Positions 1 to 60,790 of a stretch of DNA of 60,790 nt are shown piece by piece. This DNA comes from a virus. The stretch is taken from positions 1 to 60,790 of the IMG/VR virus record IMGVR_UViG_3300044984_001645; one strand, 5' to 3'. The notes below the pieces were generated by a model, which ran no database searches, was not told the origin of the DNA, and was given only the letters and a program-made list of their open reading frames with translations. How positions within the stretch are numbered: position 1 is the stretch's first letter; each line of letters opens with the position of its first letter. The translations under genes were made by a program, and so were the position numbers.

Positions 1-1
1 T

Positions 2-2299
2 TTTATTTCTCCAGACTATGTTGCGCTATCGAAAAATTTAATTACAGTTGGAAACGAAGGGTCATCTGTTGCTCTTGATGATTATGAATTTACATCTTTT
101 GCCGGTGATGTTGTTGATGAATATTATAATGGTGTAATCGATGGTTACTACATCCCAGATGAATCTGGTGTTCAAGAGTTATTTATAAAAGTTAAGAATG
201 GTGGTGTTCGCGTATTCTTTGACGATAATTTAATTATTAATGAATGGTTCAATCATGTGGGGGAATTGACAGATGTGTCAAGTACAATATCTCAAAGTCT
301 TGATTTAGATGCAGGCATTCCCTATAAGATTAGAATTGAATTCTTTCATACATTTAATACACTTGATTTAGGTGAACCTTCAAAGTTTAGTTTGGAATTC
401 TGGAGATCAATCGGCGGTTCTGACGAAATAGTCCCCGCTACAGACTGTGCAACCATCGTAGCCTTTGACGCAATAGGCTCTAGGAACGCTTCTCCCGTGA
501 TTTCTAATAAGAATGCCAACCATCATAGGAATGATGCAATTTATGTCAGTACGGTCTCTTTGGCTCAAGCCTCGGGTCTCGTGTCTGAGCCAGAAAATAA
601 ATCGGTTAACTTGAATGGAACAGGATATGTACGAATCCCCTACCATGAATCAATTGACCCATCAAACTCTGTTAACCCATGTTACACCGGAGAATGGTCA
701 ATTGAAATTTATGCCAAGTTTCCCACAGTATTCAGCGGTGACGGAGAATACCTTGGAAGTTGGAAAACATCCGTTACAGCTAGTGGTTTTGAGTTTTTTA
801 ATAAATCAGATTCTCATGGTATCCGTGTTGTTCAAACGGGCGGAACAGTCAAGACAGTTTCTTCAGCGACACCATTATCTACAACTAACTTTTCCCATAT
901 TGTAGCAACCTTCAAAGATGGTGTTTTGAAGTACTATGTTAATGGTCAGTATGTTAGTCAAGTAACTAGTATTACAACTCTTGTGAAATGGGTTAACGAC
1001 ATCGCAATCGGTGGTCGTGGTGCTTCTTATGTGGAGTATGTTGATGAAGCAACGCCTTACGGGGAAACTTTTTCGGGTACTAAGCGTTCTTTCATTATAG
1101 ATGAATTCGCTATCTATAATTCAGCTCTGTCTGCTCAGCAAATAACTAATAGGTATGTTACCACTCAAATCCAACCATTAACCGTATTCCCATTCCTGTA
1201 TGGCAACGAAAGCAGTATTCGAGAAATTATTGATACTATCTCTTTGGCTGATTTTGGTCGTATGTACATTGAAGAAACTGATAATGCAAGATACGATCAC
1301 TTCAATAGATTCTTTGAATCCTCAATTGATCAACACGCAAATGTTCAAGCATCTATTTCTGGCGACACACACATTACATCAGCTGACTTCAGTGTTCAAC
1401 TTCAAGTTAACAAGGTAACAGTAAATATTGCCGGATTGACATCTATTCTTCAGGGTCGTCAAGGTCTTTGGAATGCAGATGATCCAACAACTCTTGGTGT
1501 TGTTACATTAGCTGCAAATGCAACATCATCTTCAACAAGTATCACCGTTGATACAACAGACAACCCTCCATTCCCCAAGAACGGTTATTTAAAGATTGAT
1601 AGTGAGATTGTAAAATACACATCAATTACATCAAACACATTCAAGGGTCTTGAGAGAGCACAGTTTGATACAGTTGCTGCTGCACATACCACAGGGGCAA
1701 GAGTTCGGGAAGTTAAGTATTACGATATCAAATACGATAAGGCTCCTGCTTTTGATATTCAGAGTCCATTCATCAGCGCTATCCGTTATGAAGATCCAGA
1801 CCTTGTTGAGATTCACAGGTTCTTGCCGACAGCTTATGGTGCGGAGCTAATCATGGCTGCTTCAAACTCGGTTGAGCCAAATACTTTTGCTTATCTTCAG
1901 GGAACAAACCCTCTTACTGGAGAAGTCCAGTTGACATCAATTGCTGGTACGCCAATTCTGACTACAGAGCAAGCAAGTCAGGTCAAGAAGCAGAGCGGAA
2001 CTCTTGCTTCTGATATTAGAAAGTATGGTCTGAAGGAGATTGTCATTGATAATCCTTATATTACAGACGCAGCACACGCTACGAAAATAGCTGATTTTAT
2101 GATTTCTAAACTGGCAGAACCCGTTCCTATCATCAATATCAACGCAATGGCTATGCCTAAATTGCAATTGGGGGATAAGATTCGTATTACATCAATGAAT
2201 TCACTTGATATAATTAATAGTGATTACTGGGTAGTGTCTCACAGTATGAGCGTTGGGGATTCCTTGGATCACACAATTGCATTAAGGAAGGTTGTCTAA
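2..2299 (+). CDS. Tail protein with PA14-like and LamG-like domains (5' end cut by window)
   Basis: The reading frame is open from base 2, so the gene starts left of the window; an internal ATG at 257 is not the true start. Visible residues begin with a PA14-like stretch (around GVQELFIKVKNGG and VFFDDNLIINEW), a carbohydrate-binding beta fold. It is followed by a concanavalin/LamG-like region with EWSIEIYAKF, HIVATFKDG, YVNGQYV and FIIDEFAIYN. The C-terminal third resembles the domain that ends many siphovirus baseplate or minor tail proteins. The stop overlaps the start of the next gene by one base. Likely role: tail-tip or baseplate protein binding host surface sugars. Domain calls are by eye. 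Confidence 0.75.
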   Translation, partial: FISPDYVALSKNLITVGNEGSSVALDDYEFTSFAGDVVDEYYNGVIDGYYIPDESGVQELFIKVKNGGVRVFFDDNLIINEWFNHVGELTDVSSTISQSLDLDAGIPYKIRIEFFHTFNTLDLGEPSKFSLEFWRSIGGSDEIVPATDCATIVAFDAIGSRNASPVISNKNANHHRNDAIYVSTVSLAQASGLVSEPENKSVNLNGTGYVRIPYHESIDPSNSVNPCYTGEWSIEIYAKFPTVFSGDGEYLGSWKTSVTASGFEFFNKSDSHGIRVVQTGGTVKTVSSATPLSTTNFSHIVATFKDGVLKYYVNGQYVSQVTSITTLVKWVNDIAIGGRGASYVEYVDEATPYGETFSGTKRSFIIDEFAIYNSALSAQQITNRYVTTQIQPLTVFPFLYGNESSIREIIDTISLADFGRMYIEETDNARYDHFNRFFESSIDQHANVQASISGDTHITSADFSVQLQVNKVTVNIAGLTSILQGRQGLWNADDPTTLGVVTLAANATSSSTSITVDTTDNPPFPKNGYLKIDSEIVKYTSITSNTFKGLERAQFDTVAAAHTTGARVREVKYYDIKYDKAPAFDIQSPFISAIRYEDPDLVEIHRFLPTAYGAELIMAASNSVEPNTFAYLQGTNPLTGEVQLTSIAGTPILTTEQASQVKKQSGTLASDIRKYGLKEIVIDNPYITDAAHATKIADFMISKLAEPVPIININAMAMPKLQLGDKIRITSMNSLDIINSDYWVVSHSMSVGDSLDHTIALRKVV

Positions 2300-4278
2300 T
2301 GGCAAGAATCAGGATTGCTGGAACATCTGGTGCTTCCGAAAATACAATTGTATTCTCCCCTGCTGGTGGTCACTCTCATAATGGTAGAAACTCATCCTTA
2401 ATTGATTCAACTGCTTACTCAGTGTATGACTTCTCTCCGACCTTTGTGGGAACAGAGGTTAATCCTGATAGAGCTGTCCGCCAAGAGAATAACAGGATTG
2501 CATTTGAAGATTTGATTAAGAGAGTTGTTAATAACTCTGTTCTTGCACCTGCCGGTATTCGTCTAGAGCCGGGGTCATTGAATGGTTCATTGATTATTGC
2601 CAATACAATTACAGCAAATCAACTTGCTGCAAACACAATCACTGCAGATGAGATTGCTGCAGGAACCATTACAGCAACCCAACTTTCATCAAACATCATC
2701 TTGGTTAACAATATAATTAGAAGCAATAATTATAACGGGACCATCGCTGCTAATGGTGCAATAACGGCAAATGGTAATACTGGTTGGGCAATAACATCAT
2801 TTGGAAGCGCTGAATTTTCCAATGCAGTAATTCGTGGAAATGTAACTGCAAACGCAGGATCAATTGGTGGATGGACAATTAATTCAAACTCCATCACAGC
2901 TGGTAGCACCACTCTTTTCTCAACGGGGGCAGCGACTTTTGGAAACACAGCCATTGCTGCCAATGGTCAAATTACAAATGGTGGATATACGCTTTCAAAC
3001 ACTGGGGTGTTAACAGCGACAGGTGCCAACATTTCAGGATCAATTACGGCTACAACATTAACTGCAACCACCAATGGTCGCATTGGACCATTTGACATTA
3101 CAGCTGATTCATTCAAGAGTACAAGTTATAATTCTCAAAACTATATGGAAATTTTGAATTATGGAGATATAGCAATATACTCTTCCCCCCTTGATGGCGG
3201 GCATGCTAATATGAGGCATAGAACTGATTTAGTGGGTGAGTACATTCAAGTCGCTAGACTCGCTGGATATGGTACCAATGCTCCGGCAATAAATAGATAT
3301 ATAAATCTTGGAAGCTCAAATGGTGCTCCCGGAAACATTGGTATTGAAATTGTTGAAGATAATGTTTCAAAATTTAGAGTGTATCAAGATGGGAACTTGA
3401 CTACTGCTGGATTTGTGGCAGTAGGTGGAACTGGAATAACCGATGCAGGCTCAGTTTCTGCAAATGGCTGGTTTCGCTCCACTGGAGCTACTGGATGGTA
3501 TAACCAAACTTATGGTGGTGGTATCTATATGATTGATACTACTTGGGTTCGTGTCTATAACAATAAAAACTTTTACACCAATGGCGTAATTCGCGCCGAA
3601 ACATCACTACAAGTTGCTGGTAATGCGACTGCTGACAATGGTTGGGAATTTCGCCCGTGGACTGCAAATGCTAATTACATGTCTATTGCTACTTTGTCAA
3701 TGAGCGGTGCTGAATACTGCATGCTTGCTGACGGTACGAATACTTTTATTGGTGCTGGTACTAGTGGTAATACATATATAAGAGGAGCAGCCAATGACTC
3801 AAGTGGACAAGTGCGTGTTACTGCAGGCACAGTTGAAGTGCTTGGAACTTTCTTTATTCCTTCTATTTCAGTTAATGATAGTACCGACTATGTTATGCGC
3901 AGGGCTTCAGATGGAGCGTTTTTCATAAAATCATCTCATAGAGATTTAAAGGAAAACATATCTACTATACCTGATGCGCTCAGCACAATAAATAAATTAT
4001 CCCCAATGACTTTTAATTGGAAACTAAGCCCTGAAGATAGTAAAGATCAATTTAATGTTTTGACTAAACAGACATATAAGTCTATGGGATTCATTCTTGA
4101 AGATGTGTTAGAAGTTTCTCCCGAATTAGTAACATGGAGAACCAACAAAGAAGACGATTCAGTCCATCCCGGATACTGGAAGATTGACGACTTTATTGCT
4201 TTGGCTATTCAGGGAATCAAAGACTTGAGCAAAAAAGTTTCAGACCTTGAGTCGGAACTTTCAATCTTAAAAGGATAA
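2299..4278 (+). CDS. Tail fibre/spike with C-terminal S74 intramolecular chaperone
   Basis: 659 aa. The N-terminal part has imperfect repeats of the NTITANQLAANTITADEIAA kind, typical of trimeric fibre shafts. The last about 110 residues match the Peptidase_S74 / endosialidase chaperone pattern: SSHRDLKENI, then a KLSPMTFNWK segment, GFILEDVLEVSPELV, and a final coiled coil ending at SDLESELSILKG. In known members this domain trimerises the fibre and then cuts itself off just before a conserved Ser, here in the SSHRDLK motif. The start overlaps the preceding tail gene's stop. Role: receptor-binding fibre, well supported by the chaperone end; the receptor is unknown. Confidence 0.85.
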   Translation: MARIRIAGTSGASENTIVFSPAGGHSHNGRNSSLIDSTAYSVYDFSPTFVGTEVNPDRAVRQENNRIAFEDLIKRVVNNSVLAPAGIRLEPGSLNGSLIIANTITANQLAANTITADEIAAGTITATQLSSNIILVNNIIRSNNYNGTIAANGAITANGNTGWAITSFGSAEFSNAVIRGNVTANAGSIGGWTINSNSITAGSTTLFSTGAATFGNTAIAANGQITNGGYTLSNTGVLTATGANISGSITATTLTATTNGRIGPFDITADSFKSTSYNSQNYMEILNYGDIAIYSSPLDGGHANMRHRTDLVGEYIQVARLAGYGTNAPAINRYINLGSSNGAPGNIGIEIVEDNVSKFRVYQDGNLTTAGFVAVGGTGITDAGSVSANGWFRSTGATGWYNQTYGGGIYMIDTTWVRVYNNKNFYTNGVIRAETSLQVAGNATADNGWEFRPWTANANYMSIATLSMSGAEYCMLADGTNTFIGAGTSGNTYIRGAANDSSGQVRVTAGTVEVLGTFFIPSISVNDSTDYVMRRASDGAFFIKSSHRDLKENISTIPDALSTINKLSPMTFNWKLSPEDSKDQFNVLTKQTYKSMGFILEDVLEVSPELVTWRTNKEDDSVHPGYWKIDDFIALAIQGIKDLSKKVSDLESELSILKG

Positions 4279-4280
4279 AA

Positions 4281-5303
4281 ATGAACCAAGAAATTATAGA
4301 TAAGTTTGTTGAAATAGAATCAGATATAAGACTCACCGTAAGTCCATATTCGGAAAACTCATACTTGCAAATTGACAAATTTTTTATGACTGATTTTGAT
4401 TATCCAACATTAAATATTGTTGATAAAATTAAACTTACAGATTTTGAAATGTATTGCATTGATGCCATAACAGAAGAAAAAATTGTCTATCCATCAGAAG
4501 ATTACACATTGCTTTCAGTTAAAGATAAAATACTTGTTGTATTCCATAACTACCGCACTTTTACTCCTAAAACATATTTATATGCAGAATATAACGGGTT
4601 GAAATCATTGATTCAAGTTTCGGTATTTGAAGACATAAGACGTTTTTTCCACTCAGGAAAAGACCATTCTTGGGGTTCTTTTTTATTTGCTGGTTCTAAA
4701 ATTATAAATAAAACTGATTTTCCTGAAAACTCTTTGCGTTGCGATATAAATGATTATGGTCCTAAGTACTGGACAAACGATGGGGGCACTAACAATATTG
4801 AAGAATCAAGTTTCAAAGACAAAAAAGTAAACCTTAATGAAGTAGAAGAGTTCTCAATGCTGGTGTCTGTTCCAAGACAAGGACACATTATTTATTTAAG
4901 ACTTAAACCAATTGACGGAGTGCTATTAAGTGATGATTTCAACAATGATGCAGTTGTCCCAGCAGTAACTAGAACAATCTTTGAATTGATGAAATTAATA
5001 TCCGAATGGGCATCGGTATCTGAGGAGCCATTCAATAATACTCAAGACATCTCTACTAAAGCAAAAGGGTTTATTGACGGGCTAGGTATTCCTGAGCCTA
5101 TCAAAGACTCTATTGACTCTTTGCAAACAGACATGCAAGTTTATAGATATTTAGCTGGTAGTGAGAATGCAAGACAACGACCTCCGCTTGAAGAAGTCGC
5201 TCCTATGCCCCAATCAGTATATGATTGGTTCAAGCAGCAATTTTGCTATAGGTCTTTTAGTAACTTAATCCTTTACCACCCTGTATTTAATGATAAAACA
5301 TAA
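4281..5303 (+). CDS. Probable virion protein of unknown function
   Basis: 340 aa, starting 2 bases after the tail-fibre stop with the RBS (AAAAGGATAAAA) inside the end of that gene, so it is translated from the same late transcript. No family was recognised. The sequence is acidic and mixed alpha/beta, with no membrane segment or signal peptide. Position between the fibre and another tail-type protein suggests a structural or fibre-assembly role, which is inference from context only. Confidence 0.7.
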   Translation: MNQEIIDKFVEIESDIRLTVSPYSENSYLQIDKFFMTDFDYPTLNIVDKIKLTDFEMYCIDAITEEKIVYPSEDYTLLSVKDKILVVFHNYRTFTPKTYLYAEYNGLKSLIQVSVFEDIRRFFHSGKDHSWGSFLFAGSKIINKTDFPENSLRCDINDYGPKYWTNDGGTNNIEESSFKDKKVNLNEVEEFSMLVSVPRQGHIIYLRLKPIDGVLLSDDFNNDAVVPAVTRTIFELMKLISEWASVSEEPFNNTQDISTKAKGFIDGLGIPEPIKDSIDSLQTDMQVYRYLAGSENARQRPPLEEVAPMPQSVYDWFKQQFCYRSFSNLILYHPVFNDKT

Positions 5304-5338
5304 TGAATGAACAACTAGAATACAAACCCTTGAGGGTG

Positions 5339-5344
5339 TATAAT
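5339..5344 (+). promoter_or_regulatory. -10 box TATAAT for a leaderless transcript
   Basis: TATAAT lies 8 bases before the ATG at 5353, and no Shine-Dalgarno precedes that ATG, so transcription would begin at or near the start codon. No clear -35 box is visible. The same layout occurs at 6479 and 28247. Confidence 0.55.
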
Positions 5345-5352
5345 AGGTAGAT

Positions 5353-6015
5353 ATGGCTTACGAAAACTATTCATTTGTGTCTTGGACAGCTGGAACCCCC
5401 ATCTCAAGCGACCGTCTGGGTCAAATGTCCACCAATATTGGTCAAGTTAAAGATGCTACTGATGACAACCCCAAGGGGATTCTCAAGCTAAAGACTATTT
5501 CTGGTACCACATTCGGTCCCTACTCATCCTTCAATACAGAGCATGAGATTATTTCCCTAGAGAACGAGGGCGGTGGTGGTGTTAACAACCTCGTTAATGT
5601 TGGAGTTAACCGTTATTACAGACTTACGCTTTCATTCCCCGGAATAAGTATTCTCAATGCGGGTGCTGAGGATTCAACATATTTGATTACACTAAACGAG
5701 GGCACAACATCTGCTCCAATAGTTCTTTCAACTTGGAAAGTAACAGCTGGTCCGTTTACTTTTATTGATACTGCAACTCTTGCTGCCAATATTGGAAATC
5801 ATAAACTTAAATCCTCTTCGTTTGCAACAAGAATTGGTGCAGGAACTTACTCAACAATTTTTGATAGCACAGGTTCTGGTGTTACAAATAAAAGATATTA
5901 TATTGGAATCACAAGAGATGATGGTTCCACTCAGAATAATAACCCAACCTTTCAGATCCTCACTAGCGATGCCAGAATGCAATTTTATGCAGAAGACATC
6001 GGAGGGTCTGTATAA
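5353..6015 (+). CDS. Minor tail / virion-associated protein
   Basis: 220 aa. The N-terminus (MAYENYSFVSWTAGTPIS followed by DRLGQM) resembles the opening of many actinophage minor tail proteins, in which a short Trp-Thr-Pro-Leu/Ile motif precedes a helical segment; the rest looks beta-rich. It has its own leaderless-type promoter just upstream, so it may be transcribed separately from the fibre genes. Function is inferred from position after the fibre and from the N-terminal pattern. Confidence 0.6.
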   Translation: MAYENYSFVSWTAGTPISSDRLGQMSTNIGQVKDATDDNPKGILKLKTISGTTFGPYSSFNTEHEIISLENEGGGGVNNLVNVGVNRYYRLTLSFPGISILNAGAEDSTYLITLNEGTTSAPIVLSTWKVTAGPFTFIDTATLAANIGNHKLKSSSFATRIGAGTYSTIFDSTGSGVTNKRYYIGITRDDGSTQNNNPTFQILTSDARMQFYAEDIGGSV

Positions 6016-6018
6016 CAA

Positions 6019-6459
6019 ATGTCTTCAAGCCCGCTTGCTTCTCAGCGGAAAGACATTCCTTGGACAGATAGATCATCTGTCGGTGATTTAAACCCCAACT
6101 ATGCTGGTGGAAAATACATAGATGATAAAGGTTATGTTCGGGTTTTGATGCCGGAACATCCTTCCAATATCAAAGGCTACATCTATGAGCATCGTGCAGT
6201 CATTGAGCACTACCTTCGCAGATTTCTTAATCCTTGGGAGACCGTTCATCACATTAATGAAATCAAGAGTGATAATCGTGTAGAGAACTTGTTTCTTTGC
6301 ACACATCCTGAACATAGTGCAATTCACAGAGAAGGAAAGCGCCCAAGTCAGGATCATCGTGATAAGCTACGAGCTAATATGAAGCAGAGAAAAAAGGTTG
6401 TAAAAAAGAGTTTGAAGCCTCGTTTTGATGCCCGACCAAAAAAAACTAATTTTGAGTGA
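6019..6459 (+). CDS. HNH endonuclease (HNH_3 type)
   Basis: 146 aa. The centre reads VHHINEIKSDNRVENL, the His-His-x-Asn-x(n)-Asn-x(3)-Asn core of HNH_3 nucleases, preceded by a YEHRAVIEHYL helix and followed by HPEHSAIHREG. The basic C-terminal tail is Lys/Arg-rich. Such free-standing enzymes in phages are often homing endonucleases; no intron is apparent here. It sits between a tail gene and a metallophosphoesterase, in a 3-base gap after the former. Confidence 0.8.
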   Translation: MSSSPLASQRKDIPWTDRSSVGDLNPNYAGGKYIDDKGYVRVLMPEHPSNIKGYIYEHRAVIEHYLRRFLNPWETVHHINEIKSDNRVENLFLCTHPEHSAIHREGKRPSQDHRDKLRANMKQRKKVVKKSLKPRFDARPKKTNFE

Positions 6460-6478
6460 AAATCGCATTCCTTGCGTG

Positions 6479-6484
6479 TACAAT
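6479..6484 (+). promoter_or_regulatory. -10 box TACAAT for a leaderless transcript
   Basis: TACAAT ends 7 bases before the ATG at 6492, inside the end of the surrounding A/T-rich junction. There is no Shine-Dalgarno for that ATG. The context GTGTACAATTATCCTTATG parallels GTGTATAATTGCACCTATG at 28244. It decides the start at 6492 over an in-frame GTG at 6456. Confidence 0.55.
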
Positions 6485-6491
6485 TATCCTT

Positions 6492-7685
6492 ATGAAAATT
6501 TGTGAGACCGAAGGTTGCCCATTGGAGTTTGAACCCAATACGGCAAATCAAAAGTATGCAGATTCATCGTGTAGAAAATCTATCGACACAATGGGTCTTT
6601 GTAAATATAGAAAAGAGAATGGATTAGTTCCAATGCCTAAAGATGCATTAACAGGGGGGGAACCTCAAACAGAAACAGAATTGAAGATTAGCTATACAAA
6701 GCTTCTTCAGGAATATGAAAAGATTAAGACAAAGGAAGATCATCTTGCCAATGCCGTATTTAGAGCGGTTAAAGAAGGTTTGTCTGACTACAAGCATGTT
6801 CCTGTTCCAAAGCCTCCTGCTGACCGCAGGAAGGGCACTGAGGAGGTTGCAGTCGCTGTCATCGCAGACTGGCAATTGGCTAAGGTTACTCCTGACTACA
6901 ATACTGAAGTCTGTGAACGCAGAATTGACCAGTATGCAGACAAGATTATTCACCTCACTGAAATTCAAAGACAAGACCATCCTGTGCGTGAACTTCGCAT
7001 TTGGGCGCTGGGAGACATTGTTGAGGGTGAGTTAATCTTTCCCGGACAAAGCTTCCTTGTAGATGGTGGTCTGTATCGTCAAATTACTGTTGATGGTCCA
7101 AGAATAATGAAGAACTTTATTACAAAGATGCTTGCCAACTTTGAGAAGGTTACATTTGTCGGGGTCATTGGTAATCATGGCTCTATCGGTGGTCGTGCAA
7201 GGCGTGATCATGACCCAGAAACAAATGCGGATAGAATGCTTTATCGCATTGTTGAGCTGATGTTTGACGGAGAGAAGCGCATTTCTTTTAATATTCCAGA
7301 TGGTCGTGGTGAACGCCATTGGTATGCGATTGATTCAATTGGTAAGTATAAGTCATTGCTTATACATGGAGACCAATTCGGTAGTCTCTCATCATTCTAT
7401 TCTTTCCAGAAGAAAGTCTATGGATGGAAGATTGGCGGAATTGAACGCAAAGACAATGATGGGAATCTTATTGATGAGTTCAATGATGTTTACTTTGGAC
7501 ACTTTCATACTCCAACAAAGATGACATTTAATACAGTGCAGTGTCGTATTTCTGGTAGTCCAGAATCAACTAACACTTATGCTATTGAGGTTCTAGGCGC
7601 TGTTGGTCAAGCTTCACAGCCTTTGATGTTTGTTCACCCCGAGAAGGGGATTGTCACAGCAGAGTACACTTGCTGGCTGGATTGA
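6492..7685 (+). CDS. Calcineurin-like metallophosphoesterase
   Basis: 397 aa from ATG 6492 (a GTG at 6456 would add 12 residues but lies upstream of the promoter). The N-terminus has a possible small zinc site (CETEGC ... C ... C). The phosphoesterase motifs appear in order: VIADWQ (in place of DxH), LGDIVEG, GVIGNHG, LLIHGDQFG and FGHFH. These residues bind a two-metal centre in this superfamily. The His-to-Gln change in the first motif is unusual for the family. The substrate is unknown; phage relatives may act on nucleic acid or nucleotides. Confidence 0.85.
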   Translation: MKICETEGCPLEFEPNTANQKYADSSCRKSIDTMGLCKYRKENGLVPMPKDALTGGEPQTETELKISYTKLLQEYEKIKTKEDHLANAVFRAVKEGLSDYKHVPVPKPPADRRKGTEEVAVAVIADWQLAKVTPDYNTEVCERRIDQYADKIIHLTEIQRQDHPVRELRIWALGDIVEGELIFPGQSFLVDGGLYRQITVDGPRIMKNFITKMLANFEKVTFVGVIGNHGSIGGRARRDHDPETNADRMLYRIVELMFDGEKRISFNIPDGRGERHWYAIDSIGKYKSLLIHGDQFGSLSSFYSFQKKVYGWKIGGIERKDNDGNLIDEFNDVYFGHFHTPTKMTFNTVQCRISGSPESTNTYAIEVLGAVGQASQPLMFVHPEKGIVTAEYTCWLD

Positions 7686-7722
7686 TAATTAAGTTTATAG
7701 AAATGAATATAGAGAGTAAGAG

Positions 7723-8181
7723 ATGCTAACAGCAAAACTAATTCAAAATAAATTCTATTTGTATTCTGGGACTATCGTTAAGATCAAGAAAATTAATAAA
7801 TCTGTAAATAAGATTTATGTTGAAAAGCTTATTGATGACTCTAGGGTTGTCATTCCATTCCAGCAGAATGAGCTTCTTCTAAAGCGTATTTATACTGTTG
7901 GTGAAGTTGCTAAGATTGTTGAAAGAAGACCAGATACAATACGAAAGTACGAAAAAAGAGGGTTAATACCAAGTGCAGAAAAATTTGGTTCTGAATACGG
8001 TGCGTACTCTTCTTGGCGGTACTATAATGAAGACGATGTTTACCAGATGGTGGAGTTTTTTAGCTCTAGAAATCCGGGTAGACCAATGAACGATGCTGGT
8101 ATCAGCATTGATAATAAAATAAAAACACTAAACGATAAAGTTAAGTTAACAACAAGGGAGCGTTATGTCTCAGGAAAATGA
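7723..8181 (+). CDS. MerR-type helix-turn-helix protein
   Basis: 152 aa. Residues about 65-115 form a MerR-like winged helix: YTVGEVAKIVERRPDTIRKY, then a wing with EKRGLIPSA and SWRYYNEDDVYQMVEF. The N-terminal 60 residues are basic and beta-rich, with no recognised fold. No C-terminal effector domain is present, so it is closer to a phage excisionase-like or transcription-factor module than to a metal sensor. It begins the transcript that leads into the replication genes. Confidence 0.75.
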   Translation: MLTAKLIQNKFYLYSGTIVKIKKINKSVNKIYVEKLIDDSRVVIPFQQNELLLKRIYTVGEVAKIVERRPDTIRKYEKRGLIPSAEKFGSEYGAYSSWRYYNEDDVYQMVEFFSSRNPGRPMNDAGISIDNKIKTLNDKVKLTTRERYVSGK

Positions 8182-8371
8182 AATTGAAATTTGGGCATCT
8201 ATTGGTGTCACCAAAAATCTAGGCAACTACGAATCACTTAGGCTAGATGCCGGTGCAAGAACCAAAGCTTCATCCACAGAGGATGAGAAGGCTTGGGAGA
8301 AACTGTGGGCATCCATTGATGCTCAGATTGAAGCGAAACTCCAAGAACTGGATAATGGCACTAGCAAGTAA
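8165..8371 (+). CDS. Small acidic hypothetical protein
   Basis: 68 aa, overlapping the MerR-type gene by 17 bases, with a GGGAG RBS inside that gene. Rich in Glu, Ala and Lys and predicted helical; the ending DEKAWEKLWASIDAQIE looks amphipathic. No family recognised. The tight overlaps on both sides support translation. Confidence 0.6.
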   Translation: MSQENEIEIWASIGVTKNLGNYESLRLDAGARTKASSTEDEKAWEKLWASIDAQIEAKLQELDNGTSK

Positions 8372-8654
8372 CTGGAAGAGAAATGCACTCTGTGCGAGCG
8401 ATCCTAAACAGTACACTTGGTGGTCTTATGATAAAGACGACATTGCTTATGCAAAACAAGGTTGTTCTCGTTGCTCGGTTCGTAGAGAGTGCTTTCTTTC
8501 AGCTTGGGAATCAGATGAATTCTATGGTATCAATGGTGGAATCTCAGAGTTTGAGTTTCTATTAAGAACATGGAAGAAATCAAAAAAGGAATCCAATGTT
8601 AACTGGAAAAAAACTGATAGAGATCTTCAAAAAATCATGCGAGAAATCGCATAA
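8355..8654 (+). CDS. WhiB-like Fe-S protein
   Basis: 99 aa from ATG 8355, which overlaps the preceding gene. The four cluster-binding cysteines are visible: one near residue 13 (NALCAS), then CSRC and the Cys of RRECFLSAW. They are followed by the YGINGG turn that matches the G(V/I)WGG motif of Wbl proteins. This family is confined to actinobacteria and their phages and binds sigma factor or DNA through a [4Fe-4S] cluster. Phage homologues can rewire host transcription. A basic tail follows. Confidence 0.88.
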   Translation: MALASNWKRNALCASDPKQYTWWSYDKDDIAYAKQGCSRCSVRRECFLSAWESDEFYGINGGISEFEFLLRTWKKSKKESNVNWKKTDRDLQKIMREIA

Positions 8655-8904
8655 GCTTTTTATACCAGACTCTCCAAGGCAAGAATCCGTTGCGGATGCC
8701 TTGGCAAAACATTATGATAGTGAAATTCTTGAAAAAGCTATTGACTATTATATTAAAAAAAATCACGGTCCATTCTTAATCTTTGACTTTGCCATTGAAT
8801 CACGAACAGTGTTTGATAAGGTGAAGTTTGAAGAGGAAGCAAAAAACCGTTTCCGCAACCTAGTAAAAGAAACCCACGACAGATTGGCATCTGATGAACT
8901 ATGA
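8596..8904 (+). CDS. Hypothetical protein preceding the helicase
   Basis: 102 aa, overlapping the WhiB gene by 59 bases and the helicase gene by 11. Helical and highly charged, with no recognised motif. Its place directly before a DnaB-type helicase is where phage helicase-loader or accessory genes often lie, but nothing in the sequence proves that role. Confidence 0.65.
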   Translation: MLTGKKLIEIFKKSCEKSHKLFIPDSPRQESVADALAKHYDSEILEKAIDYYIKKNHGPFLIFDFAIESRTVFDKVKFEEEAKNRFRNLVKETHDRLASDEL

Positions 8905-10111
8905 AGTCAGACTTCTTAATTCCATTATTGACACAAAAGACTTTACATCCGCAGTTAATGGCGGTGTTGAGAATATGTTTATTGAGTATCGTGATATATG
9001 GAACTTTATTGTTTCACATTACGATCAGCACAAAAAAATACCATCCAAAGAAACTGTAAAGCAGCATCATCCGGAATTTGAATTCTTTGCTACTCCAGAA
9101 CCATTATCTTATTACCTTGAAGAAGCTAAGAAAGAATCACTGTCATATCAGACAAGAGTGATTGTCTCAAAAGCTAATTCAATCCTCAATGACTCTGGAC
9201 CAAAAGAATCACTTTCATATTTGATGGAAAGCACATCTAAGCTTTACAAGTACGCAAGTAACCTTAAAGACACAGACCTTGCTGGCGAGTGGCGTGACAG
9301 GTTTGAAGACCTAAAGCAACGGTCAATCAAGGGTGCTGGTGAACTACAGGGCATCCCTAGTGGTATCGGTGTAATTGACAAATCATTCGGCGGTTGGCAA
9401 CCCGGAGACTTCATTGTTCTTCTCGGCTGGACAGGTGTTGGTAAGTCATTCATTGCTAGATTGTTTGCGGTTAACGCTTGGAAAGCTGGCTATAGACCAT
9501 TGATCATCTCTCTTGAAATGAATAAACAACAAGAGGGTCAGCGTCTTGACACGCTATTGAACAATGGCGAAGGTCACTTTACCAATACAGACTTGGTTCG
9601 TGCTAACCCCAATGTTGTTGATGGTTACGAGAAGTGGGCAGAGCAAACCTTTGCGGGTAAACACGCCATCCATCTTGTCACATCAGAGGGGCTGGAGACA
9701 GCTGACCAGAACATGGTGCAAGCAAAGATTGACCAGTACCAACCGGACATCGTAATCCTTGACTATCACGGTCTATTTGATGACTCAAGCGGTGCGAAGA
9801 ATGAAACAGAGAAGGCTAAGAACCTATCTAAAGCATTTAAGCGTATGGCGGTTAAGAACGGAGTGCCAATCATTGATGTGGCAGCAGTAACTATGAATGA
9901 TGGTCACTCAGAGCGACCACCAGAATTAGAAGAAGTCGCTTGGAGTAAGCAGTTGGCATATGATGCTGACTTAGTGTTGGCAATCCATCGTGATTACAAC
10001 TCTGATTTATTCCAAGTGGTATCAAGGAAGGTAAGGCGGTCAACTCATTTTGGTTTTCTCCTTCGTTGGAATTTAGACACAGGAAAGTGGGCAGAAGAAT
10101 GGGATCTGTAA
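8894..10111 (+). CDS. DnaB-like replicative helicase
   Basis: 405 aa. The RecA-fold core begins near residue 150 (GIPSGIGVIDKSFGG). It has Walker A GWTGVGKS at residues 178-185, the LIISLEMN strand that follows it in DnaB, and Walker B IVILDYHGLF. The C-terminal part has VAWSKQLAYDADLVLAIHRD, the DnaB-type end motif. The N-terminal about 140 residues replace the usual DnaB primase-binding domain and are not recognisable. Followed directly by the primase gene, as expected for a phage replisome. Confidence 0.88.
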   Translation: MNYEVRLLNSIIDTKDFTSAVNGGVENMFIEYRDIWNFIVSHYDQHKKIPSKETVKQHHPEFEFFATPEPLSYYLEEAKKESLSYQTRVIVSKANSILNDSGPKESLSYLMESTSKLYKYASNLKDTDLAGEWRDRFEDLKQRSIKGAGELQGIPSGIGVIDKSFGGWQPGDFIVLLGWTGVGKSFIARLFAVNAWKAGYRPLIISLEMNKQQEGQRLDTLLNNGEGHFTNTDLVRANPNVVDGYEKWAEQTFAGKHAIHLVTSEGLETADQNMVQAKIDQYQPDIVILDYHGLFDDSSGAKNETEKAKNLSKAFKRMAVKNGVPIIDVAAVTMNDGHSERPPELEEVAWSKQLAYDADLVLAIHRDYNSDLFQVVSRKVRRSTHFGFLLRWNLDTGKWAEEWDL

Positions 10112-10293
10112 AGAATAAGAAAAAGAATGTTCTCTACGGGGAAGCTCAAGACATTGAGACAATAATTAGGTTAAGACCTTGGATTGAGGATGAATGTCGT
10201 AAGAAATACGGAGACTTTAGAAAGAGTGATCTTGTAACAGATTATGATGCAAAGACAAACATTTTCAAGTTCAAGCTCTTCTTTCACAAGTAA
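10099..10293 (+). CDS. Small basic hypothetical protein
   Basis: 64 aa from ATG 10099, inside the end of the helicase gene (13-base overlap) and ending just before the primase start. Basic N-terminus (KNKKKN), then a mixed alpha/beta segment ending in a hydrophobic strand IFKFKLFF. No family recognised. Its location between helicase and primase suggests a replication-linked role, as inference. Confidence 0.6.
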   Translation: MGSVKNKKKNVLYGEAQDIETIIRLRPWIEDECRKKYGDFRKSDLVTDYDAKTNIFKFKLFFHK

Positions 10294-10294
10294 G

Positions 10295-11188
10295 ATGGAA
10301 GATGAAATTCGTAAGCTATTTGATAGTTACAACATTGATGTAGCCTCAGATAGTGGTAATGAATTTAATATCTACTGTCCATTTCACAAGAACCTTCACA
10401 GTCCAGCTTTCTTTATCAACAGGAAAACTGGGCTGTGGCAGTGTTTTAATCCGTCTTGCGCTAAGCGAGGAAACTTTAGACAGCTTTATCGTCAGATAAC
10501 AGGCAAGCCATACGGCAAGAGTATAACCCTTGACTCGGCTGCTCTGACTAATGAGATTGAAAGAGGGTTCCGGGGCAAGGTTATCTCAAATGAGATTGAT
10601 ATTGATTCTGTCGCTGTTGATTATGACAACAACGATGAAACAATGTTGTTATCCAAGTTCCTTGACAGAGGTTTATCCCTTGACACAATGGATCACTTCG
10701 AGATTGGCTTCTCTAGAGTTAAGGAGAGGATTGTTATTCCAGTAAGAGACCCCAACTACAAGCTGGTTGGTTTTATTGGGAGAGCAACTACTGACGAACA
10801 AGAGCCTAGATACCTATACAATAAGGGATTCAAACGAGCTGATGTATTATTCAATATTCAGAATGCAAAGAAACACCCAAGTTGTATAATTACAGAAGGT
10901 AGTGTTGACGCAATGATGGTTCACCAAGCTGGTTATCCTAATGTTGTATCAACACTCGGTGCTCAAGTTAGCAAAAATCAAATAAAAATGCTCAAAAGGT
11001 ATTTTGACGAATTAATTATATTTTCCGACAACGATGACGCAGGAATCGCCATGAAGAATGATATAATAAACCTCTGCCGAGGCAAAGTTCTTTCCGAGGC
11101 AAAGATAGCTGATGGTTGTAAAGACCCCGGCGAAATGAAAAAAGAACAAATCACACACAGTATTGAAAACAAAATTTCAATCATATAA
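10295..11188 (+). CDS. DnaG-like primase (CHC2 zinc finger and Toprim)
   Basis: 297 aa from ATG 10295; an upstream in-frame ATG at 10244 lies inside the previous gene and would add a low-complexity Ser run. The zinc ribbon is complete: C28, H31, C50, C55 (CPFH and CFNPSC). The Toprim core has IITEGSVDAMM with the catalytic Glu and IIFSDNDDAG with the DxD metal site. The usual C-terminal helicase-interaction domain is absent. It makes RNA primers for the DnaE polymerase encoded downstream. Confidence 0.87.
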   Translation: MEDEIRKLFDSYNIDVASDSGNEFNIYCPFHKNLHSPAFFINRKTGLWQCFNPSCAKRGNFRQLYRQITGKPYGKSITLDSAALTNEIERGFRGKVISNEIDIDSVAVDYDNNDETMLLSKFLDRGLSLDTMDHFEIGFSRVKERIVIPVRDPNYKLVGFIGRATTDEQEPRYLYNKGFKRADVLFNIQNAKKHPSCIITEGSVDAMMVHQAGYPNVVSTLGAQVSKNQIKMLKRYFDELIIFSDNDDAGIAMKNDIINLCRGKVLSEAKIADGCKDPGEMKKEQITHSIENKISII

Positions 11189-11203
11189 CAAAAGGAAAAC
11201 AAC

Positions 11204-11854
11204 ATGACATTTGCAAGTATTAAATCACTTCAAGACCTCGAAAAGAGCGTCACACCTACACAAAACAAACAAGGAACTGGAATCAAGAAGTATTTCAGCC
11301 TTTCATCAGGAGATTCATTCAAGATTCGTTTCCGTCAGGAACTTACTGAAGATGCATCATTCTTTGATGAAGAGGTTGGTACAGGAATGACAGTACCTGT
11401 CGTAACATCACCCATTAACTGGAAATGGCGAGCAGCCTCTACTTCTTCACTAGAGAAGTTTAACTATCGTTGCTGGGCAACCGAACAGGCTGTCCACGAC
11501 AAGGCTTGGAAGCCAAAGCCCCATTTGCTTATCAACATTGCTGTTGAGATTGAACCCGGAGTCTGGGAGCCTCGTGTCCTAGATACGACATTCAACCAGC
11601 GCCATATCGGTATGATTCTTATTGAGTACGCAAAGGAGTTCGGAACGATTACTGACCGTTATTACAAGTATTCACGCACAGGATCATCTGCATCAGACAC
11701 AAACTACAGTTTGATTCCTCTCTCTCAAGGAGAGATGCCTGCTGAAATCACTGAATTGCCAATGCATCAGCTTGACAACATGTACCTTACTCTCTCTTAC
11801 GATAAGCAAGAGAAGTTCTTTACAACCGGAGAAATCGCCAAAGATTCTTGGTGA
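11204..11854 (+). CDS. Probable single-stranded DNA-binding protein
   Basis: 216 aa with a strong RBS (AAAGGAAAACAAC). The sequence is beta-rich with many aromatics (KYFSLSSGDSFKIRFRQEL, INWKWRAA, FNYRCWATEQAVHDKAW). These resemble the OB-like core of phage gp32-type proteins. A short acidic C-terminus of the SSB kind is not obvious. The call rests on that resemblance and on position between primase and polymerase; it ends the transcript at a terminator, consistent with a highly expressed product. Confidence 0.5.
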   Translation: MTFASIKSLQDLEKSVTPTQNKQGTGIKKYFSLSSGDSFKIRFRQELTEDASFFDEEVGTGMTVPVVTSPINWKWRAASTSSLEKFNYRCWATEQAVHDKAWKPKPHLLINIAVEIEPGVWEPRVLDTTFNQRHIGMILIEYAKEFGTITDRYYKYSRTGSSASDTNYSLIPLSQGEMPAEITELPMHQLDNMYLTLSYDKQEKFFTTGEIAKDSW

Positions 11855-11873
11855 TTAATTAACTACAACGATG

Positions 11874-11899
11874 AAGCCCTGCCTAAAAAGCAGGGCTTT
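11874..11899 (+). terminator. Rho-independent terminator
   Basis: GCCCTGC, a 7-base loop, then GCAGGGC followed by a short TTTG run. It closes the helicase-primase-SSB transcript and is followed within a few bases by a possible -10 (TATGTT at 11903) for the next gene. Confidence 0.7.
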
Positions 11900-11917
11900 G
11901 TCTATGTTAGGACACAA

Positions 11918-12448
11918 ATGAAAAACAAAAATATTGTTCTTGACCTTGATGGTGTTATTGCTGATATCGCATCTTCTATTGATGAATACATTGCCGGCAC
12001 TGGTGTAAAAGAAAATTATGATTACACACATTGGTTAACATCCGATAATGATGACAAAGAGGCAATGAAGTTATTTAATGATCCTCTTTTCTGGAAGAAC
12101 TTGAAGCCATACGAAGATGCTTGGCATCAGGTTAATAAATGGTTCAGTGATGACATTGATGTTCATATCGTTACAGCAAGAAGGTGTGAAGCTGCAATTC
12201 AGAATACAGTGTCTTGGCTTGATGAATGGAGAATTGGAACGCTCACACCTGTATTCACAGGAATACATCAAAAATACGAAGTCATTAAAGATATCAATCC
12301 ACAATTCGTTGTGGAGGATAATCCGAACGAAGTTAAAATTTTAATTGATAACGGAGTGAACGCTTTTCTCAGAAAGCAGTGGTACAATGAGCCATACTGG
12401 GAAACCTTACCGACCATAGAAACCTTATACGATATAGATTGGAACTAA
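11918..12448 (+). CDS. HAD-superfamily phosphatase (5'(3')-deoxyribonucleotidase-like)
   Basis: 176 aa. Motif I is VLDLDGVIAD with nucleophile Asp and DxD at residues 9-11. Motif II is IVTARR, and the end motif is FVVEDNPNEVKIL. The overall length and order match the NT5C-like 5'-nucleotidase group, suggesting dephosphorylation of nucleotides during infection. No Shine-Dalgarno is evident; TATGTT at 11903 sits 9 bases before the ATG, so the message may be leaderless. The stop abuts the polymerase start. Confidence 0.75.
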   Translation: MKNKNIVLDLDGVIADIASSIDEYIAGTGVKENYDYTHWLTSDNDDKEAMKLFNDPLFWKNLKPYEDAWHQVNKWFSDDIDVHIVTARRCEAAIQNTVSWLDEWRIGTLTPVFTGIHQKYEVIKDINPQFVVEDNPNEVKILIDNGVNAFLRKQWYNEPYWETLPTIETLYDIDWN

Positions 12449-15400
12449 GTGACTGATTTCGTACACTTACACTGTCATTCGGAGTATTCACTCCTTGATG
12501 GAATGTCAACCCCTACAGAGATTGCAAAAATCTCTAGCACGAATGGTCAATATGCTGCTGCAATTACTGATCATGGAACGATGGGCGGTGTCTTGAAGTT
12601 TCAAGATGCTTGCAATAAACAAAGCGTGAAGCCAATCTTCGGTGTTGAAGCTTACTTTGTCCCATCTATCACCAAGGATGCTCAGACCAAGTATGAACGC
12701 TTCCACTTGATTCTTCTTGCGAAGAACAATACCGGACTGCAGAAGCTGTTTAGGATTTCGCAAACTGGCTGGACAGATAACTTCTACTACAAGCCTCGTA
12801 TTGATTTCAGCTTGTTAGAAGATATGGTTGATGATGACATCATTGCGCTATCTGGTTGCATGGGTGGACCAATTTCAAAAGCTATTGAGGCTGGTAACTA
12901 TTCACGGGCAGAAGAGCTGTCTGAACGCTTCATCAAAATCTTTAAGGATGACTTTTATTACGAAGTGCAAGCTTGGAACCCAAAGAATCTAAACGATTCG
13001 CTTATCAATCTAGCGAGTTCTTACGGCAAGAAGGTTGTTGCGACAGCGGATTGTCATTTTCCTACACACGATGACCGTGGACCAGAAGAAGTTCTTCTGA
13101 TGGTTTCTCAATACCCAAGTTTAAATGCGGGTGATATTCGTGTTGCTCAGCAGAATCTTCATGTCATCCATGATGAGAACGCAAGTGTCATTGACAAGAT
13201 GAACGCTATGTATCCAGAACGCTTCTTGCGGTTTGACCATATCAATCCATACATCGCTAAAGCTGATGTTGTTCATTCATGGTTCAAAGATGCTGGCTAC
13301 GACAATGTTGAATACCTTGAGAACACAATGGAAGTCGCTGACAAATGCACAGCAACAATTGCTACGAAGAGAAACCTTCTTCCAAAGTATTCCAAAGTTC
13401 TTGATTCAAACTTTTATCTAAGAGAGATTGCAGAGTTTGCAATTCAGACAAACAAGCTTGGTCCTGAATACAAGGAGAGGCTTGATGAAGAACTCGGGAT
13501 TATTGAACAACTTGGTTTCTCTGATTACTTCCTGATTGTATGGGATTTGGTCAAGTGGGCTGATGAGAACGATATTGGTCGTGGCACAGGGCGAGGTTCT
13601 GTTGGCGGTTCTGTTCTTGCTTACTTGCTTGATATCTCCAAGGTTGATCCATTGAAGTATGGACTACTCTTCTCACGATTCATCAATCCAGAACGAAACG
13701 ACTATCCGGACATTGACTTGGACTTTGAGGATAAGCGCAGAGGTGAAGTACGGAACTATCTCCGTGACAGATGGGGTCATGACAATGTTGCTGCTATCTC
13801 AACATACGGTGGATTCAAACCTAAATCTGTAATTAAAGATATCTCTCGTGTCTATCAAGTTCCATTCGCTGAGATTAACAACATCACTCCATACTTTGAA
13901 ACATTGCAGGAGTTAGAGACATCCCCTAAGGGCAAGATCTTCTGCAGTAAGTACCCAGACATTATCAAGCTTGCAAAGAAACTTGAGGGTCGTGTTCGTA
14001 ACTCAGGGATTCATGCTGCCGGAATGGTTGTGTCATCAATTCCATTGAGCGATGTTTGTCCTGTTGAGACAAAGAAAGATACAAGTGGAGAAGGTCGTTC
14101 TATTGTTACTGCCTTTGACATGGAAGATGCAGAAGCAGTTGGTCTAATTAAAATCGATGTTCTCGGTCTAAAGACCGTTTCTGTTATTAAAGATTGCATC
14201 GCTAAGATTAAAGAAAATCGGGGCATTGATGTTAGTCAGCTTTCATTGGAATTAGACGACCCAGAAGTATTCAAGAACTTCAATGACGGTAACACAGTAG
14301 GTATCTTCCAAACAGATGCTGCTGCTTATCGTAACTTGATTGAAAGAATGGGTATTGATAACTTCAACGACCTTGTTGTGTCTAACGCACTTGTAAGACC
14401 CGGAGCCTTGTTGTCACAGGGTCAGGTTTATATTGACTGCAAGAAGGGGGTAAATGCTCCCAAGTATCCACACCCTATTGTTAAAGACATCCTTGAGGAA
14501 ACATACGGAACAGTTATCTTTCAGGAACAGCTAATGCAAATGGCTGTACTGCTTGCTGACTTCACATGGTCAGAGGCTGACAAGCTTCGTAAGATCATTG
14601 GTAAGAAGCGAGATGCTGCTGGATTTGATGAGTACAGAGAAAAGTTTGTTAACAATAAGTATATCAAGAAAGCAGCAGCCGAGAAAATCTGGGCGGAATT
14701 TGAACTAGCAGCCTTGTATATGTTTAACAAGTCTCACGCTGTTGCTTATTCTATGCTTTCTTATCAGACCATGTGGTTGAAGATTCATTACCCCATTGAG
14801 TTCATTTGGTCGCTTCTCTTTAATGAATCAGCAGGTGACAAGATTACGGCTTATTTGATGGAAGCACAAAGGGTGGGCGTAAAGATACTAGCACCTGATG
14901 TGAATCACTCGGATGAATACTTTTCGGTAAGCATCAAGGGTGAGGAGGAGTCAATTCAATTCGGATTGTCCAATGTTGCCGGATGTGGTAACTCAGCTAT
15001 CAAGGAGATTTTTGAGAAGAGACCATTTGAGTCGTATGAGGAGTTTACTAACAAATGCAGAAAGTCTGCGGTGAAGATAACTGTAAGAGAAAATCTGGAG
15101 AAGGTAGGGGCGTTTCAATCATTGGGTCATGTCTCGGCTTACGATCATGAGAAGTATTATCTTCCTGTATTGGGTTTCTCGCTTAACACTAATGGTGAAC
15201 AGAATGAAATGGATGAGTTTGTCGGGAAGCTTGCAGACTTCCACGAAATTACCTCACCATTGACGCTGGTGAAGGCTGTGGTGCGTTCTACAAAGAAAAC
15301 GCCTCAGTACCTCCGTATTGAGTTTGAAGACCATTCTGGCTCGTCTACGGTGTTTGCCGAGCGTAATACCGAACTTGCCACACGAGACTATATTTATGCT

Positions 15401-15850
15401 CTTATTGGGGATAGAACGATGCATGACTTCTGTGATGCGTATGAGTATTACGATTCAAGCTTGTATAACTTCATGATGCTACGGGCAAAGGGGCATGACC
15501 ACGATTACGGATGGTTGCATAAGACGGGTCTTGGAACTGCTGAGCAGGAAAAGACGCTGATGTATATCTTCCATATGCGCAAATTCATTACATCCACCGA
15601 GAAGGAAATGGCGAACCTCTACTGCTGGGATGGGGAGAAGATTTTCAAGGTCGTGGTGTTCCCGAATACGCTAAAGAAGATTAAAGGTATTCTTCAGACC
15701 AAGACATGGTTTGCAGCGAGGTTGGAAAAGATTGAAGACCAAAAGACATTAACACGATTGGACTCTTACAAAATTGAGAGTGACAGTGGTATTATCTCTA
15801 TTGAGAATTATATCGAAAGAAAAGGAATAAAGAGGGAAAGCTATGTTTGA
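12449..15850 (+). CDS. dnaE: DNA polymerase III alpha subunit (DnaE type)
   Basis: 1133 aa with a GTG start directly after the preceding TAA. The N-terminal PHP domain has FVHLHCHSEYSLLDG, ITDHGTMGG and TADCH, so its metal ligands look intact. The palm has GRGTGRGSVGGSVLAY and PDIDLDF with Asp 421, 423 and 425 as catalytic residues; the fingers show IFQEQLMQMA. The C-terminus is shorter than in bacterial DnaE and lacks a clear OB and tau-binding end. Many actinophages carry such a polymerase instead of a family A or B enzyme. Confidence 0.95.
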   Translation: MTDFVHLHCHSEYSLLDGMSTPTEIAKISSTNGQYAAAITDHGTMGGVLKFQDACNKQSVKPIFGVEAYFVPSITKDAQTKYERFHLILLAKNNTGLQKLFRISQTGWTDNFYYKPRIDFSLLEDMVDDDIIALSGCMGGPISKAIEAGNYSRAEELSERFIKIFKDDFYYEVQAWNPKNLNDSLINLASSYGKKVVATADCHFPTHDDRGPEEVLLMVSQYPSLNAGDIRVAQQNLHVIHDENASVIDKMNAMYPERFLRFDHINPYIAKADVVHSWFKDAGYDNVEYLENTMEVADKCTATIATKRNLLPKYSKVLDSNFYLREIAEFAIQTNKLGPEYKERLDEELGIIEQLGFSDYFLIVWDLVKWADENDIGRGTGRGSVGGSVLAYLLDISKVDPLKYGLLFSRFINPERNDYPDIDLDFEDKRRGEVRNYLRDRWGHDNVAAISTYGGFKPKSVIKDISRVYQVPFAEINNITPYFETLQELETSPKGKIFCSKYPDIIKLAKKLEGRVRNSGIHAAGMVVSSIPLSDVCPVETKKDTSGEGRSIVTAFDMEDAEAVGLIKIDVLGLKTVSVIKDCIAKIKENRGIDVSQLSLELDDPEVFKNFNDGNTVGIFQTDAAAYRNLIERMGIDNFNDLVVSNALVRPGALLSQGQVYIDCKKGVNAPKYPHPIVKDILEETYGTVIFQEQLMQMAVLLADFTWSEADKLRKIIGKKRDAAGFDEYREKFVNNKYIKKAAAEKIWAEFELAALYMFNKSHAVAYSMLSYQTMWLKIHYPIEFIWSLLFNESAGDKITAYLMEAQRVGVKILAPDVNHSDEYFSVSIKGEEESIQFGLSNVAGCGNSAIKEIFEKRPFESYEEFTNKCRKSAVKITVRENLEKVGAFQSLGHVSAYDHEKYYLPVLGFSLNTNGEQNEMDEFVGKLADFHEITSPLTLVKAVVRSTKKTPQYLRIEFEDHSGSSTVFAERNTELATRDYIYALIGDRTMHDFCDAYEYYDSSLYNFMMLRAKGHDHDYGWLHKTGLGTAEQEKTLMYIFHMRKFITSTEKEMANLYCWDGEKIFKVVVFPNTLKKIKGILQTKTWFAARLEKIEDQKTLTRLDSYKIESDSGIISIENYIERKGIKRESYV

Positions 15851-16442
15851 TGATATTATTAAGAATTCCAAGTGGTCTGAATCTCATGGCGCAGTGGGGA
15901 ATCATGCTGGAATGGGGGTGTTTTACTATGCACTTCCTTATTCTTTGAGGGCGAGTAGCATTGTTTGCTTGGGTTCCGGTGCTGGTTTTGTACCCAAGTT
16001 GGCTGTTGAATCACAAAAGTCTTTAATTAAAGAAGGTCTACTTGGTCAATATAATGTCAACTTGATTGATGCAAACATTGGACCTTGGGGTTTACCAATA
16101 TACACCGATGAAGGGATTATTGGTTACCCAGAAATTAATCTTATTGTTGATAAGACAGATAACTGCCATCAATTGTTTGATTCAATTGACTACCTGCATG
16201 TTGATGCAGACCACACATATGAGCAGGTTTATAAAGACCTAGAGAATTATGGTTCAAAGATGAACAAACATGAGGTATGGGCTATTACTGTTCATGACAC
16301 AAAGAATTCTTCTGATGATGATCATCCAGACATCGGATCTTATCGTGCTGCTGTGGATTGGTCAACGAAGTATGGACATGATATGCTCAACTTCCCTGTC
16401 GGTTGCGGAACTGCTGTCATTATGCCAAAGGTTGGTCACTAA
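15843..16442 (+). CDS. Class I methyltransferase-like protein (Methyltransf_24 type)
   Basis: 199 aa, overlapping the polymerase gene by 8 bases. A Rossmann start is seen at SIVCLGSGAGFVPKLA. The metal/acceptor region reads IDYLHVDADHTYEQVYKDL and later ITVHDT, the pattern of the O-methyltransferase group often placed beside sugar genes. The glycine-rich SAM loop is slightly atypical. Together with two further methyltransferase-like genes and a glycosyltransferase just downstream it suggests a modification cluster. Confidence 0.65.
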   Translation: MFDDIIKNSKWSESHGAVGNHAGMGVFYYALPYSLRASSIVCLGSGAGFVPKLAVESQKSLIKEGLLGQYNVNLIDANIGPWGLPIYTDEGIIGYPEINLIVDKTDNCHQLFDSIDYLHVDADHTYEQVYKDLENYGSKMNKHEVWAITVHDTKNSSDDDHPDIGSYRAAVDWSTKYGHDMLNFPVGCGTAVIMPKVGH

Positions 16443-16933
16443 TGGATAGATGGGAATACCTCATCTCCAAGGAGTACATGATTCGTCATCATATTTGCGA
16501 ATACTATTTTGGTGATGTTGATACTGTTATCGATGTAGGGGCGTACAAGCAAAGCTTGATTAATGTAAAAAGAGTTGTACAAATTGATCCTCTCGGTTCA
16601 ATGCCAGAATCTTTTCATGGCACAGTCAAAGAGTGGTGTAACAAGCAAGGTGAATTCTTTGATATCTCAGAGTGTGGAGTGATGGCTCTAGGTCTTGAAA
16701 TCGAAGGAGATGACGGTGAGTGGAATTGTTTCTCTTCACTTGTTGAGCAATCAAAAGTCGCAATTATTGAGCATTCAGTTACTCATGCGCCTAGCGTTTT
16801 GCAATTCAATAAAATACTGGATACCACAGAGAAGAGGGTTACAACGATGATTGATTTTGAATTTTGCGATATGCAAACAGAAGGTTTCATTCCTCATGGT
16901 AAAAGGAAACTGGCTATTCTGGAAAGGAAATAG
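16442..16933 (+). CDS. Methyltransferase-like fold protein, degenerate
   Basis: 163 aa from ATG 16442, overlapping the preceding stop by one base. TVIDVGAYKQSLI is in the place of SAM motif I but lacks the GxGxG, and VVQIDPLG could be the acidic-loop strand. It may be a catalytically altered Rossmann protein. The location between two methyltransferase genes supports common ancestry; function unknown. Confidence 0.5.
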   Translation: MDRWEYLISKEYMIRHHICEYYFGDVDTVIDVGAYKQSLINVKRVVQIDPLGSMPESFHGTVKEWCNKQGEFFDISECGVMALGLEIEGDDGEWNCFSSLVEQSKVAIIEHSVTHAPSVLQFNKILDTTEKRVTTMIDFEFCDMQTEGFIPHGKRKLAILERK

Positions 16934-16934
16934 T

Positions 16935-17588
16935 ATGTTAGAAAAAGATATAAAAAAGATGAATTCAATCAAGTGGTGGCACAAGATTGCTCTTGGTGAA
17001 ACAATTACTTCTGGGCAAAATGAAGAATCACAATCAACATTTGATGCAATAAACCTTGGAGACACCTTGAAGGGTAAAACTGTTATTGATATTGGATGTT
17101 GGGATGGCTTCTACTCTTTCGCTTGTGAGCAATTAGGGGCAGACAGCGTTGTTGCTTGTGATCGTCATGTTTGGGATGAACCAAGCATCACTGATGCTGG
17201 TTTTGATTTTGCTCATCAAATGCTTAATTCCAAAGTCAAAAAAGTCCATTCCAATGTGGAGGATCTCCCCAAAAAGAATTTGGGTAAGTTTGATGTTGTC
17301 CTGATGCTTGGTGTCTTGTATCATTCAAAGAACCCAATTCAGTATATTGAAATTGCGAGAGACTTGTCTAAGGGAATTGTTGTGTTTGAGACAGCAGTTG
17401 ATTTATTAAATGTCCCTGTACCTGCTGTGCGTTACTATGTCCATGATGAATACCACGGTGATCCAACAAATTTTTGGGGCTTTAACGAATTAGCCATGAA
17501 GGGGATGATGAAGGATGCTGGGTTTAAAAATATTCAATCAGTAAAACTTTCAAACAATACTAGAATGCTTTTTATTGGGGAAGTTTAG
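16935..17588 (+). CDS. SAM-dependent methyltransferase (CmoB/DUF1698-like)
   Basis: 217 aa from ATG 16935. SAM motif I is TVIDIGCWDGFYSF, motif II ends at VVACDRH, and the motif IV region is KFDVVLMLGVLYHSKNP. The WWHKIALGE and the LGVLYH segments resemble CmoB-like enzymes that act on tRNA wobble uridine, but those motifs also occur in sugar and small-molecule methyltransferases. With a glycosyltransferase next door, a glycan or nucleotide target is equally likely. Confidence 0.75.
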   Translation: MLEKDIKKMNSIKWWHKIALGETITSGQNEESQSTFDAINLGDTLKGKTVIDIGCWDGFYSFACEQLGADSVVACDRHVWDEPSITDAGFDFAHQMLNSKVKKVHSNVEDLPKKNLGKFDVVLMLGVLYHSKNPIQYIEIARDLSKGIVVFETAVDLLNVPVPAVRYYVHDEYHGDPTNFWGFNELAMKGMMKDAGFKNIQSVKLSNNTRMLFIGEV

Positions 17589-17590
17589 TT

Positions 17591-18643
17591 TTGAAGCTGT
17601 CATTGCACACAGACCAGTTTGTTAAGGATGCGAACGGCAAGTCCGGTTATTCGTATAGTTACTACAAAATGATTGAACATTTCTCTAAGTTTACTTATAG
17701 GAATGAAAAGATGACAATCCTTGATAATTCAAGTGAAGCAAATGCTCAGTTGTTTTATATGGAGCCTGAACGGTACAACCATCACAATATGCAGAACTTG
17801 CGTAGCCCTGATTTTATAAAATTTCATGATAATCAATACAAGATACAGGGAACGCATTTGGAGGCTACAAAGGTATGGGATCATTGGATTGATGCAATGA
17901 ATCGTGTGGATGAGATATGGGTTGGAAATTATTTTGCACAAGACGCTGTTATCAATTCCGGAATCACAACCCCAACATATGTTTTTGAAATGGGAATTGA
18001 CGATATGTGGAAGCCTTACAAAAGAGGTGAAAACAGAAAGATAAAATTCTTGCATATTGACTCAGCAAGTCCTCGTAAGAGAGCTGACATGGCACAGGCT
18101 GCTTTTTCTAAAGCATTTCAGGGCAGGCATGATGTGTCTTTAACTTTGAAATACCACGGTAATGAGAATACAGAAGGATTTGGCATATCGTCAATGCTAA
18201 TACCTCGTCATGACAATATTACTTACATTCACGAAACTCTATCCCAAGAGGATATGATTAAGCTTTACTATGATCATGATGTTTTGATCTACCCTAGCGA
18301 GGGTGAGGGCTTTGGTTTTATTCCCCTACAAGCCCTTGCTACTGGAATGCCGGTTATTTCAACAGGCTTATGGTGCTCTTATAAAGATCTCTTGGGTAGA
18401 AATATTATAGATGCTAAATTAGGCAAGACGCAGAATACTGGGTACACCTGTGGAGATGTTGTCCTTCCTGAAATTGATTCTTTAATTTATTTGATGAGAA
18501 GAGTGGTGGATAATTTTGATGATGAAGTAAATTATTATTTCAATCAAGCGCCATCTGTTTATGACAGGTATAATTGGCAAACGAGATGCGATGCATTTCT
18601 TAAGTCTGTGGTTAAAAGACTTGGCACAAAAACTTTCAACTAA
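17591..18643 (+). CDS. Glycosyltransferase (GT4-like, GT-B fold)
   Basis: 350 aa with a TTG start 2 bases after the previous stop. The C-terminal half contains KIKFLHIDSASPRKRADMAQ, the nucleotide-sugar-binding opening, and VLIYPSEGEGFGFIPLQALA with the E-x7-E type signature of GT4 enzymes, followed by GMPVIST. It is related in layout to the gene at 24005. Targets could be virion proteins, teichoic acids or modified bases; the sequence does not tell. Confidence 0.82.
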   Translation: MKLSLHTDQFVKDANGKSGYSYSYYKMIEHFSKFTYRNEKMTILDNSSEANAQLFYMEPERYNHHNMQNLRSPDFIKFHDNQYKIQGTHLEATKVWDHWIDAMNRVDEIWVGNYFAQDAVINSGITTPTYVFEMGIDDMWKPYKRGENRKIKFLHIDSASPRKRADMAQAAFSKAFQGRHDVSLTLKYHGNENTEGFGISSMLIPRHDNITYIHETLSQEDMIKLYYDHDVLIYPSEGEGFGFIPLQALATGMPVISTGLWCSYKDLLGRNIIDAKLGKTQNTGYTCGDVVLPEIDSLIYLMRRVVDNFDDEVNYYFNQAPSVYDRYNWQTRCDAFLKSVVKRLGTKTFN

Positions 18644-18669
18644 AAACTTTTAATTAAATAAGGAGAAAA

Positions 18670-19602
18670 ATGCTAGTAGTAGATAAAAGAAAAGGCGACC
18701 ATATGCCTATTCATGAGGTTATTCCAACACCAAGTATCGGTTTGAATCGTGCGCTTGGGGGAGGGCTTAACTCAGGGGCAACCCATTTGTTCTGGGGAAC
18801 ACCATCAGTTGGTAAAACAACAATGTGTTTCCGGATTCTTGCGGAAGCTCAAAGACGAGGATACCGACCAGTCATCATTGACTCGGAGTATTCTTACAAT
18901 GATCAATATGCTGCCAAGTGCGGTATCAATATTGATGATGTTGTTGTAATTCAATCAACAATTGTAGAAGAGATTATGAAGGCTCTCATTGGTTATTTGA
19001 ATAACGATGTTGAGAAGCACATCTTTTTGTTTGACTCCCTGTCAAATATCATCAAAGAAGAGTTTTATGACAAGCCAGAAGGTGGTAAAGCAATGGGGCT
19101 TCAATCTCGTTCGCAGGGCTACCTTCTCCAGAAGCTTGTTAATTACCTTCACAAGGAACGGAACATCATGCTATTCGTAGCACACCAGACCGTTGATCTT
19201 AGTGGAATGTTCGCTGTGACAAAGGCGAAGATGGGTAACACAGTGCATCATAATATGCACAACATTGTAAAACTGTTCCTCTCAATGTCTCAAAAGGAAA
19301 TGGAGCGTGATGACACTCACACCATTACCTCACAGAGGGCTGTGTGGACAATTGAAAAGACAAAACAGATTCCAACTATCGGTGCGCAAGGTTATTACTA
19401 TGTTCTTCCACAAGAGGGAAAGATTGATACTGACCGGGAGCTTATTGATATTGCGGTTGAGATGGATATCATTCAACGCAGAGGTGCATGGTATTCCTAT
19501 GGCACTGAGAAGTGGAACGGAATGACAGCTATTAATTTGTCTGAAGAAGTAAGAGATGAAATTGCAACTTTGATCTTGGGTCGTGAGTTTCAAGAGGTGT
19601 AA
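18670..19602 (+). CDS. RecA-like recombinase
   Basis: 310 aa with a clear RBS (AAGGAGAAAA). Walker A is GTPSVGKTT at residues 43-51, following the IGLNRALGGGL strand typical of RecA. Walker B lies in HIFLFDSLSNI, and LFVAHQTVD ends with the catalytic-Gln type motif. It is shorter than bacterial RecA and lacks its C-terminal acidic tail, like phage UvsX-type proteins. It would catalyse strand exchange alongside the Cas4-like nuclease and RuvC-like resolvase downstream. Confidence 0.85.
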   Translation: MLVVDKRKGDHMPIHEVIPTPSIGLNRALGGGLNSGATHLFWGTPSVGKTTMCFRILAEAQRRGYRPVIIDSEYSYNDQYAAKCGINIDDVVVIQSTIVEEIMKALIGYLNNDVEKHIFLFDSLSNIIKEEFYDKPEGGKAMGLQSRSQGYLLQKLVNYLHKERNIMLFVAHQTVDLSGMFAVTKAKMGNTVHHNMHNIVKLFLSMSQKEMERDDTHTITSQRAVWTIEKTKQIPTIGAQGYYYVLPQEGKIDTDRELIDIAVEMDIIQRRGAWYSYGTEKWNGMTAINLSEEVRDEIATLILGREFQEV

Positions 19603-19603
19603 T

Positions 19604-19720
19604 GTGGTCATCTACCTTCTAGTTATCTCCGGCATTTGTGTTGGCATTATTTATAACCTAATTAAATTTTATCAAGAAATTAGGGAGACAATGGATAAAA
19701 CGGATATGGAAATTGACTGA
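19604..19720 (+). CDS. Small single-pass membrane protein
   Basis: 38 aa with a GTG start overlapping the preceding gene. A hydrophobic helix spans residues 2-20 (VIYLLVISGICVGIIYNLI), followed by a charged cytoplasmic tail. The TGATG junction couples it to the next gene. Function unknown. Confidence 0.5.
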   Translation: MVIYLLVISGICVGIIYNLIKFYQEIRETMDKTDMEID

Positions 19721-19881
19721 TGAGAAAAGAGCAAAGCACTCTTGTCCATTTCCATATGATTACTCGTGGTCTATCAAACTATGAAACACCCTGTGGCAAA
19801 ACTGGTGGTGACTATTATGTCACTCAAAACCAAAAAGAAGTAACCTGTAAATTTTGTAAGGAATACAATGAAAAGAAATGA
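19720..19881 (+). CDS. Small zinc-binding protein
   Basis: 53 aa with an ATG that overlaps the previous TGA. It contains VHFHMITRG, TPCGKTG and VTCKFC, giving His and Cys pairs that could bind one zinc. Short proteins of this kind are common between recombination genes of actinophages. Function unknown. Confidence 0.55.
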   Translation: MRKEQSTLVHFHMITRGLSNYETPCGKTGGDYYVTQNQKEVTCKFCKEYNEKK

Positions 19882-20167
19882 AAAAGAAGAAACCAAGCGT
19901 GATGGAGCCAGACCAGTCAAAAACTCTGGTCGTGGATTCCGGAAGGGCGATGCAACGATGAATGAATTTGTTGTGGATTATAAACATAATGGCAAGACAT
20001 TCACTCTCACGAGAGATGGGTGGATTAAGCTAAGAAAAGATGCTTGGAAATCAACATACAAACATCCTTGCCTAGCTGTTGTTCTAGGGGAAGACTCGGA
20101 TGTGAAGGTTGCCATCATTGAATGGCATGTGTTTAAGGAATTGATTCAAGATAGTAATTATGAATAA
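19868..20167 (+). CDS. Possible PD-(D/E)XK Holliday-junction resolvase-like protein
   Basis: 99 aa, overlapping the preceding gene by 14 bases. DGARPVKNSGRGFRKGDAT followed by FVVDYKHN resembles the R-x-SGxGxxKGD ... (V)D/ExK core of small archaeal and phage resolvases, where the Asp and DxK bind metal. The protein is shorter than Hjc. The call is tentative and rests on this motif plus the recombination-gene context. Confidence 0.45.
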   Translation: MKRNEKEETKRDGARPVKNSGRGFRKGDATMNEFVVDYKHNGKTFTLTRDGWIKLRKDAWKSTYKHPCLAVVLGEDSDVKVAIIEWHVFKELIQDSNYE

Positions 20168-20187
20168 GAGAAAGATAAATAAATAAA

Positions 20188-20814
20188 ATGCCAGAGCTTA
20201 ATGCTAATATACCAATGATTGAATGTTATGTAAGAGGCAACTTCTTAAGAGACCAGTTAGACTCTCATGATAAATACTTCCCCTGCATGATTTTTGGAGT
20301 AACGAGTATTCAAGGGAGAAGCCCCCTATTTCACTTCTTAATGGAAGACGGAGGTGTTTGGTGGAGAATGCCCATAAACGCTTTCTGTGAAAGACCGGGT
20401 GTGCCTGAAGTTGATATTCACGAACTTGTCTTGTGGAACTCTTTTAGTGCCCATGTAGCTGTTACCGAATTTCAAGCAATGAGGAATATGAGAATGGCTT
20501 ATGTTGCTCGTTCCGGAGAGTTTGTGAACGCAAAATATCTGTTCACGCTTGATTGGCATGCTCCGGATGATAACACTATAAATCTTGGGTTCAGTACGAA
20601 TCCGGGTCAACACAAGTGTGGTCATGTCATGCTTAGAGATGATGGGAACTATGCTATTCAACCAAACAATAGAGTTAGATTATTTGACCCTTCTTTCACA
20701 ACCAAGACAGGAACTCTGATTGAAAGATTTGTCAACACTAGAAAATGGGATGTTGAAGATGCAAACAAGTGGAAAACATCTGACGACAACAGGTACCATT
20801 ATGACATTGAGTGA
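20188..20814 (+). CDS. Conserved-looking hypothetical protein
   Basis: 208 aa, mixed alpha/beta, with many aromatic residues (WWRMPINAF, LVLWNSFSAHVAV). No membrane segment or known motif was seen. It lies in the recombination block and overlaps the next gene by 14 bases. No function can be assigned. Confidence 0.65.
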   Translation: MPELNANIPMIECYVRGNFLRDQLDSHDKYFPCMIFGVTSIQGRSPLFHFLMEDGGVWWRMPINAFCERPGVPEVDIHELVLWNSFSAHVAVTEFQAMRNMRMAYVARSGEFVNAKYLFTLDWHAPDDNTINLGFSTNPGQHKCGHVMLRDDGNYAIQPNNRVRLFDPSFTTKTGTLIERFVNTRKWDVEDANKWKTSDDNRYHYDIE

Positions 20815-20968
20815 TGAAAGAAAAAGATTGGTTCAGCAGTATGGACCAGAGATCGTCATTGAATGTTGCCGTGAGTGGAAAACACACTGGGGCAATGGGG
20901 CATGGGGAAAATGTGGCATCTGTAGAGATGTTCCACGATTAGTTAAAGGAAAAACATGGGATGAATAG
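20801..20968 (+). CDS. Small Cys-containing hypothetical protein
   Basis: 55 aa from ATG 20801, inside the end of the previous gene. It has CC and CGIC cysteines with a Trp-rich centre (HWGNGAWGKCGIC), which could form a small metal site. No family recognised. Confidence 0.5.
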   Translation: MTLSDERKRLVQQYGPEIVIECCREWKTHWGNGAWGKCGICRDVPRLVKGKTWDE

Positions 20969-20979
20969 GAGAATAGAAA

Positions 20980-21294
20980 ATGGCTGACATCATGGTAGAC
21001 CCAGATTGGCTCGCTGAGCAGATGGGTGATAAAGCACAAGAATTTATTGAATGTATGAGGATTGTTCAAGACATTATTGATAATCCTCAGAATTATGTAG
21101 GAATGCAAGCTATTAAGTATTTAAATGTACTTTCTGGCTATAGAACAATGATGATTATTAAATCACAAGCATTCAAGAGAAGATCAAGTATTATGTCCGA
21201 ACAAGATAAGTTCGTTAATGATATCTGGAAAACAATGTACGAAGCGTTATTAGAAAATATCAATGCGTTAAAAATTGCTGCAAAAGGAGCATAA
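20980..21294 (+). CDS. Helical hypothetical protein
   Basis: 104 aa, almost entirely helical by composition, ending directly at the start of the Cas4-like nuclease gene (stop and ATG adjacent). An RBS (AGGAGAATAG) precedes it. The close coupling suggests a partner or chaperone of the nuclease; inference only. Confidence 0.65.
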   Translation: MADIMVDPDWLAEQMGDKAQEFIECMRIVQDIIDNPQNYVGMQAIKYLNVLSGYRTMMIIKSQAFKRRSSIMSEQDKFVNDIWKTMYEALLENINALKIAAKGA

Positions 21295-22044
21295 ATGTTA
21301 AAAGCATTACAACAACTAAAGAGTCCAAAAGAACCGATTAATAAGGAAGATTTGGTTGAAAAGCTTCTTAATGACGCTATTGATGATCATCTTGCACTAA
21401 GAAACAAACCGGAATTTAAAAAGGTAGGCGGGTTCCACCCAAGTTATACAAACCAATGCGCTAGGTATTGGCATTACTTGTTTGAGGGTCAAGAGGTTAC
21501 ACCTTCGTTTAGGTCACAGACTTACCGTATCTTTGATAATGGTCATGCTGTCCATGAGCGCCTGTATAGCTATTTGCGTGAGATGGGTATCCTTGTAGCA
21601 GAAGAGATTCCGGTGAAGCACTCAGACCCTCCCATTGAGGGCACAGCGGATGGAATCATTGACTGGTACGGTCACAAGTTGATTGAATTGAAGTCAATCA
21701 GTGCCGAGGGATTCCAATATCGTCAGTTCCATAATAAACCAAAAGATGATCATTATCGTCAGGCTCAAATCTATATGAGGTGTTTAGACCTTCCAAGTGG
21801 TTATGTTATTTATGAAAATAAGAACAATCAGGAGATATTACCTATCTTTATTGAGCGTGACGATGTTTTTATTGATAAACTGTTTACTAAGTATAATAAA
21901 ATTTATACTAACTTCCTTGAGGGGGAGCTACCCAAACAACCGTATAAGAGGTCATCAGCGAAATGCGCTCAGTGTGACCTTGCTGCCATGTGTTGGGGTG
22001 AAGGAGAATTTAGCAAAACTACTGAGGTTGAAGAACCTTTCTAA
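21295..22044 (+). CDS. Cas4/RecB-like PD-(D/E)XK exonuclease with Fe-S cysteines
   Basis: 249 aa. The nuclease core is GTADGIID with D119 and IELKS with E131 and K133, followed by the QAQIYM helix (Q motif). Four cysteines in the Cas4/AddB arrangement flank it: C55, then C224, C227 and C233 (CAQCDLAAMC). In that family they hold a [4Fe-4S] cluster. No CRISPR array or cas gene is nearby, so it most likely resects DNA ends for recombination or packaging with the RecA-like protein. Confidence 0.85.
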   Translation: MLKALQQLKSPKEPINKEDLVEKLLNDAIDDHLALRNKPEFKKVGGFHPSYTNQCARYWHYLFEGQEVTPSFRSQTYRIFDNGHAVHERLYSYLREMGILVAEEIPVKHSDPPIEGTADGIIDWYGHKLIELKSISAEGFQYRQFHNKPKDDHYRQAQIYMRCLDLPSGYVIYENKNNQEILPIFIERDDVFIDKLFTKYNKIYTNFLEGELPKQPYKRSSAKCAQCDLAAMCWGEGEFSKTTEVEEPF

Positions 22045-22064
22045 GGTATTGCTATGAAAAAAAG

Positions 22065-22379
22065 ATGTTCAATGAAGAGAAGAGAGTTTGCTCAAACGGT
22101 GACTGCAAGAAACAATTCGTAGCTAAAGTTTATAACGCTACCTATTGCAGTCCGGAATGTAGAAAGATTATAACCAATAAAAAACTATTGGAATCTTATC
22201 ATACAAAAAAGGCTAATAAGCATAAGAAAAGAATCTGTAAAACAAAAGACTGCACAACAATACTTTCTACTTATAATAAAGAAGATATATGTGAAGCCTG
22301 TAAAGAAGAAAGGTATGTTCAAAGGTTAGTGTCGTGGGGTTGGGATGAAGAAAAGATTCGCAAGGATCAGAAGCAATGA
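22065..22379 (+). CDS. Zinc-ribbon protein
   Basis: 104 aa. Two zinc sites are visible: CSNGDC ... YCSPEC near the N-terminus and CKTKDC ... CEAC further on, separated by a basic Lys-rich linker. Such a double ribbon suggests nucleic-acid binding. It overlaps the RuvC-like gene by 4 bases, hinting at a joint role in junction processing. Confidence 0.7.
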   Translation: MFNEEKRVCSNGDCKKQFVAKVYNATYCSPECRKIITNKKLLESYHTKKANKHKKRICKTKDCTTILSTYNKEDICEACKEERYVQRLVSWGWDEEKIRKDQKQ

Positions 22380-22960
22380 GTCTCAATTATTTAAAGAAAG
22401 AGAAGGTCAATACCGTACTGGCTATTGACCCGGCTTCTCACTCACTAGCTTGGTGCATCATGCAAAGAATTGACGGTGAGTTAGTTATTGTTAAGTCAGA
22501 CAAGCTTTCCTTCATGAAGAATTCTACGATTGAAGACAAGTTCAGTCAAATTAAGTTTGGGATCACAAGTATCTGTGATTTATACAAGCCCGATGTCTGC
22601 GTCATTGAGCAGTCTGTTTATATTCAGAACTTTCAGACAAGCCGTTTACTTTCTTACATCATTGGCTTCACTTGGGGAATGGCATCCTTCACCTGTAAAA
22701 GAGTGATGGATGTCAGTCCTCTCGTATGGAGAAGCGGTGTTGGATATAAAAATCTAACAGGTAAAGATAAAGATGCCTTAAAAGAAAACGGGCAAAAAAA
22801 GAATATTGAACTTAAAAAGAAAGAAGAAAGAAAACGCAGAGTCCGTGTTATAATTGAAGAATATTTCAACGATGATGACCTTGACCTCGGTGACGATGAC
22901 ATTGTTGACGCTGTTGGAATAGCTATTTGGTATTGGAAAGTGGTTAACCCGGATGACTGA
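22376..22960 (+). CDS. RuvC-like Holliday-junction resolvase
   Basis: 194 aa. RNase H-fold motifs: VLAIDPASHSLAW with D18, VCVIEQSVY with E78, and DDDIVDAVGIAIW with the last acidic pair. A Lys/Arg-rich helix lies before the third motif, where RuvC contacts DNA. It would resolve recombination or replication junctions before packaging. Confidence 0.83.
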   Translation: MSLNYLKKEKVNTVLAIDPASHSLAWCIMQRIDGELVIVKSDKLSFMKNSTIEDKFSQIKFGITSICDLYKPDVCVIEQSVYIQNFQTSRLLSYIIGFTWGMASFTCKRVMDVSPLVWRSGVGYKNLTGKDKDALKENGQKKNIELKKKEERKRRVRVIIEEYFNDDDLDLGDDDIVDAVGIAIWYWKVVNPDD

Positions 22961-23246
22961 TGTTTATAAAGACAAAGCTTGGTTGTACGAACACTATGTT
23001 CAAAAACGAATGAACTTAACAGATATTTGCAAGGTTTTAAAACAATCTTATAATATCGAAGTAACACCGCAAGCAGTTTATAACTGGTGCAAAAAATATG
23101 ACCTCCTCAGATTTCGAGGCAAAGGTCGCAATCTTTCTTCAACAACATTGCGGAGACCAAAATCTCCTTTGCAAGAACAAGTTGAGAAAAGAAGAAGAGA
23201 ACAACAAAAAGCTAACAAGCTTAGAAAGAAAGGTATGGGGCGATGA
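22953..23246 (+). CDS. Helix-turn-helix DNA-binding protein
   Basis: 97 aa, overlapping the RuvC-like gene by 8 bases. DKAWLYEHYVQKRMNLTDIC and TPQAVYNWCKKYDL form a Hin/resolvase-like HTH, followed by a strongly basic tail. This domain type often accompanies homing nucleases or acts as a regulator. Confidence 0.65.
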   Translation: MTDVYKDKAWLYEHYVQKRMNLTDICKVLKQSYNIEVTPQAVYNWCKKYDLLRFRGKGRNLSSTTLRRPKSPLQEQVEKRRREQQKANKLRKKGMGR

Positions 23247-23998
23247 AAAGAAGCGTCACTATTAAAGATATTGTCAATTTTGCTAGATTGGATATGATCT
23301 ATAACCAAATTCGCATTATTGAGGCTAAACAGAATGAAACACCGTCAAAGTGTCTTGGTTCAGGGAAGTGTTGCAAGATTGGTCTTGTCATTCCCATGTT
23401 TGAATGTGCAAACATTGCTTACAACCTTACTCAGCAATACTACTTAACTCTTGAAGACAAGGGTGAAAGCGCTGCTAAAGAGTGGATGGCTGATGTCGTG
23501 AACTCTCTTAAACAAGCGATGTATGACGAAACATGGAAGTCCGGTGGAGAATCTGAAAAGCATTGTGCTTTCTACAAAGGGGGCTGCACAGTCTATGGGT
23601 TTAGACCGTTCGTGTGTCGTTCTTTCGGGACAATAACACCTGTTGATGATTTCTGTCCACGAGAAAGAAATGCTTATGGAAATATTGATTTCTATGCGGG
23701 GAAGCCTGTGCAGAAAATTGTTAAGGAATTTCAAGACATTATCAGAGAGTATGCATCAGACAAGCATGAAAACTACGATATGACCTTGTACATGCCTCTG
23801 GGAGTCCTTAGCTTCTTGCTTCAACCAGAAGAACTTACCGAACTAGCCAAAGACACCGACCCAAGATTCTGGATTGGTACATCTGGTTGGTACAACTATC
23901 GTGTTGAGTTTACAAAACAACATGGATATTCTATTGAAGAATTAGAAGCTGCTGCTGGTGAGGGCGGTAAGCAACTTGCATTTGACCCAGAGGCTTAA
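23243..23998 (+). CDS. YkgJ-family cysteine-cluster protein
   Basis: 251 aa. CLGSGKCCKIG near residue 35 and CAFYKGGCTVYGFRPFVCRS around residue 115, with DDFCPRE after it, make up the CxxxxxCC ... C ... C pattern of the zinc/iron-chelating YkgJ family (PF03692). The biochemical role of that family is poorly known. It overlaps the preceding gene by 4 bases. Confidence 0.75.
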   Translation: MKRSVTIKDIVNFARLDMIYNQIRIIEAKQNETPSKCLGSGKCCKIGLVIPMFECANIAYNLTQQYYLTLEDKGESAAKEWMADVVNSLKQAMYDETWKSGGESEKHCAFYKGGCTVYGFRPFVCRSFGTITPVDDFCPRERNAYGNIDFYAGKPVQKIVKEFQDIIREYASDKHENYDMTLYMPLGVLSFLLQPEELTELAKDTDPRFWIGTSGWYNYRVEFTKQHGYSIEELEAAAGEGGKQLAFDPEA

Positions 23999-24004
23999 AT
24001 AAAA

Positions 24005-25072
24005 ATGGAGCTTGTATGGAATGGCACAAGTGTTGCCCAAGTCCGTAATGAAGGTTACAAGGTAGCCGAGGATGAAATCTACAATCGTCTAATCCTAATG
24101 GGTGTTGAGATAGATCGTGATTGCATCATGCCATCAGATCTCAAGCCTATGGCAGAGGTTGGTATTGGTATTCAATATCAATCAGAATGTTATGACCATG
24201 TAGGTTACGATGTTTTAATTAATAATCGACTCCCTCTTGATTACGCAATGTGTAGTGGATACAATGTTGGCTTTTCATACTGGGAAACAACACGCTTGCC
24301 CGAAGACTGGGTAAGGCGTATGAATATGATGGATGAAATCTGGACAACATCATCATGGGCTAAAGATGTATTTATAAGTTCCGGAGTTAGTGTTCCCACT
24401 TATAATTTTGATCTCGGAGTTGATTCAAGATACTTCTTTCCTGTGAAGAGGACTCTTAAATCTCAACCGTTTACCTTCCTTAGCATCGGTTCTCCATCTA
24501 CCAGAAAGAACAGTCAGCTCGCTGTTGATGCGTTTGTAAAGCTCTTTGGGGATGATGACAGATACAAGCTTCTTTATAAGAGCGTGGACTCTCCTGACGC
24601 ACGATTGTGGAACGGTAGAGGTGAGCCTTCTGCTATCAGTAATCATCCGAATATTGAAATCATTGAAGATGATGTTTCAATTGAGGAACTGGCTTCAATT
24701 TATGATCGTGCAGACTGCCTCATCTACCCCACGAGCGGTGAGGGTTGGGGAATGCTGCCTTTCCAAGCTATCGCAAAAGGTATTCCAACCATCTGCACCA
24801 ACGCTACAGCCTGCACTGAGTATGCCAGTATGTCTGTGCCTCTTGATTTTAAATGGGGAACAAACAAGATGTCCGGCATCTATGGTGAGTGTGGTGAATG
24901 GGCAGAGCCAAATTTTGATGATTTATGTGATAAAATGTTATATGTAATTAATAATTATGATGAAGTTTCTAACTTCACATATAACAATGCAGTTATCAAT
25001 CAAGATAGATGGTCTTGGGGTACTGTTGCGAAAGGCTATTACGACAGATTATGTCAGATATTGAACCAATAA
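24005..25072 (+). CDS. Glycosyltransferase (GT4-like)
   Basis: 355 aa. N-terminal FSYWETTRLPEDWV and DEIWTTSSWAKDVF resemble group-1 transferases that start by locating an acceptor. The donor-binding half has FTFLSIGSPSTRKNSQLAVD and CLIYPTSGEGWGMLPFQAIA with GIPTICTN after it. It is a distant relative of the gene at 17591. The end overlaps the terminase small-subunit gene by 22 bases. Confidence 0.83.
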   Translation: MELVWNGTSVAQVRNEGYKVAEDEIYNRLILMGVEIDRDCIMPSDLKPMAEVGIGIQYQSECYDHVGYDVLINNRLPLDYAMCSGYNVGFSYWETTRLPEDWVRRMNMMDEIWTTSSWAKDVFISSGVSVPTYNFDLGVDSRYFFPVKRTLKSQPFTFLSIGSPSTRKNSQLAVDAFVKLFGDDDRYKLLYKSVDSPDARLWNGRGEPSAISNHPNIEIIEDDVSIEELASIYDRADCLIYPTSGEGWGMLPFQAIAKGIPTICTNATACTEYASMSVPLDFKWGTNKMSGIYGECGEWAEPNFDDLCDKMLYVINNYDEVSNFTYNNAVINQDRWSWGTVAKGYYDRLCQILNQ

Positions 25073-25635
25073 AAGAAAAGACTTTATTCGATAAGATTAA
25101 AGATGTTGAAGATGCGGGGTTGATGCATGTCAAAGGTTATTCAAACCACGAGATAGCCTCGTTGATGTCAATCAAACCAGCAGAAGTCAAGGGATATATT
25201 GAAGAATACAAGAAGATTCTCAATAGAAAAGCTGACGATGACCCCTACTTCCTAGAGCGTGTCCAGTTTAATACAATCAAAGCTCTTAAAGAGTTTGATG
25301 AGTTAAGCAAGGAAGCTTGGGAGACAATCAATATTGCAACAGATCATGGGATGGTTGCAGCAAGAATCCAAGCTATAAAGCTTGCCGGAGAGCTTGCGAC
25401 AAAGAAAGCTCAGCTTCATAAGCTCATGGGCGGTAATAACTCTGACGCTGAATACATCGGTAGAATGCAAAAAGCTGAGAATGTTAACCAGATTCTCTCT
25501 AGAGTCCTCCGGGATGTTATTGCAAAGTTCCCCGAAGTAGCCGAAGAGGTTCGTAAAGAACTCGCCATTGCGTTTGAAATAATGGATGAACCAAAAGAAG
25601 ATGAAGTAATTGATGTTGAATCCCATGAACAATAA
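25051..25635 (+). CDS. Probable terminase small subunit
   Basis: 194 aa from ATG 25051. An N-terminal HTH-like segment (VKGYSNHEIASLMSIKPAEV) is followed by a long helical region with RIQAIKLAGELATKKAQLHKL and an acidic end. This layout fits phage TerS, which recognises the packaging site and forms a ring. It directly precedes the large subunit, which supports the call. Confidence 0.65.
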   Translation: MSDIEPIKEKTLFDKIKDVEDAGLMHVKGYSNHEIASLMSIKPAEVKGYIEEYKKILNRKADDDPYFLERVQFNTIKALKEFDELSKEAWETINIATDHGMVAARIQAIKLAGELATKKAQLHKLMGGNNSDAEYIGRMQKAENVNQILSRVLRDVIAKFPEVAEEVRKELAIAFEIMDEPKEDEVIDVESHEQ

Positions 25636-25640
25636 AAACA

Positions 25641-25757
25641 CTCATACAAAGAGACCTTTTTTTGACCCATTACGGCTCATAATTAGAGACCTTTTTTTGG
25701 GGCTTTACCAATATCGTCATAATTTGAGAATGGCTTTTTTGCCATTACGGGGGGTTT
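25641..25757 (+). repeat. Three tandem copies of a CATAATT element before the terminase gene
   Basis: Copies begin at about 25641, 25675 and 25713. They share the pattern CTCATAATTWGAGA, a 6-base arm, a T6-7 tract, a second arm and YTTACSG. In the third copy the arms are perfect (AATGGC, TTTTTT, GCCATT). Similar units recur near 49976, 50238, 50410 and 51066. This stretch is the only DNA between the terminase subunits, so a regulatory or packaging (cos/pac) role is possible. Confidence 0.6.
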
Positions 25758-25760
25758 TTT

Positions 25761-27500
25761 GTGTCTGATTATCTCGGCATCAACTTAAACTATGATGATT
25801 TCGATAAGTTACTTAAACAAGATGAGCTTGTTGAAACACCGGTATCAATTGAAACTTTCGTAACAGATAAGAAATATCTGGGATTACCTAGTCTATCACC
25901 TATTCAACTAGAAATCGTGCGCCATTCCACACAAATTTTAAAACTTCCAACACTGATAAAAATGTATGGTGAAGAAGCCGGTACTAAATGGTATGCCGAT
26001 TATACAGATAACGAAGTCATTTGCATGTTAGGTAAAGGATCTGGAAAAGATCACTGTGCCAGAATATCAATGGCTTACACTGTTTATCTCTTACATTGTC
26101 TTAGAGACCCACTGAACTATTATGGTAAAGCTAGAGGTGTCTATATTGACTTGCTAAACCTTGCTGTAAACGCTCAGCAAGCTCAGAGAGTGTTCTTTGA
26201 ACCATTGAAGAACTTATTACTAGGTTCACCTTATTTTAACTCTGTAGGCTTTGAGCCAAGAGTATCTGAAATCTTTTTCTTTAGTAGACCAGTAAGGTGT
26301 TTCTCTGGTCACTCTGAAAGTGAAGGATGGGAAGGTTATGAAGTAATGTCAATTATTTTGGATGAAATCTCAGCCTTTAAAACTGATGCTGAAACTAAAG
26401 GTGATCATAGATCTAAAGGTTCAGCTTCTGCTATTTATAACATGAGTAAATTATCTGTTATGTCTCGTTTCCCAGAAGTAGGTAAAGTTATTCTTCTATC
26501 CTTCCCCCGGTATAAAGGAGACTTCATTCAGCAGCGATTCTTTAACTCTAGAGAAAAGAATGAACCTAAAACTTGGTCAATTAAAGCTGCAACTTGGGAA
26601 GTAAACCCAACCATATTTAGAGAACAATTAGAGTCTGAGTATATTAGAAATCCAATTGAAGCCAGAGCCAGATTTGAATGTGAACCACCAACAATGGAAG
26701 ATGCATACTTTAGAGATGCAGATTTAGTTAGAAAAGCTTTTATGTATAGCGAAAACCCTATCAATGAAGATGGTGAATTTAAAGATTGGTTTAACAATAA
26801 AGATGGTCATGTAAGATTTATTCATATTGACCTTGGACTTAAACGAGATAGATCGGCTTTATCTATGGTCCATTGTGCCGGATTTAAAGAGGTTAAAACA
26901 TCAATGGGTATTGAAACACTTCCTGTTGTAAATGTTGACTTAATACATTCATGGCAAGCTAAACCGGGAGAAGAGATTAACTTTTCATCAGTAAGACAAA
27001 TGATTGTTGACCTATGCAGAAAGTATGATGTTGGATTAGTTACATTTGACCGTTGGCAATCTGTTGAAATGATTCAAAGCTTAAAAGCTCAGGGTATTAA
27101 TGCAAACTTCCACAGTGTCAAGAAAACTGATTATGATACCTTAATGACAACCATTTACGATACCAGACTAAGAGGTTATTGGATTGAGTTACTTGTTGAA
27201 GAAGAGCTTTTGAAGTTAAGACTATTTAATAACAATAAGATTGACCATCCCAACTCTGGGTCTAAAGACTTAGCTGATGCTCTTGCTGGTTCTGTTTTTA
27301 ACTGTATTCAGAACATGGTTATGGATACGGAAGTAGATATTGAAATTATCGGTACAGATAGAGAATATGAATACGATGATGATATGCCTGAATTTGGCAC
27401 AACTCACCTGTATAATGGTTCTACAAAAGAACTGTCATTGATGGATCAAAAGAGTTCCATTAGTGCAGATGATATAGAAGGATGGTTAGAAACCCTATGA
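25761..27500 (+). CDS. Terminase large subunit
   Basis: 579 aa with a GTG start just after the tandem repeats. The ATPase has a Walker A-like GKGSGKD at residues 91-97 and Walker B SIILDEIS with D201/E202. The nuclease half starts at IHIDLGLKRDRSAL, with a second acidic site near VTFDRW and a third at SKDLADALAG. This is the two-domain packaging motor that cuts and translocates DNA into proheads. Confidence 0.92.
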   Translation: MSDYLGINLNYDDFDKLLKQDELVETPVSIETFVTDKKYLGLPSLSPIQLEIVRHSTQILKLPTLIKMYGEEAGTKWYADYTDNEVICMLGKGSGKDHCARISMAYTVYLLHCLRDPLNYYGKARGVYIDLLNLAVNAQQAQRVFFEPLKNLLLGSPYFNSVGFEPRVSEIFFFSRPVRCFSGHSESEGWEGYEVMSIILDEISAFKTDAETKGDHRSKGSASAIYNMSKLSVMSRFPEVGKVILLSFPRYKGDFIQQRFFNSREKNEPKTWSIKAATWEVNPTIFREQLESEYIRNPIEARARFECEPPTMEDAYFRDADLVRKAFMYSENPINEDGEFKDWFNNKDGHVRFIHIDLGLKRDRSALSMVHCAGFKEVKTSMGIETLPVVNVDLIHSWQAKPGEEINFSSVRQMIVDLCRKYDVGLVTFDRWQSVEMIQSLKAQGINANFHSVKKTDYDTLMTTIYDTRLRGYWIELLVEEELLKLRLFNNNKIDHPNSGSKDLADALAGSVFNCIQNMVMDTEVDIEIIGTDREYEYDDDMPEFGTTHLYNGSTKELSLMDQKSSISADDIEGWLETL

Positions 27501-27661
27501 CAAATGAAGATACACCCAACTTCTCTCCAAGTTATGAAGAGTTGTTAAATGAATTGACCGGGATTAATTCAAGGTTAACCCTTGAGAATATTGCTCTCAA
27601 AATTACAGTAGCAAAGATGCAGGCTTTTAGTGAAGAGACTAAAACACCTCAGAAGAAGTAA
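27497..27661 (+). CDS. Small coiled-coil hypothetical protein
   Basis: 54 aa, ATG overlapping the terminase stop (ATGA). Residues 15-45 are a leucine-rich amphipathic helix. Function unknown; translational coupling to the terminase gene supports it being real. Confidence 0.5.
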   Translation: MTNEDTPNFSPSYEELLNELTGINSRLTLENIALKITVAKMQAFSEETKTPQKK

Positions 27662-27832
27662 CGGAAACAAGTCTCTTACCCATGATTTTTGGTATTAGAT
27701 CAGCTAATAAATAAATTTTAAAAAAAAGATGATTCCAAGTTGCAAGCTGGGGTTGAGGCAGATATTATTTCTATTCCAAGGGCGTAAGCCATTTAATCAG
27801 AACAAATCAAATCAACCTAATAGGAGATAAAA

Positions 27833-28189
27833 ATGTCAACATTTAACATCAAAAAAGTAGATACCTTTCCAGAAATTACTCGCACAGGCAGAACATCAGC
27901 TGAACTTCAGATGATTATTGATGCTCTTCATTCTTCAAATAAGAACGGTGAAAACTTCTCTATTCTTAACATTGAAGAAGGCAAAAAGTTTAATACAATG
28001 CAGCAGCGTATTCGTGCTCAAGCAAAAAAGCTTGATTACAAGGTAATGATTCACTTTAGTCGTTCAGAGTCAGCTCTTTACTTTAAAGTTATCCCTGCCG
28101 GTACAAAAAAGTCTGATGCATCTGTTTCAGCTAAAGAAGTAAAGTCTGTTAAGACCAATGCAAAGACCACTGTAAAGTCAAACGCTTAA
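27833..28189 (+). CDS. Small basic protein, probably related to the 30046/50610/51271 family
   Basis: 118 aa with a good RBS (AGGAGATAAAA). After an N-terminal helical region, RIRAQAKKLDYKVMIHF and then LYFKVIPAG match in order and spacing the RNRA...KLGIEIQINW...MVISRK core of the cassette proteins at 50610 and 51271. A Lys/Ala/Ser-rich tail follows, as in histone-like proteins. A DNA- or nucleoid-binding role is plausible but unproven. A terminator follows, so it ends its transcript. Confidence 0.65.
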   Translation: MSTFNIKKVDTFPEITRTGRTSAELQMIIDALHSSNKNGENFSILNIEEGKKFNTMQQRIRAQAKKLDYKVMIHFSRSESALYFKVIPAGTKKSDASVSAKEVKSVKTNAKTTVKSNA

Positions 28190-28220
28190 TACAAAACTAA
28201 TAATAAAACAAATTGTTTTT

Positions 28221-28243
28221 CCGCCCTCCGGGGCGGTTTTTTT
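28221..28243 (+). terminator. Rho-independent terminator
   Basis: CCGCCC, TCC, GGGGCGG stem-loop followed by TTTTTTT; it closes the gene at 27833-28189. Confidence 0.85.
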
Positions 28244-28246
28244 GTG

Positions 28247-28252
28247 TATAAT
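28247..28252 (+). promoter_or_regulatory. -10 box TATAAT for a leaderless transcript
   Basis: TATAAT ends 7 bases before the ATG at 28260, immediately after the T-tract of the terminator. No Shine-Dalgarno is present, so the mRNA would start at the ATG. It excludes an in-frame TTG at 28242. Confidence 0.6.
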
Positions 28253-28259
28253 TGCACCT

Positions 28260-29120
28260 ATGACTATTTTTAAAGAACAAGAAATTGAAATTACACACGA
28301 AATGATTGAGTCTTGGCACCCGCTAATCGCTATGCCTTGTTATGATCAAATGATTACCGAACCAACATTTATGTCAATGATGAGAACAGCTATGATGTTT
28401 AAAGATATTGGTTTGAAATTCTCTATCGCAACAATTTCGGACTCTCTCATTAATAGAGCTAGAAATAATATGGTAGCTAAATTCTTAGCTCACCCGGAGT
28501 TTACTCATCTTATGTTTATTGATGTTGATCTAGGTTTTCAACCAGAGGATATCCTAAAGCTTTTGTGGCACGATAAAGAGATAGTTACTGGTTCTTACCC
28601 CATTAAAGATATTTTATGGGACAGGGTAACGGAGAATGTAAACAAGGGGGTTCCATCAGATGAACTACTTGGAAGAAGTTTACGATTTGTTGTTAATGCA
28701 GTAAAAGGTAAAGAGAACACAAATGTTGCCGTTGAGAATGGTGCAATTGAAATCTATGATGCCGGGACAGGTTTCATGTTAATTAAAAGGTCAGTGTTTG
28801 AGAGGATGATTGATTCTTACCCTGAGCTTAGATATCACGATGATACAGGTTCATTAGATGATGAAGAAAAGAAATGGACTTATGCTTTCTTTAATTCATA
28901 TGTAGACCCAGAGAAGCAACGATTCTTATCTGAAGACTATGGATTCTGTAGATACTGGCAAGAAATCGGTGGTAAAGTTTGGGCTGATCCTTCCTTTAAG
29001 TTAACGCACTTAGGTCGCTTAAAGTATGAAGGAACTATGCTTACATTCTTGGAGGATAACATGGTTGAACCTTCAAAGAAAACTAATCCTAAAGCGAAGA
29101 AAACTAATCCAAAAACCTGA
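28260..29120 (+). CDS. Glycosyltransferase family 2-like protein (GT-A)
   Basis: 286 aa from ATG 28260. LIAMPCYDQMIT and SDSLINRARNNMVAKFL are followed by LMFIDVDLGFQPEDILKLL with the metal-binding DxD, then a GTGFMLIKRSVFERM acceptor segment typical of phage GT2-like enzymes. The C-terminus carries a repeated KKTNPK motif. It is the third glycosyltransferase of the window, here with its own promoter. Confidence 0.75.
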   Translation: MTIFKEQEIEITHEMIESWHPLIAMPCYDQMITEPTFMSMMRTAMMFKDIGLKFSIATISDSLINRARNNMVAKFLAHPEFTHLMFIDVDLGFQPEDILKLLWHDKEIVTGSYPIKDILWDRVTENVNKGVPSDELLGRSLRFVVNAVKGKENTNVAVENGAIEIYDAGTGFMLIKRSVFERMIDSYPELRYHDDTGSLDDEEKKWTYAFFNSYVDPEKQRFLSEDYGFCRYWQEIGGKVWADPSFKLTHLGRLKYEGTMLTFLEDNMVEPSKKTNPKAKKTNPKT

Positions 29121-29462
29121 TTTATTCAGAAAGGCTTGAGCTGCCAGAAAATGTATACTAAAATTTGCTGAAAAGTAAAGCTAAACAGTGGGGCGTTCAA
29201 ACTTTATTAAATGATTTAATATCAAGCATTCCCGATCCTTGATCGCCGGCTTTAATAAACTATTTACAAAGAGCTTAACTAACACGATCTTCTCGATTTA
29301 CTTTCTGGCGCACAATAAAAGTTTTTTCTAACATTTTCTTGGTGCATGTTTGATTTCATTATTCTTGCTGATACACTTTGTTCATGGTTTGCGAATACTT
29401 TAAATATGAAATTTTATTCATATGTTTATCCGTAACCATAAGTAAATATAAATCATTTATTA
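29121..29462 (+). other. Non-coding stretch before the small-gene region
   Basis: No gene was found here. It contains GATC-CTT-GATC near 29235 and a clean dyad at 29404-29423, and ends in the RBS GGAGG for the gene at 29475. It probably holds the promoter and operator for the accessory run that follows, but no confident -10/-35 pair could be picked. Confidence 0.5.
29404..29423 (+). promoter_or_regulatory. Inverted repeat ATATGAA-N6-TTCATAT
   Basis: Perfect 7-base arms around ATTTTA. Sixteen of its bases (TGAAATTTTATTCATA) recur exactly at 51126-51141 in the cassette region. It looks like a binding site for a dimeric regulator. Confidence 0.5.
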
Positions 29463-29474
29463 TTGGAGGACTTT

Positions 29475-30029
29475 ATGTCTAATCTAAATCATGACCCCGA
29501 GCAAAAATTAAAGTCAAAGTATGACCTTATTGCTGACCAATTAATTGGCATAGAAATATCAGATAATGATATTGATTATGGTTATATTTGTAAAGTAATT
29601 TCAGTCATTACAAATGGCGAAACTTATTACAAATGTGTTACCAATCTTGGTAAAACCTTTAATGCTAATACTATTCTTCATGCTTTGCGTGAAGTTAGAC
29701 TTAATCAGAATGTGATTGATAACGAGAACCGTGACGATAATGTTGAAGTTCTTCCTGTTGGTTATCCTGATGGTACAGCATATTCTAATGCTGTATTTGG
29801 TCCAAAGCGTAAGCGTAATCCTACTCCAATTATGAGCCAAGCCATCAACAATAATGCTAAGTTTGACAATGGTGAAGTTATTAGTATTACTTCACATACA
29901 TCATCTGCTTATAAATTTCCTGAAGAATACCGTAATATTGATCAAATACTTACTCCAGAACAAATTGCTATCCTTGAAGATAAAGCAGCCGAAAAGTATT
30001 TGCTCAACATTGAAGCAAACCTAATCTAG
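29475..30029 (+). CDS. Hypothetical protein
   Basis: 184 aa from ATG 29475, placed 5 bases after GGAGG. The first about 75 residues look like a small beta-barrel (GIEISDNDIDYGYICKVISV, TYYKCVTNLGKTF); the rest is low in structure, with a helical end. No family recognised. First gene of the accessory run. Confidence 0.65.
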   Translation: MSNLNHDPEQKLKSKYDLIADQLIGIEISDNDIDYGYICKVISVITNGETYYKCVTNLGKTFNANTILHALREVRLNQNVIDNENRDDNVEVLPVGYPDGTAYSNAVFGPKRKRNPTPIMSQAINNNAKFDNGEVISITSHTSSAYKFPEEYRNIDQILTPEQIAILEDKAAEKYLLNIEANLI

Positions 30030-30045
30030 AAAGTAGATGATTATA

Positions 30046-30408
30046 ATGTCCAATCAAAAAGTAAACCTTAACTCAATCCAAAACAAAATCGTATCCCGTG
30101 GTAGAAACGGAGGAAAAAAGAAAACCAAATCTCTTTTCGATACTCCTTTAGAAAACAGAACATATTGGGGAAATGATGAAGGTAGTAAACTTAAAATCTC
30201 ACTTGCTCGTAATGCTATTCGTAAAGATATGAAGTTTGGTATTCTTTTCGATGTAGATTATGATGATCTTACTCGTGTTCTTAACAAAGAGTACAAACAA
30301 GAACTTATTCATTTTCAACTCGAAATGATGAAAGAATTGGTAATGGATCGTGAAATTATGATTGTAGAAACAAACAATCATAAATGGCAAATCCAGTGGT
30401 TAATCTAA
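30046..30408 (+). CDS. Paralogue of the cassette proteins at 50610 and 51271 (N-terminal half)
   Basis: 120 aa from ATG 30046; an ATG at 30037 is possible but too close to the likely RBS. The N-terminus KVNLNSIQNKIVSRGR matches KVNLNSIKANLVKRGK of the 51271 gene. The last strand (WQIQWLI) parallels the INWLDNGQMVI end. The middle differs. A terminator follows, so it is well delimited. Family function unknown; small basic nucleic-acid-binding protein is a guess. Confidence 0.65.
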   Translation: MSNQKVNLNSIQNKIVSRGRNGGKKKTKSLFDTPLENRTYWGNDEGSKLKISLARNAIRKDMKFGILFDVDYDDLTRVLNKEYKQELIHFQLEMMKELVMDREIMIVETNNHKWQIQWLI

Positions 30409-30439
30409 ATTAACCAATAAATTAAAATTGAACATAAGC

Positions 30440-30469
30440 AAGGCAATAGGTATTCCTATTGCCTTTTTT
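30440..30469 (+). terminator. Rho-independent terminator
   Basis: AAGGCAATAGG, TATT, CCTATTGCC and then TTTTTT: a 9-base perfect stem with U-tract, closing the first two accessory genes. Confidence 0.9.
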
Positions 30470-30499
30470 GTGTTCAAAAACAAATAGAAAGGAAAACAA

Positions 30500-30724
30500 A
30501 TGGCAATTTGTAAAATATGCAATAACCCATTTATTGAAGAAAGATATGAAGCTGGTTATGATTATTGCTTAGATGAAGTATGTAATCGAATTGGTCTTGA
30601 TGAAAAAGAAAGAGAATTCCGGAAAATATATACTCCGGCATTGTTACACAAATGCAATTATTTCTGGATAAAGAAGTCGGAATTGACCTCTTTAAATGTA
30701 AGAAATGACTTATTGGAAGGATAA
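30500..30724 (+). CDS. Small zinc-finger-like protein
   Basis: 74 aa with RBS AAAGGAAAAC. CKICNNPF and later YCLDEVC supply two Cys pairs that could hold zinc; the rest is helical. No family recognised. Confidence 0.6.
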   Translation: MAICKICNNPFIEERYEAGYDYCLDEVCNRIGLDEKEREFRKIYTPALLHKCNYFWIKKSELTSLNVRNDLLEG

Positions 30725-30728
30725 GAAA

Positions 30729-30929
30729 ATGATAATGGCAAAAATAAGAATATCTGATGATATTGAAAAAACAATAATCAACTTCCCATTTGAAAGTATG
30801 GAAGATGCAAAATATTGGTCAACCAACAATATTGGTAAAAAAATAAATAATACTGGACTTGTAGAATATGTTCTACTTACAGATTATAAAACAATGGAAA
30901 CTAGAGAGTATGAAATGAGAGAAATTTAA
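30729..30929 (+). CDS. Hypothetical protein
   Basis: 66 aa from ATG 30729 (RBS GGAAGG); a second ATG six bases on is an alternative. An alternating strand/helix pattern ends at YEMREI. The stop abuts the next start. No function seen. Confidence 0.55.
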   Translation: MIMAKIRISDDIEKTIINFPFESMEDAKYWSTNNIGKKINNTGLVEYVLLTDYKTMETREYEMREI

Positions 30930-31196
30930 ATGAAAAACAAACCCAAGTATCAATGGATATTACATCATACAAGATCAACTGATCGTGTATTTTTTGGTCC
31001 ATTTGAAAGTTATGAAGAACTAGATCTATTTTATGGAACTATTGCAAATGCAGAGCGAATTCATTGTTCTGTAGAATTGTTAATTAATCCGTTTGTAGCA
31101 TCATATGATGAATGGTGGTATAACCCATATGATGAACTTGAAAAGAAAAACCCCGAACTATTTAAAAGAAAGAAAGAAGAAAGCAATGTCAACTGA
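30930..31196 (+). CDS. Hypothetical protein
   Basis: 88 aa, beginning directly after the preceding stop. Contains HHTRSTDRVFFGPFESYEEL and an aromatic SYDEWWYNPYDEL. The same aromatic-acidic style recurs through this region. Unknown function. Confidence 0.6.
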   Translation: MKNKPKYQWILHHTRSTDRVFFGPFESYEELDLFYGTIANAERIHCSVELLINPFVASYDEWWYNPYDELEKKNPELFKRKKEESNVN

Positions 31197-31473
31197 TATT
31201 TATAATTTTACAAATGAAAATGAACAAACGTCATTTTCAATTACAAAGCATTGTTCATGGTGTGACAATTGGATTGTTATTGAAATGTCATCAAAACAAC
31301 ATGAAGCTTATGTTGAAAGAACAGCATATGTTCAAGATATCTTCCCTCATATTACAAAAGAAGATCGTGAAATGTTGATTAGCGGAACTCATGCTAAATG
31401 CTGGAATGAAATGTTCCTAGAAATTGATGAAGATGAAGAAGAGGAGATTGATTCTTATGTTGGAAATGAATGA
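31186..31473 (+). CDS. Hypothetical protein with CxxC
   Basis: 95 aa from ATG 31186, overlapping the previous gene by 11 bases. KHCSWCDNW gives one CxxC and a third Cys is in HAKCWNE; the C-terminus is very acidic (EIDEDEEEEID). Possible metal site. Unknown function. Confidence 0.55.
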   Translation: MSTDIYNFTNENEQTSFSITKHCSWCDNWIVIEMSSKQHEAYVERTAYVQDIFPHITKEDREMLISGTHAKCWNEMFLEIDEDEEEEIDSYVGNE

Positions 31474-31693
31474 AAATCTTAGATTCACTAATGAGTTTGA
31501 AATAGATATTCATAAAAAAATATCTAATATGAAATCTGGAGGATGCTTGTCAATTGAAACTGTTGCTAAAACAGAAGCAGAAAGAAAAGCTCTCAGAAAA
31601 GTAATTGAAAAGTCAGGCAAATATAATTGCATGGTTTTGAGATTGCATTGGTTAAAAGATAAAAACATTGTTAAAGTAACACACGAAATTTAA
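31457..31693 (+). CDS. Small basic hypothetical protein
   Basis: 78 aa from ATG 31457, with RBS GAGGAG 10 bases upstream and a 17-base overlap. Contains KSGGCLSIETVAKTEAERKA, then a beta strand; an internal ATG at 31466 is an alternative start. Unknown function. Confidence 0.5.
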   Translation: MLEMNENLRFTNEFEIDIHKKISNMKSGGCLSIETVAKTEAERKALRKVIEKSGKYNCMVLRLHWLKDKNIVKVTHEI

Positions 31694-31709
31694 AAGAAGT
31701 AAATTTATT

Positions 31710-32033
31710 ATGAGAGAGTATATGGAAATTGGTTCAACACCTTATGGTGAAGATTGTGCCCAACTTGGTTCAGACGATTACAGAAATCGTGCCGAAAACG
31801 AAATGGATACTTATATCCGTTTATTAGAAAGAGAGTTCCCTGAAGCTTTAGGTAACAATATTAACTTCAAGAAAAAATGGTTCAATCATGATTTTGGAAC
31901 ATATGGTGAAGTTTGTATGTTTTGGAATCCAGAAGATGGGAAAGCCAATGCTTATGTTTATTACATGGAAAGCAGACTTCCTGAAGAATGGGATAAATTA
32001 GCAAAAGAAGAGTTAGGAATAAATAATGATTAG
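31710..32033 (+). CDS. Hypothetical protein
   Basis: 107 aa, soluble and acidic, with MEIGSTPYGEDCAQLG and an aromatic WFNHDFGTYGEVCMFWNP core. Overlaps the next small membrane gene by 8 bases. Unknown function. Confidence 0.6.
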   Translation: MREYMEIGSTPYGEDCAQLGSDDYRNRAENEMDTYIRLLEREFPEALGNNINFKKKWFNHDFGTYGEVCMFWNPEDGKANAYVYYMESRLPEEWDKLAKEELGINND

Positions 32034-32130
32034 TTTTACTTTTGTACTATTAGTTGTAGTACCAATAACAATGATTGGATTAGTAATTATGCTGAATAAA
32101 GCATCGGAAACAGGAGAAAGAAATGAATAA
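32026..32130 (+). CDS. Small single-pass membrane protein
   Basis: 34 aa. Residues 2-23 form one hydrophobic helix (SFTFVLLVVVPITMIGLVIM), followed by a short polar tail. It overlaps the genes on both sides. Comparable small membrane peptides occur at 39278, 48372 and 49163. Confidence 0.5.
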   Translation: MISFTFVLLVVVPITMIGLVIMLNKASETGERNE

Positions 32131-32671
32131 GGAAAGAATGTTGCAACTTGCAGATTTTATTGAAAAGCTGCCGGAACATAAATTTGAAATGCAGTATTGG
32201 ATTTCACAAAAGGTAAAGAAAGAAAACTATCTTGGTGAAGAATATTGGAAACTAGATTATGCTCCAACTCTGCATAGTGATTTATCACAAAGCTTATTGG
32301 AACCCTTAGATTGTGGTACTGCTTGTTGTATTGCTGGTTGGGCAACTGCAATTGAAAGCAATTTTAAACCTATTGCAATTATACAAGATGGAAAATCAAT
32401 TGAAGAAAGAGCAGCAGTATGGCTTGATTTAAATCACGAACAAGAGAGAAATCTTTTTATGTTAAGTATTGATACTGTATGGACTCAATATATAGATAAA
32501 TGCAACTTTGGTCTTAATGAAGATGAAGATTGTTTTACTGATATTACAAATAAAGATGCAGCATTAGTTATTAGAGATATTGCAAATGAAGTTGTTGATA
32601 TTGATAAAAACTTTGACTTCTATACAGCTAAAGAGTACTTAATAGATTTGGGATATTATCAAGATGAGTGA
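32123..32671 (+). CDS. Phage protein with CGTACCIAGW motif
   Basis: 182 aa. The motif LDCGTACCIAGWATAIES, with three cysteines, followed by AAVWLDLNHEQERNLFML, is familiar from hypothetical proteins of diverse phages, but no activity is known to me. A helical C-terminus overlaps the next gene by 8 bases. Confidence 0.65.
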   Translation: MNKERMLQLADFIEKLPEHKFEMQYWISQKVKKENYLGEEYWKLDYAPTLHSDLSQSLLEPLDCGTACCIAGWATAIESNFKPIAIIQDGKSIEERAAVWLDLNHEQERNLFMLSIDTVWTQYIDKCNFGLNEDEDCFTDITNKDAALVIRDIANEVVDIDKNFDFYTAKEYLIDLGYYQDE

Positions 32672-33362
32672 TACTTTCATGTATACAGAAAACATTCTTA
32701 AATGTGTAAATGATTCTTTGACTAAACCGGAAGACTTTGGTTATTGGGGTTCAGAAGATATGTTCGTAACTTGGGGTTTTTGTGGAATTGATAAAACAAG
32801 AGATTCCAATGTTATGGATATTTCAAACTTTGAAGTAATAACTGAAGAGCTTATGAATAAGTATCCAAATGATTTTAGAATTGAAACATATAATCATTGG
32901 CTTTGCGGTTGGATTAACCGTTTGATTTGTCGTGTGCTAAAAGATGGACCTGAAGTTATTCATAGTAATATAAGTGAAGCTTTTAAAAGTGTCATGACTT
33001 GTAAAGACGAATTGAACGATTACCCCATATATGATCAAAATGATTATTTTGATAGATTATATAAAGAAGCAATTGATTTCCTTTACGATTTGCCAGATTA
33101 TCTCAAAAATATGATCGATATTAATGTTCCAAATTATGCTGAAGATATCTACCATGAATTGACAGCAAATATGAACATTGAATTCGATGTTGATGGTGAA
33201 CAATATCCAAAAGATGAACAATTGCTTCTTGCGGTTTATAATCTCCAAATTTGGAATATTGAAGCAATTGAAGAATGGAATGAATGGACAAGCGAAAACA
33301 AGCGTGAATCTGTTCTGACAGCAAAGAAAAACCCTAACCAATTGAATCTATTTGAGGATTGA
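32664..33362 (+). CDS. Acidic protein ending in a sliding-clamp-binding motif
   Basis: 232 aa, acidic, helical, with many Trp and Tyr. The last eleven residues, NPNQLNLFED, contain QLNLF, matching the QL(S/D)LF consensus by which polymerases and repair proteins bind the bacterial beta clamp. No enzymatic motif was seen upstream. No clamp gene was found in the window, so the target would be the host clamp. Function otherwise unknown. Confidence 0.65.
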   Translation: MSDTFMYTENILKCVNDSLTKPEDFGYWGSEDMFVTWGFCGIDKTRDSNVMDISNFEVITEELMNKYPNDFRIETYNHWLCGWINRLICRVLKDGPEVIHSNISEAFKSVMTCKDELNDYPIYDQNDYFDRLYKEAIDFLYDLPDYLKNMIDINVPNYAEDIYHELTANMNIEFDVDGEQYPKDEQLLLAVYNLQIWNIEAIEEWNEWTSENKRESVLTAKKNPNQLNLFED

Positions 33363-33553
33363 TGAATAAAATACAAACAAAAGAAGTAAGAGCAGAATTA
33401 CACCGTGTCTTAGAAAATATGAATATACCAAAAATCAGGTTCGATGACTTGGGTTGGCTAAACCAAAACATGGTTATTAGTCATTCAGAACATCCAAACT
33501 TTATCCTAGCAACTTGGTTGCTCTCTAAACTAAAAGGAAATGCAAATGAATAA
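33362..33553 (+). CDS. Hypothetical protein
   Basis: 63 aa from ATG 33362, overlapping the previous TGA, with RBS GAGG. Helical N-terminus, then DDLGWLNQNMVIS. Overlaps the zinc-ribbon gene downstream. Unknown function. Confidence 0.55.
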   Translation: MNKIQTKEVRAELHRVLENMNIPKIRFDDLGWLNQNMVISHSEHPNFILATWLLSKLKGNANE

Positions 33554-33806
33554 GTGTCCGAACTGTAAATCACAAGATGTCAACCTAATTGACACTAGTG
33601 AAAATATCACTTACCCGTCAGAAGAAATTAAAGAATTATACGCTAAGTGGGAACAATGGGAATGTAGTGATTGTGGATCATTATTAGATGTTGAAGAAGG
33701 AATTATTACAGTACTAAAACAAGTTGGTATAAACCAAACTCAAATCATATTCCGTGTAACAACGGATTGGGAAAGAAAAATAGAGGAATCATACAATTAT
33801 GGATGA
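33546..33806 (+). CDS. Zinc-ribbon protein
   Basis: 86 aa from ATG 33546 (RBS AAAGGAAA). CPNCKSQDV and ECSDCGSLLD form a classical four-Cys ribbon. Likely binds nucleic acid or a protein partner; specific role unknown. Confidence 0.65.
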   Translation: MNKCPNCKSQDVNLIDTSENITYPSEEIKELYAKWEQWECSDCGSLLDVEEGIITVLKQVGINQTQIIFRVTTDWERKIEESYNYG

Positions 33807-34074
33807 GCTAACGCATGAACAATTAGAAATGGAAGCAGATGCAGCACTTGATATTGAATATCAATCTCATCTTAAAGGTATTCCGGCTCAAGAATATATG
33901 AAATTGATGACACAAAGTGTCAATGAAAGAGTTGAAGTTATAGGTGATGATTACGAAATCGGTGATGAATATGATTGGGATAGATCAGATAGAAGCCAAT
34001 ATTGCAAGCATGGTAAATTCATTGGCTCTTGGTGGGGACCAGATATTCTCTGTGGTTATTGTGAATCCGAATAG
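33799..34074 (+). CDS. Acidic hypothetical protein with Cys/His end
   Basis: 91 aa, overlapping the preceding gene by 8 bases. The N-terminal half is helical and acidic; the end has YCKHGKFIGSWWGPDILCGYC, a possible zinc knuckle. Unknown function. Confidence 0.6.
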   Translation: MDELTHEQLEMEADAALDIEYQSHLKGIPAQEYMKLMTQSVNERVEVIGDDYEIGDEYDWDRSDRSQYCKHGKFIGSWWGPDILCGYCESE

Positions 34075-34080
34075 GAAATA

Positions 34081-34145
34081 TAGAGCCTCAGCGCATACTA
34101 AAATTGACAGAAAAAATAAAGATAAATCAACGGGCGTAAAGCCAA
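34081..34145 (+). promoter_or_regulatory. Leader element A (twin of 42432-42496)
   Basis: Contains AGCGCATACT at 34090 and GGGCGTAAAGCC at 34132, about 34 bases apart, then the gene at 34169. The same two motifs recur at 42443 and 42485 with similar A-rich spacing. Reading frames through the two copies do not agree, so the conservation looks like RNA or DNA structure rather than peptide. The second motif can form a GGC/GCC hairpin. Confidence 0.5.
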
Positions 34146-34168
34146 AACTAAAATGAAAGAAGAAGAAA

Positions 34169-34747
34169 ATGCCTAACTGGTGTATGAACACATTAGAAAT
34201 ACAAGGTCCAATTGAAGATGTGGATAAATTCATGGAAAAGATTAAGTCTGTTGAACCAGACAAGCTTAGTCTTTTTAATGCACTTATCCCAATGCCAACT
34301 GAATATAGTGGTGAGACTGCAAGTATGACCAAAGAAGAGAAAGATTGGTCAGATAATGAAAAGCTTTGCTTTGAAAAATATGGTCATAAAGATTGGTATT
34401 CTTGGTGTAATGCCAATTGGGGAGTTAAATGGGATATTAGTGATGGCTATATTTCAGATGAAACCCTTCTTTCTAAATATAACATTGATAAACAAGTACC
34501 AGAAGAAACAGGTGAGAAACTTGTAGTAATGCAATACTCAACTCCTTGGGGACCCGGAGATGAAAGTTTAGCTGAAGCTTTCTGCCGAGATGAATATAAA
34601 ACACTTTCTTTTCATATTTATTATGAAGAAGGCGGAATGGGATTTCATGGTGCTTTAACAGTACATAATGGTGAAATTGTATATCAGGAATCAGCTGATA
34701 TGAGTATTATAAGAAAATGTCTAGAAGAATCTCTAGACTGGATTTAA
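34169..34747 (+). CDS. Api92-like / YubB ferredoxin-fold protein
   Basis: 192 aa. MPNWCMNTLEIQGP at the N-terminus, NWGVKWDISDG, STPWGPGDESLAEAF and FHIYYEEGGMGFHG follow the full pattern of the Api92/DUF1281 family (normally NWC.N.L.I.G ... NWGTKWD ... F.TAWSPP ... Y.E.G..F.G). These proteins are common in phages and plasmids; their function is unknown. Leader element A precedes it. Confidence 0.8.
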   Translation: MPNWCMNTLEIQGPIEDVDKFMEKIKSVEPDKLSLFNALIPMPTEYSGETASMTKEEKDWSDNEKLCFEKYGHKDWYSWCNANWGVKWDISDGYISDETLLSKYNIDKQVPEETGEKLVVMQYSTPWGPGDESLAEAFCRDEYKTLSFHIYYEEGGMGFHGALTVHNGEIVYQESADMSIIRKCLEESLDWI

Positions 34748-34776
34748 CAACAAAACAACAAAAAGGAAAAATAATA

Positions 34777-35211
34777 ATGGAAACACCACAACAGAAACTT
34801 GAAGCAATTTATAATTTGCTTCATGGTAAAGATGATACAAAGCAAGCATTAGCTTATGGTATCACAAAAGACAAAGATAGCAATATTCTTATTAGCAAGA
34901 TCCTTGCTAAAGGTGATGATATCTATGAAATGATTGATGAACTTCATGAAGATGAAGGTTATTTGGTTAATGATTTTGTAACCTTAAGAACAACTGGTTG
35001 GGCAGCACCTTTGAATAATAAAGGTGAAATGGAAGGTGCGCCAAGTGTTCACCCAGACCGTAGGCGTGTATCTTTATTGGTAAGTTTGGATATTGTAAAC
35101 AAAGAAGTAATTGGTAGCTCTCTTAAATTTGATGATGATGAAGAAGTTATTTATGACTTCAATCAAGCAACTGGTTCATTGGCAATGGCAATGGAAAGCT
35201 TGATTTCATAA
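34777..35211 (+). CDS. Hypothetical protein
   Basis: 144 aa from ATG 34777, with RBS AAAAAGGAAAA. Contains a strand-rich core with YLVNDFVTLRTTGWAAPL and HPDRRRVSLLVSL. No family recognised. The stop overlaps the next ATG. Confidence 0.65.
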   Translation: METPQQKLEAIYNLLHGKDDTKQALAYGITKDKDSNILISKILAKGDDIYEMIDELHEDEGYLVNDFVTLRTTGWAAPLNNKGEMEGAPSVHPDRRRVSLLVSLDIVNKEVIGSSLKFDDDEEVIYDFNQATGSLAMAMESLIS

Positions 35212-35696
35212 TGGGTTTAGATAATATGCCAATGGTTTATCCTTGCGTAAAGGAAAACACAGCCATTATGAAAGATGGTCGGATTGATTGTGAAGCAACT
35301 ATAAAGGCTGATCAATGTCCATATAAAAGAGAAAAAGAAAATGATCCATTAACTCAAGACATGCGTTCAGTATATGGAATGTTTGGAACTGATTGTTGGT
35401 ATAGAGGTAAGTATGGTAATAACCTACTCGCTAAAATGAAGCGTCATAACAATGATTTCCCATATGATGAAGATGGATTTTATGGAGATGGTGAAGATGG
35501 TATATCAGAAGATGAATGTTCAAACATGTCAGATGTAATGATTAACTTTACTGAATCATGGGTTCATTATGTTAATACCAATAGTGATTACGAAACAGAA
35601 GAAGAAAGGAAAACTTTAATTGACGACTGGATTTATGCAGCTTGGTGGTTAAAGTTTGTAGGAAATTATGGAGAAGGCTCAGGAGTCTGGTACTAA
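35211..35696 (+). CDS. Conserved phage hypothetical protein (GLDNMP type)
   Basis: 161 aa, coupled to the previous gene. The opening MGLDNMPMVYPC and a later CPYKREKENDP ... VYGMFGTDCWYRGK resemble a family often seen among actinophage accessory genes, with cysteines that may bind metal. No activity known. Confidence 0.65.
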   Translation: MGLDNMPMVYPCVKENTAIMKDGRIDCEATIKADQCPYKREKENDPLTQDMRSVYGMFGTDCWYRGKYGNNLLAKMKRHNNDFPYDEDGFYGDGEDGISEDECSNMSDVMINFTESWVHYVNTNSDYETEEERKTLIDDWIYAAWWLKFVGNYGEGSGVWY

Positions 35697-35700
35697 ATAG

Positions 35701-36069
35701 ATGTTCAATATGGATGACTTTGAAAATATAAAAAAACCTAGTGAAAGAGAGGAGGCTCCAGATTATATGATTGAAGACCACGATTTCCTAAATCAGATGA
35801 TGACGATTGCAAGAATCATTAAAGAAACTGATTTTAGTAATCACGAAAGTCGTGCATCATTCATTATGCATATGATTAATATGTCAATTGATAACCCCGA
35901 TGAAATCCATGAGAAATCATTGGATGTTGTTAGTGCATTATCTTCTCATATTTGCATGATGATGATGACAATCAATGGTGGAAAAGAAACATATCTATCC
36001 AGTTATGATGATTCTGTTATTCAACCAATGATAGATAATGGTCCAAACATTCCAATCTGGGATAATTAA
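35701..36069 (+). CDS. Helical, Met-rich hypothetical protein
   Basis: 122 aa. Predicted mostly helical; HICMMMMTINGG and IMHMINMSIDN are unusually methionine-rich. No motif known. It ends one base before the second WhiB start. Confidence 0.6.
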   Translation: MFNMDDFENIKKPSEREEAPDYMIEDHDFLNQMMTIARIIKETDFSNHESRASFIMHMINMSIDNPDEIHEKSLDVVSALSSHICMMMMTINGGKETYLSSYDDSVIQPMIDNGPNIPIWDN

Positions 36070-36070
36070 T

Positions 36071-36424
36071 ATGCCAACAATTACAATTAATTGGTTAGAT
36101 GAAGCTGCTTGTTTAGGACAAGGAGCACATTTATTTTATGCCGATACTGTTTATACAGCAGAAACAAAAAAGATCATAGCCAAAGCAAAAACATTTTGTA
36201 AAAGCTGTCCTGTTGTTGCTGATTGCTTACAGTATTCAATTAACAATGATGAAAGGTTTGGGGTTTGGGGTTCTTTTTCTTCAAAAGAAAGAGCATCAAT
36301 CCGAAATCATTTGAAAACCAATGAGATAACAAAAGGACAAGCCGAAGCAATGGTTAATAAAACAGTATTGCAAGTAAAAGATGCATTCAGAAATACAATA
36401 TTCGTGGAGGGTAATAATGCCTGA
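36071..36424 (+). CDS. WhiB-like Fe-S protein (second copy)
   Basis: 117 aa from ATG 36071. NWLDEAACLGQG gives the first cluster Cys; FCKSCPVVADCLQY supplies the other three; RFGVWGSFSSKERASIRN is the GVWGG-type turn and the start of the basic DNA-binding tail. It is closer to standard Wbl proteins than the copy at 8355, with a complete C-terminal helix. Likely modulates transcription through sigma factor or DNA. Confidence 0.9.
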   Translation: MPTITINWLDEAACLGQGAHLFYADTVYTAETKKIIAKAKTFCKSCPVVADCLQYSINNDERFGVWGSFSSKERASIRNHLKTNEITKGQAEAMVNKTVLQVKDAFRNTIFVEGNNA

Positions 36425-36551
36425 TGATATGAATCTTAATTTTGAAGGCAAGATAACAAACAAGGATGTAAGGGATATATTACATGTCCCAGTATTCGTT
36501 ACTAAATCAATAGACAACAGTAAAGAGAAAGAAGAAGACAGTGAAGACTGA
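36417..36551 (+). CDS. Small hypothetical protein
   Basis: 44 aa, starting inside the WhiB gene with RBS GGAGG ahead of ATG 36417. Acidic tail (KEKEEDSED). It overlaps the GTG start of the following gene. Unknown function. Confidence 0.5.
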   Translation: MPDDMNLNFEGKITNKDVRDILHVPVFVTKSIDNSKEKEEDSED

Positions 36552-36900
36552 AAATAAAACATGTGAACAATTAGTTGATTCACAAATGCAAGACCGTAAT
36601 GAATATTTAGAAGGACTAAATGACATTATTGGAGATAATGAATCTGATACCGAAAAGGTAGAAGAAGCATTGAGGGAAATCATGGAATTCCCTGCCGGTG
36701 TTGAATCCTATAAAGTAATTAAGATTGTTTTATCAGGTGGAGGTCCGGCAGATTGGATTGAAGTTAAAACCGATAATGAAGGTTATATTCTAGGAATGGA
36801 ATATCATTATGCAGATTGGTTTGACCACGCAGAAAGAAAGATCTCAGAGAATTCATATCTTTGGGATTTTGCAGCACAAATAGTAGAAACAGAAGGATAA
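36541..36900 (+). CDS. Hypothetical protein
   Basis: 119 aa with a GTG start and RBS-like GAAAGAAGAAG. IKIVLSGGGPADWIEVKTDNE and MEYHYADWFDHAERKI look like a compact alpha/beta domain found in other phage hypotheticals. No activity known. Confidence 0.6.
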   Translation: MKTENKTCEQLVDSQMQDRNEYLEGLNDIIGDNESDTEKVEEALREIMEFPAGVESYKVIKIVLSGGGPADWIEVKTDNEGYILGMEYHYADWFDHAERKISENSYLWDFAAQIVETEG

Positions 36901-36905
36901 GTAAA

Positions 36906-37538
36906 ATGGAAAACATAGATGTAACATTGGGAATTAACGAAGAAGCTCTTGAAAAGCTTGCTCAAAAAGTAATTGAAAGTATTGATATTCAGGATCATTT
37001 AGATATGAGTCAGGTTGTTGATAATCGTATTGAAGCATATGATTTTGATGGAATCATTGAGCAATGGATTGATTACAACATAGATATTGATGACAAAGTG
37101 TCTAATGCGTTACCTGATGCTCTTTCAGATATTAACTTTAAAGACTACATTGATACTGATGATTTTGAAATTGATGCTGAAAGTGAAGCTAGAAGCCTTC
37201 TTGAAAACTATAGCCCATTAGCAAGCTGTAGCACTGGTCAAGCTTTTACTAGCGCAATTGAAGATGCAGTTCGTTATCTTTTACTGAAAGATGAAGACTT
37301 TGTTGAGCATATTGCAAAAGCATTGAACAAGCTTGAGAAGAAGCAGATGATGGAAGAAATCAGAGAATCTGTTAAAGAAGAACTAAAGCCTCTTATGTTT
37401 GATAGTTTTAAAGCTGAACTTGAGCGTTATGCAGCCCATGTTGAATACGAAAAAGCTCAACAGATTATTACACAGACTAATGCTGTTGTTATCCCAGAAG
37501 TTACACCGTGGACTCGTGAAAACGATATCGGTTACTAA
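36906..37538 (+). CDS. Helical acidic hypothetical protein
   Basis: 210 aa from ATG 36906 (RBS AGAAGG in the end of the previous gene). Helical, with an extended coiled region NKLEKKQMMEEIRESVKEEL. It may be a scaffold- or inhibitor-like protein. It ends before a strong terminator. Confidence 0.6.
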   Translation: MENIDVTLGINEEALEKLAQKVIESIDIQDHLDMSQVVDNRIEAYDFDGIIEQWIDYNIDIDDKVSNALPDALSDINFKDYIDTDDFEIDAESEARSLLENYSPLASCSTGQAFTSAIEDAVRYLLLKDEDFVEHIAKALNKLEKKQMMEEIRESVKEELKPLMFDSFKAELERYAAHVEYEKAQQIITQTNAVVIPEVTPWTRENDIGY

Positions 37539-37553
37539 ACAAAAATACAAATC

Positions 37554-37582
37554 AGAGGGGGGAAGCAATTCCCCCCTCTTTC
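37554..37582 (+). terminator. Rho-independent terminator
   Basis: AGAGGGGGGAA, GCAA, TTCCCCCCTCT then TTCT. Perfect 11-base stem; weak U-tract. Separates the previous gene from the large gene at 37599. Confidence 0.85.
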
Positions 37583-37598
37583 TATAAAGGAAAATAAA

Positions 37599-39278
37599 AT
37601 GCTAAAAGATTATATTGTAATCTCAAACAAAGCCGAAACCGTAAGTCGTATCTCTTTAGAAAAGCTAGGTTTTTCTACCAAGAGGAATGACGCTAAGACT
37701 ATTGGTCAATTTGGTTCTGGAATTAAATATGCACCAATTGCTGCGCTAAGAGAAGGACTTGAATGGTTCTTTACTGGAAACGATAATACCGGTCCATTCA
37801 CTCTTGAATACATTATTCAAGAAGAAGATGGTATCGATTGTGTTGCTTATAAGTATGGAGATTATATTAAATCTTCATCCTTTACTATTGATGCAGGAGT
37901 AATGTCATGGGAAGACCCATTTCAAATCTTGCGTGAACCTATTGCTAATGCAATGGATGGAGCAAAAATGACTGAAGATGGATGGTATAACATTTTTGTT
38001 GTAACTGTTGATACAGATAATCCAGAATCAATGAAGAAACTTGAACCTCGTGATGGAATCTTTTCTGTTTATATCACAGCTTCTCCGGAGTTGATGAAGG
38101 TAATTGATAACTATGATAGTTACTTCTCTGTAAACCGTGAAGTCGCCTGTGAGAACAGCAATGGAAAGATTCTTGATAAGATCGGTTCAGGAGCTAATTT
38201 TTATTCATTGAATGTTCTTGTAAAGCAAGATGATAATTTAACATCTGTGTTTGATTATCAATTTGATGATCTTGAACTAAACGAAGAGAGAACAATAAAG
38301 TCTTTATGGGATCTTGATTACAAAGTATCCAAAATGATTGCCGGAGTTGGCAACTTAGATGTTATTGAAGAATACATGACTGAATTCATTAAAGCTAAAG
38401 CGGAAGATTCTGGAATTTGGGAATTGAGTCGTTTGTCAAATCAAAACTTTAAATACTTCACAAGAGAAATTGCTTCTTGGCAAGGTGTTTGGAATAAACT
38501 CTATACTGACAAAGCCATTATGCTTACTAATGATCAAAATAATGACCAATTCAGAATGGGTGTTATTAATCGTGGGTATAAGCCAATAGTAGTTTCGAAC
38601 AAAGCTGCTTATAATCTATTCCTAGCGATGGAAATTAAAACAATATTTGACATTCTTGGTGATCAAGTTGATTACGAAATTGATGATGATATTAGTGGAT
38701 ATCCTCGTTTACTTGATGCAATCCAAATTGCCTCATATTTTGAGAGCGGTTTGATTTCCTTACAGAATGAAATTGGCGTGTTCGAAAGTAAAAAAGAAGG
38801 TGTATTGGGAATGTGTGTGAGTATTGGTGATAATAAAAAGCGTATTGTCATTGAGAAATATCACGCTAAGAATGGAACGATTGAGGAACTTGTTGGCACC
38901 GTAATTCATGAGTTTGATCATTACAGCACTGATGTCGGTGATTCATCAGATATGATTGGGCGAGAGTTCAGGAATATTGCAGACACAAGAATTGGTAGAC
39001 TGATGGTTGAGAATTACAAAAAACACATTCTTCAGAAGAAGTTTGGTGGTGCATACATTGCTATTAACAATATGACATCAATGTCAAATCTTAACTATAC
39101 CTCAGAGTATTCTGAAGTTCTTGATAAAACAATCCTTGGTATTGGTGGATTGAGTTTCATTATTGAATGCAATAAGTCAGCAATTGAGAAATCAGGTACT
39201 TGTTTTATTGATAAATCAGGTGAGTACTTGTATGTTCCTATTAATGGAGAATTTGAAATCGTAAAGGAGATTGTATAA
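37599..39278 (+). CDS. GHKL-ATPase-like protein with an HExxH metalloprotease motif
   Basis: 559 aa, the largest accessory gene, with RBS AAAGG. Residues 35-45 read IGQFGSGIKYA, like the glycine-rich lid (FGxGxK) of GHKL ATPases. Residues 113-122 read EPIANAMDGA, like the E-x3-N-x2-D N-box, although the order of the two is reversed relative to classical GHKL enzymes. HEFDH at 437-441 lies in VIHEFDHYSTD, a zinc-metalloprotease signature. Two activities in one protein would be unusual; function unknown. Confidence 0.6.
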   Translation: MLKDYIVISNKAETVSRISLEKLGFSTKRNDAKTIGQFGSGIKYAPIAALREGLEWFFTGNDNTGPFTLEYIIQEEDGIDCVAYKYGDYIKSSSFTIDAGVMSWEDPFQILREPIANAMDGAKMTEDGWYNIFVVTVDTDNPESMKKLEPRDGIFSVYITASPELMKVIDNYDSYFSVNREVACENSNGKILDKIGSGANFYSLNVLVKQDDNLTSVFDYQFDDLELNEERTIKSLWDLDYKVSKMIAGVGNLDVIEEYMTEFIKAKAEDSGIWELSRLSNQNFKYFTREIASWQGVWNKLYTDKAIMLTNDQNNDQFRMGVINRGYKPIVVSNKAAYNLFLAMEIKTIFDILGDQVDYEIDDDISGYPRLLDAIQIASYFESGLISLQNEIGVFESKKEGVLGMCVSIGDNKKRIVIEKYHAKNGTIEELVGTVIHEFDHYSTDVGDSSDMIGREFRNIADTRIGRLMVENYKKHILQKKFGGAYIAINNMTSMSNLNYTSEYSEVLDKTILGIGGLSFIIECNKSAIEKSGTCFIDKSGEYLYVPINGEFEIVKEIV

Positions 39279-39394
39279 TGGATAAGTTAACTTGGGTTAT
39301 TTGTATCTTATTAGTATTTGTTGCTTTTCCAGTATTGGCAGCTATTACTCTAGGATTTGTCTTTGCTTTAATGCTAGGCGGAAGTATTAGCTGA
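39278..39394 (+). CDS. Small membrane protein
   Basis: 38 aa, ATG overlapping the previous stop. One or two hydrophobic stretches fill residues 5-33 (WVICILLVFVAFPVLAAI and GFVFALML). Coupled at its own stop to the next gene. Possible holin-like or signalling peptide; unknown. Confidence 0.5.
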   Translation: MDKLTWVICILLVFVAFPVLAAITLGFVFALMLGGSIS

Positions 39395-39774
39395 TGCCTA
39401 AATTTGAAAACTATTTCATTGTTGAATATCGTTATCCTGTAAAAGTAGAAGATGTATCTACTGTTCAGGAAGCTATGTCTAAGTCAAACAGAATCTGCGA
39501 AAGAATGTTTGGTTTCAAACCGGACAATTGGTTTGCCAGAATCTTTGAGTATTCAACAAGACAAAAGGATCCGGGATTAGTAAAGGAATACTTTTACAAT
39601 CCCAACTCCTTAACATATAGAGAGATTACAAAGAATTTTGGATACTTTGCACAACTATTAGCTGATGGTAAAACACCAGAAGATGTTGTTAATTACGAAG
39701 AAGTCTTTGGTCGCCTTGAAGCTGATGGTGAAGTTAAAATAATCTACAAGGAAGTAAAAGATGGTGAAGGATAG
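39394..39774 (+). CDS. Hypothetical protein
   Basis: 126 aa. Ferredoxin-like alternation (FIVEYRYPVKVEDVSTVQEA, ARIFEYST) then helices. No family recognised. Overlaps the HNH gene by 14 bases. Confidence 0.6.
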   Translation: MPKFENYFIVEYRYPVKVEDVSTVQEAMSKSNRICERMFGFKPDNWFARIFEYSTRQKDPGLVKEYFYNPNSLTYREITKNFGYFAQLLADGKTPEDVVNYEEVFGRLEADGEVKIIYKEVKDGEG

Positions 39775-40198
39775 AATTGTACTTTGTGCTGGTTGCCTAG
39801 AAAGGTTTAGTTCAGACAAAACTGAAGTTTATCGTAGAAAGAGATGCTGTGGAAATCAAAATTGTATTCAGGTAATTGACCAAAAAGTAACCAACGCAAA
39901 TTATAAAAGACAACAGAAGAAAATCAAGAATGGTAAATTCCGGCATGGAGTTCCAATTGATTTAAAACAAAAGGTATATGAAAGAGATGGGGATAGCTGC
40001 AAGCTATGCCTAAATCTTATTAAAGAAAAAGAAAGAGAAATTCATCACATCGTTCCTGTGTCAGAAAGTGGTTCGGATGATTTGATGAATTTGATATTAC
40101 TTTGCAACAATTGTCACACAACAGTTCACAAGAAAGGACATGAGAATTACTATGGCAAATTTAGAACCTATATTAACAGCTTGGACAAAGTATATTGA
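39761..40198 (+). CDS. HNH endonuclease with N-terminal zinc ribbon
   Basis: 145 aa. An N-terminal CAGC ... CCGNQNC ribbon is followed by a classical HNH module: VYERDGDSCKLC, EIHHIVPVSESGSDDLMNLILLC and CHTTVHK. The second CxxC pair (CKLC, CNNC) stabilises the fold. A site-specific nuclease; it could be homing or function in packaging or defence. Unlike the 6019 gene it belongs to the HNH-McrA type. Confidence 0.85.
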   Translation: MVKDRIVLCAGCLERFSSDKTEVYRRKRCCGNQNCIQVIDQKVTNANYKRQQKKIKNGKFRHGVPIDLKQKVYERDGDSCKLCLNLIKEKEREIHHIVPVSESGSDDLMNLILLCNNCHTTVHKKGHENYYGKFRTYINSLDKVY

Positions 40199-40373
40199 GG
40201 ACAACGAACTCTATAAATGGTGTGAATCAATTACATTTTTGTTAGAGATTTTCTCAACAGATATGGAGTTCAAAATAAAGCTAATTGAGGAAGCAAACAA
40301 GTTCTTCCTTGTGAAGCTTAATGACGATGCTAAATCGGATGTGTTCTTCTTTCTACTTGGAAAGCTTAAATGA
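40140..40373 (+). CDS. Hypothetical protein
   Basis: 77 aa, starting inside the HNH gene; ATG 40140 and ATG 40152 are both possible. Helical and aromatic (WCESITFLLEIF, VFFFLLGKLK). Overlaps the next gene by 4 bases. Unknown function. Confidence 0.5.
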   Translation: MRITMANLEPILTAWTKYIEDNELYKWCESITFLLEIFSTDMEFKIKLIEEANKFFLVKLNDDAKSDVFFFLLGKLK

Positions 40374-40732
40374 GAATTAACCCATTTAGAGAACACAGGG
40401 ATAACCTATTCACAGACTTTGCTTTGCAGATATTCAATGCCCATGTATCAGATAACAGTCAAGATAATCTATCTCAATTGATGGACTCTTACCAATCAGA
40501 CGCAAAAGATAATCCAGCATTTATGCCGGGAGTTATCTTTGGTTCAATGGTTCATATGTTTATGATGATACAAATGCTGGCAGAGGAAAGAGATATTGAA
40601 AAGGAAGAGATGATTAAAGAATACACAGATTATTACAACATTAACAGGGTTAAGTTAGCCAAGATGTTAGGTAATAGACCAGAATATGCGAATAAACTTA
40701 TTCGTGAAATGTTTAAAGATCCAGAACAATAG
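40370..40732 (+). CDS. Hypothetical protein
   Basis: 120 aa, helical, with a hydrophobic VIFGSMVHMFMMIQML segment that could be a buried helix or a weak membrane anchor. The C-terminus (INRVKLAKMLGNRPEYANKL) resembles a small helix-turn-helix. Unknown function. Confidence 0.6.
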   Translation: MRINPFREHRDNLFTDFALQIFNAHVSDNSQDNLSQLMDSYQSDAKDNPAFMPGVIFGSMVHMFMMIQMLAEERDIEKEEMIKEYTDYYNINRVKLAKMLGNRPEYANKLIREMFKDPEQ

Positions 40733-40746
40733 AAAGATAAAACAAT

Positions 40747-41319
40747 ATGGGATACTACATTGGAACGGAAGATGTAAATATCTTCCTTGATAAAAAATAC
40801 TTTGACGATGTTTACAAGAAAATGTGTGAACTAAATGACTTCCATGAACTAAAGCGTGGAGGTTCTTTTGGTGCTAACACTGATGAAGTAGAAGGTGATC
40901 GTTATCCAAGGAATAAATGGTTCTCTTGGATGGAATACAATTACCCCGAAATCTACTCAGACATGAATTCTATTCTTATTGCGCTAGGCTTTGATATTGA
41001 ATACGATAAAGACGGTAATCTAGTTGGACTTGGTTATCATGATAAATCCGGTAATGAAGATTATTTCTTTAGCTGCTTTGCCGGATTCGTAAAAGATGGA
41101 AGTTTTATTGCAATGAAAGGTGAAGAGAGTGATGATTATTACAGATATCTTTTCAGAGATGGTAAGATGATTTTTCAGAAAGCTGAGATGATTCTTAATT
41201 ACAATGAATACGAAGAAACCTATGAATTTGGGCAACCGAGTTTAGCAGACAAAGACTTTGCAAAGTGGAAAGCTAATTTCAAACTTGAGCAAGAGGCTGT
41301 TAAATCAGCAAATACTTAG
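40747..41319 (+). CDS. Hypothetical protein
   Basis: 190 aa, acidic, mixed alpha/beta, with the repetitive aromatic pattern of neighbours (NKWFSWMEYNYPEIY, LGYHDKSGNEDYFF). Ends the run before a new promoter at 41349. Unknown function. Confidence 0.6.
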   Translation: MGYYIGTEDVNIFLDKKYFDDVYKKMCELNDFHELKRGGSFGANTDEVEGDRYPRNKWFSWMEYNYPEIYSDMNSILIALGFDIEYDKDGNLVGLGYHDKSGNEDYFFSCFAGFVKDGSFIAMKGEESDDYYRYLFRDGKMIFQKAEMILNYNEYEETYEFGQPSLADKDFAKWKANFKLEQEAVKSANT

Positions 41320-41348
41320 TTCAATTGTGCCTATTATTAACAATAAGG

Positions 41349-41531
41349 TATAATGGATAGATTACTTTTTAAGGAGGTGATGTAGATTGACATAAAATTT
41401 GTGGAACAAGTAGCATTATAAAATTTGCAGTAATCTTGTTTCGCAACCTTAGCAATACGCTAATACGGTTAATTGAAGTGTTTGTAGATACAATCAATTT
41501 TCCGTAAAACCAAAAGTTTTAAGGAGCGAAA
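41349..41531 (+). promoter_or_regulatory. Promoter and long structured leader of the lysin gene
   Basis: TATAAT at 41349-41354 is followed by about 170 bases before the ATG. AGATTAC (41359) pairs with GTAATCT (41430), enclosing AAGGAGGTGAT (41371-41381), a perfect 11-base complement of the 16S rRNA 3' end with no long reading frame behind it (ATG-TAG only). Further hairpins (TTAGC/GCTAA; ACGG..ATTGA/TCAAT..CCGT) precede the gene's own RBS AAGGAGCG. It does not match a riboswitch class I can recall. Confidence 0.55.
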
Positions 41532-42200
41532 ATGAAAACTAAAAATAAAATAAAAAACATGTTGTTATGTGCAACATTAATTACAGGAACTCTAGCAACC
41601 AATGCCTCGGCAAAAGTTAATACAGTTCCTAAGGAAATACCTCAACTAACTTTCAGTGAACTTGGAAAGCCAAGAGCTTTGGATTTATATTGGCATAGAA
41701 TGGCTCAATGTGAAACCGGAAGCAATTGGAAAGATAAGGGAACATGGTCAGGTGGTTTAGGTATTTATAAACAAACTTGGAGTGGATATGGCGGAAAAGA
41801 ATTCGCATCCAAACCAGAACTTGCAACAATAGATGAACAAATTATTATTGCAAATAGGATCTCAACTCAGGGATATCAAACCAAAAATGAGTTCCGAACA
41901 TTTGAGGATAGACAGAATAATAAACCATTCTTTAGACAACCAGTAGGCTTTGGCGGATGGGGATGTAAAAAGAATGTTGGAAATCCTGTGTTGTTTAAAA
42001 AATTCCCTGCGAAAACATTACTTCATCAATATCATCTTGGTGAAAGAGGTTCTCTTGTTGTTAACCTTCAGAAAATTATTGGTGCAGTACCAGTAGATGG
42101 ATATTATGGTCCACATACTGATTCTGTTTATAATAAGTTTATGAGTAAATACAGGAAGTATCTCATTGCTGAATACGAGAAGTATAAACATCTCGCATAA
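41532..42200 (+). CDS. Secreted Rpf-like muralytic transglycosylase (lysin)
   Basis: 222 aa. A Sec signal peptide (basic start, LLCATLITGTLA, cleavage after NASA at about 27) leads to a transglycosylase-like domain: WHRMAQCETGSNW with catalytic E61, then WSGGLGIYKQTWSGYGG and GFGGWGCKKN, whose Cys would pair with C60 as in actinobacterial Rpf proteins. The C-terminal LQKIIGAVPVDGYYGPHTD is a peptidoglycan-binding repeat. It likely cleaves host murein, for lysis or penetration. Confidence 0.88.
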   Translation: MKTKNKIKNMLLCATLITGTLATNASAKVNTVPKEIPQLTFSELGKPRALDLYWHRMAQCETGSNWKDKGTWSGGLGIYKQTWSGYGGKEFASKPELATIDEQIIIANRISTQGYQTKNEFRTFEDRQNNKPFFRQPVGFGGWGCKKNVGNPVLFKKFPAKTLLHQYHLGERGSLVVNLQKIIGAVPVDGYYGPHTDSVYNKFMSKYRKYLIAEYEKYKHLA

Positions 42201-42284
42201 GTAAGCGATAAAGAGCGGTTGATTGATACCGTAAAACCTCATGCCTGACATATGTGTGAATAAATTCAATCAATATGTCATCCA

Positions 42285-42356
42285 GCTTCTATAGTTAAAG
42301 GGATATAACTACGGACTTCTAATCCGTTATTTTAGGTTCGAATCCTAATGGAAGCA
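42285..42356 (+). tRNA. tRNA-Arg (anticodon UCU)
   Basis: 72 bases folding into a cloverleaf: acceptor GCTTCTA/TGGAAGC, anticodon stem ACGGA/TCCGT around loop CTTCTAA (anticodon TCT), T-arm TTAGG-TTCGAAT-CCTAA, discriminator A. No CCA is encoded. It reads AGA, a codon frequent in this AT-rich DNA and usually rare in actinobacteria. Confidence 0.92.
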
Positions 42357-42357
42357 C

Positions 42358-42403
42358 TAAGAGATCAATTATGAATGCCTGCATTTATAGTTGGTCTCTT
42401 TTT
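42358..42403 (+). terminator. Likely terminator after tRNA-Arg
   Basis: AAGAGATC at 42359 pairs with GGTCTCTT ending at 42400, followed by TTTT. The loop is long (about 26 bases), so confidence is moderate. Confidence 0.55.
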
Positions 42404-42431
42404 GTATACACAAGAACAAATAAAGAAAGGC

Positions 42432-42496
42432 ACAGAGATTTGAGCGCATACTCAATTTATCCGAAAAGTAAACATAAACAAGATGGCGTAACGCTA
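42432..42496 (+). promoter_or_regulatory. Leader element B (twin of 34081-34145)
   Basis: AGCGCATACT at 42443 and GGCGTAACGC at 42485, 33 bases apart, before the RBS AAAGG and ATG 42509. Matches leader A in motif order and A-rich spacing, despite unrelated downstream proteins. Confidence 0.5.
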
Positions 42497-42508
42497 AAGG
42501 AAACAACA

Positions 42509-42922
42509 ATGAATAATAAGGAAGCAAAACAAAACTTTATTGATATGACAGTAGAGGCGAGAACATCTCTTTTTAAGATACTTCTTGCTTATGATCAAAT
42601 ATCCGGTGAAGATAACGAGAAAACAGCGGAGAATTATCCATTTACTGGATCATTTGATGAATGGATTTGTGAATACGATTTATGGATTGAAACTATTAAA
42701 GAGAGCTTCTTCCCTGAATCTAAAACATATAAGCCAACAATTATGGTAAAAGATCTGAAAGCTATTCTCAACGAAATGGATGATGACATTCAGATAGTCA
42801 TCAGAGATGAAAAATCAGATTGGTGGTTGAACATTGAATCACTTGAATTACCAGATGAAGAGAATGGAAGCTTCACACTTACATTTAATCCAAAAGACAA
42901 TTTTGATAACAGACAATTTTAA
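42509..42922 (+). CDS. Hypothetical protein
   Basis: 137 aa from ATG 42509, with RBS AAAGG 6 bases upstream; upstream in-frame codons overlap the tRNA terminator and leader and are unlikely to be translated. The end, DLKAILNEMDDDIQIVIRD followed by WWLNIESLEL, resembles a small domain seen in many phage hypotheticals. Function unknown. Confidence 0.6.
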   Translation: MNNKEAKQNFIDMTVEARTSLFKILLAYDQISGEDNEKTAENYPFTGSFDEWICEYDLWIETIKESFFPESKTYKPTIMVKDLKAILNEMDDDIQIVIRDEKSDWWLNIESLELPDEENGSFTLTFNPKDNFDNRQF

Positions 42923-42936
42923 TAGAAAGAAATAAC

Positions 42937-43194
42937 ATGAGAACAAATATGAGCTGGTCAGTTGATGATATTGAAGTACAAGATCATTACATTGAGACAG
43001 AAAACTACGAAGCGTTATCCATTTTCCATGCTGAATGTGCAAGTCAGCTAATGCTTTCAATGAAACCAGTAGAGGGAAGATTTTTTAATACGACTCCCTT
43101 TCCTTTTATTGAAGCACAAATCCATGCACAATTATCAACAACATTTGCAACACTTGCAATTAGTAGAGGAGTAGAAACTAATGAGAAAAAGTAA
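42937..43194 (+). CDS. Hypothetical protein
   Basis: 85 aa; ATG 42937 or 42949. HYIETENYEALSIFHAECAS and LSTTFATLAISRGVE suggest a helical protein. Overlaps the next gene by 14 bases. Unknown function. Confidence 0.55.
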   Translation: MRTNMSWSVDDIEVQDHYIETENYEALSIFHAECASQLMLSMKPVEGRFFNTTPFPFIEAQIHAQLSTTFATLAISRGVETNEKK

Positions 43195-43384
43195 AATGGC
43201 AGAGCTAATCATTGAAGCAATTCAAAGACCCGGAGAAGATTATACAGATGGCGAATGTATGGATGAAGTTATCCAAATCATTGAGAAAGCTGGCTATGAC
43301 TTTAAATGGGATGAATGGCATAAATCACAAGACAAAAGTGCTGGTTATAGATTATTGCCAGTATCAGAATACAGGAGAGATTAA
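43181..43384 (+). CDS. Hypothetical protein
   Basis: 67 aa with RBS GAGGAG; alternative ATG at 43196. AELIIEAIQRPGEDYTDGE then a short aromatic stretch DFKWDEWH. Coupled to the next gene. Unknown function. Confidence 0.5.
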   Translation: MRKSKMAELIIEAIQRPGEDYTDGECMDEVIQIIEKAGYDFKWDEWHKSQDKSAGYRLLPVSEYRRD

Positions 43385-43554
43385 TGAAGAAGTTATTCAG
43401 AGTAACTAAGTTTTATCATTATGCAGAAATGTATGATGTCGAAGCTGAAACAGGTAAAGAAGCGATTGCGATATTGGAAAATGAAACCGAGCGTGATCCG
43501 GATGATAAATTTGAAGAATTTGATTTTTATGAAACAGAGGAGATAACAAAATGA
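43384..43554 (+). CDS. Small alpha/beta hypothetical protein
   Basis: 56 aa, start overlapping the previous stop and stop overlapping the next start. FRVTKFYHYAEMYDVEAE and ETGKEAIAILENE form the strand-helix opening also seen at 44930 and 46810, suggesting a repeated small fold. Unknown function. Confidence 0.5.
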   Translation: MKKLFRVTKFYHYAEMYDVEAETGKEAIAILENETERDPDDKFEEFDFYETEEITK

Positions 43555-43844
43555 ATTCATTAGAAGCACAAGAAATCCTTAATCGGGTTGCAAGAGTAGA
43601 TTGGTATTATAACTACTCAGATGATTATTCCGTATGGAAAGCCGGGGAGCAATCAATGAAAGAAATTAAAGCTTTTGCTAAAAGCAGAGACTGGACTGAT
43701 GACGATATCGAAAAACTGAAACTAGCAGTGTTAAATATGGTTAATCTTAAAAACTATCACAAGGAAGAAGATAGGCAGAAGTCTATTGACGCATGGGAAG
43801 AGAAAATAGATGATCTATTCAAGAAAAAGGAAATTAAACAATGA
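43551..43844 (+). CDS. Helical hypothetical protein
   Basis: 97 aa. ILNRVARVDWYYNYSDDYSVWKAG and a long helix ending in lysines. Overlaps both neighbours by 4 bases. Unknown function. Confidence 0.55.
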   Translation: MNSLEAQEILNRVARVDWYYNYSDDYSVWKAGEQSMKEIKAFAKSRDWTDDDIEKLKLAVLNMVNLKNYHKEEDRQKSIDAWEEKIDDLFKKKEIKQ

Positions 43845-44353
43845 CATTAATTACAAATGACCGTGAAGCTTTTGAATTTGTTAGAAACCATTTGCTCACA
43901 CAAAATGAAAAATCAATAGCAGACAATTCAGAGTGCTTGTACCGAGGATATTCCGAAGCAACGATTGAAGAATTGAAAATCAAAGCTGGTGAGATTGTTG
44001 AGACAGAAGGAATCGAATGGGAAGCGGATAAAGATCAAGTATTTTATGATCTTTTGGCTGATGTAGAAGCTGAATCAATGTGTGCAGTTGGTTGTCTTAT
44101 TATGGATAGGTTTTATGATAGCGAAATGGAAGGCAAAACAGTTGAACCTGATGAATGGGTTTGGGAAGCTGTTGTTAAATCCAATCCTGTCTGGAAATTA
44201 ACAGATAGTTCACTTGAGATGCTAAAGAGATTGCAATCAATTCATGATGGAAGTTATCCTTCACAATGGGAAGTTGAGTTATCACTAGTGGATAATAACT
44301 TTGATCAGTATGGAGATTATAAAAAGAGATGGAATAAAACAGAGGAACAGTAA
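43841..44353 (+). CDS. Hypothetical protein
   Basis: 170 aa, with RBS AAAGGAAA. Predominantly helical and acidic; DADVEAESMCAVGCLIMDRF-like segment (LADVEAESMCAVGC) holds two cysteines. No family recognised. Confidence 0.6.
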   Translation: MTLITNDREAFEFVRNHLLTQNEKSIADNSECLYRGYSEATIEELKIKAGEIVETEGIEWEADKDQVFYDLLADVEAESMCAVGCLIMDRFYDSEMEGKTVEPDEWVWEAVVKSNPVWKLTDSSLEMLKRLQSIHDGSYPSQWEVELSLVDNNFDQYGDYKKRWNKTEEQ

Positions 44354-44502
44354 TGGATAACGAAGAATCAATAAACCAAAGAAGTAAGTATGCAAGCAAG
44401 CTTAAAGTTAGCCCAGCTGATTATGCATTAACAAGAGCTGAGATTATGGAAAGCCGTGGCTATGCGCCAAAGAAGAAGAAAGCAAAGACTAATGGAAAAT
44501 GA
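44353..44502 (+). CDS. Small basic hypothetical protein
   Basis: 49 aa, coupled at both ends. An N-terminal acidic piece, then SPADYALTRAEIMESRGY and a basic PKKKKAKTNGK end. Possibly nucleic-acid binding. Unknown function. Confidence 0.5.
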   Translation: MDNEESINQRSKYASKLKVSPADYALTRAEIMESRGYAPKKKKAKTNGK

Positions 44503-44722
44503 TACAGAAGACTTCCCTGAAAGAATCAATGTAATGAAACTCATTACATATGAAGTGGATGCTATTAGGCAGCAGATTGTTGCCGATAATGGAGAGGTAA
44601 CTTTAGAGGAAGTTATGGACAGAATATATCTTTATGCAAAAGATGACTTTAGCTGTGGCTGGGGTCATGAAGCAAATGTAAGAGATCTTATTTTTACAGA
44701 TGAAAACGGAGAGGAATACTAA
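44492..44722 (+). CDS. Hypothetical protein
   Basis: 76 aa from ATG 44492, overlapping the previous gene by 11 bases. ITYEVDAIRQQIVADNGEVT then VMDRIYLYAKDDF. Unknown function; stop overlaps next start. Confidence 0.5.
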   Translation: MENDTEDFPERINVMKLITYEVDAIRQQIVADNGEVTLEEVMDRIYLYAKDDFSCGWGHEANVRDLIFTDENGEEY

Positions 44723-44937
44723 TGTTAGTTAAATACACAATTCACAGAATTGATACACCAAAACTTGCAATTAAAAATCACTGGACTGATGAGGCTAGTG
44801 AATATTGGAACAATGAAGATGGTTGGGGTCATAAATCAACCGCAACTGTCTTTGAAGATAAATATTGGAATCTCCCATTAGATGGGGAATGGGTTGAAAT
44901 CTACATAAACGAGCCAGTAGGAGAATACAGTGCTTAA
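44722..44937 (+). CDS. Hypothetical protein
   Basis: 71 aa, beta-rich and Trp-rich (NHWTDEASEYWNNEDGWGHK). Overlaps the next gene by 8 bases. Unknown function. Confidence 0.5.
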   Translation: MLVKYTIHRIDTPKLAIKNHWTDEASEYWNNEDGWGHKSTATVFEDKYWNLPLDGEWVEIYINEPVGEYSA

Positions 44938-45121
44938 ATTATACACAGTAACAGCAACAGGTACATATTTTGTTGAAGCAATGAGTCACGGAGAGGCTCA
45001 AGAAATTGTTTATGAAGCATTACTAGGTAGAAATAGTGAATCTGTTTTAGGTAACGGAGAAGTTCACTATGGAATTAAATCTGTAGAAGGATACCATACA
45101 ACTATAGAAAGGGTTGATTAA
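44930..45121 (+). CDS. Small alpha/beta hypothetical protein
   Basis: 63 aa with a GTG start and RBS TAGGAG. LYTVTATGTYFVEAMSHGEA is a strand-strand-helix opening like those at 43384 and 46810. Unknown function. Confidence 0.5.
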   Translation: MLKLYTVTATGTYFVEAMSHGEAQEIVYEALLGRNSESVLGNGEVHYGIKSVEGYHTTIERVD

Positions 45122-45123
45122 AG

Positions 45124-45381
45124 ATGGCTCAACATTATTATGTCATTTATTTTGACGAAGAAACAAAAGAGTGGATCCATGATATTGATACAGAATCAAT
45201 TAGGTTTGATACTGGAACAATTTGGAATGAAGAAGATGGAAAATGGGAAAGCGGATACCTTGGAGATGGTATCTGGAATGTTAGGCAAGAAAAGGTTGAT
45301 GAGATTATGAATGATGGACTTCAGTTCTTAAATCGTATCTCAGCAGTATGGCATTTGAAAGAAGGAAATAATGGAAACTGA
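45124..45381 (+). CDS. Hypothetical protein
   Basis: 85 aa. HYYVIYFDEETKEWIHD and RFDTGTIWNEEDGKWESGY indicate a small beta domain. Overlaps the next gene by 11 bases. Unknown function. Confidence 0.5.
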   Translation: MAQHYYVIYFDEETKEWIHDIDTESIRFDTGTIWNEEDGKWESGYLGDGIWNVRQEKVDEIMNDGLQFLNRISAVWHLKEGNNGN

Positions 45382-45784
45382 ACAAGTATATGAATTTGAG
45401 TTTGGAAACCTATGCAGTTGTATGGAGAGTGATGACTTCATTATGATTAACGCATTACAGACAGAATGTGATGGGATATGTTGGGAAATGGCATTAGAAG
45501 ATTTCACAGACATTACTTCAGGATTATTTGAAGCCAATGAAACATATTGGTGGAGAGTATCTAATCTCAAATTATGGGATGGTAATCATGGAGGATATGG
45601 AAAAGCAAAAGATGCAGAATCTTTATTAGAACTTATGACAGTCAGAAGTGATTGGAATATAAAAGGTAAAGTATTCAATGATCGTATTGAATATTCATTA
45701 TCTCATCATGATGCCCCAATGGGAAGCAATACAGTTGTGACAATGATTACGGATGAACAAAGAGAAGAGTTGGGACTTTACTAA
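45371..45784 (+). CDS. Hypothetical protein
   Basis: 137 aa with RBS GAAGGAAATA. Contains FGNLCSCMESDDF and CDGICWEMALEDF (four Cys), then WWRVSNLKLWDGNHGGYG. A metal site is possible. Unknown function. Confidence 0.55.
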   Translation: METEQVYEFEFGNLCSCMESDDFIMINALQTECDGICWEMALEDFTDITSGLFEANETYWWRVSNLKLWDGNHGGYGKAKDAESLLELMTVRSDWNIKGKVFNDRIEYSLSHHDAPMGSNTVVTMITDEQREELGLY

Positions 45785-45942
45785 TGAAAGTAATAAATAA
45801 AATACGGGCGTTCATCATGGGAGTGAAAGAATGTAAATCAGATATAACTACATCATTCAATGAACCACTTATAAATTACTACGACTTAGGTAGGAATTTA
45901 GGAGAGAAACTAAATCGAAAGGGTTATGCTAATGAAATTTGA
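45784..45942 (+). CDS. Small hypothetical protein
   Basis: 52 aa, ATG overlapping the previous stop. Basic N-terminus, then INYYDLGRNLGEKLNRKGY. The end overlaps the next gene. Unknown function. Confidence 0.45.
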   Translation: MKVINKIRAFIMGVKECKSDITTSFNEPLINYYDLGRNLGEKLNRKGYANEI

Positions 45943-46333
45943 TATTGAATGGCTAACGGAGAATGAACCAGACCAAAGAACAGATGTTTTCTATTGTGAA
46001 GGATATCATCACAGCCCAGTTTGTTTTATAACTGGGAACAAAAGAAAAGTATTAATCTCTTGTGATGGTGAAATGACAATTAGACATGAAGATGATGTAA
46101 TCAAAGACTTTTGGGGTCTGTTAGACAATGGTATTAAAACCGATATTGATCTTGGAAGATTAGATCCAGATAACTTTGATGATGAACCTTGGTTTGCAGC
46201 CTATGACATTACTGATAATTATGATGAAGTAGCGGGGCATGAGACTTATGATGATTTAGGAATCATTGAAGGGAATCTTGATGAAATGATCAAGCTAGTA
46301 AAAGAATATATTACAAAAGGAGAATATGCATGA
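45932..46333 (+). CDS. Hypothetical protein
   Basis: 133 aa from ATG 45932 (an ATG at 45926 is possible; GAAAGGG spacing favours 45932). Acidic beta-rich protein with VFYCEGYHHSPVCFITGNKR. Unknown function; overlaps the next gene by 4 bases. Confidence 0.55.
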   Translation: MKFDIEWLTENEPDQRTDVFYCEGYHHSPVCFITGNKRKVLISCDGEMTIRHEDDVIKDFWGLLDNGIKTDIDLGRLDPDNFDDEPWFAAYDITDNYDEVAGHETYDDLGIIEGNLDEMIKLVKEYITKGEYA

Positions 46334-46671
46334 AAGCCATATTGATAACACCGGAAAATGAAATTGAAGTCCTTGATGAGGACTTTGATCTCAAGACAAT
46401 TCAAAGCTATTTGGGAGGCTGGATTGAAGTTGTGAACTTTGGTCCTGATAATCCACATTTCTTTGCTTATATTAACGAAGAAGGGAAACTCAATGGTTTG
46501 CCAGCAAATGAGATTGTAACTACATTTTGGTATAACTCAGGACAGCAGATCTTATTGGGAGATGTAATTGTAGGGAATGCATTATTCTTTGGTCAAGTAG
46601 ATGATGAAGGAAACGAAACAGATGTTCCTGATGATTTGATTGAGTTCTTCCAAATGGTAAGGAAATCATGA
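46330..46671 (+). CDS. DUF3846-like hypothetical protein
   Basis: 113 aa. IQSYLGGWIEVVNF followed by FFAYINEEGKLNGLPANEIVT and ILLGDVIVGNALFFG matches the pattern I recall for DUF3846 phage proteins (a beta protein with a VGGxIE start and DxxxGN(A/V) end). No activity known. The assignment is by eye. Confidence 0.6.
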   Translation: MKAILITPENEIEVLDEDFDLKTIQSYLGGWIEVVNFGPDNPHFFAYINEEGKLNGLPANEIVTTFWYNSGQQILLGDVIVGNALFFGQVDDEGNETDVPDDLIEFFQMVRKS

Positions 46672-46823
46672 ATGATGAGCCATTTTGGGATGGAATCCTT
46701 TGCACAAAATGTGAAGGTCAAGCTGTCCCTTTAGGTAAGATTGGCAATCTTAATTATTATAAATGCACAGATTGCGGAATGGACTACGCATATAAACACA
46801 AGGAAGATTATGAAAAGGTATAG
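46668..46823 (+). CDS. Small zinc-ribbon protein
   Basis: 51 aa, start overlapping the previous stop. CTKCEGQAV and CTDCGMDY make a four-Cys ribbon. Overlaps the next gene by 14 bases. Confidence 0.6.
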   Translation: MNDEPFWDGILCTKCEGQAVPLGKIGNLNYYKCTDCGMDYAYKHKEDYEKV

Positions 46824-46956
46824 AATAAGCGTATGGGCTTGTATTGAAGTTGAAGCTAAAGACTTAGAAGATGCATTAGATCAAGCACATGATGCAGTTA
46901 TAGGCTGCGATATTAAAACAAACGAATTTGAATTTGAAGCAGAAGAAATAGATTAG
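46810..46956 (+). CDS. Small alpha/beta hypothetical protein
   Basis: 48 aa from ATG 46810 with RBS AAGGAAG. RYRISVWACIEVEAKDLEDA is the same strand-helix pattern as 43384 and 44930. Unknown function. Confidence 0.5.
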   Translation: MKRYRISVWACIEVEAKDLEDALDQAHDAVIGCDIKTNEFEFEAEEID

Positions 46957-46967
46957 AAAGAAACAAA

Positions 46968-47453
46968 ATGTCACTAAATTGGTCAACACAAAAAGTAGAA
47001 TACTTTACACAAAATCCAGATAAGCTTTGGGTAAAATATCATAAAGGAACCCCGGAAGAATACGAGGATGTAAATGCTGAAACAAAAGCTTTAATCTTTG
47101 GTTCAATGGCTCTTGGGCTTGGAAGTATCACAGAGAAAAATGCTTCTGAATGGTATGCAAGATGGAAAATGTATGAGAAATATGATGGATTTTCATTGTA
47201 TGCTATGTTCAAAGAAGATGGTACATATGAAGATATCTATTTAACCCCAGAAGTTATCCTGAAGCATATCGGATTAGGTATGAATGTTTCTGACGAAACA
47301 ACAACAAATTGGGCAAAGCGTTTTGCTAAGCCAAGATATAAAGAAGAAACTGACCGACCTACCTTTGCCCAAGCAAAGGCAATGGTAATCGTTTTAAAGA
47401 TGGAATTTGATTCCTTAACCAAAGATCTCAATAAAGAAATGGAGACAGTATAA
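46968..47453 (+). CDS. Hypothetical phage protein
   Basis: 161 aa. MSLNWSTQKVEYF, then FGSMALGLGSITEKNASEWYAR and a middle aromatic strand; this sequence type (helical, ending in a KMEFDSLTKDL helix) is frequent in phage accessory regions. Unknown function. Coupled to the next gene. Confidence 0.6.
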   Translation: MSLNWSTQKVEYFTQNPDKLWVKYHKGTPEEYEDVNAETKALIFGSMALGLGSITEKNASEWYARWKMYEKYDGFSLYAMFKEDGTYEDIYLTPEVILKHIGLGMNVSDETTTNWAKRFAKPRYKEETDRPTFAQAKAMVIVLKMEFDSLTKDLNKEMETV

Positions 47454-47668
47454 TGGCGGGTAAGAAACCAGCTAAAGTTAATTCAGCTACACAGAAAGAA
47501 AAGGTAACAATACAGCCCGGAAAAGCTGTAAAGTATCTTAGTCTAGTAAAGGGTGCAAATCCTTTCGTCTGTCCTACTTGTAATCGTAATCTATTTAAAG
47601 GGATTCTTTATGAGCACGATAGTAAGACATACTGCAAGCGTACCTGTATCCCAAAGGTAGAGGTGTAA
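47453..47668 (+). CDS. Small Cys-rich basic protein
   Basis: 71 aa, starting at the previous stop. A basic N-terminal half is followed by FVCPTCNRNL and YCKRTC, a probable zinc ribbon. Unknown function. Confidence 0.6.
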   Translation: MAGKKPAKVNSATQKEKVTIQPGKAVKYLSLVKGANPFVCPTCNRNLFKGILYEHDSKTYCKRTCIPKVEV

Positions 47669-47670
47669 TC

Positions 47671-47955
47671 ATGGATTTACAAACCCTTAGTATCTTCAGA
47701 AACTCTCTTGAAATTAAAGAGTTTGCTAGAGGATATATTGCAGCAATGCCATTGCAAAACAAGTACCAAGATGAACATGATGAATGGCATGCTTTTTCAG
47801 ACAATATTGATATTAACTTCTATGTCATAGATGGATACATTACAGCAACAGCTTATAAAGTTGTTGACGGTGAGATGGATACATCAAATTATGAACGAGT
47901 TTATACCGAAAAACTACTACTCAAACAACTAATCAAGAAAGAAACCTATAAATGA
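47671..47955 (+). CDS. Hypothetical protein
   Basis: 94 aa, alpha/beta, with EFARGYIAAMPLQNK and FYVIDGYITATAYKVVDG. Overlaps the next gene by 4 bases. Unknown function. Confidence 0.55.
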   Translation: MDLQTLSIFRNSLEIKEFARGYIAAMPLQNKYQDEHDEWHAFSDNIDINFYVIDGYITATAYKVVDGEMDTSNYERVYTEKLLLKQLIKKETYK

Positions 47956-48221
47956 GCAAAACAAAGAACCTAAAGACAACGACAGAATTTCCATGTGGTC
48001 AAATGATTACAGCAGTCAGAACCATGACTGATACAGAAATGTTAGAAGAAGGTTGGGAGCGTAGGCATTATGAAAGTGTGAACCCGACTTGTTTCGTACT
48101 ATCTGATGGATCTATTCTTTATCCTTCAAGTGATGAAGAAGGTAATGGACCGGGAATGTTTTTTGGTGTAGTTGATGGAAGCCATATTGCTATCTCTTTA
48201 ACAGAGAAAGTTAGCTCATAA
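47952..48221 (+). CDS. Hypothetical protein
   Basis: 89 aa. MITAVRTMTDTEMLEEGWE and CFVLSDGSILYPSSDEEGNGPG, with a beta-rich middle; a polypeptide of this form occurs in other phages without known role. Last gene before the structured leader at 48232. Confidence 0.6.
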   Translation: MSKTKNLKTTTEFPCGQMITAVRTMTDTEMLEEGWERRHYESVNPTCFVLSDGSILYPSSDEEGNGPGMFFGVVDGSHIAISLTEKVSS

Positions 48222-48231
48222 ACTTAAGATT

Positions 48232-48371
48232 AATTGTCCTAACACGATAGGATAATTATCATAAGGATTATATAAAGAAAGGAGGGGTCTGCGTAAATCG
48301 TATACCTCTCCTTTTATAATCCGTTACAGAGCCTCTGAAGGGGCTATGAAGTAAAGCTGGAAGGAGCTTTA
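48232..48371 (+). promoter_or_regulatory. Structured leader with RBS in a hairpin loop
   Basis: Four stems in a row: AATTGTCCTA/TAGGATAATT (48232-48257); a long one from GGATTATA (48265) to TATAATCC (48322) with inner arms AAAGGAGGGGT/ACCTCTCCTTT; AGCC/GGCT near 48331-48345; and AAAGCT (48353)/AGCTTT (48365) whose loop GGAAGG is the only good RBS for ATG 48372. This could be a translation switch. Confidence 0.55.
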
Positions 48372-48446
48372 ATGAGAGTATTAACCTATTACGGAATCAT
48401 AGTATTGGCTATGTTTGTAATTTATAAATTTGTCAAAGGAGACTAA
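48372..48446 (+). CDS. 24-residue membrane peptide
   Basis: 24 aa with a hydrophobic helix over residues 3-19 (VLTYYGIIVLAMFVIYKF) and a basic/acidic end. The elaborate leader with its RBS in a loop indicates controlled translation. An AAAGGAG RBS for the next gene lies inside its end. Function unknown. Confidence 0.5.
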   Translation: MRVLTYYGIIVLAMFVIYKFVKGD

Positions 48447-48447
48447 A

Positions 48448-48687
48448 ATGAAGAAAGACCCGGTTGTCAAGATAAAAGTAAACTCTCTTGATCTCGAAAT
48501 CTTAGGGGAAGCTCTAGTAGAATCAGAGAGAGTTGTTCACATACTTGGTGACGATGAATATATCGCTAGGTATAACCATATCACCGAGGTAATAGCTGAC
48601 CAGATGGTAAAGCTTTATAGAAAGCGGGAAAAAGCCAAAAGAGCTAGATTCCTGTACCTTAAAGTAAGGTTTGGACTATGGGGCTAG
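48448..48687 (+). CDS. Helical basic hypothetical protein
   Basis: 79 aa from ATG 48448 with RBS AAAGGAG. Helical, with a basic KLYRKREKAKRARFL segment. Overlaps the next gene. Unknown function. Confidence 0.55.
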   Translation: MKKDPVVKIKVNSLDLEILGEALVESERVVHILGDDEYIARYNHITEVIADQMVKLYRKREKAKRARFLYLKVRFGLWG

Positions 48688-48905
48688 TTATGGCATGGAA
48701 AATAATAAAAGACTACAGAATAGATAGGGATGTATCAACATCAATTGAACAGATTGAGTTTGTACATAGCCTAATCCAAGAGCTAGAGAATAAAGGGGTT
48801 GAATTGCCGATGGGCGATTACAACCTTATTTATGACTATATTGAGGGGGCTAGAGATATCCTTATGGAATATGAAGAAACAATGGATTTCGAGGAGGAAT
48901 CATGA
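48678..48905 (+). CDS. Helical hypothetical protein
   Basis: 75 aa from ATG 48678 (alternative 48690). EQIEFVHSLIQELENKG suggests an antiparallel helical hairpin with an acidic end. Overlaps the next gene by 4 bases. Confidence 0.5.
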   Translation: MGLVMAWKIIKDYRIDRDVSTSIEQIEFVHSLIQELENKGVELPMGDYNLIYDYIEGARDILMEYEETMDFEEES

Positions 48906-49027
48906 CTTATTACGAATGTGAAGAGTGCAGCAGAACGCTGTCTATTGAGGAAATGAATTATGGACACGATTGTGAGCCAAAAGAAGAAAGTGGAGTTATT
49001 TATGACCCAAGTAAAAGAAGCTATTAA
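48902..49027 (+). CDS. Small zinc-finger-like protein
   Basis: 41 aa with RBS GAGGAATC. CEECSRTL then HDC provide Cys/Cys/His/Cys ligands. Unknown function. Confidence 0.5.
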   Translation: MTYYECEECSRTLSIEEMNYGHDCEPKEESGVIYDPSKRSY

Positions 49028-49028
49028 T

Positions 49029-49166
49029 ATGACCCATAGTCATTATTGGAAATGTACGGATGTTCCGGGCTATTTCTTATGTGAATGTGGGGCTATGTCC
49101 AGACACAATAGAGAAACCGGATCAAAAGAGATTTGGAGCCTTGAATCGGAAGGTGGCGAAATATGA
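49029..49166 (+). CDS. Small Cys/His-rich protein
   Basis: 45 aa from ATG 49029, just after the previous stop; earlier in-frame ATGs at 48960 and 49002 overlap that gene. HSHYWKCTDV and LCECGAM could bind one metal. Overlaps the membrane-protein gene by 4 bases. Confidence 0.5.
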   Translation: MTHSHYWKCTDVPGYFLCECGAMSRHNRETGSKEIWSLESEGGEI

Positions 49167-49333
49167 TACTAATAGACTTTTTGGCAATGATATTGCTATA
49201 TGCAGTCCATACGGTTATTCAGCCGGTAAAGAAGGAAGATAGTCTAGGGGAAATTCTATTCATATTCTTGGCGGGTTTCGGGTTCCTATTCTTATTCCTA
49301 GATGTAATTGAAAAGATAAAGGGATTGTTCTGA
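49163..49333 (+). CDS. Two-helix membrane protein
   Basis: 56 aa. Helix one LIDFLAMILLYAVHTVI, a short charged loop KKEDS, then helix two ILFIFLAGFGFLFLFLDVI and a basic end. Small two-pass proteins of this shape can be holins, and the Rpf-like lysin is only 7 kb upstream; the assignment is not proven. Confidence 0.55.
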   Translation: MILIDFLAMILLYAVHTVIQPVKKEDSLGEILFIFLAGFGFLFLFLDVIEKIKGLF

Positions 49334-49334
49334 G

Positions 49335-49523
49335 ATGATAAAGAAGAAGATTGATCCAAGTGATCGGCGGGAATATTTCTATGGAGAAAGTGTACATGAA
49401 TATATCGGGGTTCTTGTAGAGATGATTCTAAAGATAGAAGAGTCTAAGGAGATAGGGAATCTAGATAAGGATCGTATAAGAGTTCTATTATCTGATTCTA
49501 TTTCTATTCTGAACACTTATTAA
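49335..49523 (+). CDS. Hypothetical protein, last of the + strand run
   Basis: 62 aa, starting 1 base after the previous stop. Helical, IGVLVEMILKIEESKEIGN. No function seen. The + strand run terminates about 150 bases later. Confidence 0.5.
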   Translation: MIKKKIDPSDRREYFYGESVHEYIGVLVEMILKIEESKEIGNLDKDRIRVLLSDSISILNTY

Positions 49524-49672
49524 TAGAAGAAGAGATGTCTTCGACATACACAGGTATATACACATATCTGTGGATTAGATTGTGGATAAGCTCTAAAACT
49601 AGTAGCTTATGTATGTTAAGCGCTCCACATTACGAAAATATATACCAATCGTGTGGTAGTAACATGACAATT

Positions 49673-49719
49673 AAAAGCCTTAGAGGTAAGTTAAATCTTA
49701 TCTTTAGGGCTTTTTTTTG
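49673..49719 (+). terminator. Terminator of the accessory run
   Basis: AAAAGCCTTAGAGGTAAG pairs imperfectly with CTTATCTTTAGGGCTTTT, then a T8 tract. Confidence 0.75.
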
Positions 49720-50498
49720 TGCCTAAAATTAGCATAAAGTAAAGAATAATCGTTGATTTTGTGCAATTATTAGCCAAAAACATGCTATTTTGTATCAAAA
49801 CATAGAACATATGTTCGTATCATGTGGATAACTTCGGATATGTACTAAAATTAAGGTTAAAGTTAAAGAAAAACAGCCTACATTGATGAGCGGAATACAT
49901 ATTCCCTATCTATCTTCTATCTATATCCCTATCTAGAAGCTAAGACAATACCTAACCCGGAACTTTGCGGGAAAAGCTCATATCTTGAGACGAGATAAGA
50001 CCCCCTTACCCTATTTATATCTCTAGGGATAAAGTAAATAACAATATTAGAAGGTATATACCCCGATAGTTAATGTGTTAGGGAATTAGGTAGAGAATGT
50101 GATAGTAGGTAACCCAAATGCCGGCGATAATAATGCGAAAGTTACGGGGTTGTAATTTGAATTGGTTAATCTCCTATATAGAGAGAGATACACCTAGGGG
50201 AATAGATAAACCAATAGCCCCGCCTAACTCCTCAGACCTCATAATTTGAAAGGGATACTGATCCCTTACCCTTATCTTAAAAGTAAATTGAAATTTAAAG
50301 ATAATAGTAGAGAGTTTCATCATGATTGGTAAATACATTAAATTAATATGAAAGATAAAGTTAAATTTAATTGGTGTCCAAAATGCTAAAGCATTTATGG
50401 TACCCCAACCATAATTTGAAACCTATAGTAGTCCCTTACCGTATAGGTATCGTTTGGAGAATGTATTAAATTAATAATAAAGATAAAGGTAAACGAAA
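49720..50498. other. Repeat-rich non-coding region
   Basis: No credible gene. Contains CATAATTTGA-type elements near 49976, 50238 and 50410 (each with inner inverted arms, e.g. GGGAT-ACTG-ATCCC, and CCCTTACC), a diverged hairpin of the cassette type at 50371-50408 (inner AAATGCT-AA-AGCATTT), and A/T-rich TTAATA(A/T)...AAAGATAAAG blocks repeated about 170 bases apart. Looks like decayed or gene-less cassettes. Confidence 0.55.
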
Positions 50499-50535
50499 CT
50501 GGTGTTCAAGTGCTTTAGCACGCCCAGAACACCAG
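50499..50535 (-). repeat. Cassette hairpin H1
   Basis: Outer arms CTGGTGTTC / GAACACCAG, inner arms GTGCT-TT-AGCAC. It lies beyond the terminator of the first cassette gene with no gene to its left. Confidence 0.7.
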
Positions 50536-50546
50536 CGATTTTGGGC

Positions 50547-50577
50547 AAAAAAAAAGGTACCCTTTCGGGTACCTTTT
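50547..50577 (-). terminator. Terminator of cassette 1
   Basis: On the - strand AAAAGGTACCC, GAAA, GGGTACC then T9. Confidence 0.9.
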
Positions 50578-50609
50578 CTAAAATCCTTTCGATTTTAATT
50601 TAACTTTCG

Positions 50610-50960
50610 TTAAGCATTCGCCTTACGAGAGATTACCATTTGACCATTATCCAACCAATTAATTTGGATTTCAATTCCCAATTTCTCGGAAACACTTTCG
50701 GCACGATTTCGGTATCGCATTTTGTCGGCTTGGACTTTGGTTTGTTCCTGATTAAGGTTTACCGTAGCCTCACTCCAAATGAATGCGTCACCGATTTCGT
50801 TCGGGTCAAGTGACAAAATATCCGTTGCCAAAACTGGGTTTTCGTATGGAGGTTTTCCACGCTTAACCAATTTGGATTGGATTTCGGAAAGGTTAATTTT
50901 GACATTAACCTTTTTTGACGGGTCGCCTGCGTTATCGCTCGGCTTAGTGGTGTTACTCAC
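50610..50960 (-). CDS. Cassette protein 1, paralogue of cassette protein 2
   Basis: 116 aa from a leaderless GTG at 50960 (6 bases after the -10; an ATG at 50966 overlaps that spacing). Shares with the 51271 product RGKPPYENPVLATDILSLDP, the WSEATVNL and YRNRA...EKxGI...INWxDxGQM(V/I)IS segments, and with the 30046 product the N-terminal KVN...I...LV.RG. Small, soluble and basic in the first half. A DNA-binding or nucleoid role is a guess; no activity is known. Confidence 0.75.
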   Translation of the reverse strand: MSNTTKPSDNAGDPSKKVNVKINLSEIQSKLVKRGKPPYENPVLATDILSLDPNEIGDAFIWSEATVNLNQEQTKVQADKMRYRNRAESVSEKLGIEIQINWLDNGQMVISRKANA

Positions 50961-50966
50961 ATACAT

Positions 50967-51000
50967 ATAATACTCATGGCTTGAAACTATGTATTAAATA
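50967..51000 (-). promoter_or_regulatory. Cassette promoter P1
   Basis: - strand -10 TATTAT at 50972-50967, 6 bases before GTG 50960. The dyad is degenerate here (TTTAATACATAGTTTC). Otherwise aligned with P2-P7. Confidence 0.7.
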
Positions 51001-51023
51001 ATGCCATATATTAGACCCTGAAC

Positions 51024-51065
51024 GGCGGGCGCACGAGTTCTGCTGAAGCTCCCCGCACGCCCGCC
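51024..51065 (-). repeat. Cassette hairpin upstream of P1
   Basis: Outer arms GGCGGGCG / CGCCCGCC (8 bases), inner GAG-TTC / GAA-CTC, centre CTGAAG. About 26 bases from the P1 dyad. Confidence 0.7.
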
Positions 51066-51125
51066 ATGATTTGAATAGTATTTTGAGACACTACGGGGTT
51101 CCTTACCATGATTTGGAAATGTGAG

Positions 51126-51141
51126 TGAAATTTTATTCATA
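51126..51141. promoter_or_regulatory. Second copy of TGAAATTTTATTCATA
   Basis: Sixteen bases identical to 29407-29422, keeping the TGAA-N6-TTCA core of that dyad. Confidence 0.45.
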
Positions 51142-51156
51142 GCTACACCGGTAGAA

Positions 51157-51195
51157 GCTGGCGTTCAAGTGCTTTAGCACGACCCGAACGCCAGC
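51157..51195 (-). repeat. Cassette hairpin H2
   Basis: GCTGGCGTTC / GAACGCCAGC (10 bases) around GTGCT-TT-AGCAC. Same inner arms as H1, outer arms changed on both sides (T-A to C-G). Beyond terminator 2, without its own promoter. Confidence 0.7.
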
Positions 51196-51205
51196 GATTT
51201 TGGAT

Positions 51206-51234
51206 AAAAAAAAAGCCCGCCCCGAAGGGCGAGC
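51206..51234 (-). terminator. Terminator of cassette 2
   Basis: - strand GCTCGCCC, TTCG, GGGCGGGC (one mismatch) then T10. Confidence 0.88.
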
Positions 51235-51270
51235 CATAAAAAGCCTTCCGACTTTTTTATTGGGGGGATA

Positions 51271-51615
51271 TTATTGAGGTGAGCCGAGCGAGATAATCAT
51301 CTGCCCGTCATCTTGCCAGTTGATAGCGATAACGATACCGCACTTCTCAGCAACGCTGAGGGCACGATTACGGTACTTCATCTTCTCTGCCTGAACCTTG
51401 TCCTGTGGCGCTGTGAGGTTCACAGTCGCTTCTGACCAGTAGAAGGCATCGCCCTCAACTGTTGGGTCAAGTGAGAGAATATCAGTCGCTAGGACTGGGT
51501 TCTCATAGGGGGGCTTGCCTCGCTTGACGAGATTAGCCTTTATGCTATTTAGGTTCACCTTTTTATTGGTGCTGGTTGTCGGTTCCGCTTTGCGGTCACC
51601 TGTGCTTGTTGCCAT
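51271..51615 (-). CDS. Cassette protein 2, paralogue of cassette protein 1
   Basis: 114 aa, ATG 51615 exactly 6 bases after the -10, no Shine-Dalgarno: a leaderless gene. After a polar, Thr/Ser-rich N-terminus come KKVNLNSIKANLVKRGKPPY and the same middle and end as cassette protein 1 (WSEATVNL, YRNRALSVAEKCGIVIAINW, GQMIISLG). Codon use is more GC-rich than in the accessory run. Function unknown. Confidence 0.78.
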   Translation of the reverse strand: MATSTGDRKAEPTTSTNKKVNLNSIKANLVKRGKPPYENPVLATDILSLDPTVEGDAFYWSEATVNLTAPQDKVQAEKMKYRNRALSVAEKCGIVIAINWQDDGQMIISLGSPQ

Positions 51616-51621
51616 ATAGAT

Positions 51622-51660
51622 ATAATACTGATGCCTTCCGAATATGTATTCAATATGGGA
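51622..51660 (-). promoter_or_regulatory. Cassette promoter P2
   Basis: - strand: GAATACATATTC dyad (51651-51640), then GGAAGGCATCAG and -10 TATTAT (51627-51622). The ATG follows after 6 bases. Confidence 0.8.
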
Positions 51661-51680
51661 ATATATTAGACCCAGTTTGG

Positions 51681-51718
51681 CTGGTGCTTAAGTGAGCTGA
51701 AGCTCCCCCGCACACCAG
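51681..51718 (-). repeat. Cassette hairpin H3
   Basis: Outer arms CTGGTG / CACCAG, inner GAGCT-GA-AGCTC. 30 bases upstream of the P2 dyad. Confidence 0.7.
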
Positions 51719-51790
51719 ACATTTCCGGGATCATGAGACCATGTACTCAATTTCGTCATAAAGGCTTTCCATGTAGGAGTGGTGTTAGGC

Positions 51791-51826
51791 AAAAAAAAAG
51801 GAGGAGGTCTTGCGACCCCCTCCCTT
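51791..51826 (-). terminator. Terminator of cassette 3
   Basis: - strand GGAGGGGGTC, GCAA, GACCTCCTCC then T9. Confidence 0.88.
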
Positions 51827-51839
51827 TCGGAGTGTGTGC

Positions 51840-52235
51840 CTAGGCTATGGCTAGGAACTCAACGATTGCCTGTGAGTAAAGGTGACCCTCTACCTTCATG
51901 TGTTCGCCTAGCAATGCTTCGGCATCTCTCACTGCTGGTAGCAATGTCTCCTGAATGGTGAACAATGTCTCGTAGTAGGTAGCCTTCGTGACTGTCTCGC
52001 TATCGTCACGGGTCACTGTCGTGATGACCGTCTGAGTAGCGTCTAGGAGTGTGTCTCCTACTGTTCGGGCTTGTTCTAGGAAGAACATATAATTGTCTCC
52101 TGAGTCGTGGTCAGATTGAATCATGACCTTAATGAATGCCTTAGTGAATATCTCCACGAAGGTGTTGAGTGTGCTAGAGAACACATTCAGACTAAGTATC
52201 TGAACTGGCTCGCAGGGTTCAAGTAGTGGTTCCAA
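51840..52235 (-). CDS. Cassette protein 3
   Basis: 131 aa from TTG 52235, placed 5 bases after GGAAAGG as in the other SD-led cassettes; an upstream in-frame ATG at 52277 would overlap the leader mini-ORF. Acidic, largely helical (FTKAFIKVMIQSD, QTVITTVTRDDSETVTK). No family recognised. It has its own promoter, mini-ORF and terminator. Confidence 0.65.
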   Translation of the reverse strand: MEPLLEPCEPVQILSLNVFSSTLNTFVEIFTKAFIKVMIQSDHDSGDNYMFFLEQARTVGDTLLDATQTVITTVTRDDSETVTKATYYETLFTIQETLLPAVRDAEALLGEHMKVEGHLYSQAIVEFLAIA

Positions 52236-52255
52236 TGTTACCTTTCCGCAGTTCG

Positions 52256-52273
52256 TTAGTTCACTGCTTCCAT
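52256..52273 (-). CDS. Leader mini-ORF of cassette 3 (MEAVN)
   Basis: ATG at 52273, 6 bases after the -10, then GAA GCA GTG AAC TAA. It occupies the place of the M-x-V-x-P-K mini-ORFs in cassettes 4, 5 and 7. It would be translated from the 5' end of the message; a product has not been shown. Confidence 0.45.
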   Translation of the reverse strand: MEAVN

Positions 52274-52279
52274 ACATAC

Positions 52280-52316
52280 ATAATACATATGCCTTTAGAA
52301 TATGTATTTAATTTGG
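52280..52316 (-). promoter_or_regulatory. Cassette promoter P3
   Basis: - strand AAATACATATTC dyad (52309-52298) and -10 TATTAT (52285-52280). Confidence 0.8.
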
Positions 52317-52337
52317 GAATATATCCATACGCTGTTC

Positions 52338-52379
52338 GTTTGGTGTGAAAGGGGACTTAAGATCCCCTGCACTCCAACG
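52338..52379 (-). repeat. Cassette hairpin H4
   Basis: TTGGTGTG / CACTCCAA with CGT/ACG flanks, inner AGGGGA-CTTAAGA-TCCCCT. 29 bases upstream of the P3 dyad. Confidence 0.7.
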
Positions 52380-52390
52380 ATTTCATAGGC

Positions 52391-52424
52391 AAAGAAAAAG
52401 GGCAGGTACCGAAGTACCTGCCCT
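52391..52424 (-). terminator. Terminator of cassette 4
   Basis: - strand GGGCAGGTAC, TTCG, GTACCTGCCC then TTTTTC; perfect 10-base stem, same sequence as the terminator of cassette 5. Confidence 0.92.
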
Positions 52425-52438
52425 CATCTTGGGGGTTG

Positions 52439-52744
52439 TTACAGATGACCGTAACGATGACCCTTCTCACGCTCGGGTTCATTGTAATGACGGACTGGCA
52501 AGATAACCCGAGGCTCATTCTTATGTTCAGTATGACCCTCAAGGCATTGCTGGCACTCACACACGATTGTGTAGCGTGTGTACATCTCCAACTGGCGGAG
52601 TGTGAAGTATGTCTGGTCTTCAAAGTCCTTCCAGCCGAGTATCTTCATGATACGCAAGGCATGGCTAAGTCCCCTCTTATCTATGACACGCATTTGCCAG
52701 TAGGTATCCCAACCATCGGGCAATTGCTGATACATCATTCTCAT
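52439..52744 (-). CDS. Cassette protein 4
   Basis: 101 aa from ATG 52744, RBS GAAAGG with 5-base spacing, 20 bases after the mini-ORF stop. Aromatic and basic, with a CECQQC pair that may bind metal and an ending HYNEPEREKGHRYGH. An HVIDKRGL-like start suggests an alpha/beta fold. No family recognised. Confidence 0.65.
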   Translation of the reverse strand: MRMMYQQLPDGWDTYWQMRVIDKRGLSHALRIMKILGWKDFEDQTYFTLRQLEMYTRYTIVCECQQCLEGHTEHKNEPRVILPVRHYNEPEREKGHRYGHL

Positions 52745-52763
52745 GTGTTCCTTTCATTGTGGG

Positions 52764-52784
52764 CTACTTGGGTTTCACCCTCAC
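52764..52784 (-). CDS. Leader mini-ORF of cassette 4 (MRVKPK)
   Basis: GTG at 52784, 7 bases after the -10, then AGG GTG AAA CCC AAG TAG. Shares V-x-P-K with cassettes 5 and 7. Confidence 0.5.
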   Translation of the reverse strand: MRVKPK

Positions 52785-52791
52785 TAACAAT

Positions 52792-52830
52792 ATAATACCC
52801 ATGCCTTTGGAATATGTATTCAATATGAGA
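52792..52830 (-). promoter_or_regulatory. Cassette promoter P4
   Basis: - strand GAATACATATTC dyad (52821-52810) and -10 TATTAT (52797-52792). Confidence 0.82.
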
Positions 52831-52848
52831 GTATCCCTACACCGTGTT

Positions 52849-52891
52849 CGTTTGGTGTAAAAGGGGGCTAAACCCCCCTCGTGCACCAACG
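52849..52891 (-). repeat. Cassette hairpin H5
   Basis: CGTTTGGTGT / TGCACCAACG around AGGGGG-CTAAAC-CCCCCT region. 28 bases upstream of the P4 dyad. Confidence 0.7.
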
Positions 52892-52904
52892 AAATCAGGG
52901 CAAA

Positions 52905-52934
52905 CAAAAAGGGCAGGTACCGAAGTACCTGCCC
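52905..52934 (-). terminator. Terminator of cassette 5
   Basis: Same 24-base hairpin as at 52400-52423 plus five T; perfect stem. Confidence 0.92.
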
Positions 52935-52948
52935 TGATTGCTGGGGGT

Positions 52949-53164
52949 CTAACCGTAGATTTCTTCAATCAACGAATCGTATGTGTTGTTTGCGATGAGA
53001 ATGTATGTCTCAAACAGTACCCAGTGAGTCTGGTTCTTCATCGCCTCAAGGAACTTGAAGAACAACTCTTCATAGTCCCCGATGGCTAGGGTGCTCTGGA
53101 GAGTTGTAAGAAGTTCTGTGTACCTCTTATCGACTTGTTCTTTCATGTCTGTCGTTATTTCCAT
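52949..53164 (-). CDS. Cassette protein 5
   Basis: 71 aa from ATG 53164 (RBS GAAAGG, 5-base spacing). Helical, with LLTTLQSTLAIGDYEELFFKF and a Trp-centred hydrophobic region. No family recognised. Confidence 0.65.
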   Translation of the reverse strand: MEITTDMKEQVDKRYTELLTTLQSTLAIGDYEELFFKFLEAMKNQTHWVLFETYILIANNTYDSLIEEIYG

Positions 53165-53181
53165 TATTACCTTTCGGATAG

Positions 53182-53202
53182 TTACTTGGGTTTCACTACC
53201 AC
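53182..53202 (-). CDS. Leader mini-ORF of cassette 5 (MVVKPK)
   Basis: GTG at 53202, 6 bases after the -10, then GTA GTG AAA CCC AAG TAA. An ATG one base upstream (ATG TGG TAG) is an out-of-frame alternative. Confidence 0.5.
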   Translation of the reverse strand: MVVKPK

Positions 53203-53208
53203 ATCTAT

Positions 53209-53245
53209 ATCATACTGATGGCTTTAGAATATGTATTCAATTTGA
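53209..53245 (-). promoter_or_regulatory. Cassette promoter P5
   Basis: - strand GAATACATATTC dyad (53238-53227) and -10 TATGAT (53214-53209). Confidence 0.82.
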
Positions 53246-53266
53246 GAATATACCCATATCATGTTC

Positions 53267-53308
53267 GTTTGGTGTGAAAGGGCTTAAGCTCACCCTCGCA
53301 CTCCAACG
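53267..53308 (-). repeat. Cassette hairpin H6
   Basis: Outer arms as H4 (TTGGTGTG / CACTCCAA), inner AGGG / CCCT with CTTAAG between. 29 bases upstream of the P5 dyad. Confidence 0.65.
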
Positions 53309-53331
53309 ATTTCAGCTTCATAAATAAAGGC

Positions 53332-53362
53332 AAAAAAAAAGAGCCAGCCCGAAGGCTGACTC
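53332..53362 (-). terminator. Terminator of cassette 6
   Basis: - strand GAGTCAGCC, TTCG, GGCTGGCTC (one mismatch) then T9. Confidence 0.88.
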
Positions 53363-53383
53363 TCTTTCTTGGGGGGTGTGTGA

Positions 53384-53701
53384 CTACACGAACTCAGGGT
53401 ACATGTAGTGTTTGTCAGGGTAGCACTTGTAGGCACCGTTCATCTTGAACCGAGGGTACCAGCAGATGCCCCATGTCTGCGCCCACTTCTGTGCGAGGTT
53501 GTGGGCTTGCTGTGCATTGACACATGGGATAGTCAGGATGTGACTGTCTGAGGAGTCTCCCGTAGGCGATGACATCACTATGACTACATGAAACTCATGA
53601 GCCTCAATGTGGTTAGGTGTCCCAGCGTAAACGCTAGGTGGTTGTGTTGAGTAGGACATGGTGCCTTTCCAGCCCGTCAGTTGTTCGGGGCTTGCTTCCA
53701 T
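53384..53701 (-). CDS. Cassette protein 6 (mini-ORF fused in frame)
   Basis: 105 aa from the leaderless ATG 53701, or 91 aa from ATG 53659, which has GGAAAGG 5 bases upstream as in the SD-led cassettes. The first 14 codons align with the leader of cassette 7, but the TAA is CAA, so the mini-ORF runs into the gene. The main part has HEFHVVIVMSSPTGDSSDSH and a Trp/Tyr-rich end (WAQTWGICWYPRF). Function unknown. Confidence 0.68.
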   Translation of the reverse strand: MEASPEQLTGWKGTMSYSTQPPSVYAGTPNHIEAHEFHVVIVMSSPTGDSSDSHILTIPCVNAQQAHNLAQKWAQTWGICWYPRFKMNGAYKCYPDKHYMYPEFV

Positions 53702-53707
53702 GTCTAT

Positions 53708-53745
53708 ATAATACTGAAGGCTTAGATATATGTATTCAATGTGAG
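53708..53745 (-). promoter_or_regulatory. Cassette promoter P6
   Basis: - strand GAATACATATATC (53737-53725) and -10 TATTAT (53713-53708); ATG follows after 6 bases. Confidence 0.8.
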
Positions 53746-53764
53746 AATGTATAGACCCCTCACA

Positions 53765-53806
53765 CGCTGGAGTTAAAGAAAGCTTAAGCTTTCCAGTACT
53801 CCAGCG
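53765..53806 (-). repeat. Cassette hairpin H7
   Basis: CGCTGGAGT / ACTCCAGCG perfect, with the 16-base palindrome GAAAGCTTAAGCTTTC inside (53778-53793). 28 bases upstream of the P6 dyad. Confidence 0.8.
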
Positions 53807-53822
53807 TTTTCATTAGGGGCAC

Positions 53823-53849
53823 AAAAAAGGCACCCCCGAAGGGGTGCCC
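53823..53849 (-). terminator. Terminator of cassette 7
   Basis: - strand GGCACCCC, TTCG, GGGGTGCC then T6; perfect 8-base stem. Confidence 0.9.
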
Positions 53850-53862
53850 ATTTGTTTGCGTT

Positions 53863-54135
53863 CTATCTCTTTTCGTATTTGTCGGAGAAGTGAAGTCCAA
53901 GCCCTACGAATAAGCCTAACGAACCTACGCTACACACTACCCATAGGATAGCCGACCAGTTGGAAGTGGTGTCCATACCTTGAAGGTACCATGTAGGTGC
54001 TAGTGCACTTGTCGGAGCAAGTACCATACAGATAGTGCTCATCAAGCCTAACTCTGTGAAGGAAAGGAATAAGGCGACTAGGGCAGTTCCTAGAACGAAG
54101 GCGGATATTACAGCGAGCACGATATATGTCATCAT
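53863..54135 (-). CDS. Cassette protein 7, membrane protein
   Basis: 90 aa from ATG 54135 (RBS GAAAGG, 5-base spacing). Three hydrophobic segments: IVLAVISAFVLGTALVALF, then STICMVLAPTSALAP and ILWVVCSVGSLGLFVGLGL. Charged residues lie at the C-terminus (SDKYEKR). A membrane protein acting on the host envelope, such as superinfection exclusion or a holin-like product, is conceivable. Confidence 0.7.
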   Translation of the reverse strand: MMTYIVLAVISAFVLGTALVALFLSFTELGLMSTICMVLAPTSALAPTWYLQGMDTTSNWSAILWVVCSVGSLGLFVGLGLHFSDKYEKR

Positions 54136-54154
54136 GATTGCCTTTCTACGAAAG

Positions 54155-54175
54155 TTACTTGGGGTTCACTTCCAT
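54155..54175 (-). CDS. Leader mini-ORF of cassette 7 (MEVNPK)
   Basis: ATG at 54175, 6 bases after the -10, then GAA GTG AAC CCC AAG TAA. Confidence 0.5.
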   Translation of the reverse strand: MEVNPK

Positions 54176-54181
54176 ATCTAT

Positions 54182-54220
54182 ATAGTACCTATGGCTTGAA
54201 TATATGTATTCAATAAATGA
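54182..54220 (-). promoter_or_regulatory. Cassette promoter P7
   Basis: - strand GAATACATATATTC (54211-54198) and -10 TACTAT (54187-54182). Confidence 0.8.
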
Positions 54221-54240
54221 AATATATGAGTCCCTACACT

Positions 54241-54278
54241 GCGGGCGTAAAGCGTAAGCTTAAGCTGTGCACACCCGC
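54241..54278 (-). repeat. Cassette hairpin H8
   Basis: GCGGGCGT / ACACCCGC (one mismatch) around the palindrome AGCTTAAGCT. 30 bases upstream of the P7 dyad; it marks the right end of the array. Confidence 0.7.
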
Positions 54279-54353
54279 CATTGACTCACCAAACAGAGGA
54301 AAACGAAAAACAAAAAAAAGACGCAGTAGCATGCTACGAATATATACTCAAAT

Positions 54354-54403
54354 TTTCTAAAAAACGGGGTCGGCTGCAAGTGCCGGGTTTTGGTTTAGAA
54401 AAC
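54354..54403. terminator. Large hairpin, probable terminator beyond tRNA-Asn
   Basis: On the - strand TTTTCTAAA, then AAAAC, GGC-loop-GCC, GTTTT and TTTAGAAAA: nested arms giving a long hairpin with T-tracts on both strands. It would end the leftward transcript from tRNA-Asn. Confidence 0.6.
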
Positions 54404-54451
54404 GGGGGAGATGGGGGTTGAATGGGGATTGCTGCTAGAGCGGAGCTGCTG

Positions 54452-54524
54452 CTCCCAGAGTAGGGCTTGAACCTACGACACACGGATTAACAGTCCGTTG
54501 CTCTGCCAACTGAGCTATCTGGGA
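54452..54524 (-). tRNA. tRNA-Asn (anticodon GUU)
   Basis: 73 bases. Acceptor TCCCAGA/TCTGGGA, D-arm AGCTCAGTTGGCAGAGC, anticodon stem ACGGA/TCCGT with loop CTGTTAA (anticodon GTT), T-arm GTAGGTTCAAGCCCTAC, discriminator G. No encoded CCA. Its higher GC differs from tRNA-Arg. Confidence 0.95.
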
Positions 54525-54564
54525 TAGAAGTATTATCTAAAGTTTGGGGGATAAAGTTCGGAAC

Positions 54565-55335
54565 TCAATTTGTATTCACTTCTACATTTATCTTCAGAAT
54601 CTTATTGGAGGAATGTTGAGCTACATTGTCTTGTCCTATGTTAGTGATTTCATAACCTAGAGACTCAACATAGGAGAGCAGCTCTTGTCTCCGGGGTTCA
54701 AACCATTCCTTGTTCGCCCACGCTTCAAAGAGAATAGGTGGGAACCCATTTCGCTCAATAGTATTTTTTGCACCCACGAGAACTGCGAGTTCCAATCCTT
54801 CTACATCGATTTTGATGAGCTTGATATCGTTCATTTCAAGTGAGTCCAATGTTTGAACACTAATTAATTCCGTGTTACCACCGGTGGTGCACTCATAGTC
54901 GTTCTGGCGCACCTCGTCATCAAGGCTAAAGGCTCCAATATTCAATTCTGTGGAATAGTCCGGTAACTGAATATAAAATGAATCTGGCTCGTATGACAAG
55001 CCGAAGTTCTTGGCGAACACATTGTCACACCTGTTAAGCAAGATGTTGGAGCAAAGCTGATAAAACACAATTCTTTGCGGTTCAAAGGCGTGGAATGTAA
55101 AGTGGGGGTATCTCTTTGCCAATGGCACACAAAAGCTGCCTACATTTGATCCAATGTCTAATACATTACCAATCTGGTTGATCCTCGCATAATGGTCTAA
55201 AAACATTGAGGCAATATAGAGAACATGTGGTTCATGCCCAAGTTGACTCTTTAAAGCATCTGAAACAATATCATCCTTGTCAAAGAGGAAGAAGCGACAA
55301 TCGCCTCCGTCATATACTGAAGATGATGGGATCAT
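54565..55335 (-). CDS. FkbM-family methyltransferase
   Basis: 256 aa with RBS GAAAGG. SAM motif I is VLDIGSNVGSFCVPLA, followed by FHAFEPQ (motif II), VQTLDSL, and IKLIKIDVEGLELAVLVGA, which is the FkbM signature, then PPILFEAW. These enzymes O-methylate sugars or small molecules. It sits next to a 2OG oxygenase, suggesting joint modification of a glycan or nucleotide. Confidence 0.88.
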   Translation of the reverse strand: MIPSSSVYDGGDCRFFLFDKDDIVSDALKSQLGHEPHVLYIASMFLDHYARINQIGNVLDIGSNVGSFCVPLAKRYPHFTFHAFEPQRIVFYQLCSNILLNRCDNVFAKNFGLSYEPDSFYIQLPDYSTELNIGAFSLDDEVRQNDYECTTGGNTELISVQTLDSLEMNDIKLIKIDVEGLELAVLVGAKNTIERNGFPPILFEAWANKEWFEPRRQELLSYVESLGYEITNIGQDNVAQHSSNKILKINVEVNTN

Positions 55336-55346
55336 AAAGACCTTTC

Positions 55347-55565
55347 TTATTCATTATCTCTATTATACCAATGCGATTCACGATATCTCTTCGTGCCGTT
55401 GATATTTGATATTGTTTGCGCAATCTTGCGATGCCGGCGATTCCGTGACCACAAGCTATTGCTAAACCATGAGGAAACAGCCACATACCCGGCATAACCC
55501 ATGCACAATACTGCAAACCACCTTGTTATCAGTACATAGTATCTTTCGGGTGCCACCTTGGTCAT
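55347..55565 (-). CDS. Small membrane protein
   Basis: 72 aa; ATG 55565 overlaps the stop of the oxygenase gene, with RBS GAGGG. One membrane helix near residues 9-32 (YVLITRWFAVLCMGYAGYVA), then a basic tail (NRRHRK). Unknown function. Confidence 0.6.
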   Translation of the reverse strand: MTKVAPERYYVLITRWFAVLCMGYAGYVAVSSWFSNSLWSRNRRHRKIAQTISNINGTKRYRESHWYNRDNE

Positions 55566-56125
55566 GCCGGTCCCTCATCTGGGAGGAAGTTTATGTTTAT
55601 TGCAAATCTAAAAGGACTCAATACCGGATTACTTCCCGCATGGAGGATCTGTCCATCAAACACAACCGCCGTTCCCTTTTTGGGGTCTACTTCTTTTATA
55701 ACATTTAGGTCATCATCATAGAAGTATGTAGGACCGTCTGAGTCGTTCACATAGTACAGACAGACAAGGTGTGGAACCAAACTGCCATCCTCTAGTTTTA
55801 AATCAGTGTGTGGTGTCTGAGGGCTGCACCGAGATGGGTTTGGCATCGTGACATTGACCTTTGCTCGATACAACCGGATGTCTCCATGCTTATCCTGAAT
55901 AGAATTGATTATTGGCAATACAACAGGAAGATTCGGGGACTGTTTTTCTTCCCCCATCATAAAGAGATGATTGGTTAGTTGTTTACCGGAAGAGGATGAG
56001 CTGCCAGTTTCTAATGGATCGTTATGAATATTTTGAAAACGGTAAGGGAATGCGTTGCTAGAGACAAACTCTTCAATTAGGTTTTGATCCTTAAGTGGTA
56101 TGAAGTTTTCAAAAATATCTATCAT
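55562..56125 (-). CDS. 2-oxoglutarate/Fe(II)-dependent oxygenase
   Basis: 187 aa. The iron triad is visible: H106 and D108 (HTDLK) and H162 (ILHAG), with R173 (SPFRFAININF) for 2-oxoglutarate. The GTAVVFDGQ strand and CLYYVNDSDGPTYF are typical of prolyl-4-hydroxylase-like phage enzymes. Substrates could be proteins, sugars or bases. Clustered with FkbM. Confidence 0.85.
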   Translation of the reverse strand: MIDIFENFIPLKDQNLIEEFVSSNAFPYRFQNIHNDPLETGSSSSSGKQLTNHLFMMGEEKQSPNLPVVLPIINSIQDKHGDIRLYRAKVNVTMPNPSRCSPQTPHTDLKLEDGSLVPHLVCLYYVNDSDGPTYFYDDDLNVIKEVDPKKGTAVVFDGQILHAGSNPVLSPFRFAININFLPDEGPA

Positions 56126-56277
56126 TAGTAACGCTGATTCCGCTCAAGCCTAGATATCTCGCATTCTTGATTGATGATGGTGGACATCATTCCTTCAACC
56201 TTTTCTTTTAGCTTCAGATTCTCTTCTTCAAACATGGCACATCTATCAATCCACCATTTAATTGTCACTCTGTCCAT
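56125..56277 (-). CDS. Small coiled-coil protein
   Basis: 50 aa from ATG 56277, with RBS GGAAAG overlapping the nuclease stop. FEEENLKLKEKVEGMMSTI is a heptad-type coiled coil. Its last base overlaps the start of the oxygenase. Unknown function. Confidence 0.55.
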   Translation of the reverse strand: MDRVTIKWWIDRCAMFEEENLKLKEKVEGMMSTIINQECEISRLERNQRY

Positions 56278-56284
56278 TTGAGGA

Positions 56285-56692
56285 TCACTTTCCACTCTTA
56301 ACTCTTCTTTTCTGGAGTAGGTCAAAGTCTTTAATCTTCGTTTCCCCCATGTACTCCCAAGCAAAGCCATCTTTAATTAGCTGTTCGTTAACAGAAGTCG
56401 GTTGGTCATCAATAAAGATCCATCCGAGAATTCTTCCGTACTTCTCAGTGGAGTCGGGTTTCTCTGTTCTGATAACAATCTTGGTTGCAGCTTTTAGGAT
56501 TTCATCCAATCTTTTCTTTGATTCAAGACCAAGAACTTTTTCACTCTTGTCTGTAGTTCTAGATTCCGGTGTGTCAATACCGGCAAGCCTAACTCTTTGG
56601 TAATAAGAGATATTGAACCCAAGATCAATATCAACATCGATGGTATCCCCATCAACTACTTTGTATAATTTTTTTACGACATATTCGTACAT
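56285..56692 (-). CDS. Staphylococcal-nuclease-like (thermonuclease) protein
   Basis: 135 aa from ATG 56692 (RBS AAAGGAAAA); an upstream ATG at 56707 adds five residues. KVVDGDTIDVDIDLGF, RVRLAGIDTPE and EKYGRILGWIFI correspond to the metal- and phosphate-binding motifs of SNase. A calcium-dependent nuclease that may degrade host DNA or RNA. A terminator lies just upstream. Confidence 0.88.
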   Translation of the reverse strand: MYEYVVKKLYKVVDGDTIDVDIDLGFNISYYQRVRLAGIDTPESRTTDKSEKVLGLESKKRLDEILKAATKIVIRTEKPDSTEKYGRILGWIFIDDQPTSVNEQLIKDGFAWEYMGETKIKDFDLLQKRRVKSGK

Positions 56693-56712
56693 ATATTTTC
56701 CTTTCAAATAGC

Positions 56713-56756
56713 AAAAACCCCGGCTATTTACTTTCGCAGGGATAGTTCCGGGGCTT
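56713..56756 (-). terminator. Terminator upstream of the nuclease gene
   Basis: - strand CCCCGG ... CCGGGG with inner CTAT/ATAG, then TTTTT; it ends the FmdB-like transcript. Confidence 0.75.
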
Positions 56757-56830
56757 TCATTGTACTATAACGGTCCCAAGGTAGCCTGCACTTGCGCAAC
56801 AGACACAAAGGGTGTCACATACATTATACA

Positions 56831-57004
56831 CTATCTGCTATTTTTGTAAAATCCACTTCCCTTTAATTGCATCAAAGGAGCTGAGTAGACTTGTTTTAAT
56901 TCCCCATTGCAGTATTCACAATGTGTCTTCTTTTGGTTTTCTTTTATTGAACGAATCTCTGTATAGAGATGATCATTCTCACACTTGTAATCGTAAATTG
57001 CCAT
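56831..57004 (-). CDS. FmdB-family zinc-ribbon protein
   Basis: 57 aa from ATG 57004. AIYDYKCENDH (FmdB opening, with His replacing the second Cys) and CEYCNGELKQVYSAP; the end KGSGFYKNSR matches the common FmdB tail. Coupled to the preceding gene. Role unknown; often regulatory. Confidence 0.75.
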   Translation of the reverse strand: MAIYDYKCENDHLYTEIRSIKENQKKTHCEYCNGELKQVYSAPLMQLKGSGFYKNSR

Positions 57005-57005
57005 G

Positions 57006-57818
57006 TTATCTAAATTTTGGGTTGGGGTGATTCGGTTCTGGATAACTTGGACCATTGTACTTGTAACTACCACTTGAGACATTTGCCCCACGAGAGTCAT
57101 AAACTGAATAACTAGTGTTTATTGATCCGTTTGATGTTGTAATTGGAACCTTATTGTGTCTATTGATTGGTGATTCATCAACTGAGTAGAAGAAATCACC
57201 GTCTGCTAAAGCTTTTGGCATGAAGTCATCATTGTTTGACATCGGGAAGAGGAATGTGCCATTGATCCATTTGATTGCAATAATGGAATATCCAATGATG
57301 TCCAGCAAGGTATCTTGAAGAGACTCATTGGATGGACCGGAATTTTTTTTGATTAAATTCTCAAGGCGAGCTACCTTGTCATGAATCCTGATTACTAAAC
57401 CATTAAGACCAAATTTAGCAATGTTGTCTGAACCGTAATCCCTTTGCTTTTTTGTGACAGTTAGAAGTGTCCAGTCTCTATATTCTTCTAAGTTCAAATC
57501 TTTATCTATTTGCTTCAACGACAAAAAAGAAAGAACTGATAGAATACACCAGTAGTTAGCAATGGCGGAAGCTACTTCAAAATCATTTGTTTTATCATGA
57601 TCCCAAACTTTAACTGTGATCATATAATCAACAATAGTCCTCATATTCTCAACAAAATCATTTCCAAGCACCTTGTTGCACAAAGTAACATTTCTTGTAA
57701 TATCCGCAAAAAGTTCTTCATTTTCATAAATAAATTTGAATAGCTCTTTAACAGTAAGAGAGGCTGCTTCTTCCCAAGATTCTGAAAGTTTTGCTGAGAG
57801 TAGATTGGAGAGGACCAT
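57006..57818 (-). CDS. DUF1599/Nmad1-like protein
   Basis: 270 aa. Residues about 115-190 (KKQRDYGSDNIAKFGLNGL, VRIHDKVARLENLI, ESLQDTLLDIIGYSIIAIKW) match the DUF1599/Nmad1 pattern, an alpha-helical module linked with nucleotide or base modification. The C-terminal 60 residues are Ser/Asn/Pro-rich. It overlaps the HTH gene by one base. Confidence 0.7.
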   Translation of the reverse strand: MVLSNLLSAKLSESWEEAASLTVKELFKFIYENEELFADITRNVTLCNKVLGNDFVENMRTIVDYMITVKVWDHDKTNDFEVASAIANYWCILSVLSFLSLKQIDKDLNLEEYRDWTLLTVTKKQRDYGSDNIAKFGLNGLVIRIHDKVARLENLIKKNSGPSNESLQDTLLDIIGYSIIAIKWINGTFLFPMSNNDDFMPKALADGDFFYSVDESPINRHNKVPITTSNGSINTSYSVYDSRGANVSSGSYKYNGPSYPEPNHPNPKFR

Positions 57819-58231
57819 TATTTATTTAATTGACGCTCTTTGTTTGGATCAACGATTTCAAATTGACCACGCTTAATCTTTTTGAAGAAGCCTCTGTTTG
57901 CATTGTAGTAGTTGTAGAAAGTTGGCATAGATATACCTGTTGCGGACACTAGGTCTTGCGGAGTAATTGTCTTACCAATGTTTTCCTTAAGGTAGGCTTC
58001 AATAACACCACTTTTGCGTGAACGCTTTCCCTCTGAAGAGACTGAGTTTGTTGACATTAAGCCATGCTTTTCCCAAACTTCTTTGACAAAATCGGATGGC
58101 ACTCCGTAAAATTTAGCAGTTTCCGAAACAGACATTTGATTCTTCGCTCCGGTCAAAGCTGAAGCAACCTCACGGTAGCTTTCGCTGGGGGTCTTGTCTA
58201 AAATAGACTTAATTTCTTTTTCAGTAATCAT
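57818..58231 (-). CDS. DNA-binding protein with two helix-turn-helix segments
   Basis: 137 aa. MSVSETAKFYGVPSDFVKEVW and later ITPQDLVSATGISMPTFYNYY each look like a HTH; between them is a basic SEGKRSRKSGVI hinge. Its RBS AAGGAATC lies upstream. Possible repressor or regulator of the leftward gene group. Confidence 0.65.
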   Translation of the reverse strand: MITEKEIKSILDKTPSESYREVASALTGAKNQMSVSETAKFYGVPSDFVKEVWEKHGLMSTNSVSSEGKRSRKSGVIEAYLKENIGKTITPQDLVSATGISMPTFYNYYNANRGFFKKIKRGQFEIVDPNKERQLNK

Positions 58232-58297
58232 TAGATTCCTTTCCTTAGATTAGACAGTTTACACCTCGTGAATAGAAAATCAACTCGGTTTTATAAA

Positions 58298-58903
58298 TTA
58301 TTTTTGCTGAACAAAAGTCTGGAATGGGGCACCCGTGTATGGGTCAAATTTAGACGCTACGGATAGGGCTTTATTGATAGCTGTCTTTGCTTTGGCAAGA
58401 GGAAGTTCTCTGCCGTTACTCAGGGCGTGCAATGCTCCTAGAGCATAAGATGAGCCACTGCCGATGGCGTATATACCAGCTTTGTCTGAAGTCCAAGAAT
58501 AGTCCCCATCAATGATATAGATTGTTCCGTTAATGACCACGACTATTTGTGATGAATGCTCGGCAATGTGATCTTTTGTGTCGTTGTCTGGCATCGCATA
58601 TCCCGTACTCTCAAAGCACTCACGCAAAGCTGGCACAAACTTTTGAGTAATGAACTGGTCAAGTTTTGGACCAGATGTTGTGAAAGTTGGGACTGGGGGA
58701 ATGAAGGCGTGGTGCAGGATATTAATAGCTCTAACATCCCCGGCAGCTCCAAGAAGGTATCTGCCACTTTGGGCAACCTTGCTACTACCTGTTCCAAGAG
58801 TTGTTATCTGATAAGCCATTCCTGATTCATCAAAAGATGAAACTCTGGAGTCGGTACAGATAACTGCATAATCATCGCCTTGGATTCCTACAATTGTTGT
58901 CAT
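58298..58903 (-). CDS. Proteasome-beta/HslV-like Ntn hydrolase
   Basis: 201 aa. MTTIVGIQGDDYAVICTDSR gives, after Met removal, catalytic Thr1, Asp17 and Arg19. GTGSSKVAQSG supplies the catalytic Lys (position 41 of the mature chain, compared with 33 in the 20S beta family), and YAIGSGSSYALGAL corresponds to the Ser-Gly-Ser region near Thr1. There is no long propeptide and no ATPase partner in the window. It would be a self-compartmentalising protease or amidohydrolase. Confidence 0.82.
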   Translation of the reverse strand: MTTIVGIQGDDYAVICTDSRVSSFDESGMAYQITTLGTGSSKVAQSGRYLLGAAGDVRAINILHHAFIPPVPTFTTSGPKLDQFITQKFVPALRECFESTGYAMPDNDTKDHIAEHSSQIVVVINGTIYIIDGDYSWTSDKAGIYAIGSGSSYALGALHALSNGRELPLAKAKTAINKALSVASKFDPYTGAPFQTFVQQK

Positions 58904-59004
58904 TTCTGCCTTTAGATACTAATGGGGCACTCCAAGATATCGGATCTAATCTTTCGAAATAGTACCCGCCAAAGAGTGCCCCAAGCTTAGTATAGCGTAA
59001 TTTG
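58904..59004 (-). promoter_or_regulatory. Leader of the proteasome-like gene
   Basis: On the - strand TATACT (58996-58991) could be a -10, followed by GGGGCACTC at 58983-58975 and GAGTGCCCC at 58931-58923: a 9-base perfect stem enclosing about 43 bases with an inner AAGAT/ATCTT arm. An RBS AAAGG precedes the ATG. Confidence 0.55.
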
Positions 59005-59199
59005 CTAAATATTTTCTTTTAAATGATCATCAATATGCTGATCAAGCTTTTGATCAATGACTGTTACATCAGAATGGAGCAGCTTGATCATTTCTGTGAC
59101 TGCTCCGTGATCTTGTTTGTTTTCCTTACGAAACTTCTGTATTAGGGCTACAAGAATAGCCCCAAGTGTTGTGACGAGAGCAGCATAAACTACTTCCAT
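59005..59199 (-). CDS. Possible holin-like membrane protein
   Basis: 64 aa with one N-terminal membrane helix (VVYAALVTTLGAILVALI), then a basic KFRKENK turn and a long charged helix. This shape is common for actinophage holin or LysB-adjacent proteins, but the lysin gene is 17 kb away on the other strand. Alternative: membrane anchor for another process. Confidence 0.5.
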   Translation of the reverse strand: MEVVYAALVTTLGAILVALIQKFRKENKQDHGAVTEMIKLLHSDVTVIDQKLDQHIDDHLKENI

Positions 59200-59204
59200 C
59201 GGTC

Positions 59205-59588
59205 TTACTCTGCGAGCAAGAAGTTTGCGATATCTTCAGCAGGCATATCAAACGAACCAAACTCTGCTTCATGGCTCTTAAGAAGAGAAACTAGGTCACC
59301 CTTTTTAACGGACTCGGGGTCCAATGCGACTTCCTTTGCAGGGGAGGTCTTGCCAGCACCAGAAGTTGGTGTTGAAGCTGATCCGGCTGTAGGGATTGAA
59401 GTAACTTTCTTCTCTGGGTCAAGAGGTACCTCGTTCATCATTGCTTTGATCATGTCTGTTTGTGATTCGTGCCAAGACGCAGCCTTAATGTGGTCTTGCA
59501 TTTGAGTTGCAGCTGTTTTAGCCATCTCTTCATGCCATGACTTCATTGAGGTATGGTCCTGAAACATTTTTTCAATATTATATTTCAT
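59205..59588 (-). CDS. Hypothetical protein
   Basis: 127 aa, with a helical N-terminus carrying a repeat (HTSMKSWHEEMAKT and HIKAASWHESQTDMI), a linker rich in Ser, Thr, Ala and Pro, and an acidic helical end (MPAEDIANFLLAE). No family recognised. It lies directly after the 59590 gene, so they may be co-translated. Confidence 0.6.
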   Translation of the reverse strand: MKYNIEKMFQDHTSMKSWHEEMAKTAATQMQDHIKAASWHESQTDMIKAMMNEVPLDPEKKVTSIPTAGSASTPTSGAGKTSPAKEVALDPESVKKGDLVSLLKSHEAEFGSFDMPAEDIANFLLAE

Positions 59589-59589
59589 A

Positions 59590-60420
59590 TTATTTCTCCT
59601 TATTATTTAATAAATCTCTAATTAAAGAGATGAGGGTAGACATTGAATCTTCTTCCATGTCATCCTCTTCTTCGTATTCATCATCCATTTCTGGCATTAC
59701 GACTCCATCCGGAATTACAGCAAACCTGCATTTTCCTTCATCCTCTACACGCTGGGCGATAATTTTACAAACACCCTCCCCCTCGTATAGAACACAATTT
59801 GCGCACTTAACGCCGATATCTTTAACTTCGTTTTCTTCTGGGCTGTCATATGCAGCATAAATACCAGTCTCATCTTCGTTAAACTTACCGTATCTAGATG
59901 CAATTGTCACCAAGGCATCCGCAAGCGCAGCTTCTTCTTCTACAAGGTCTTCTGCAACCTTATTCACATTTTCTTTTGTCACTCTATAACCTCCTCCTCT
60001 TTTTTTGTATTCCCTAACAAGCCATGCGTTTGCATAGGCTGACGGATATACATCAAACTTTGCTTTTGCCTCCGCCTTGACTCTTGCATAGAGAGCCGGA
60101 TTAGTCGGAACATTACCTTTTTCAACCTTTTCTTTATCTGTTGAGACATTGATTGGTTTTTTGTCATCTCTTGTTTGGGTTGACTCTGCCGTTCTTTTTC
60201 TACGAACTGCGGAGGCAATCTGTTCTGGTGTCATTCTTGCTGCTTTTGAAGCAGGAACGCATTTGGGGTATTTGCCAGTTTTTGCGTCATCTCTGCCACA
60301 AGGCTCAAAACCACCACCTTTTTTAGGTCTGGAAATGTCAACCCATTTTTCGCCAAACCACTCTGTTAGTGATTTCAGTAGATTATCAACTTCTTTTGCA
60401 TCAAGCTTTTGATCAGACAT
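59590..60420 (-). CDS. DUF5872-like protein with Cys cluster
   Basis: 276 aa. EWFGEKWVDISRPKKGGGFE and KYPKCVPASKAARM match DUF5872-like modules, followed by PSAYANAWLVREYKKRGGGY. Near the C-terminus CANCVLYEGEGVCKI and GKCRFAVIPDG suggest a four-Cys metal site, and then an acidic tail. Such modules are found fused to or beside phage prohead proteins, so a virion role is possible. Confidence 0.6.
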   Translation of the reverse strand: MSDQKLDAKEVDNLLKSLTEWFGEKWVDISRPKKGGGFEPCGRDDAKTGKYPKCVPASKAARMTPEQIASAVRRKRTAESTQTRDDKKPINVSTDKEKVEKGNVPTNPALYARVKAEAKAKFDVYPSAYANAWLVREYKKRGGGYRVTKENVNKVAEDLVEEEAALADALVTIASRYGKFNEDETGIYAAYDSPEENEVKDIGVKCANCVLYEGEGVCKIIAQRVEDEGKCRFAVIPDGVVMPEMDDEYEEEDDMEEDSMSTLISLIRDLLNNKEK

Positions 60421-60443
60421 AGTGTTTCTATTTTATCACGATT

Positions 60444-60731
60444 TCACTTGTAATAGCTATATAGCTCATCTCTTTCCCATCTCTGGACAGGAATGCTAAT
60501 GTTATGAAAGGCAATGTATGCATCTTCTGATGAGTAATATATTCTCGCATAGGCTTTTCGAGCACCCTCGTCATAGACAGGGCACGCAGGATTTGGGTCT
60601 AAATATAGAGCTTTGTATTGATACTTATCAGGCTCGTAGTGAACTGCATTCACAACCTTCATCTCTTTCATACAGTACGGACACACTTTTACGGGATACG
60701 GAAAATCTTTAATTAGTTGACCAAAAATCAT
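60444..60731 (-). CDS. Small zinc-binding hypothetical protein
   Basis: 95 aa. CPYCMKEM and the following ACPVY supply cysteines; the end is aromatic (YIAFHNISIPVQRWERDELY). RBS GGAGGAAG inside the preceding gene. Unknown function. Confidence 0.6.
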   Translation of the reverse strand: MIFGQLIKDFPYPVKVCPYCMKEMKVVNAVHYEPDKYQYKALYLDPNPACPVYDEGARKAYARIYYSSEDAYIAFHNISIPVQRWERDELYSYYK

Positions 60732-60790
60732 TCTTCCTCCGCTTTTGAGTTCAAGATATAGTCAATAATATCATCCACTGACTTGTTTGC
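60728..60790 (-). CDS. C-terminal end of a gene cut by the window edge
   Basis: Twenty residues (SVDDIIDYILNSKAEEE at the end) are open to the right edge and stop at 60728-60730, overlapping the next start as ATGA. Too short to identify. Confidence 0.6.
   Translation of the reverse strand, partial: ANKSVDDIIDYILNSKAEEE

Follow-up and report, generated by a model that had tools for sequence, protein, structure and literature searches.

A leftward array of one-gene units with a common control chassis in an actinobacterial virus, compared with the terminal repeats of cultured Streptomyces phages

Phage morons are single genes with their own promoter and terminator that are gained and lost as units. 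The array described here, seven leftward (minus strand) one-gene units at 50.5-54.3 kb of a 60,790-nucleotide stretch from an actinobacterial virus (the window), has comparable features, in that each unit consists of a single gene with its own promoter and terminator and is variably present in relatives; morons, however, are solitary insertions, whereas the signals of the array are common to all its units. The host takeover module of the Bacillus phage SPO1 also contains small genes, each served by promoters of the module's own, that cluster towards the genome terminus and are expressed early (PMC6873191), and we liken the array to this module from its sequence alone. The SPO1 genes are, however, grouped in several operons, and that paper describes no hairpin or palindrome recurring at each gene (PMC6873191). 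In cluster K mycobacteriophages, the start-proximal SAS/ESAS elements are repeated, with inverted repeats, before some small genes, and their consensus varies between subclusters (PMC3203893), an arrangement that resembles the array chassis. Little support was found by the authors for pairing of the ESAS arms as a hairpin (PMC3203893), unlike the array hairpins, whose arms covary, and a terminator per gene is not described for SAS/ESAS; the 13-mer SAS sequence GGGATAGGAGCCC had no match in the window at ≤2 mismatches. Cluster O mycobacteriophages have many copies of one 17-bp dyad per genome and leaderless promoters (PMC4351075), as does the array in kind, but their dyads are spread over the genome and also lie inside genes, unlike the array-confined hairpins, and the cluster O dyad sequence is absent from the window. 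For the BE-cluster Streptomyces phages (Stanwilliamsviridae), terminal repeats (DTRs) of ~11 kb with 20-25 ORFs have been published (PMC5764925), that of Coruscant being 12 kb (PMC7650747). A shared chassis is not part of these descriptions, and neither transcript maps nor a chassis description for BE phages was found in the open-access literature searched.

Anatomy of the seven units

All seven of the one-gene units that an earlier note had placed at 50547-54278 on the minus strand are present there. Each comprises a small coding sequence and a control chassis of one common design, made up of a promoter, a 42-nt hairpin and an intrinsic terminator. In the list below, R1 is our covariance model of the 42-nt upstream hairpin, and the L numbers are related viruses.

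54240..54279, minus: unit 1 upstream hairpin (R1, E 2.5e-10)
54182..54213, minus: unit 1 promoter, TTGAATACATA ... TACTAT (pattern match; homologous to L005 up to 54169)
53863..54135, minus: unit 1 gene, 90 aa, hydrophobic (ORF, hydropathy)
53828..53849, minus: unit 1 terminator, UUCG loop
53765..53806, minus: unit 2 upstream hairpin (R1, E 2.3e-13)
53708..53739, minus: unit 2 promoter (pattern match)
53384..53701, minus: unit 2 gene, 105 aa when read from +1 (ORF)
53333..53370, minus: unit 2 terminator, UUCG loop
53267..53308, minus: unit 3 upstream hairpin (R1, E 6.7e-10)
53209..53240, minus: unit 3 promoter (pattern match)
52949..53164, minus: unit 3 gene, 71 aa (36% over 63 aa to a homologue in the L014/L015 arrays)
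52910..52935, minus: unit 3 terminator
52850..52891, minus: unit 4 upstream hairpin (R1, E 6.1e-11)
52792..52823, minus: unit 4 promoter (pattern match)
52439..52744, minus: unit 4 gene, 101 aa (L005 unit 2 has a weak homologue, 27%, E 7e-5)
52398..52425, minus: unit 4 terminator
52338..52379, minus: unit 5 upstream hairpin (R1, E 1.2e-10)
52280..52311, minus: unit 5 promoter (pattern match)
51840..52235, minus: unit 5 gene, 131 aa, TTG start preceded by GGAAAGG
51795..51828, minus: unit 5 terminator, GCAA loop
51679..51720, minus: unit 6 upstream hairpin (R1, E 1.5e-14)
51622..51653, minus: unit 6 promoter (pattern match)
51271..51615, minus: unit 6 gene, 114 aa, U family
51214..51235, minus: unit 6 terminator
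51156..51196, minus: T hairpin directly following the unit 6 terminator (R1 on both strands, E 1.9e-7)
51024..51065, minus: unit 7 upstream hairpin (R1, E 1.3e-10)
50967..50998, minus: unit 7 promoter (pattern match)
50610..50966, minus: unit 7 gene, U family paralogue of 51271 (dN/dS 0.09 to L005)
50547..50578, minus: unit 7 terminator, GAAA loop
50497..50537, minus: T hairpin after unit 7 (R1, E 2.2e-5)
50369..50410, minus: degenerate hairpin without a gene (R1, E 0.03; conserved in L005), possibly a relic

The promoter pattern TTGAATACAYA-N9-CAT-NN-GTAYNRT, searched with ≤3 mismatches allowed, has 7 matches across the 60.8 kb, all within the array and each with ≤1 mismatch (control pattern, 0), which bears out the promoter per gene that the earlier note had read from the sequence; a sigma-70 scan recognised 0/7 of them, and a phage sigma factor for such unusual promoters (PF04542) was sought and not found. 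The -10 lies 26 nt from the start of the -35, and this distance, together with TTGAATACA(T/C)A at the -35, is the part of the promoter conserved in the window and its relatives. The earlier note had also put forward a GAATA-NN-TATTC dyad, which overlaps the -35, as a shared control element. We dropped it as the key element because relatives break the dyad in most of their promoters yet keep TTGAATACA and the spacing; within the window, its exact form GAATACATATTC occurs in only 3/7 units. The proposed U-tract terminators were found for all seven genes, with UUCG, GCAA or GAAA loops, the stem-loops of units 3 and 4 being identical, and the array is more GC-rich than the flanking 29-49 kb (0.458 vs 0.340), as had been claimed. 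From its own promoter and terminator, every array gene is predicted to be an independent transcription unit.

The inverted repeat noted upstream of each unit is likewise real and confined to the array: R1 matches all seven units, and its 16 matches at E<=0.001 (both strands), in 9 places, all lie within 50497-54279, with none in the other 56 kb; in four virus records (G000, G001, G007 and G008) it matches only the array. Covariation in the stem is strong, with 50 double-change cells as compared to 17.5 after shuffling (0/500 shuffles) and 8-21 in slid controls. From hairpin end to -35 there are 25-26 nt in 7/7 window units, and because this phase is fixed the hairpin looks like a promoter element first.

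"Mostly unrelated", the earlier description of the coding sequences, was the right wording, as genes 51271 and 50610 are paralogues with 62% identity. Purifying selection (51840, 51271 and 50610) or distant homologues (52949, and weakly 52439) back 5/7 of the ORFs. The L005 orthologue of 51840 is 88% identical (dN/dS 0.20) and that of 51271 about 94% (dN/dS 0.08). The unit 5 protein is modelled as a four-helix bundle, and the unit 1 gene likely encodes a membrane protein, with no family or homologue found; no homologue was found for the unit 2 gene either, for which an alternative start after a Shine-Dalgarno sequence gives 91 aa (to 53659). The start codon of unit 6 coincides with the predicted +1, making it leaderless, and in unit 7 a GTG at the predicted +1 (50960) is a probable leaderless start. 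Searches for the U family in phages, in bacterial genomes and by fold returned only the same viruses and one viral model (A0A6J5QIK7); the array products examined had no family or fold match, and a DNA similarity search of the array against the phage collection returned only a tRNA-Asn. Viral scans with other array and flanking proteins gave few contigs, several of which end inside or beside the array.

Turnover of units among relatives

The relatives have a compartment of similar layout at the same place, with other genes. Three units are common to L005 and the window, in the same order, and L005 has one extra whole unit, its remaining genes being different. A chassis copy stands on each side of this extra unit, the two being 74% identical, and the window has a single copy at that point; similarly, L014 has a whole unit absent from L015, flanked by two chassis copies as compared to one in L015. 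That both whole-unit differences lie between chassis copies suggests gain or loss through recombination between these repeats, with the direction of each indel being one that we infer. The relatives consequently do not show one fixed operon. Of the earlier proposal of an accessory array built by cassette addition, the whole-unit turnover stands, and a dedicated insertion system is not supported, since no integrase, Y1 transposase, resolvase or attC cores turned up in the records searched, which may be incomplete.

The spacing of the chassis is retained, at 25-26 nt from hairpin end to -35 in 5/6 L005 units and 10/10 L018 units, and 25 nt from hairpin to promoter motif in 3/3 units of L020. Promoter uniformity within a genome is modest for the window and L005 (mean identity difference 0.056, label-shuffle p about 0.005), and for 2/3 of their orthologous promoters the similarity between the two genomes is roughly equal to that with other units of the same genome.

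A probable counterpart in Streptomyces phages and the reading of the array

In five cultured phages, Coruscant, LukeCage, Jay2Jay, Mildred21 and Battuta, the same position is occupied by the long terminal repeat, which holds an array of mostly single-gene units, mostly in the order terminator, palindrome, promoter, gene. As in the window, this leftward small-gene array faces the end of a rightward small-gene/tRNA arm, and a palindromic element at a fixed distance upstream of the promoters is confined to, or strongly enriched in, the compartment. The BE-phage arrays differ in their palindrome, promoter and gene families, have 20-26 genes vs 7, and lack the 42-nt hairpin. Their palindromes, of 12-13 bp, are genus-specific: GCGCCCGGCGCC has 30 copies in Coruscant, all within the two DTR copies, and 0 in the four other phages, whereas GCCGCCCCGGY has 26 each in LukeCage and Battuta, all in the DTR, and 0 in the others. 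The distance from palindrome to -10 is exactly 46 nt at 13/13 scorable Coruscant sites and looser, mostly 39-49 nt, in LukeCage and Battuta. Orthologous units (e.g., that of an Lsr2-like gene, 53-69% identical) bear the palindrome of their own genus. Sequence comparison matched none of the array proteins of the window, L018 and L020 to those of the Streptomyces phage arrays, including the Lsr2-like and ParB-like proteins, and R1 found nothing in these phages; the compartments are therefore judged equivalent from their position and design. By gene order, the array sits where Coruscant and LukeCage have their DTR, and on this gene-order match only it would lie in the terminal repeat of the window's own phage.

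We read the array, with a probability of roughly 0.7, as an accessory, host-takeover-like compartment of independent units that form one regulon and exchange genes by way of their chassis, the counterpart of the Stanwilliamsviridae terminal-repeat array. A strong intrinsic terminator would close each unit and a composite promoter would open the next, composed of a palindromic element (the 42-nt hairpin in the window, the 12-13 bp palindrome in Streptomyces phages) and, at constant spacing from it, a promoter that departs from the sigma-70 consensus. One putative regulator, serving all units, probably binds this composite promoter, and the array may be expressed early. Because the chassis is common to all units, homologous recombination between its copies could add, delete or move whole genes, in keeping with the presence of a RecA family gene in the window, and the uniformity of the chassis within a genome may reflect gene conversion, co-evolution with the regulator, or both.

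Several other explanations were weighed. Covarying hairpins with internal mismatches and a C-TNNA-G loop beside each unit boundary, whole-unit gain and loss, and the second (T) hairpin after U-family terminators, whose inverted orientation often scores better with R1 in L018 and L020, would all agree with an integron-like array, in which the hairpins are attC-type sites where a site-specific recombinase inserts gene cassettes. We regard this as highly improbable: searches of six records, possibly incomplete, gave no tyrosine integrase (PF00589; controls positive 14/14), resolvase or Y1 transposase, positive controls being recovered, the attC cores RYYYAAC/GTTRRRY occur at 0/10 hairpins, each unit has a promoter-like element and its own terminator where an integron would have promoterless cassettes, and a recombination site has no need of a fixed hairpin-promoter phase. 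That phase also makes it very unlikely that the hairpins act as RNA, as terminators or processing sites, rather than as DNA; covariation is compatible with RNA, but each hairpin follows one unit's terminator and precedes the promoter of the next unit, neither strand has a U-tract there, and the true terminators of the array use UUCG/GNRA loops, not C-TNNA-G.

Palindromes at a fixed promoter distance and uniform within each genome could be the regulon of a single lysogeny-type repressor, with hairpins and dyads as operators that silence the array, which would then not be an early module. This is unlikely, given the absence of integrases from the six records, the predicted virulence of Coruscant (PMC7650747) and the restriction of the sites to the array rather than their spread across the genome. 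A repressor as such fits our preferred explanation, from which the lysogeny part alone differs. The 126-nt chassis repeated in units 3-5 and the tandem U-family paralogues of several arrays are consistent with tandem duplication of one ancestral unit, its coding parts diverging past recognition without gene swapping. However, the coding parts of units 1-5 have no similarity to one another, in contrast to flanking sequences that are 60-85% alike and a pair of identical terminators, some genes have homologues in other arrays or at other places (as 52949 does in L014 and Coruscant 40437, relocated, in LukeCage), and the unit 1 promoter is retained in L005 with a different gene, making this quite improbable.

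Under the favoured reading of a regulon with chassis-mediated turnover, the genes and the control chassis of one phage compartment obey separate evolutionary rules: genes come and go as units, and the palindrome and promoter of every unit follow the lineage. The genes look swappable, and the control cassette held uniform within each virus, because related viruses have the same layout and place with different genes and different control sequence. Such a compartment is recognisable from sequence, via the palindrome confined to it, and points to untapped small proteins, probably host-directed, in actinobacterial phages. It is a speculative and rather doubtful extension that the palindromic element is the hub of a dedicated system with two roles, turning the array on and driving gene exchange between copies, in which the chassis is actively homogenised and new genes are captured beside it; if true, large actinobacterial phages would widely carry an integron-like compartment that swaps genes with no known recombinase. 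The cultured Streptomyces phages offer a testable system for the joint change of a regulator and dozens of sites.

Anatomy and specificity of a unit

Along the direction of transcription, each unit of the window array begins with a 42-nt hairpin, followed by a gap of 25 or 26 nt, TTGAATACATA and a -10 hexamer that starts 26 nt past the initial T of TTGAAT. The predicted +1, about 6 nt past the -10, is an ATG or GTG; from there the unit is either leaderless or has a short leader, including a Shine-Dalgarno sequence, ahead of its gene. A terminator closes the unit. Counted by eye in the window and the related loci L005, L007 and L018, a start codon lies 11-13 nt past the -10 start in 22 of 24 promoters, compared with only 6-10% of TANNNT hexamers across the window at large. 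Both window genes of the U protein family, the paralogues in units 6 (51271..51615) and 7 (50610..50966), are leaderless by their predicted +1. In several units the +1 codon opens a mini-ORF of just 5-6 codons ahead of the real gene, with similar peptides in three window units (MEVNPK, MVVKPK, and MRVKPK); the mini-ORF could be a functional leader, or else a fossil left by an ancestor that was leaderless.

Window 54140-54200, 53660-53710, 53170-53200, 52760-52780; also units of L005 and L018: in nearly all units, the predicted +1 falls on an ATG or GTG
Window 51735-51760; also L005 and L018 intergenic regions: another conserved element, TTGAGTATGNATTCTCTC, separating terminator from hairpin; in some L005 and L018 units CCAAYCCATTCGGTACGG precedes it

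The promoter pattern has seven matches in 60.8 kb, all within the array. Terminator-like sites number 12 on both strands, against 4.2 expected, and include six of the seven unit terminators; the seventh, outside those 12 sites, was identified separately. The covariance model of the hairpin (R1) was seeded with 27 hairpins from five viruses and its matches are confined to the arrays of those viruses; as the seeds match by construction, the informative results are the lack of matches elsewhere and the extra hairpins detected after U-family units. Compensatory changes occur at stem positions.

Presence and absence of whole units

Locus L005, from a 100 kb contig, has 82-86% DNA identity to the window in both flanks. 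Units 5, 6 and 7 all have counterparts in its array, in unchanged order, and between those of units 5 and 6 the array carries an extra unit (9486-9758) encoding a remote U-family member. Two copies of a 210-nt segment of the chassis (the shared terminator, upstream hairpin and promoter), 74% alike, flank this extra unit. The window's single copy is 80% like the first L005 copy and 76% like the other; judged by eye, it follows the first in terminator and spacer and the second in the hairpin. The front part of the L005 array holds genes other than those of the window, and at unit 1 the two match as far as the promoter, with different genes thereafter. Similarly, L014 and L015 (~90% identity) are collinear here save for one whole extra unit in L014 (gene 13367-13855); this unit is flanked by two chassis copies, and L015 has a single copy at that place. 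Either difference may be a gain in one phage or a loss in the other.

The same design recurs in ten units of L018 and at least three of L020, with the hairpin spacing unchanged and a -35 that differs from that of the window (in L018 it is TTTAGTGCATA). At 15.4-18.3 kb of L018, array proteins that are otherwise unrelated have an N-terminal stretch in common (VTVNAEP/VTAKAEP). A small hairpin ~25 nt past the start encodes it, as if a common cassette extended into the coding sequence. One L018 unit (18935-19115) has a full chassis with a 20-codon ORF only and may be a small RNA gene.

Cultured phages and the control of the array

The cultured Streptomyces phages Coruscant, LukeCage, Jay2Jay, Mildred21 and Battuta have terminal direct repeats of about 11-12 kb (PMC5764925, PMC7650747), and this repeat occupies the position syntenic to the window array. 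Most leftward genes of the repeats are preceded by a terminator (mostly with a UUCG loop), a GC-rich palindrome and a promoter. The Coruscant palindrome, GCGCCCGGCGCC, has 30 genomic copies, 15 per repeat and none outside, and TAAGCT lies exactly 46 nt downstream in 13 of the 13 palindromes that have it. That of LukeCage and Battuta (GCCGCCCCGGY) occurs in 26 copies each, in the repeat only, while Jay2Jay and Mildred21 have a looser form, with CGGACA at its end, enriched in the repeats. Lsr2-like and other orthologous genes bear the palindrome of their own genus (the Samistivirus pattern used was loose), and one Coruscant gene (L022 40437-40967) is located elsewhere in LukeCage. What the window array and these repeats have in common is position and design, not sequence.

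A palindrome that stands at a fixed helical phase to every promoter, is constant within each genome and differs from genus to genus is as expected for binding sites of one regulator. The chassis might instead be a recombination site, however such a site needs no phase, and searches of these viruses for a site-specific recombinase had no match; for these reasons we take it to be a composite promoter. Recombination between chassis copies would then be a by-product, allowing gene turnover. We infer that the hairpin acts as DNA, which may be extruded or may be read in double-stranded form, since it is sited between terminator and promoter, has no U-tract, and has C-TNNA-G loops, whereas neighboring terminators have UUCG or GNRA. 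A sigma factor was sought in these phages and none was found; transcription of the array is therefore likely to use a host sigma factor plus a phage or virion protein. Early expression and a role in host takeover are uncertain suggestions, drawn by analogy with SPO1 and from the position in cultured phages.

Gene products and genomic setting

None of the seven array proteins matched a database family above threshold. The unit 5 protein is predicted, with moderate confidence, to be a four-helix bundle, and the unit 1 product is probably a membrane protein. The arrays of the window, L005, L018 and L020 have the U family at their distal ends, as do, remotely, those of L014/L015; the family has a basic N-terminal KRG(R/K) stretch and a confidently predicted alpha-beta core, for which there was no PDB match.

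The virus has a WhiB gene, a DnaE-like polymerase and a RecA family gene, and its terminase (~42% identity) and polymerase (~38%) have their nearest relatives in large Streptomyces phages, Stanwilliamsviridae. Small genes make up a long rightward arm that runs to 49.7 kb and, after 0.9 kb of non-coding DNA, the leftward array starts; beyond the seven units are a tRNA-Asn and leftward FkbM methyltransferase, 2OG-Fe oxygenase and nuclease genes. A 407-aa cytochrome P450-like gene of L007 (5538-6761, motif FGGGLHQCIG) is missing from the window between equivalent neighbors.

Window 30037-30408, + strand: within the rightward arm, a remote paralogue of the U family (KVNLNSIQNKIVSRGR)
Window 49727-50609: non-coding stretch separating the convergent arms, 82% identity to L005

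Degenerate hairpins and repeated copies of CAAATTATGG occur within this non-coding stretch. It is a candidate for the packaging region or for the end of the repeat.
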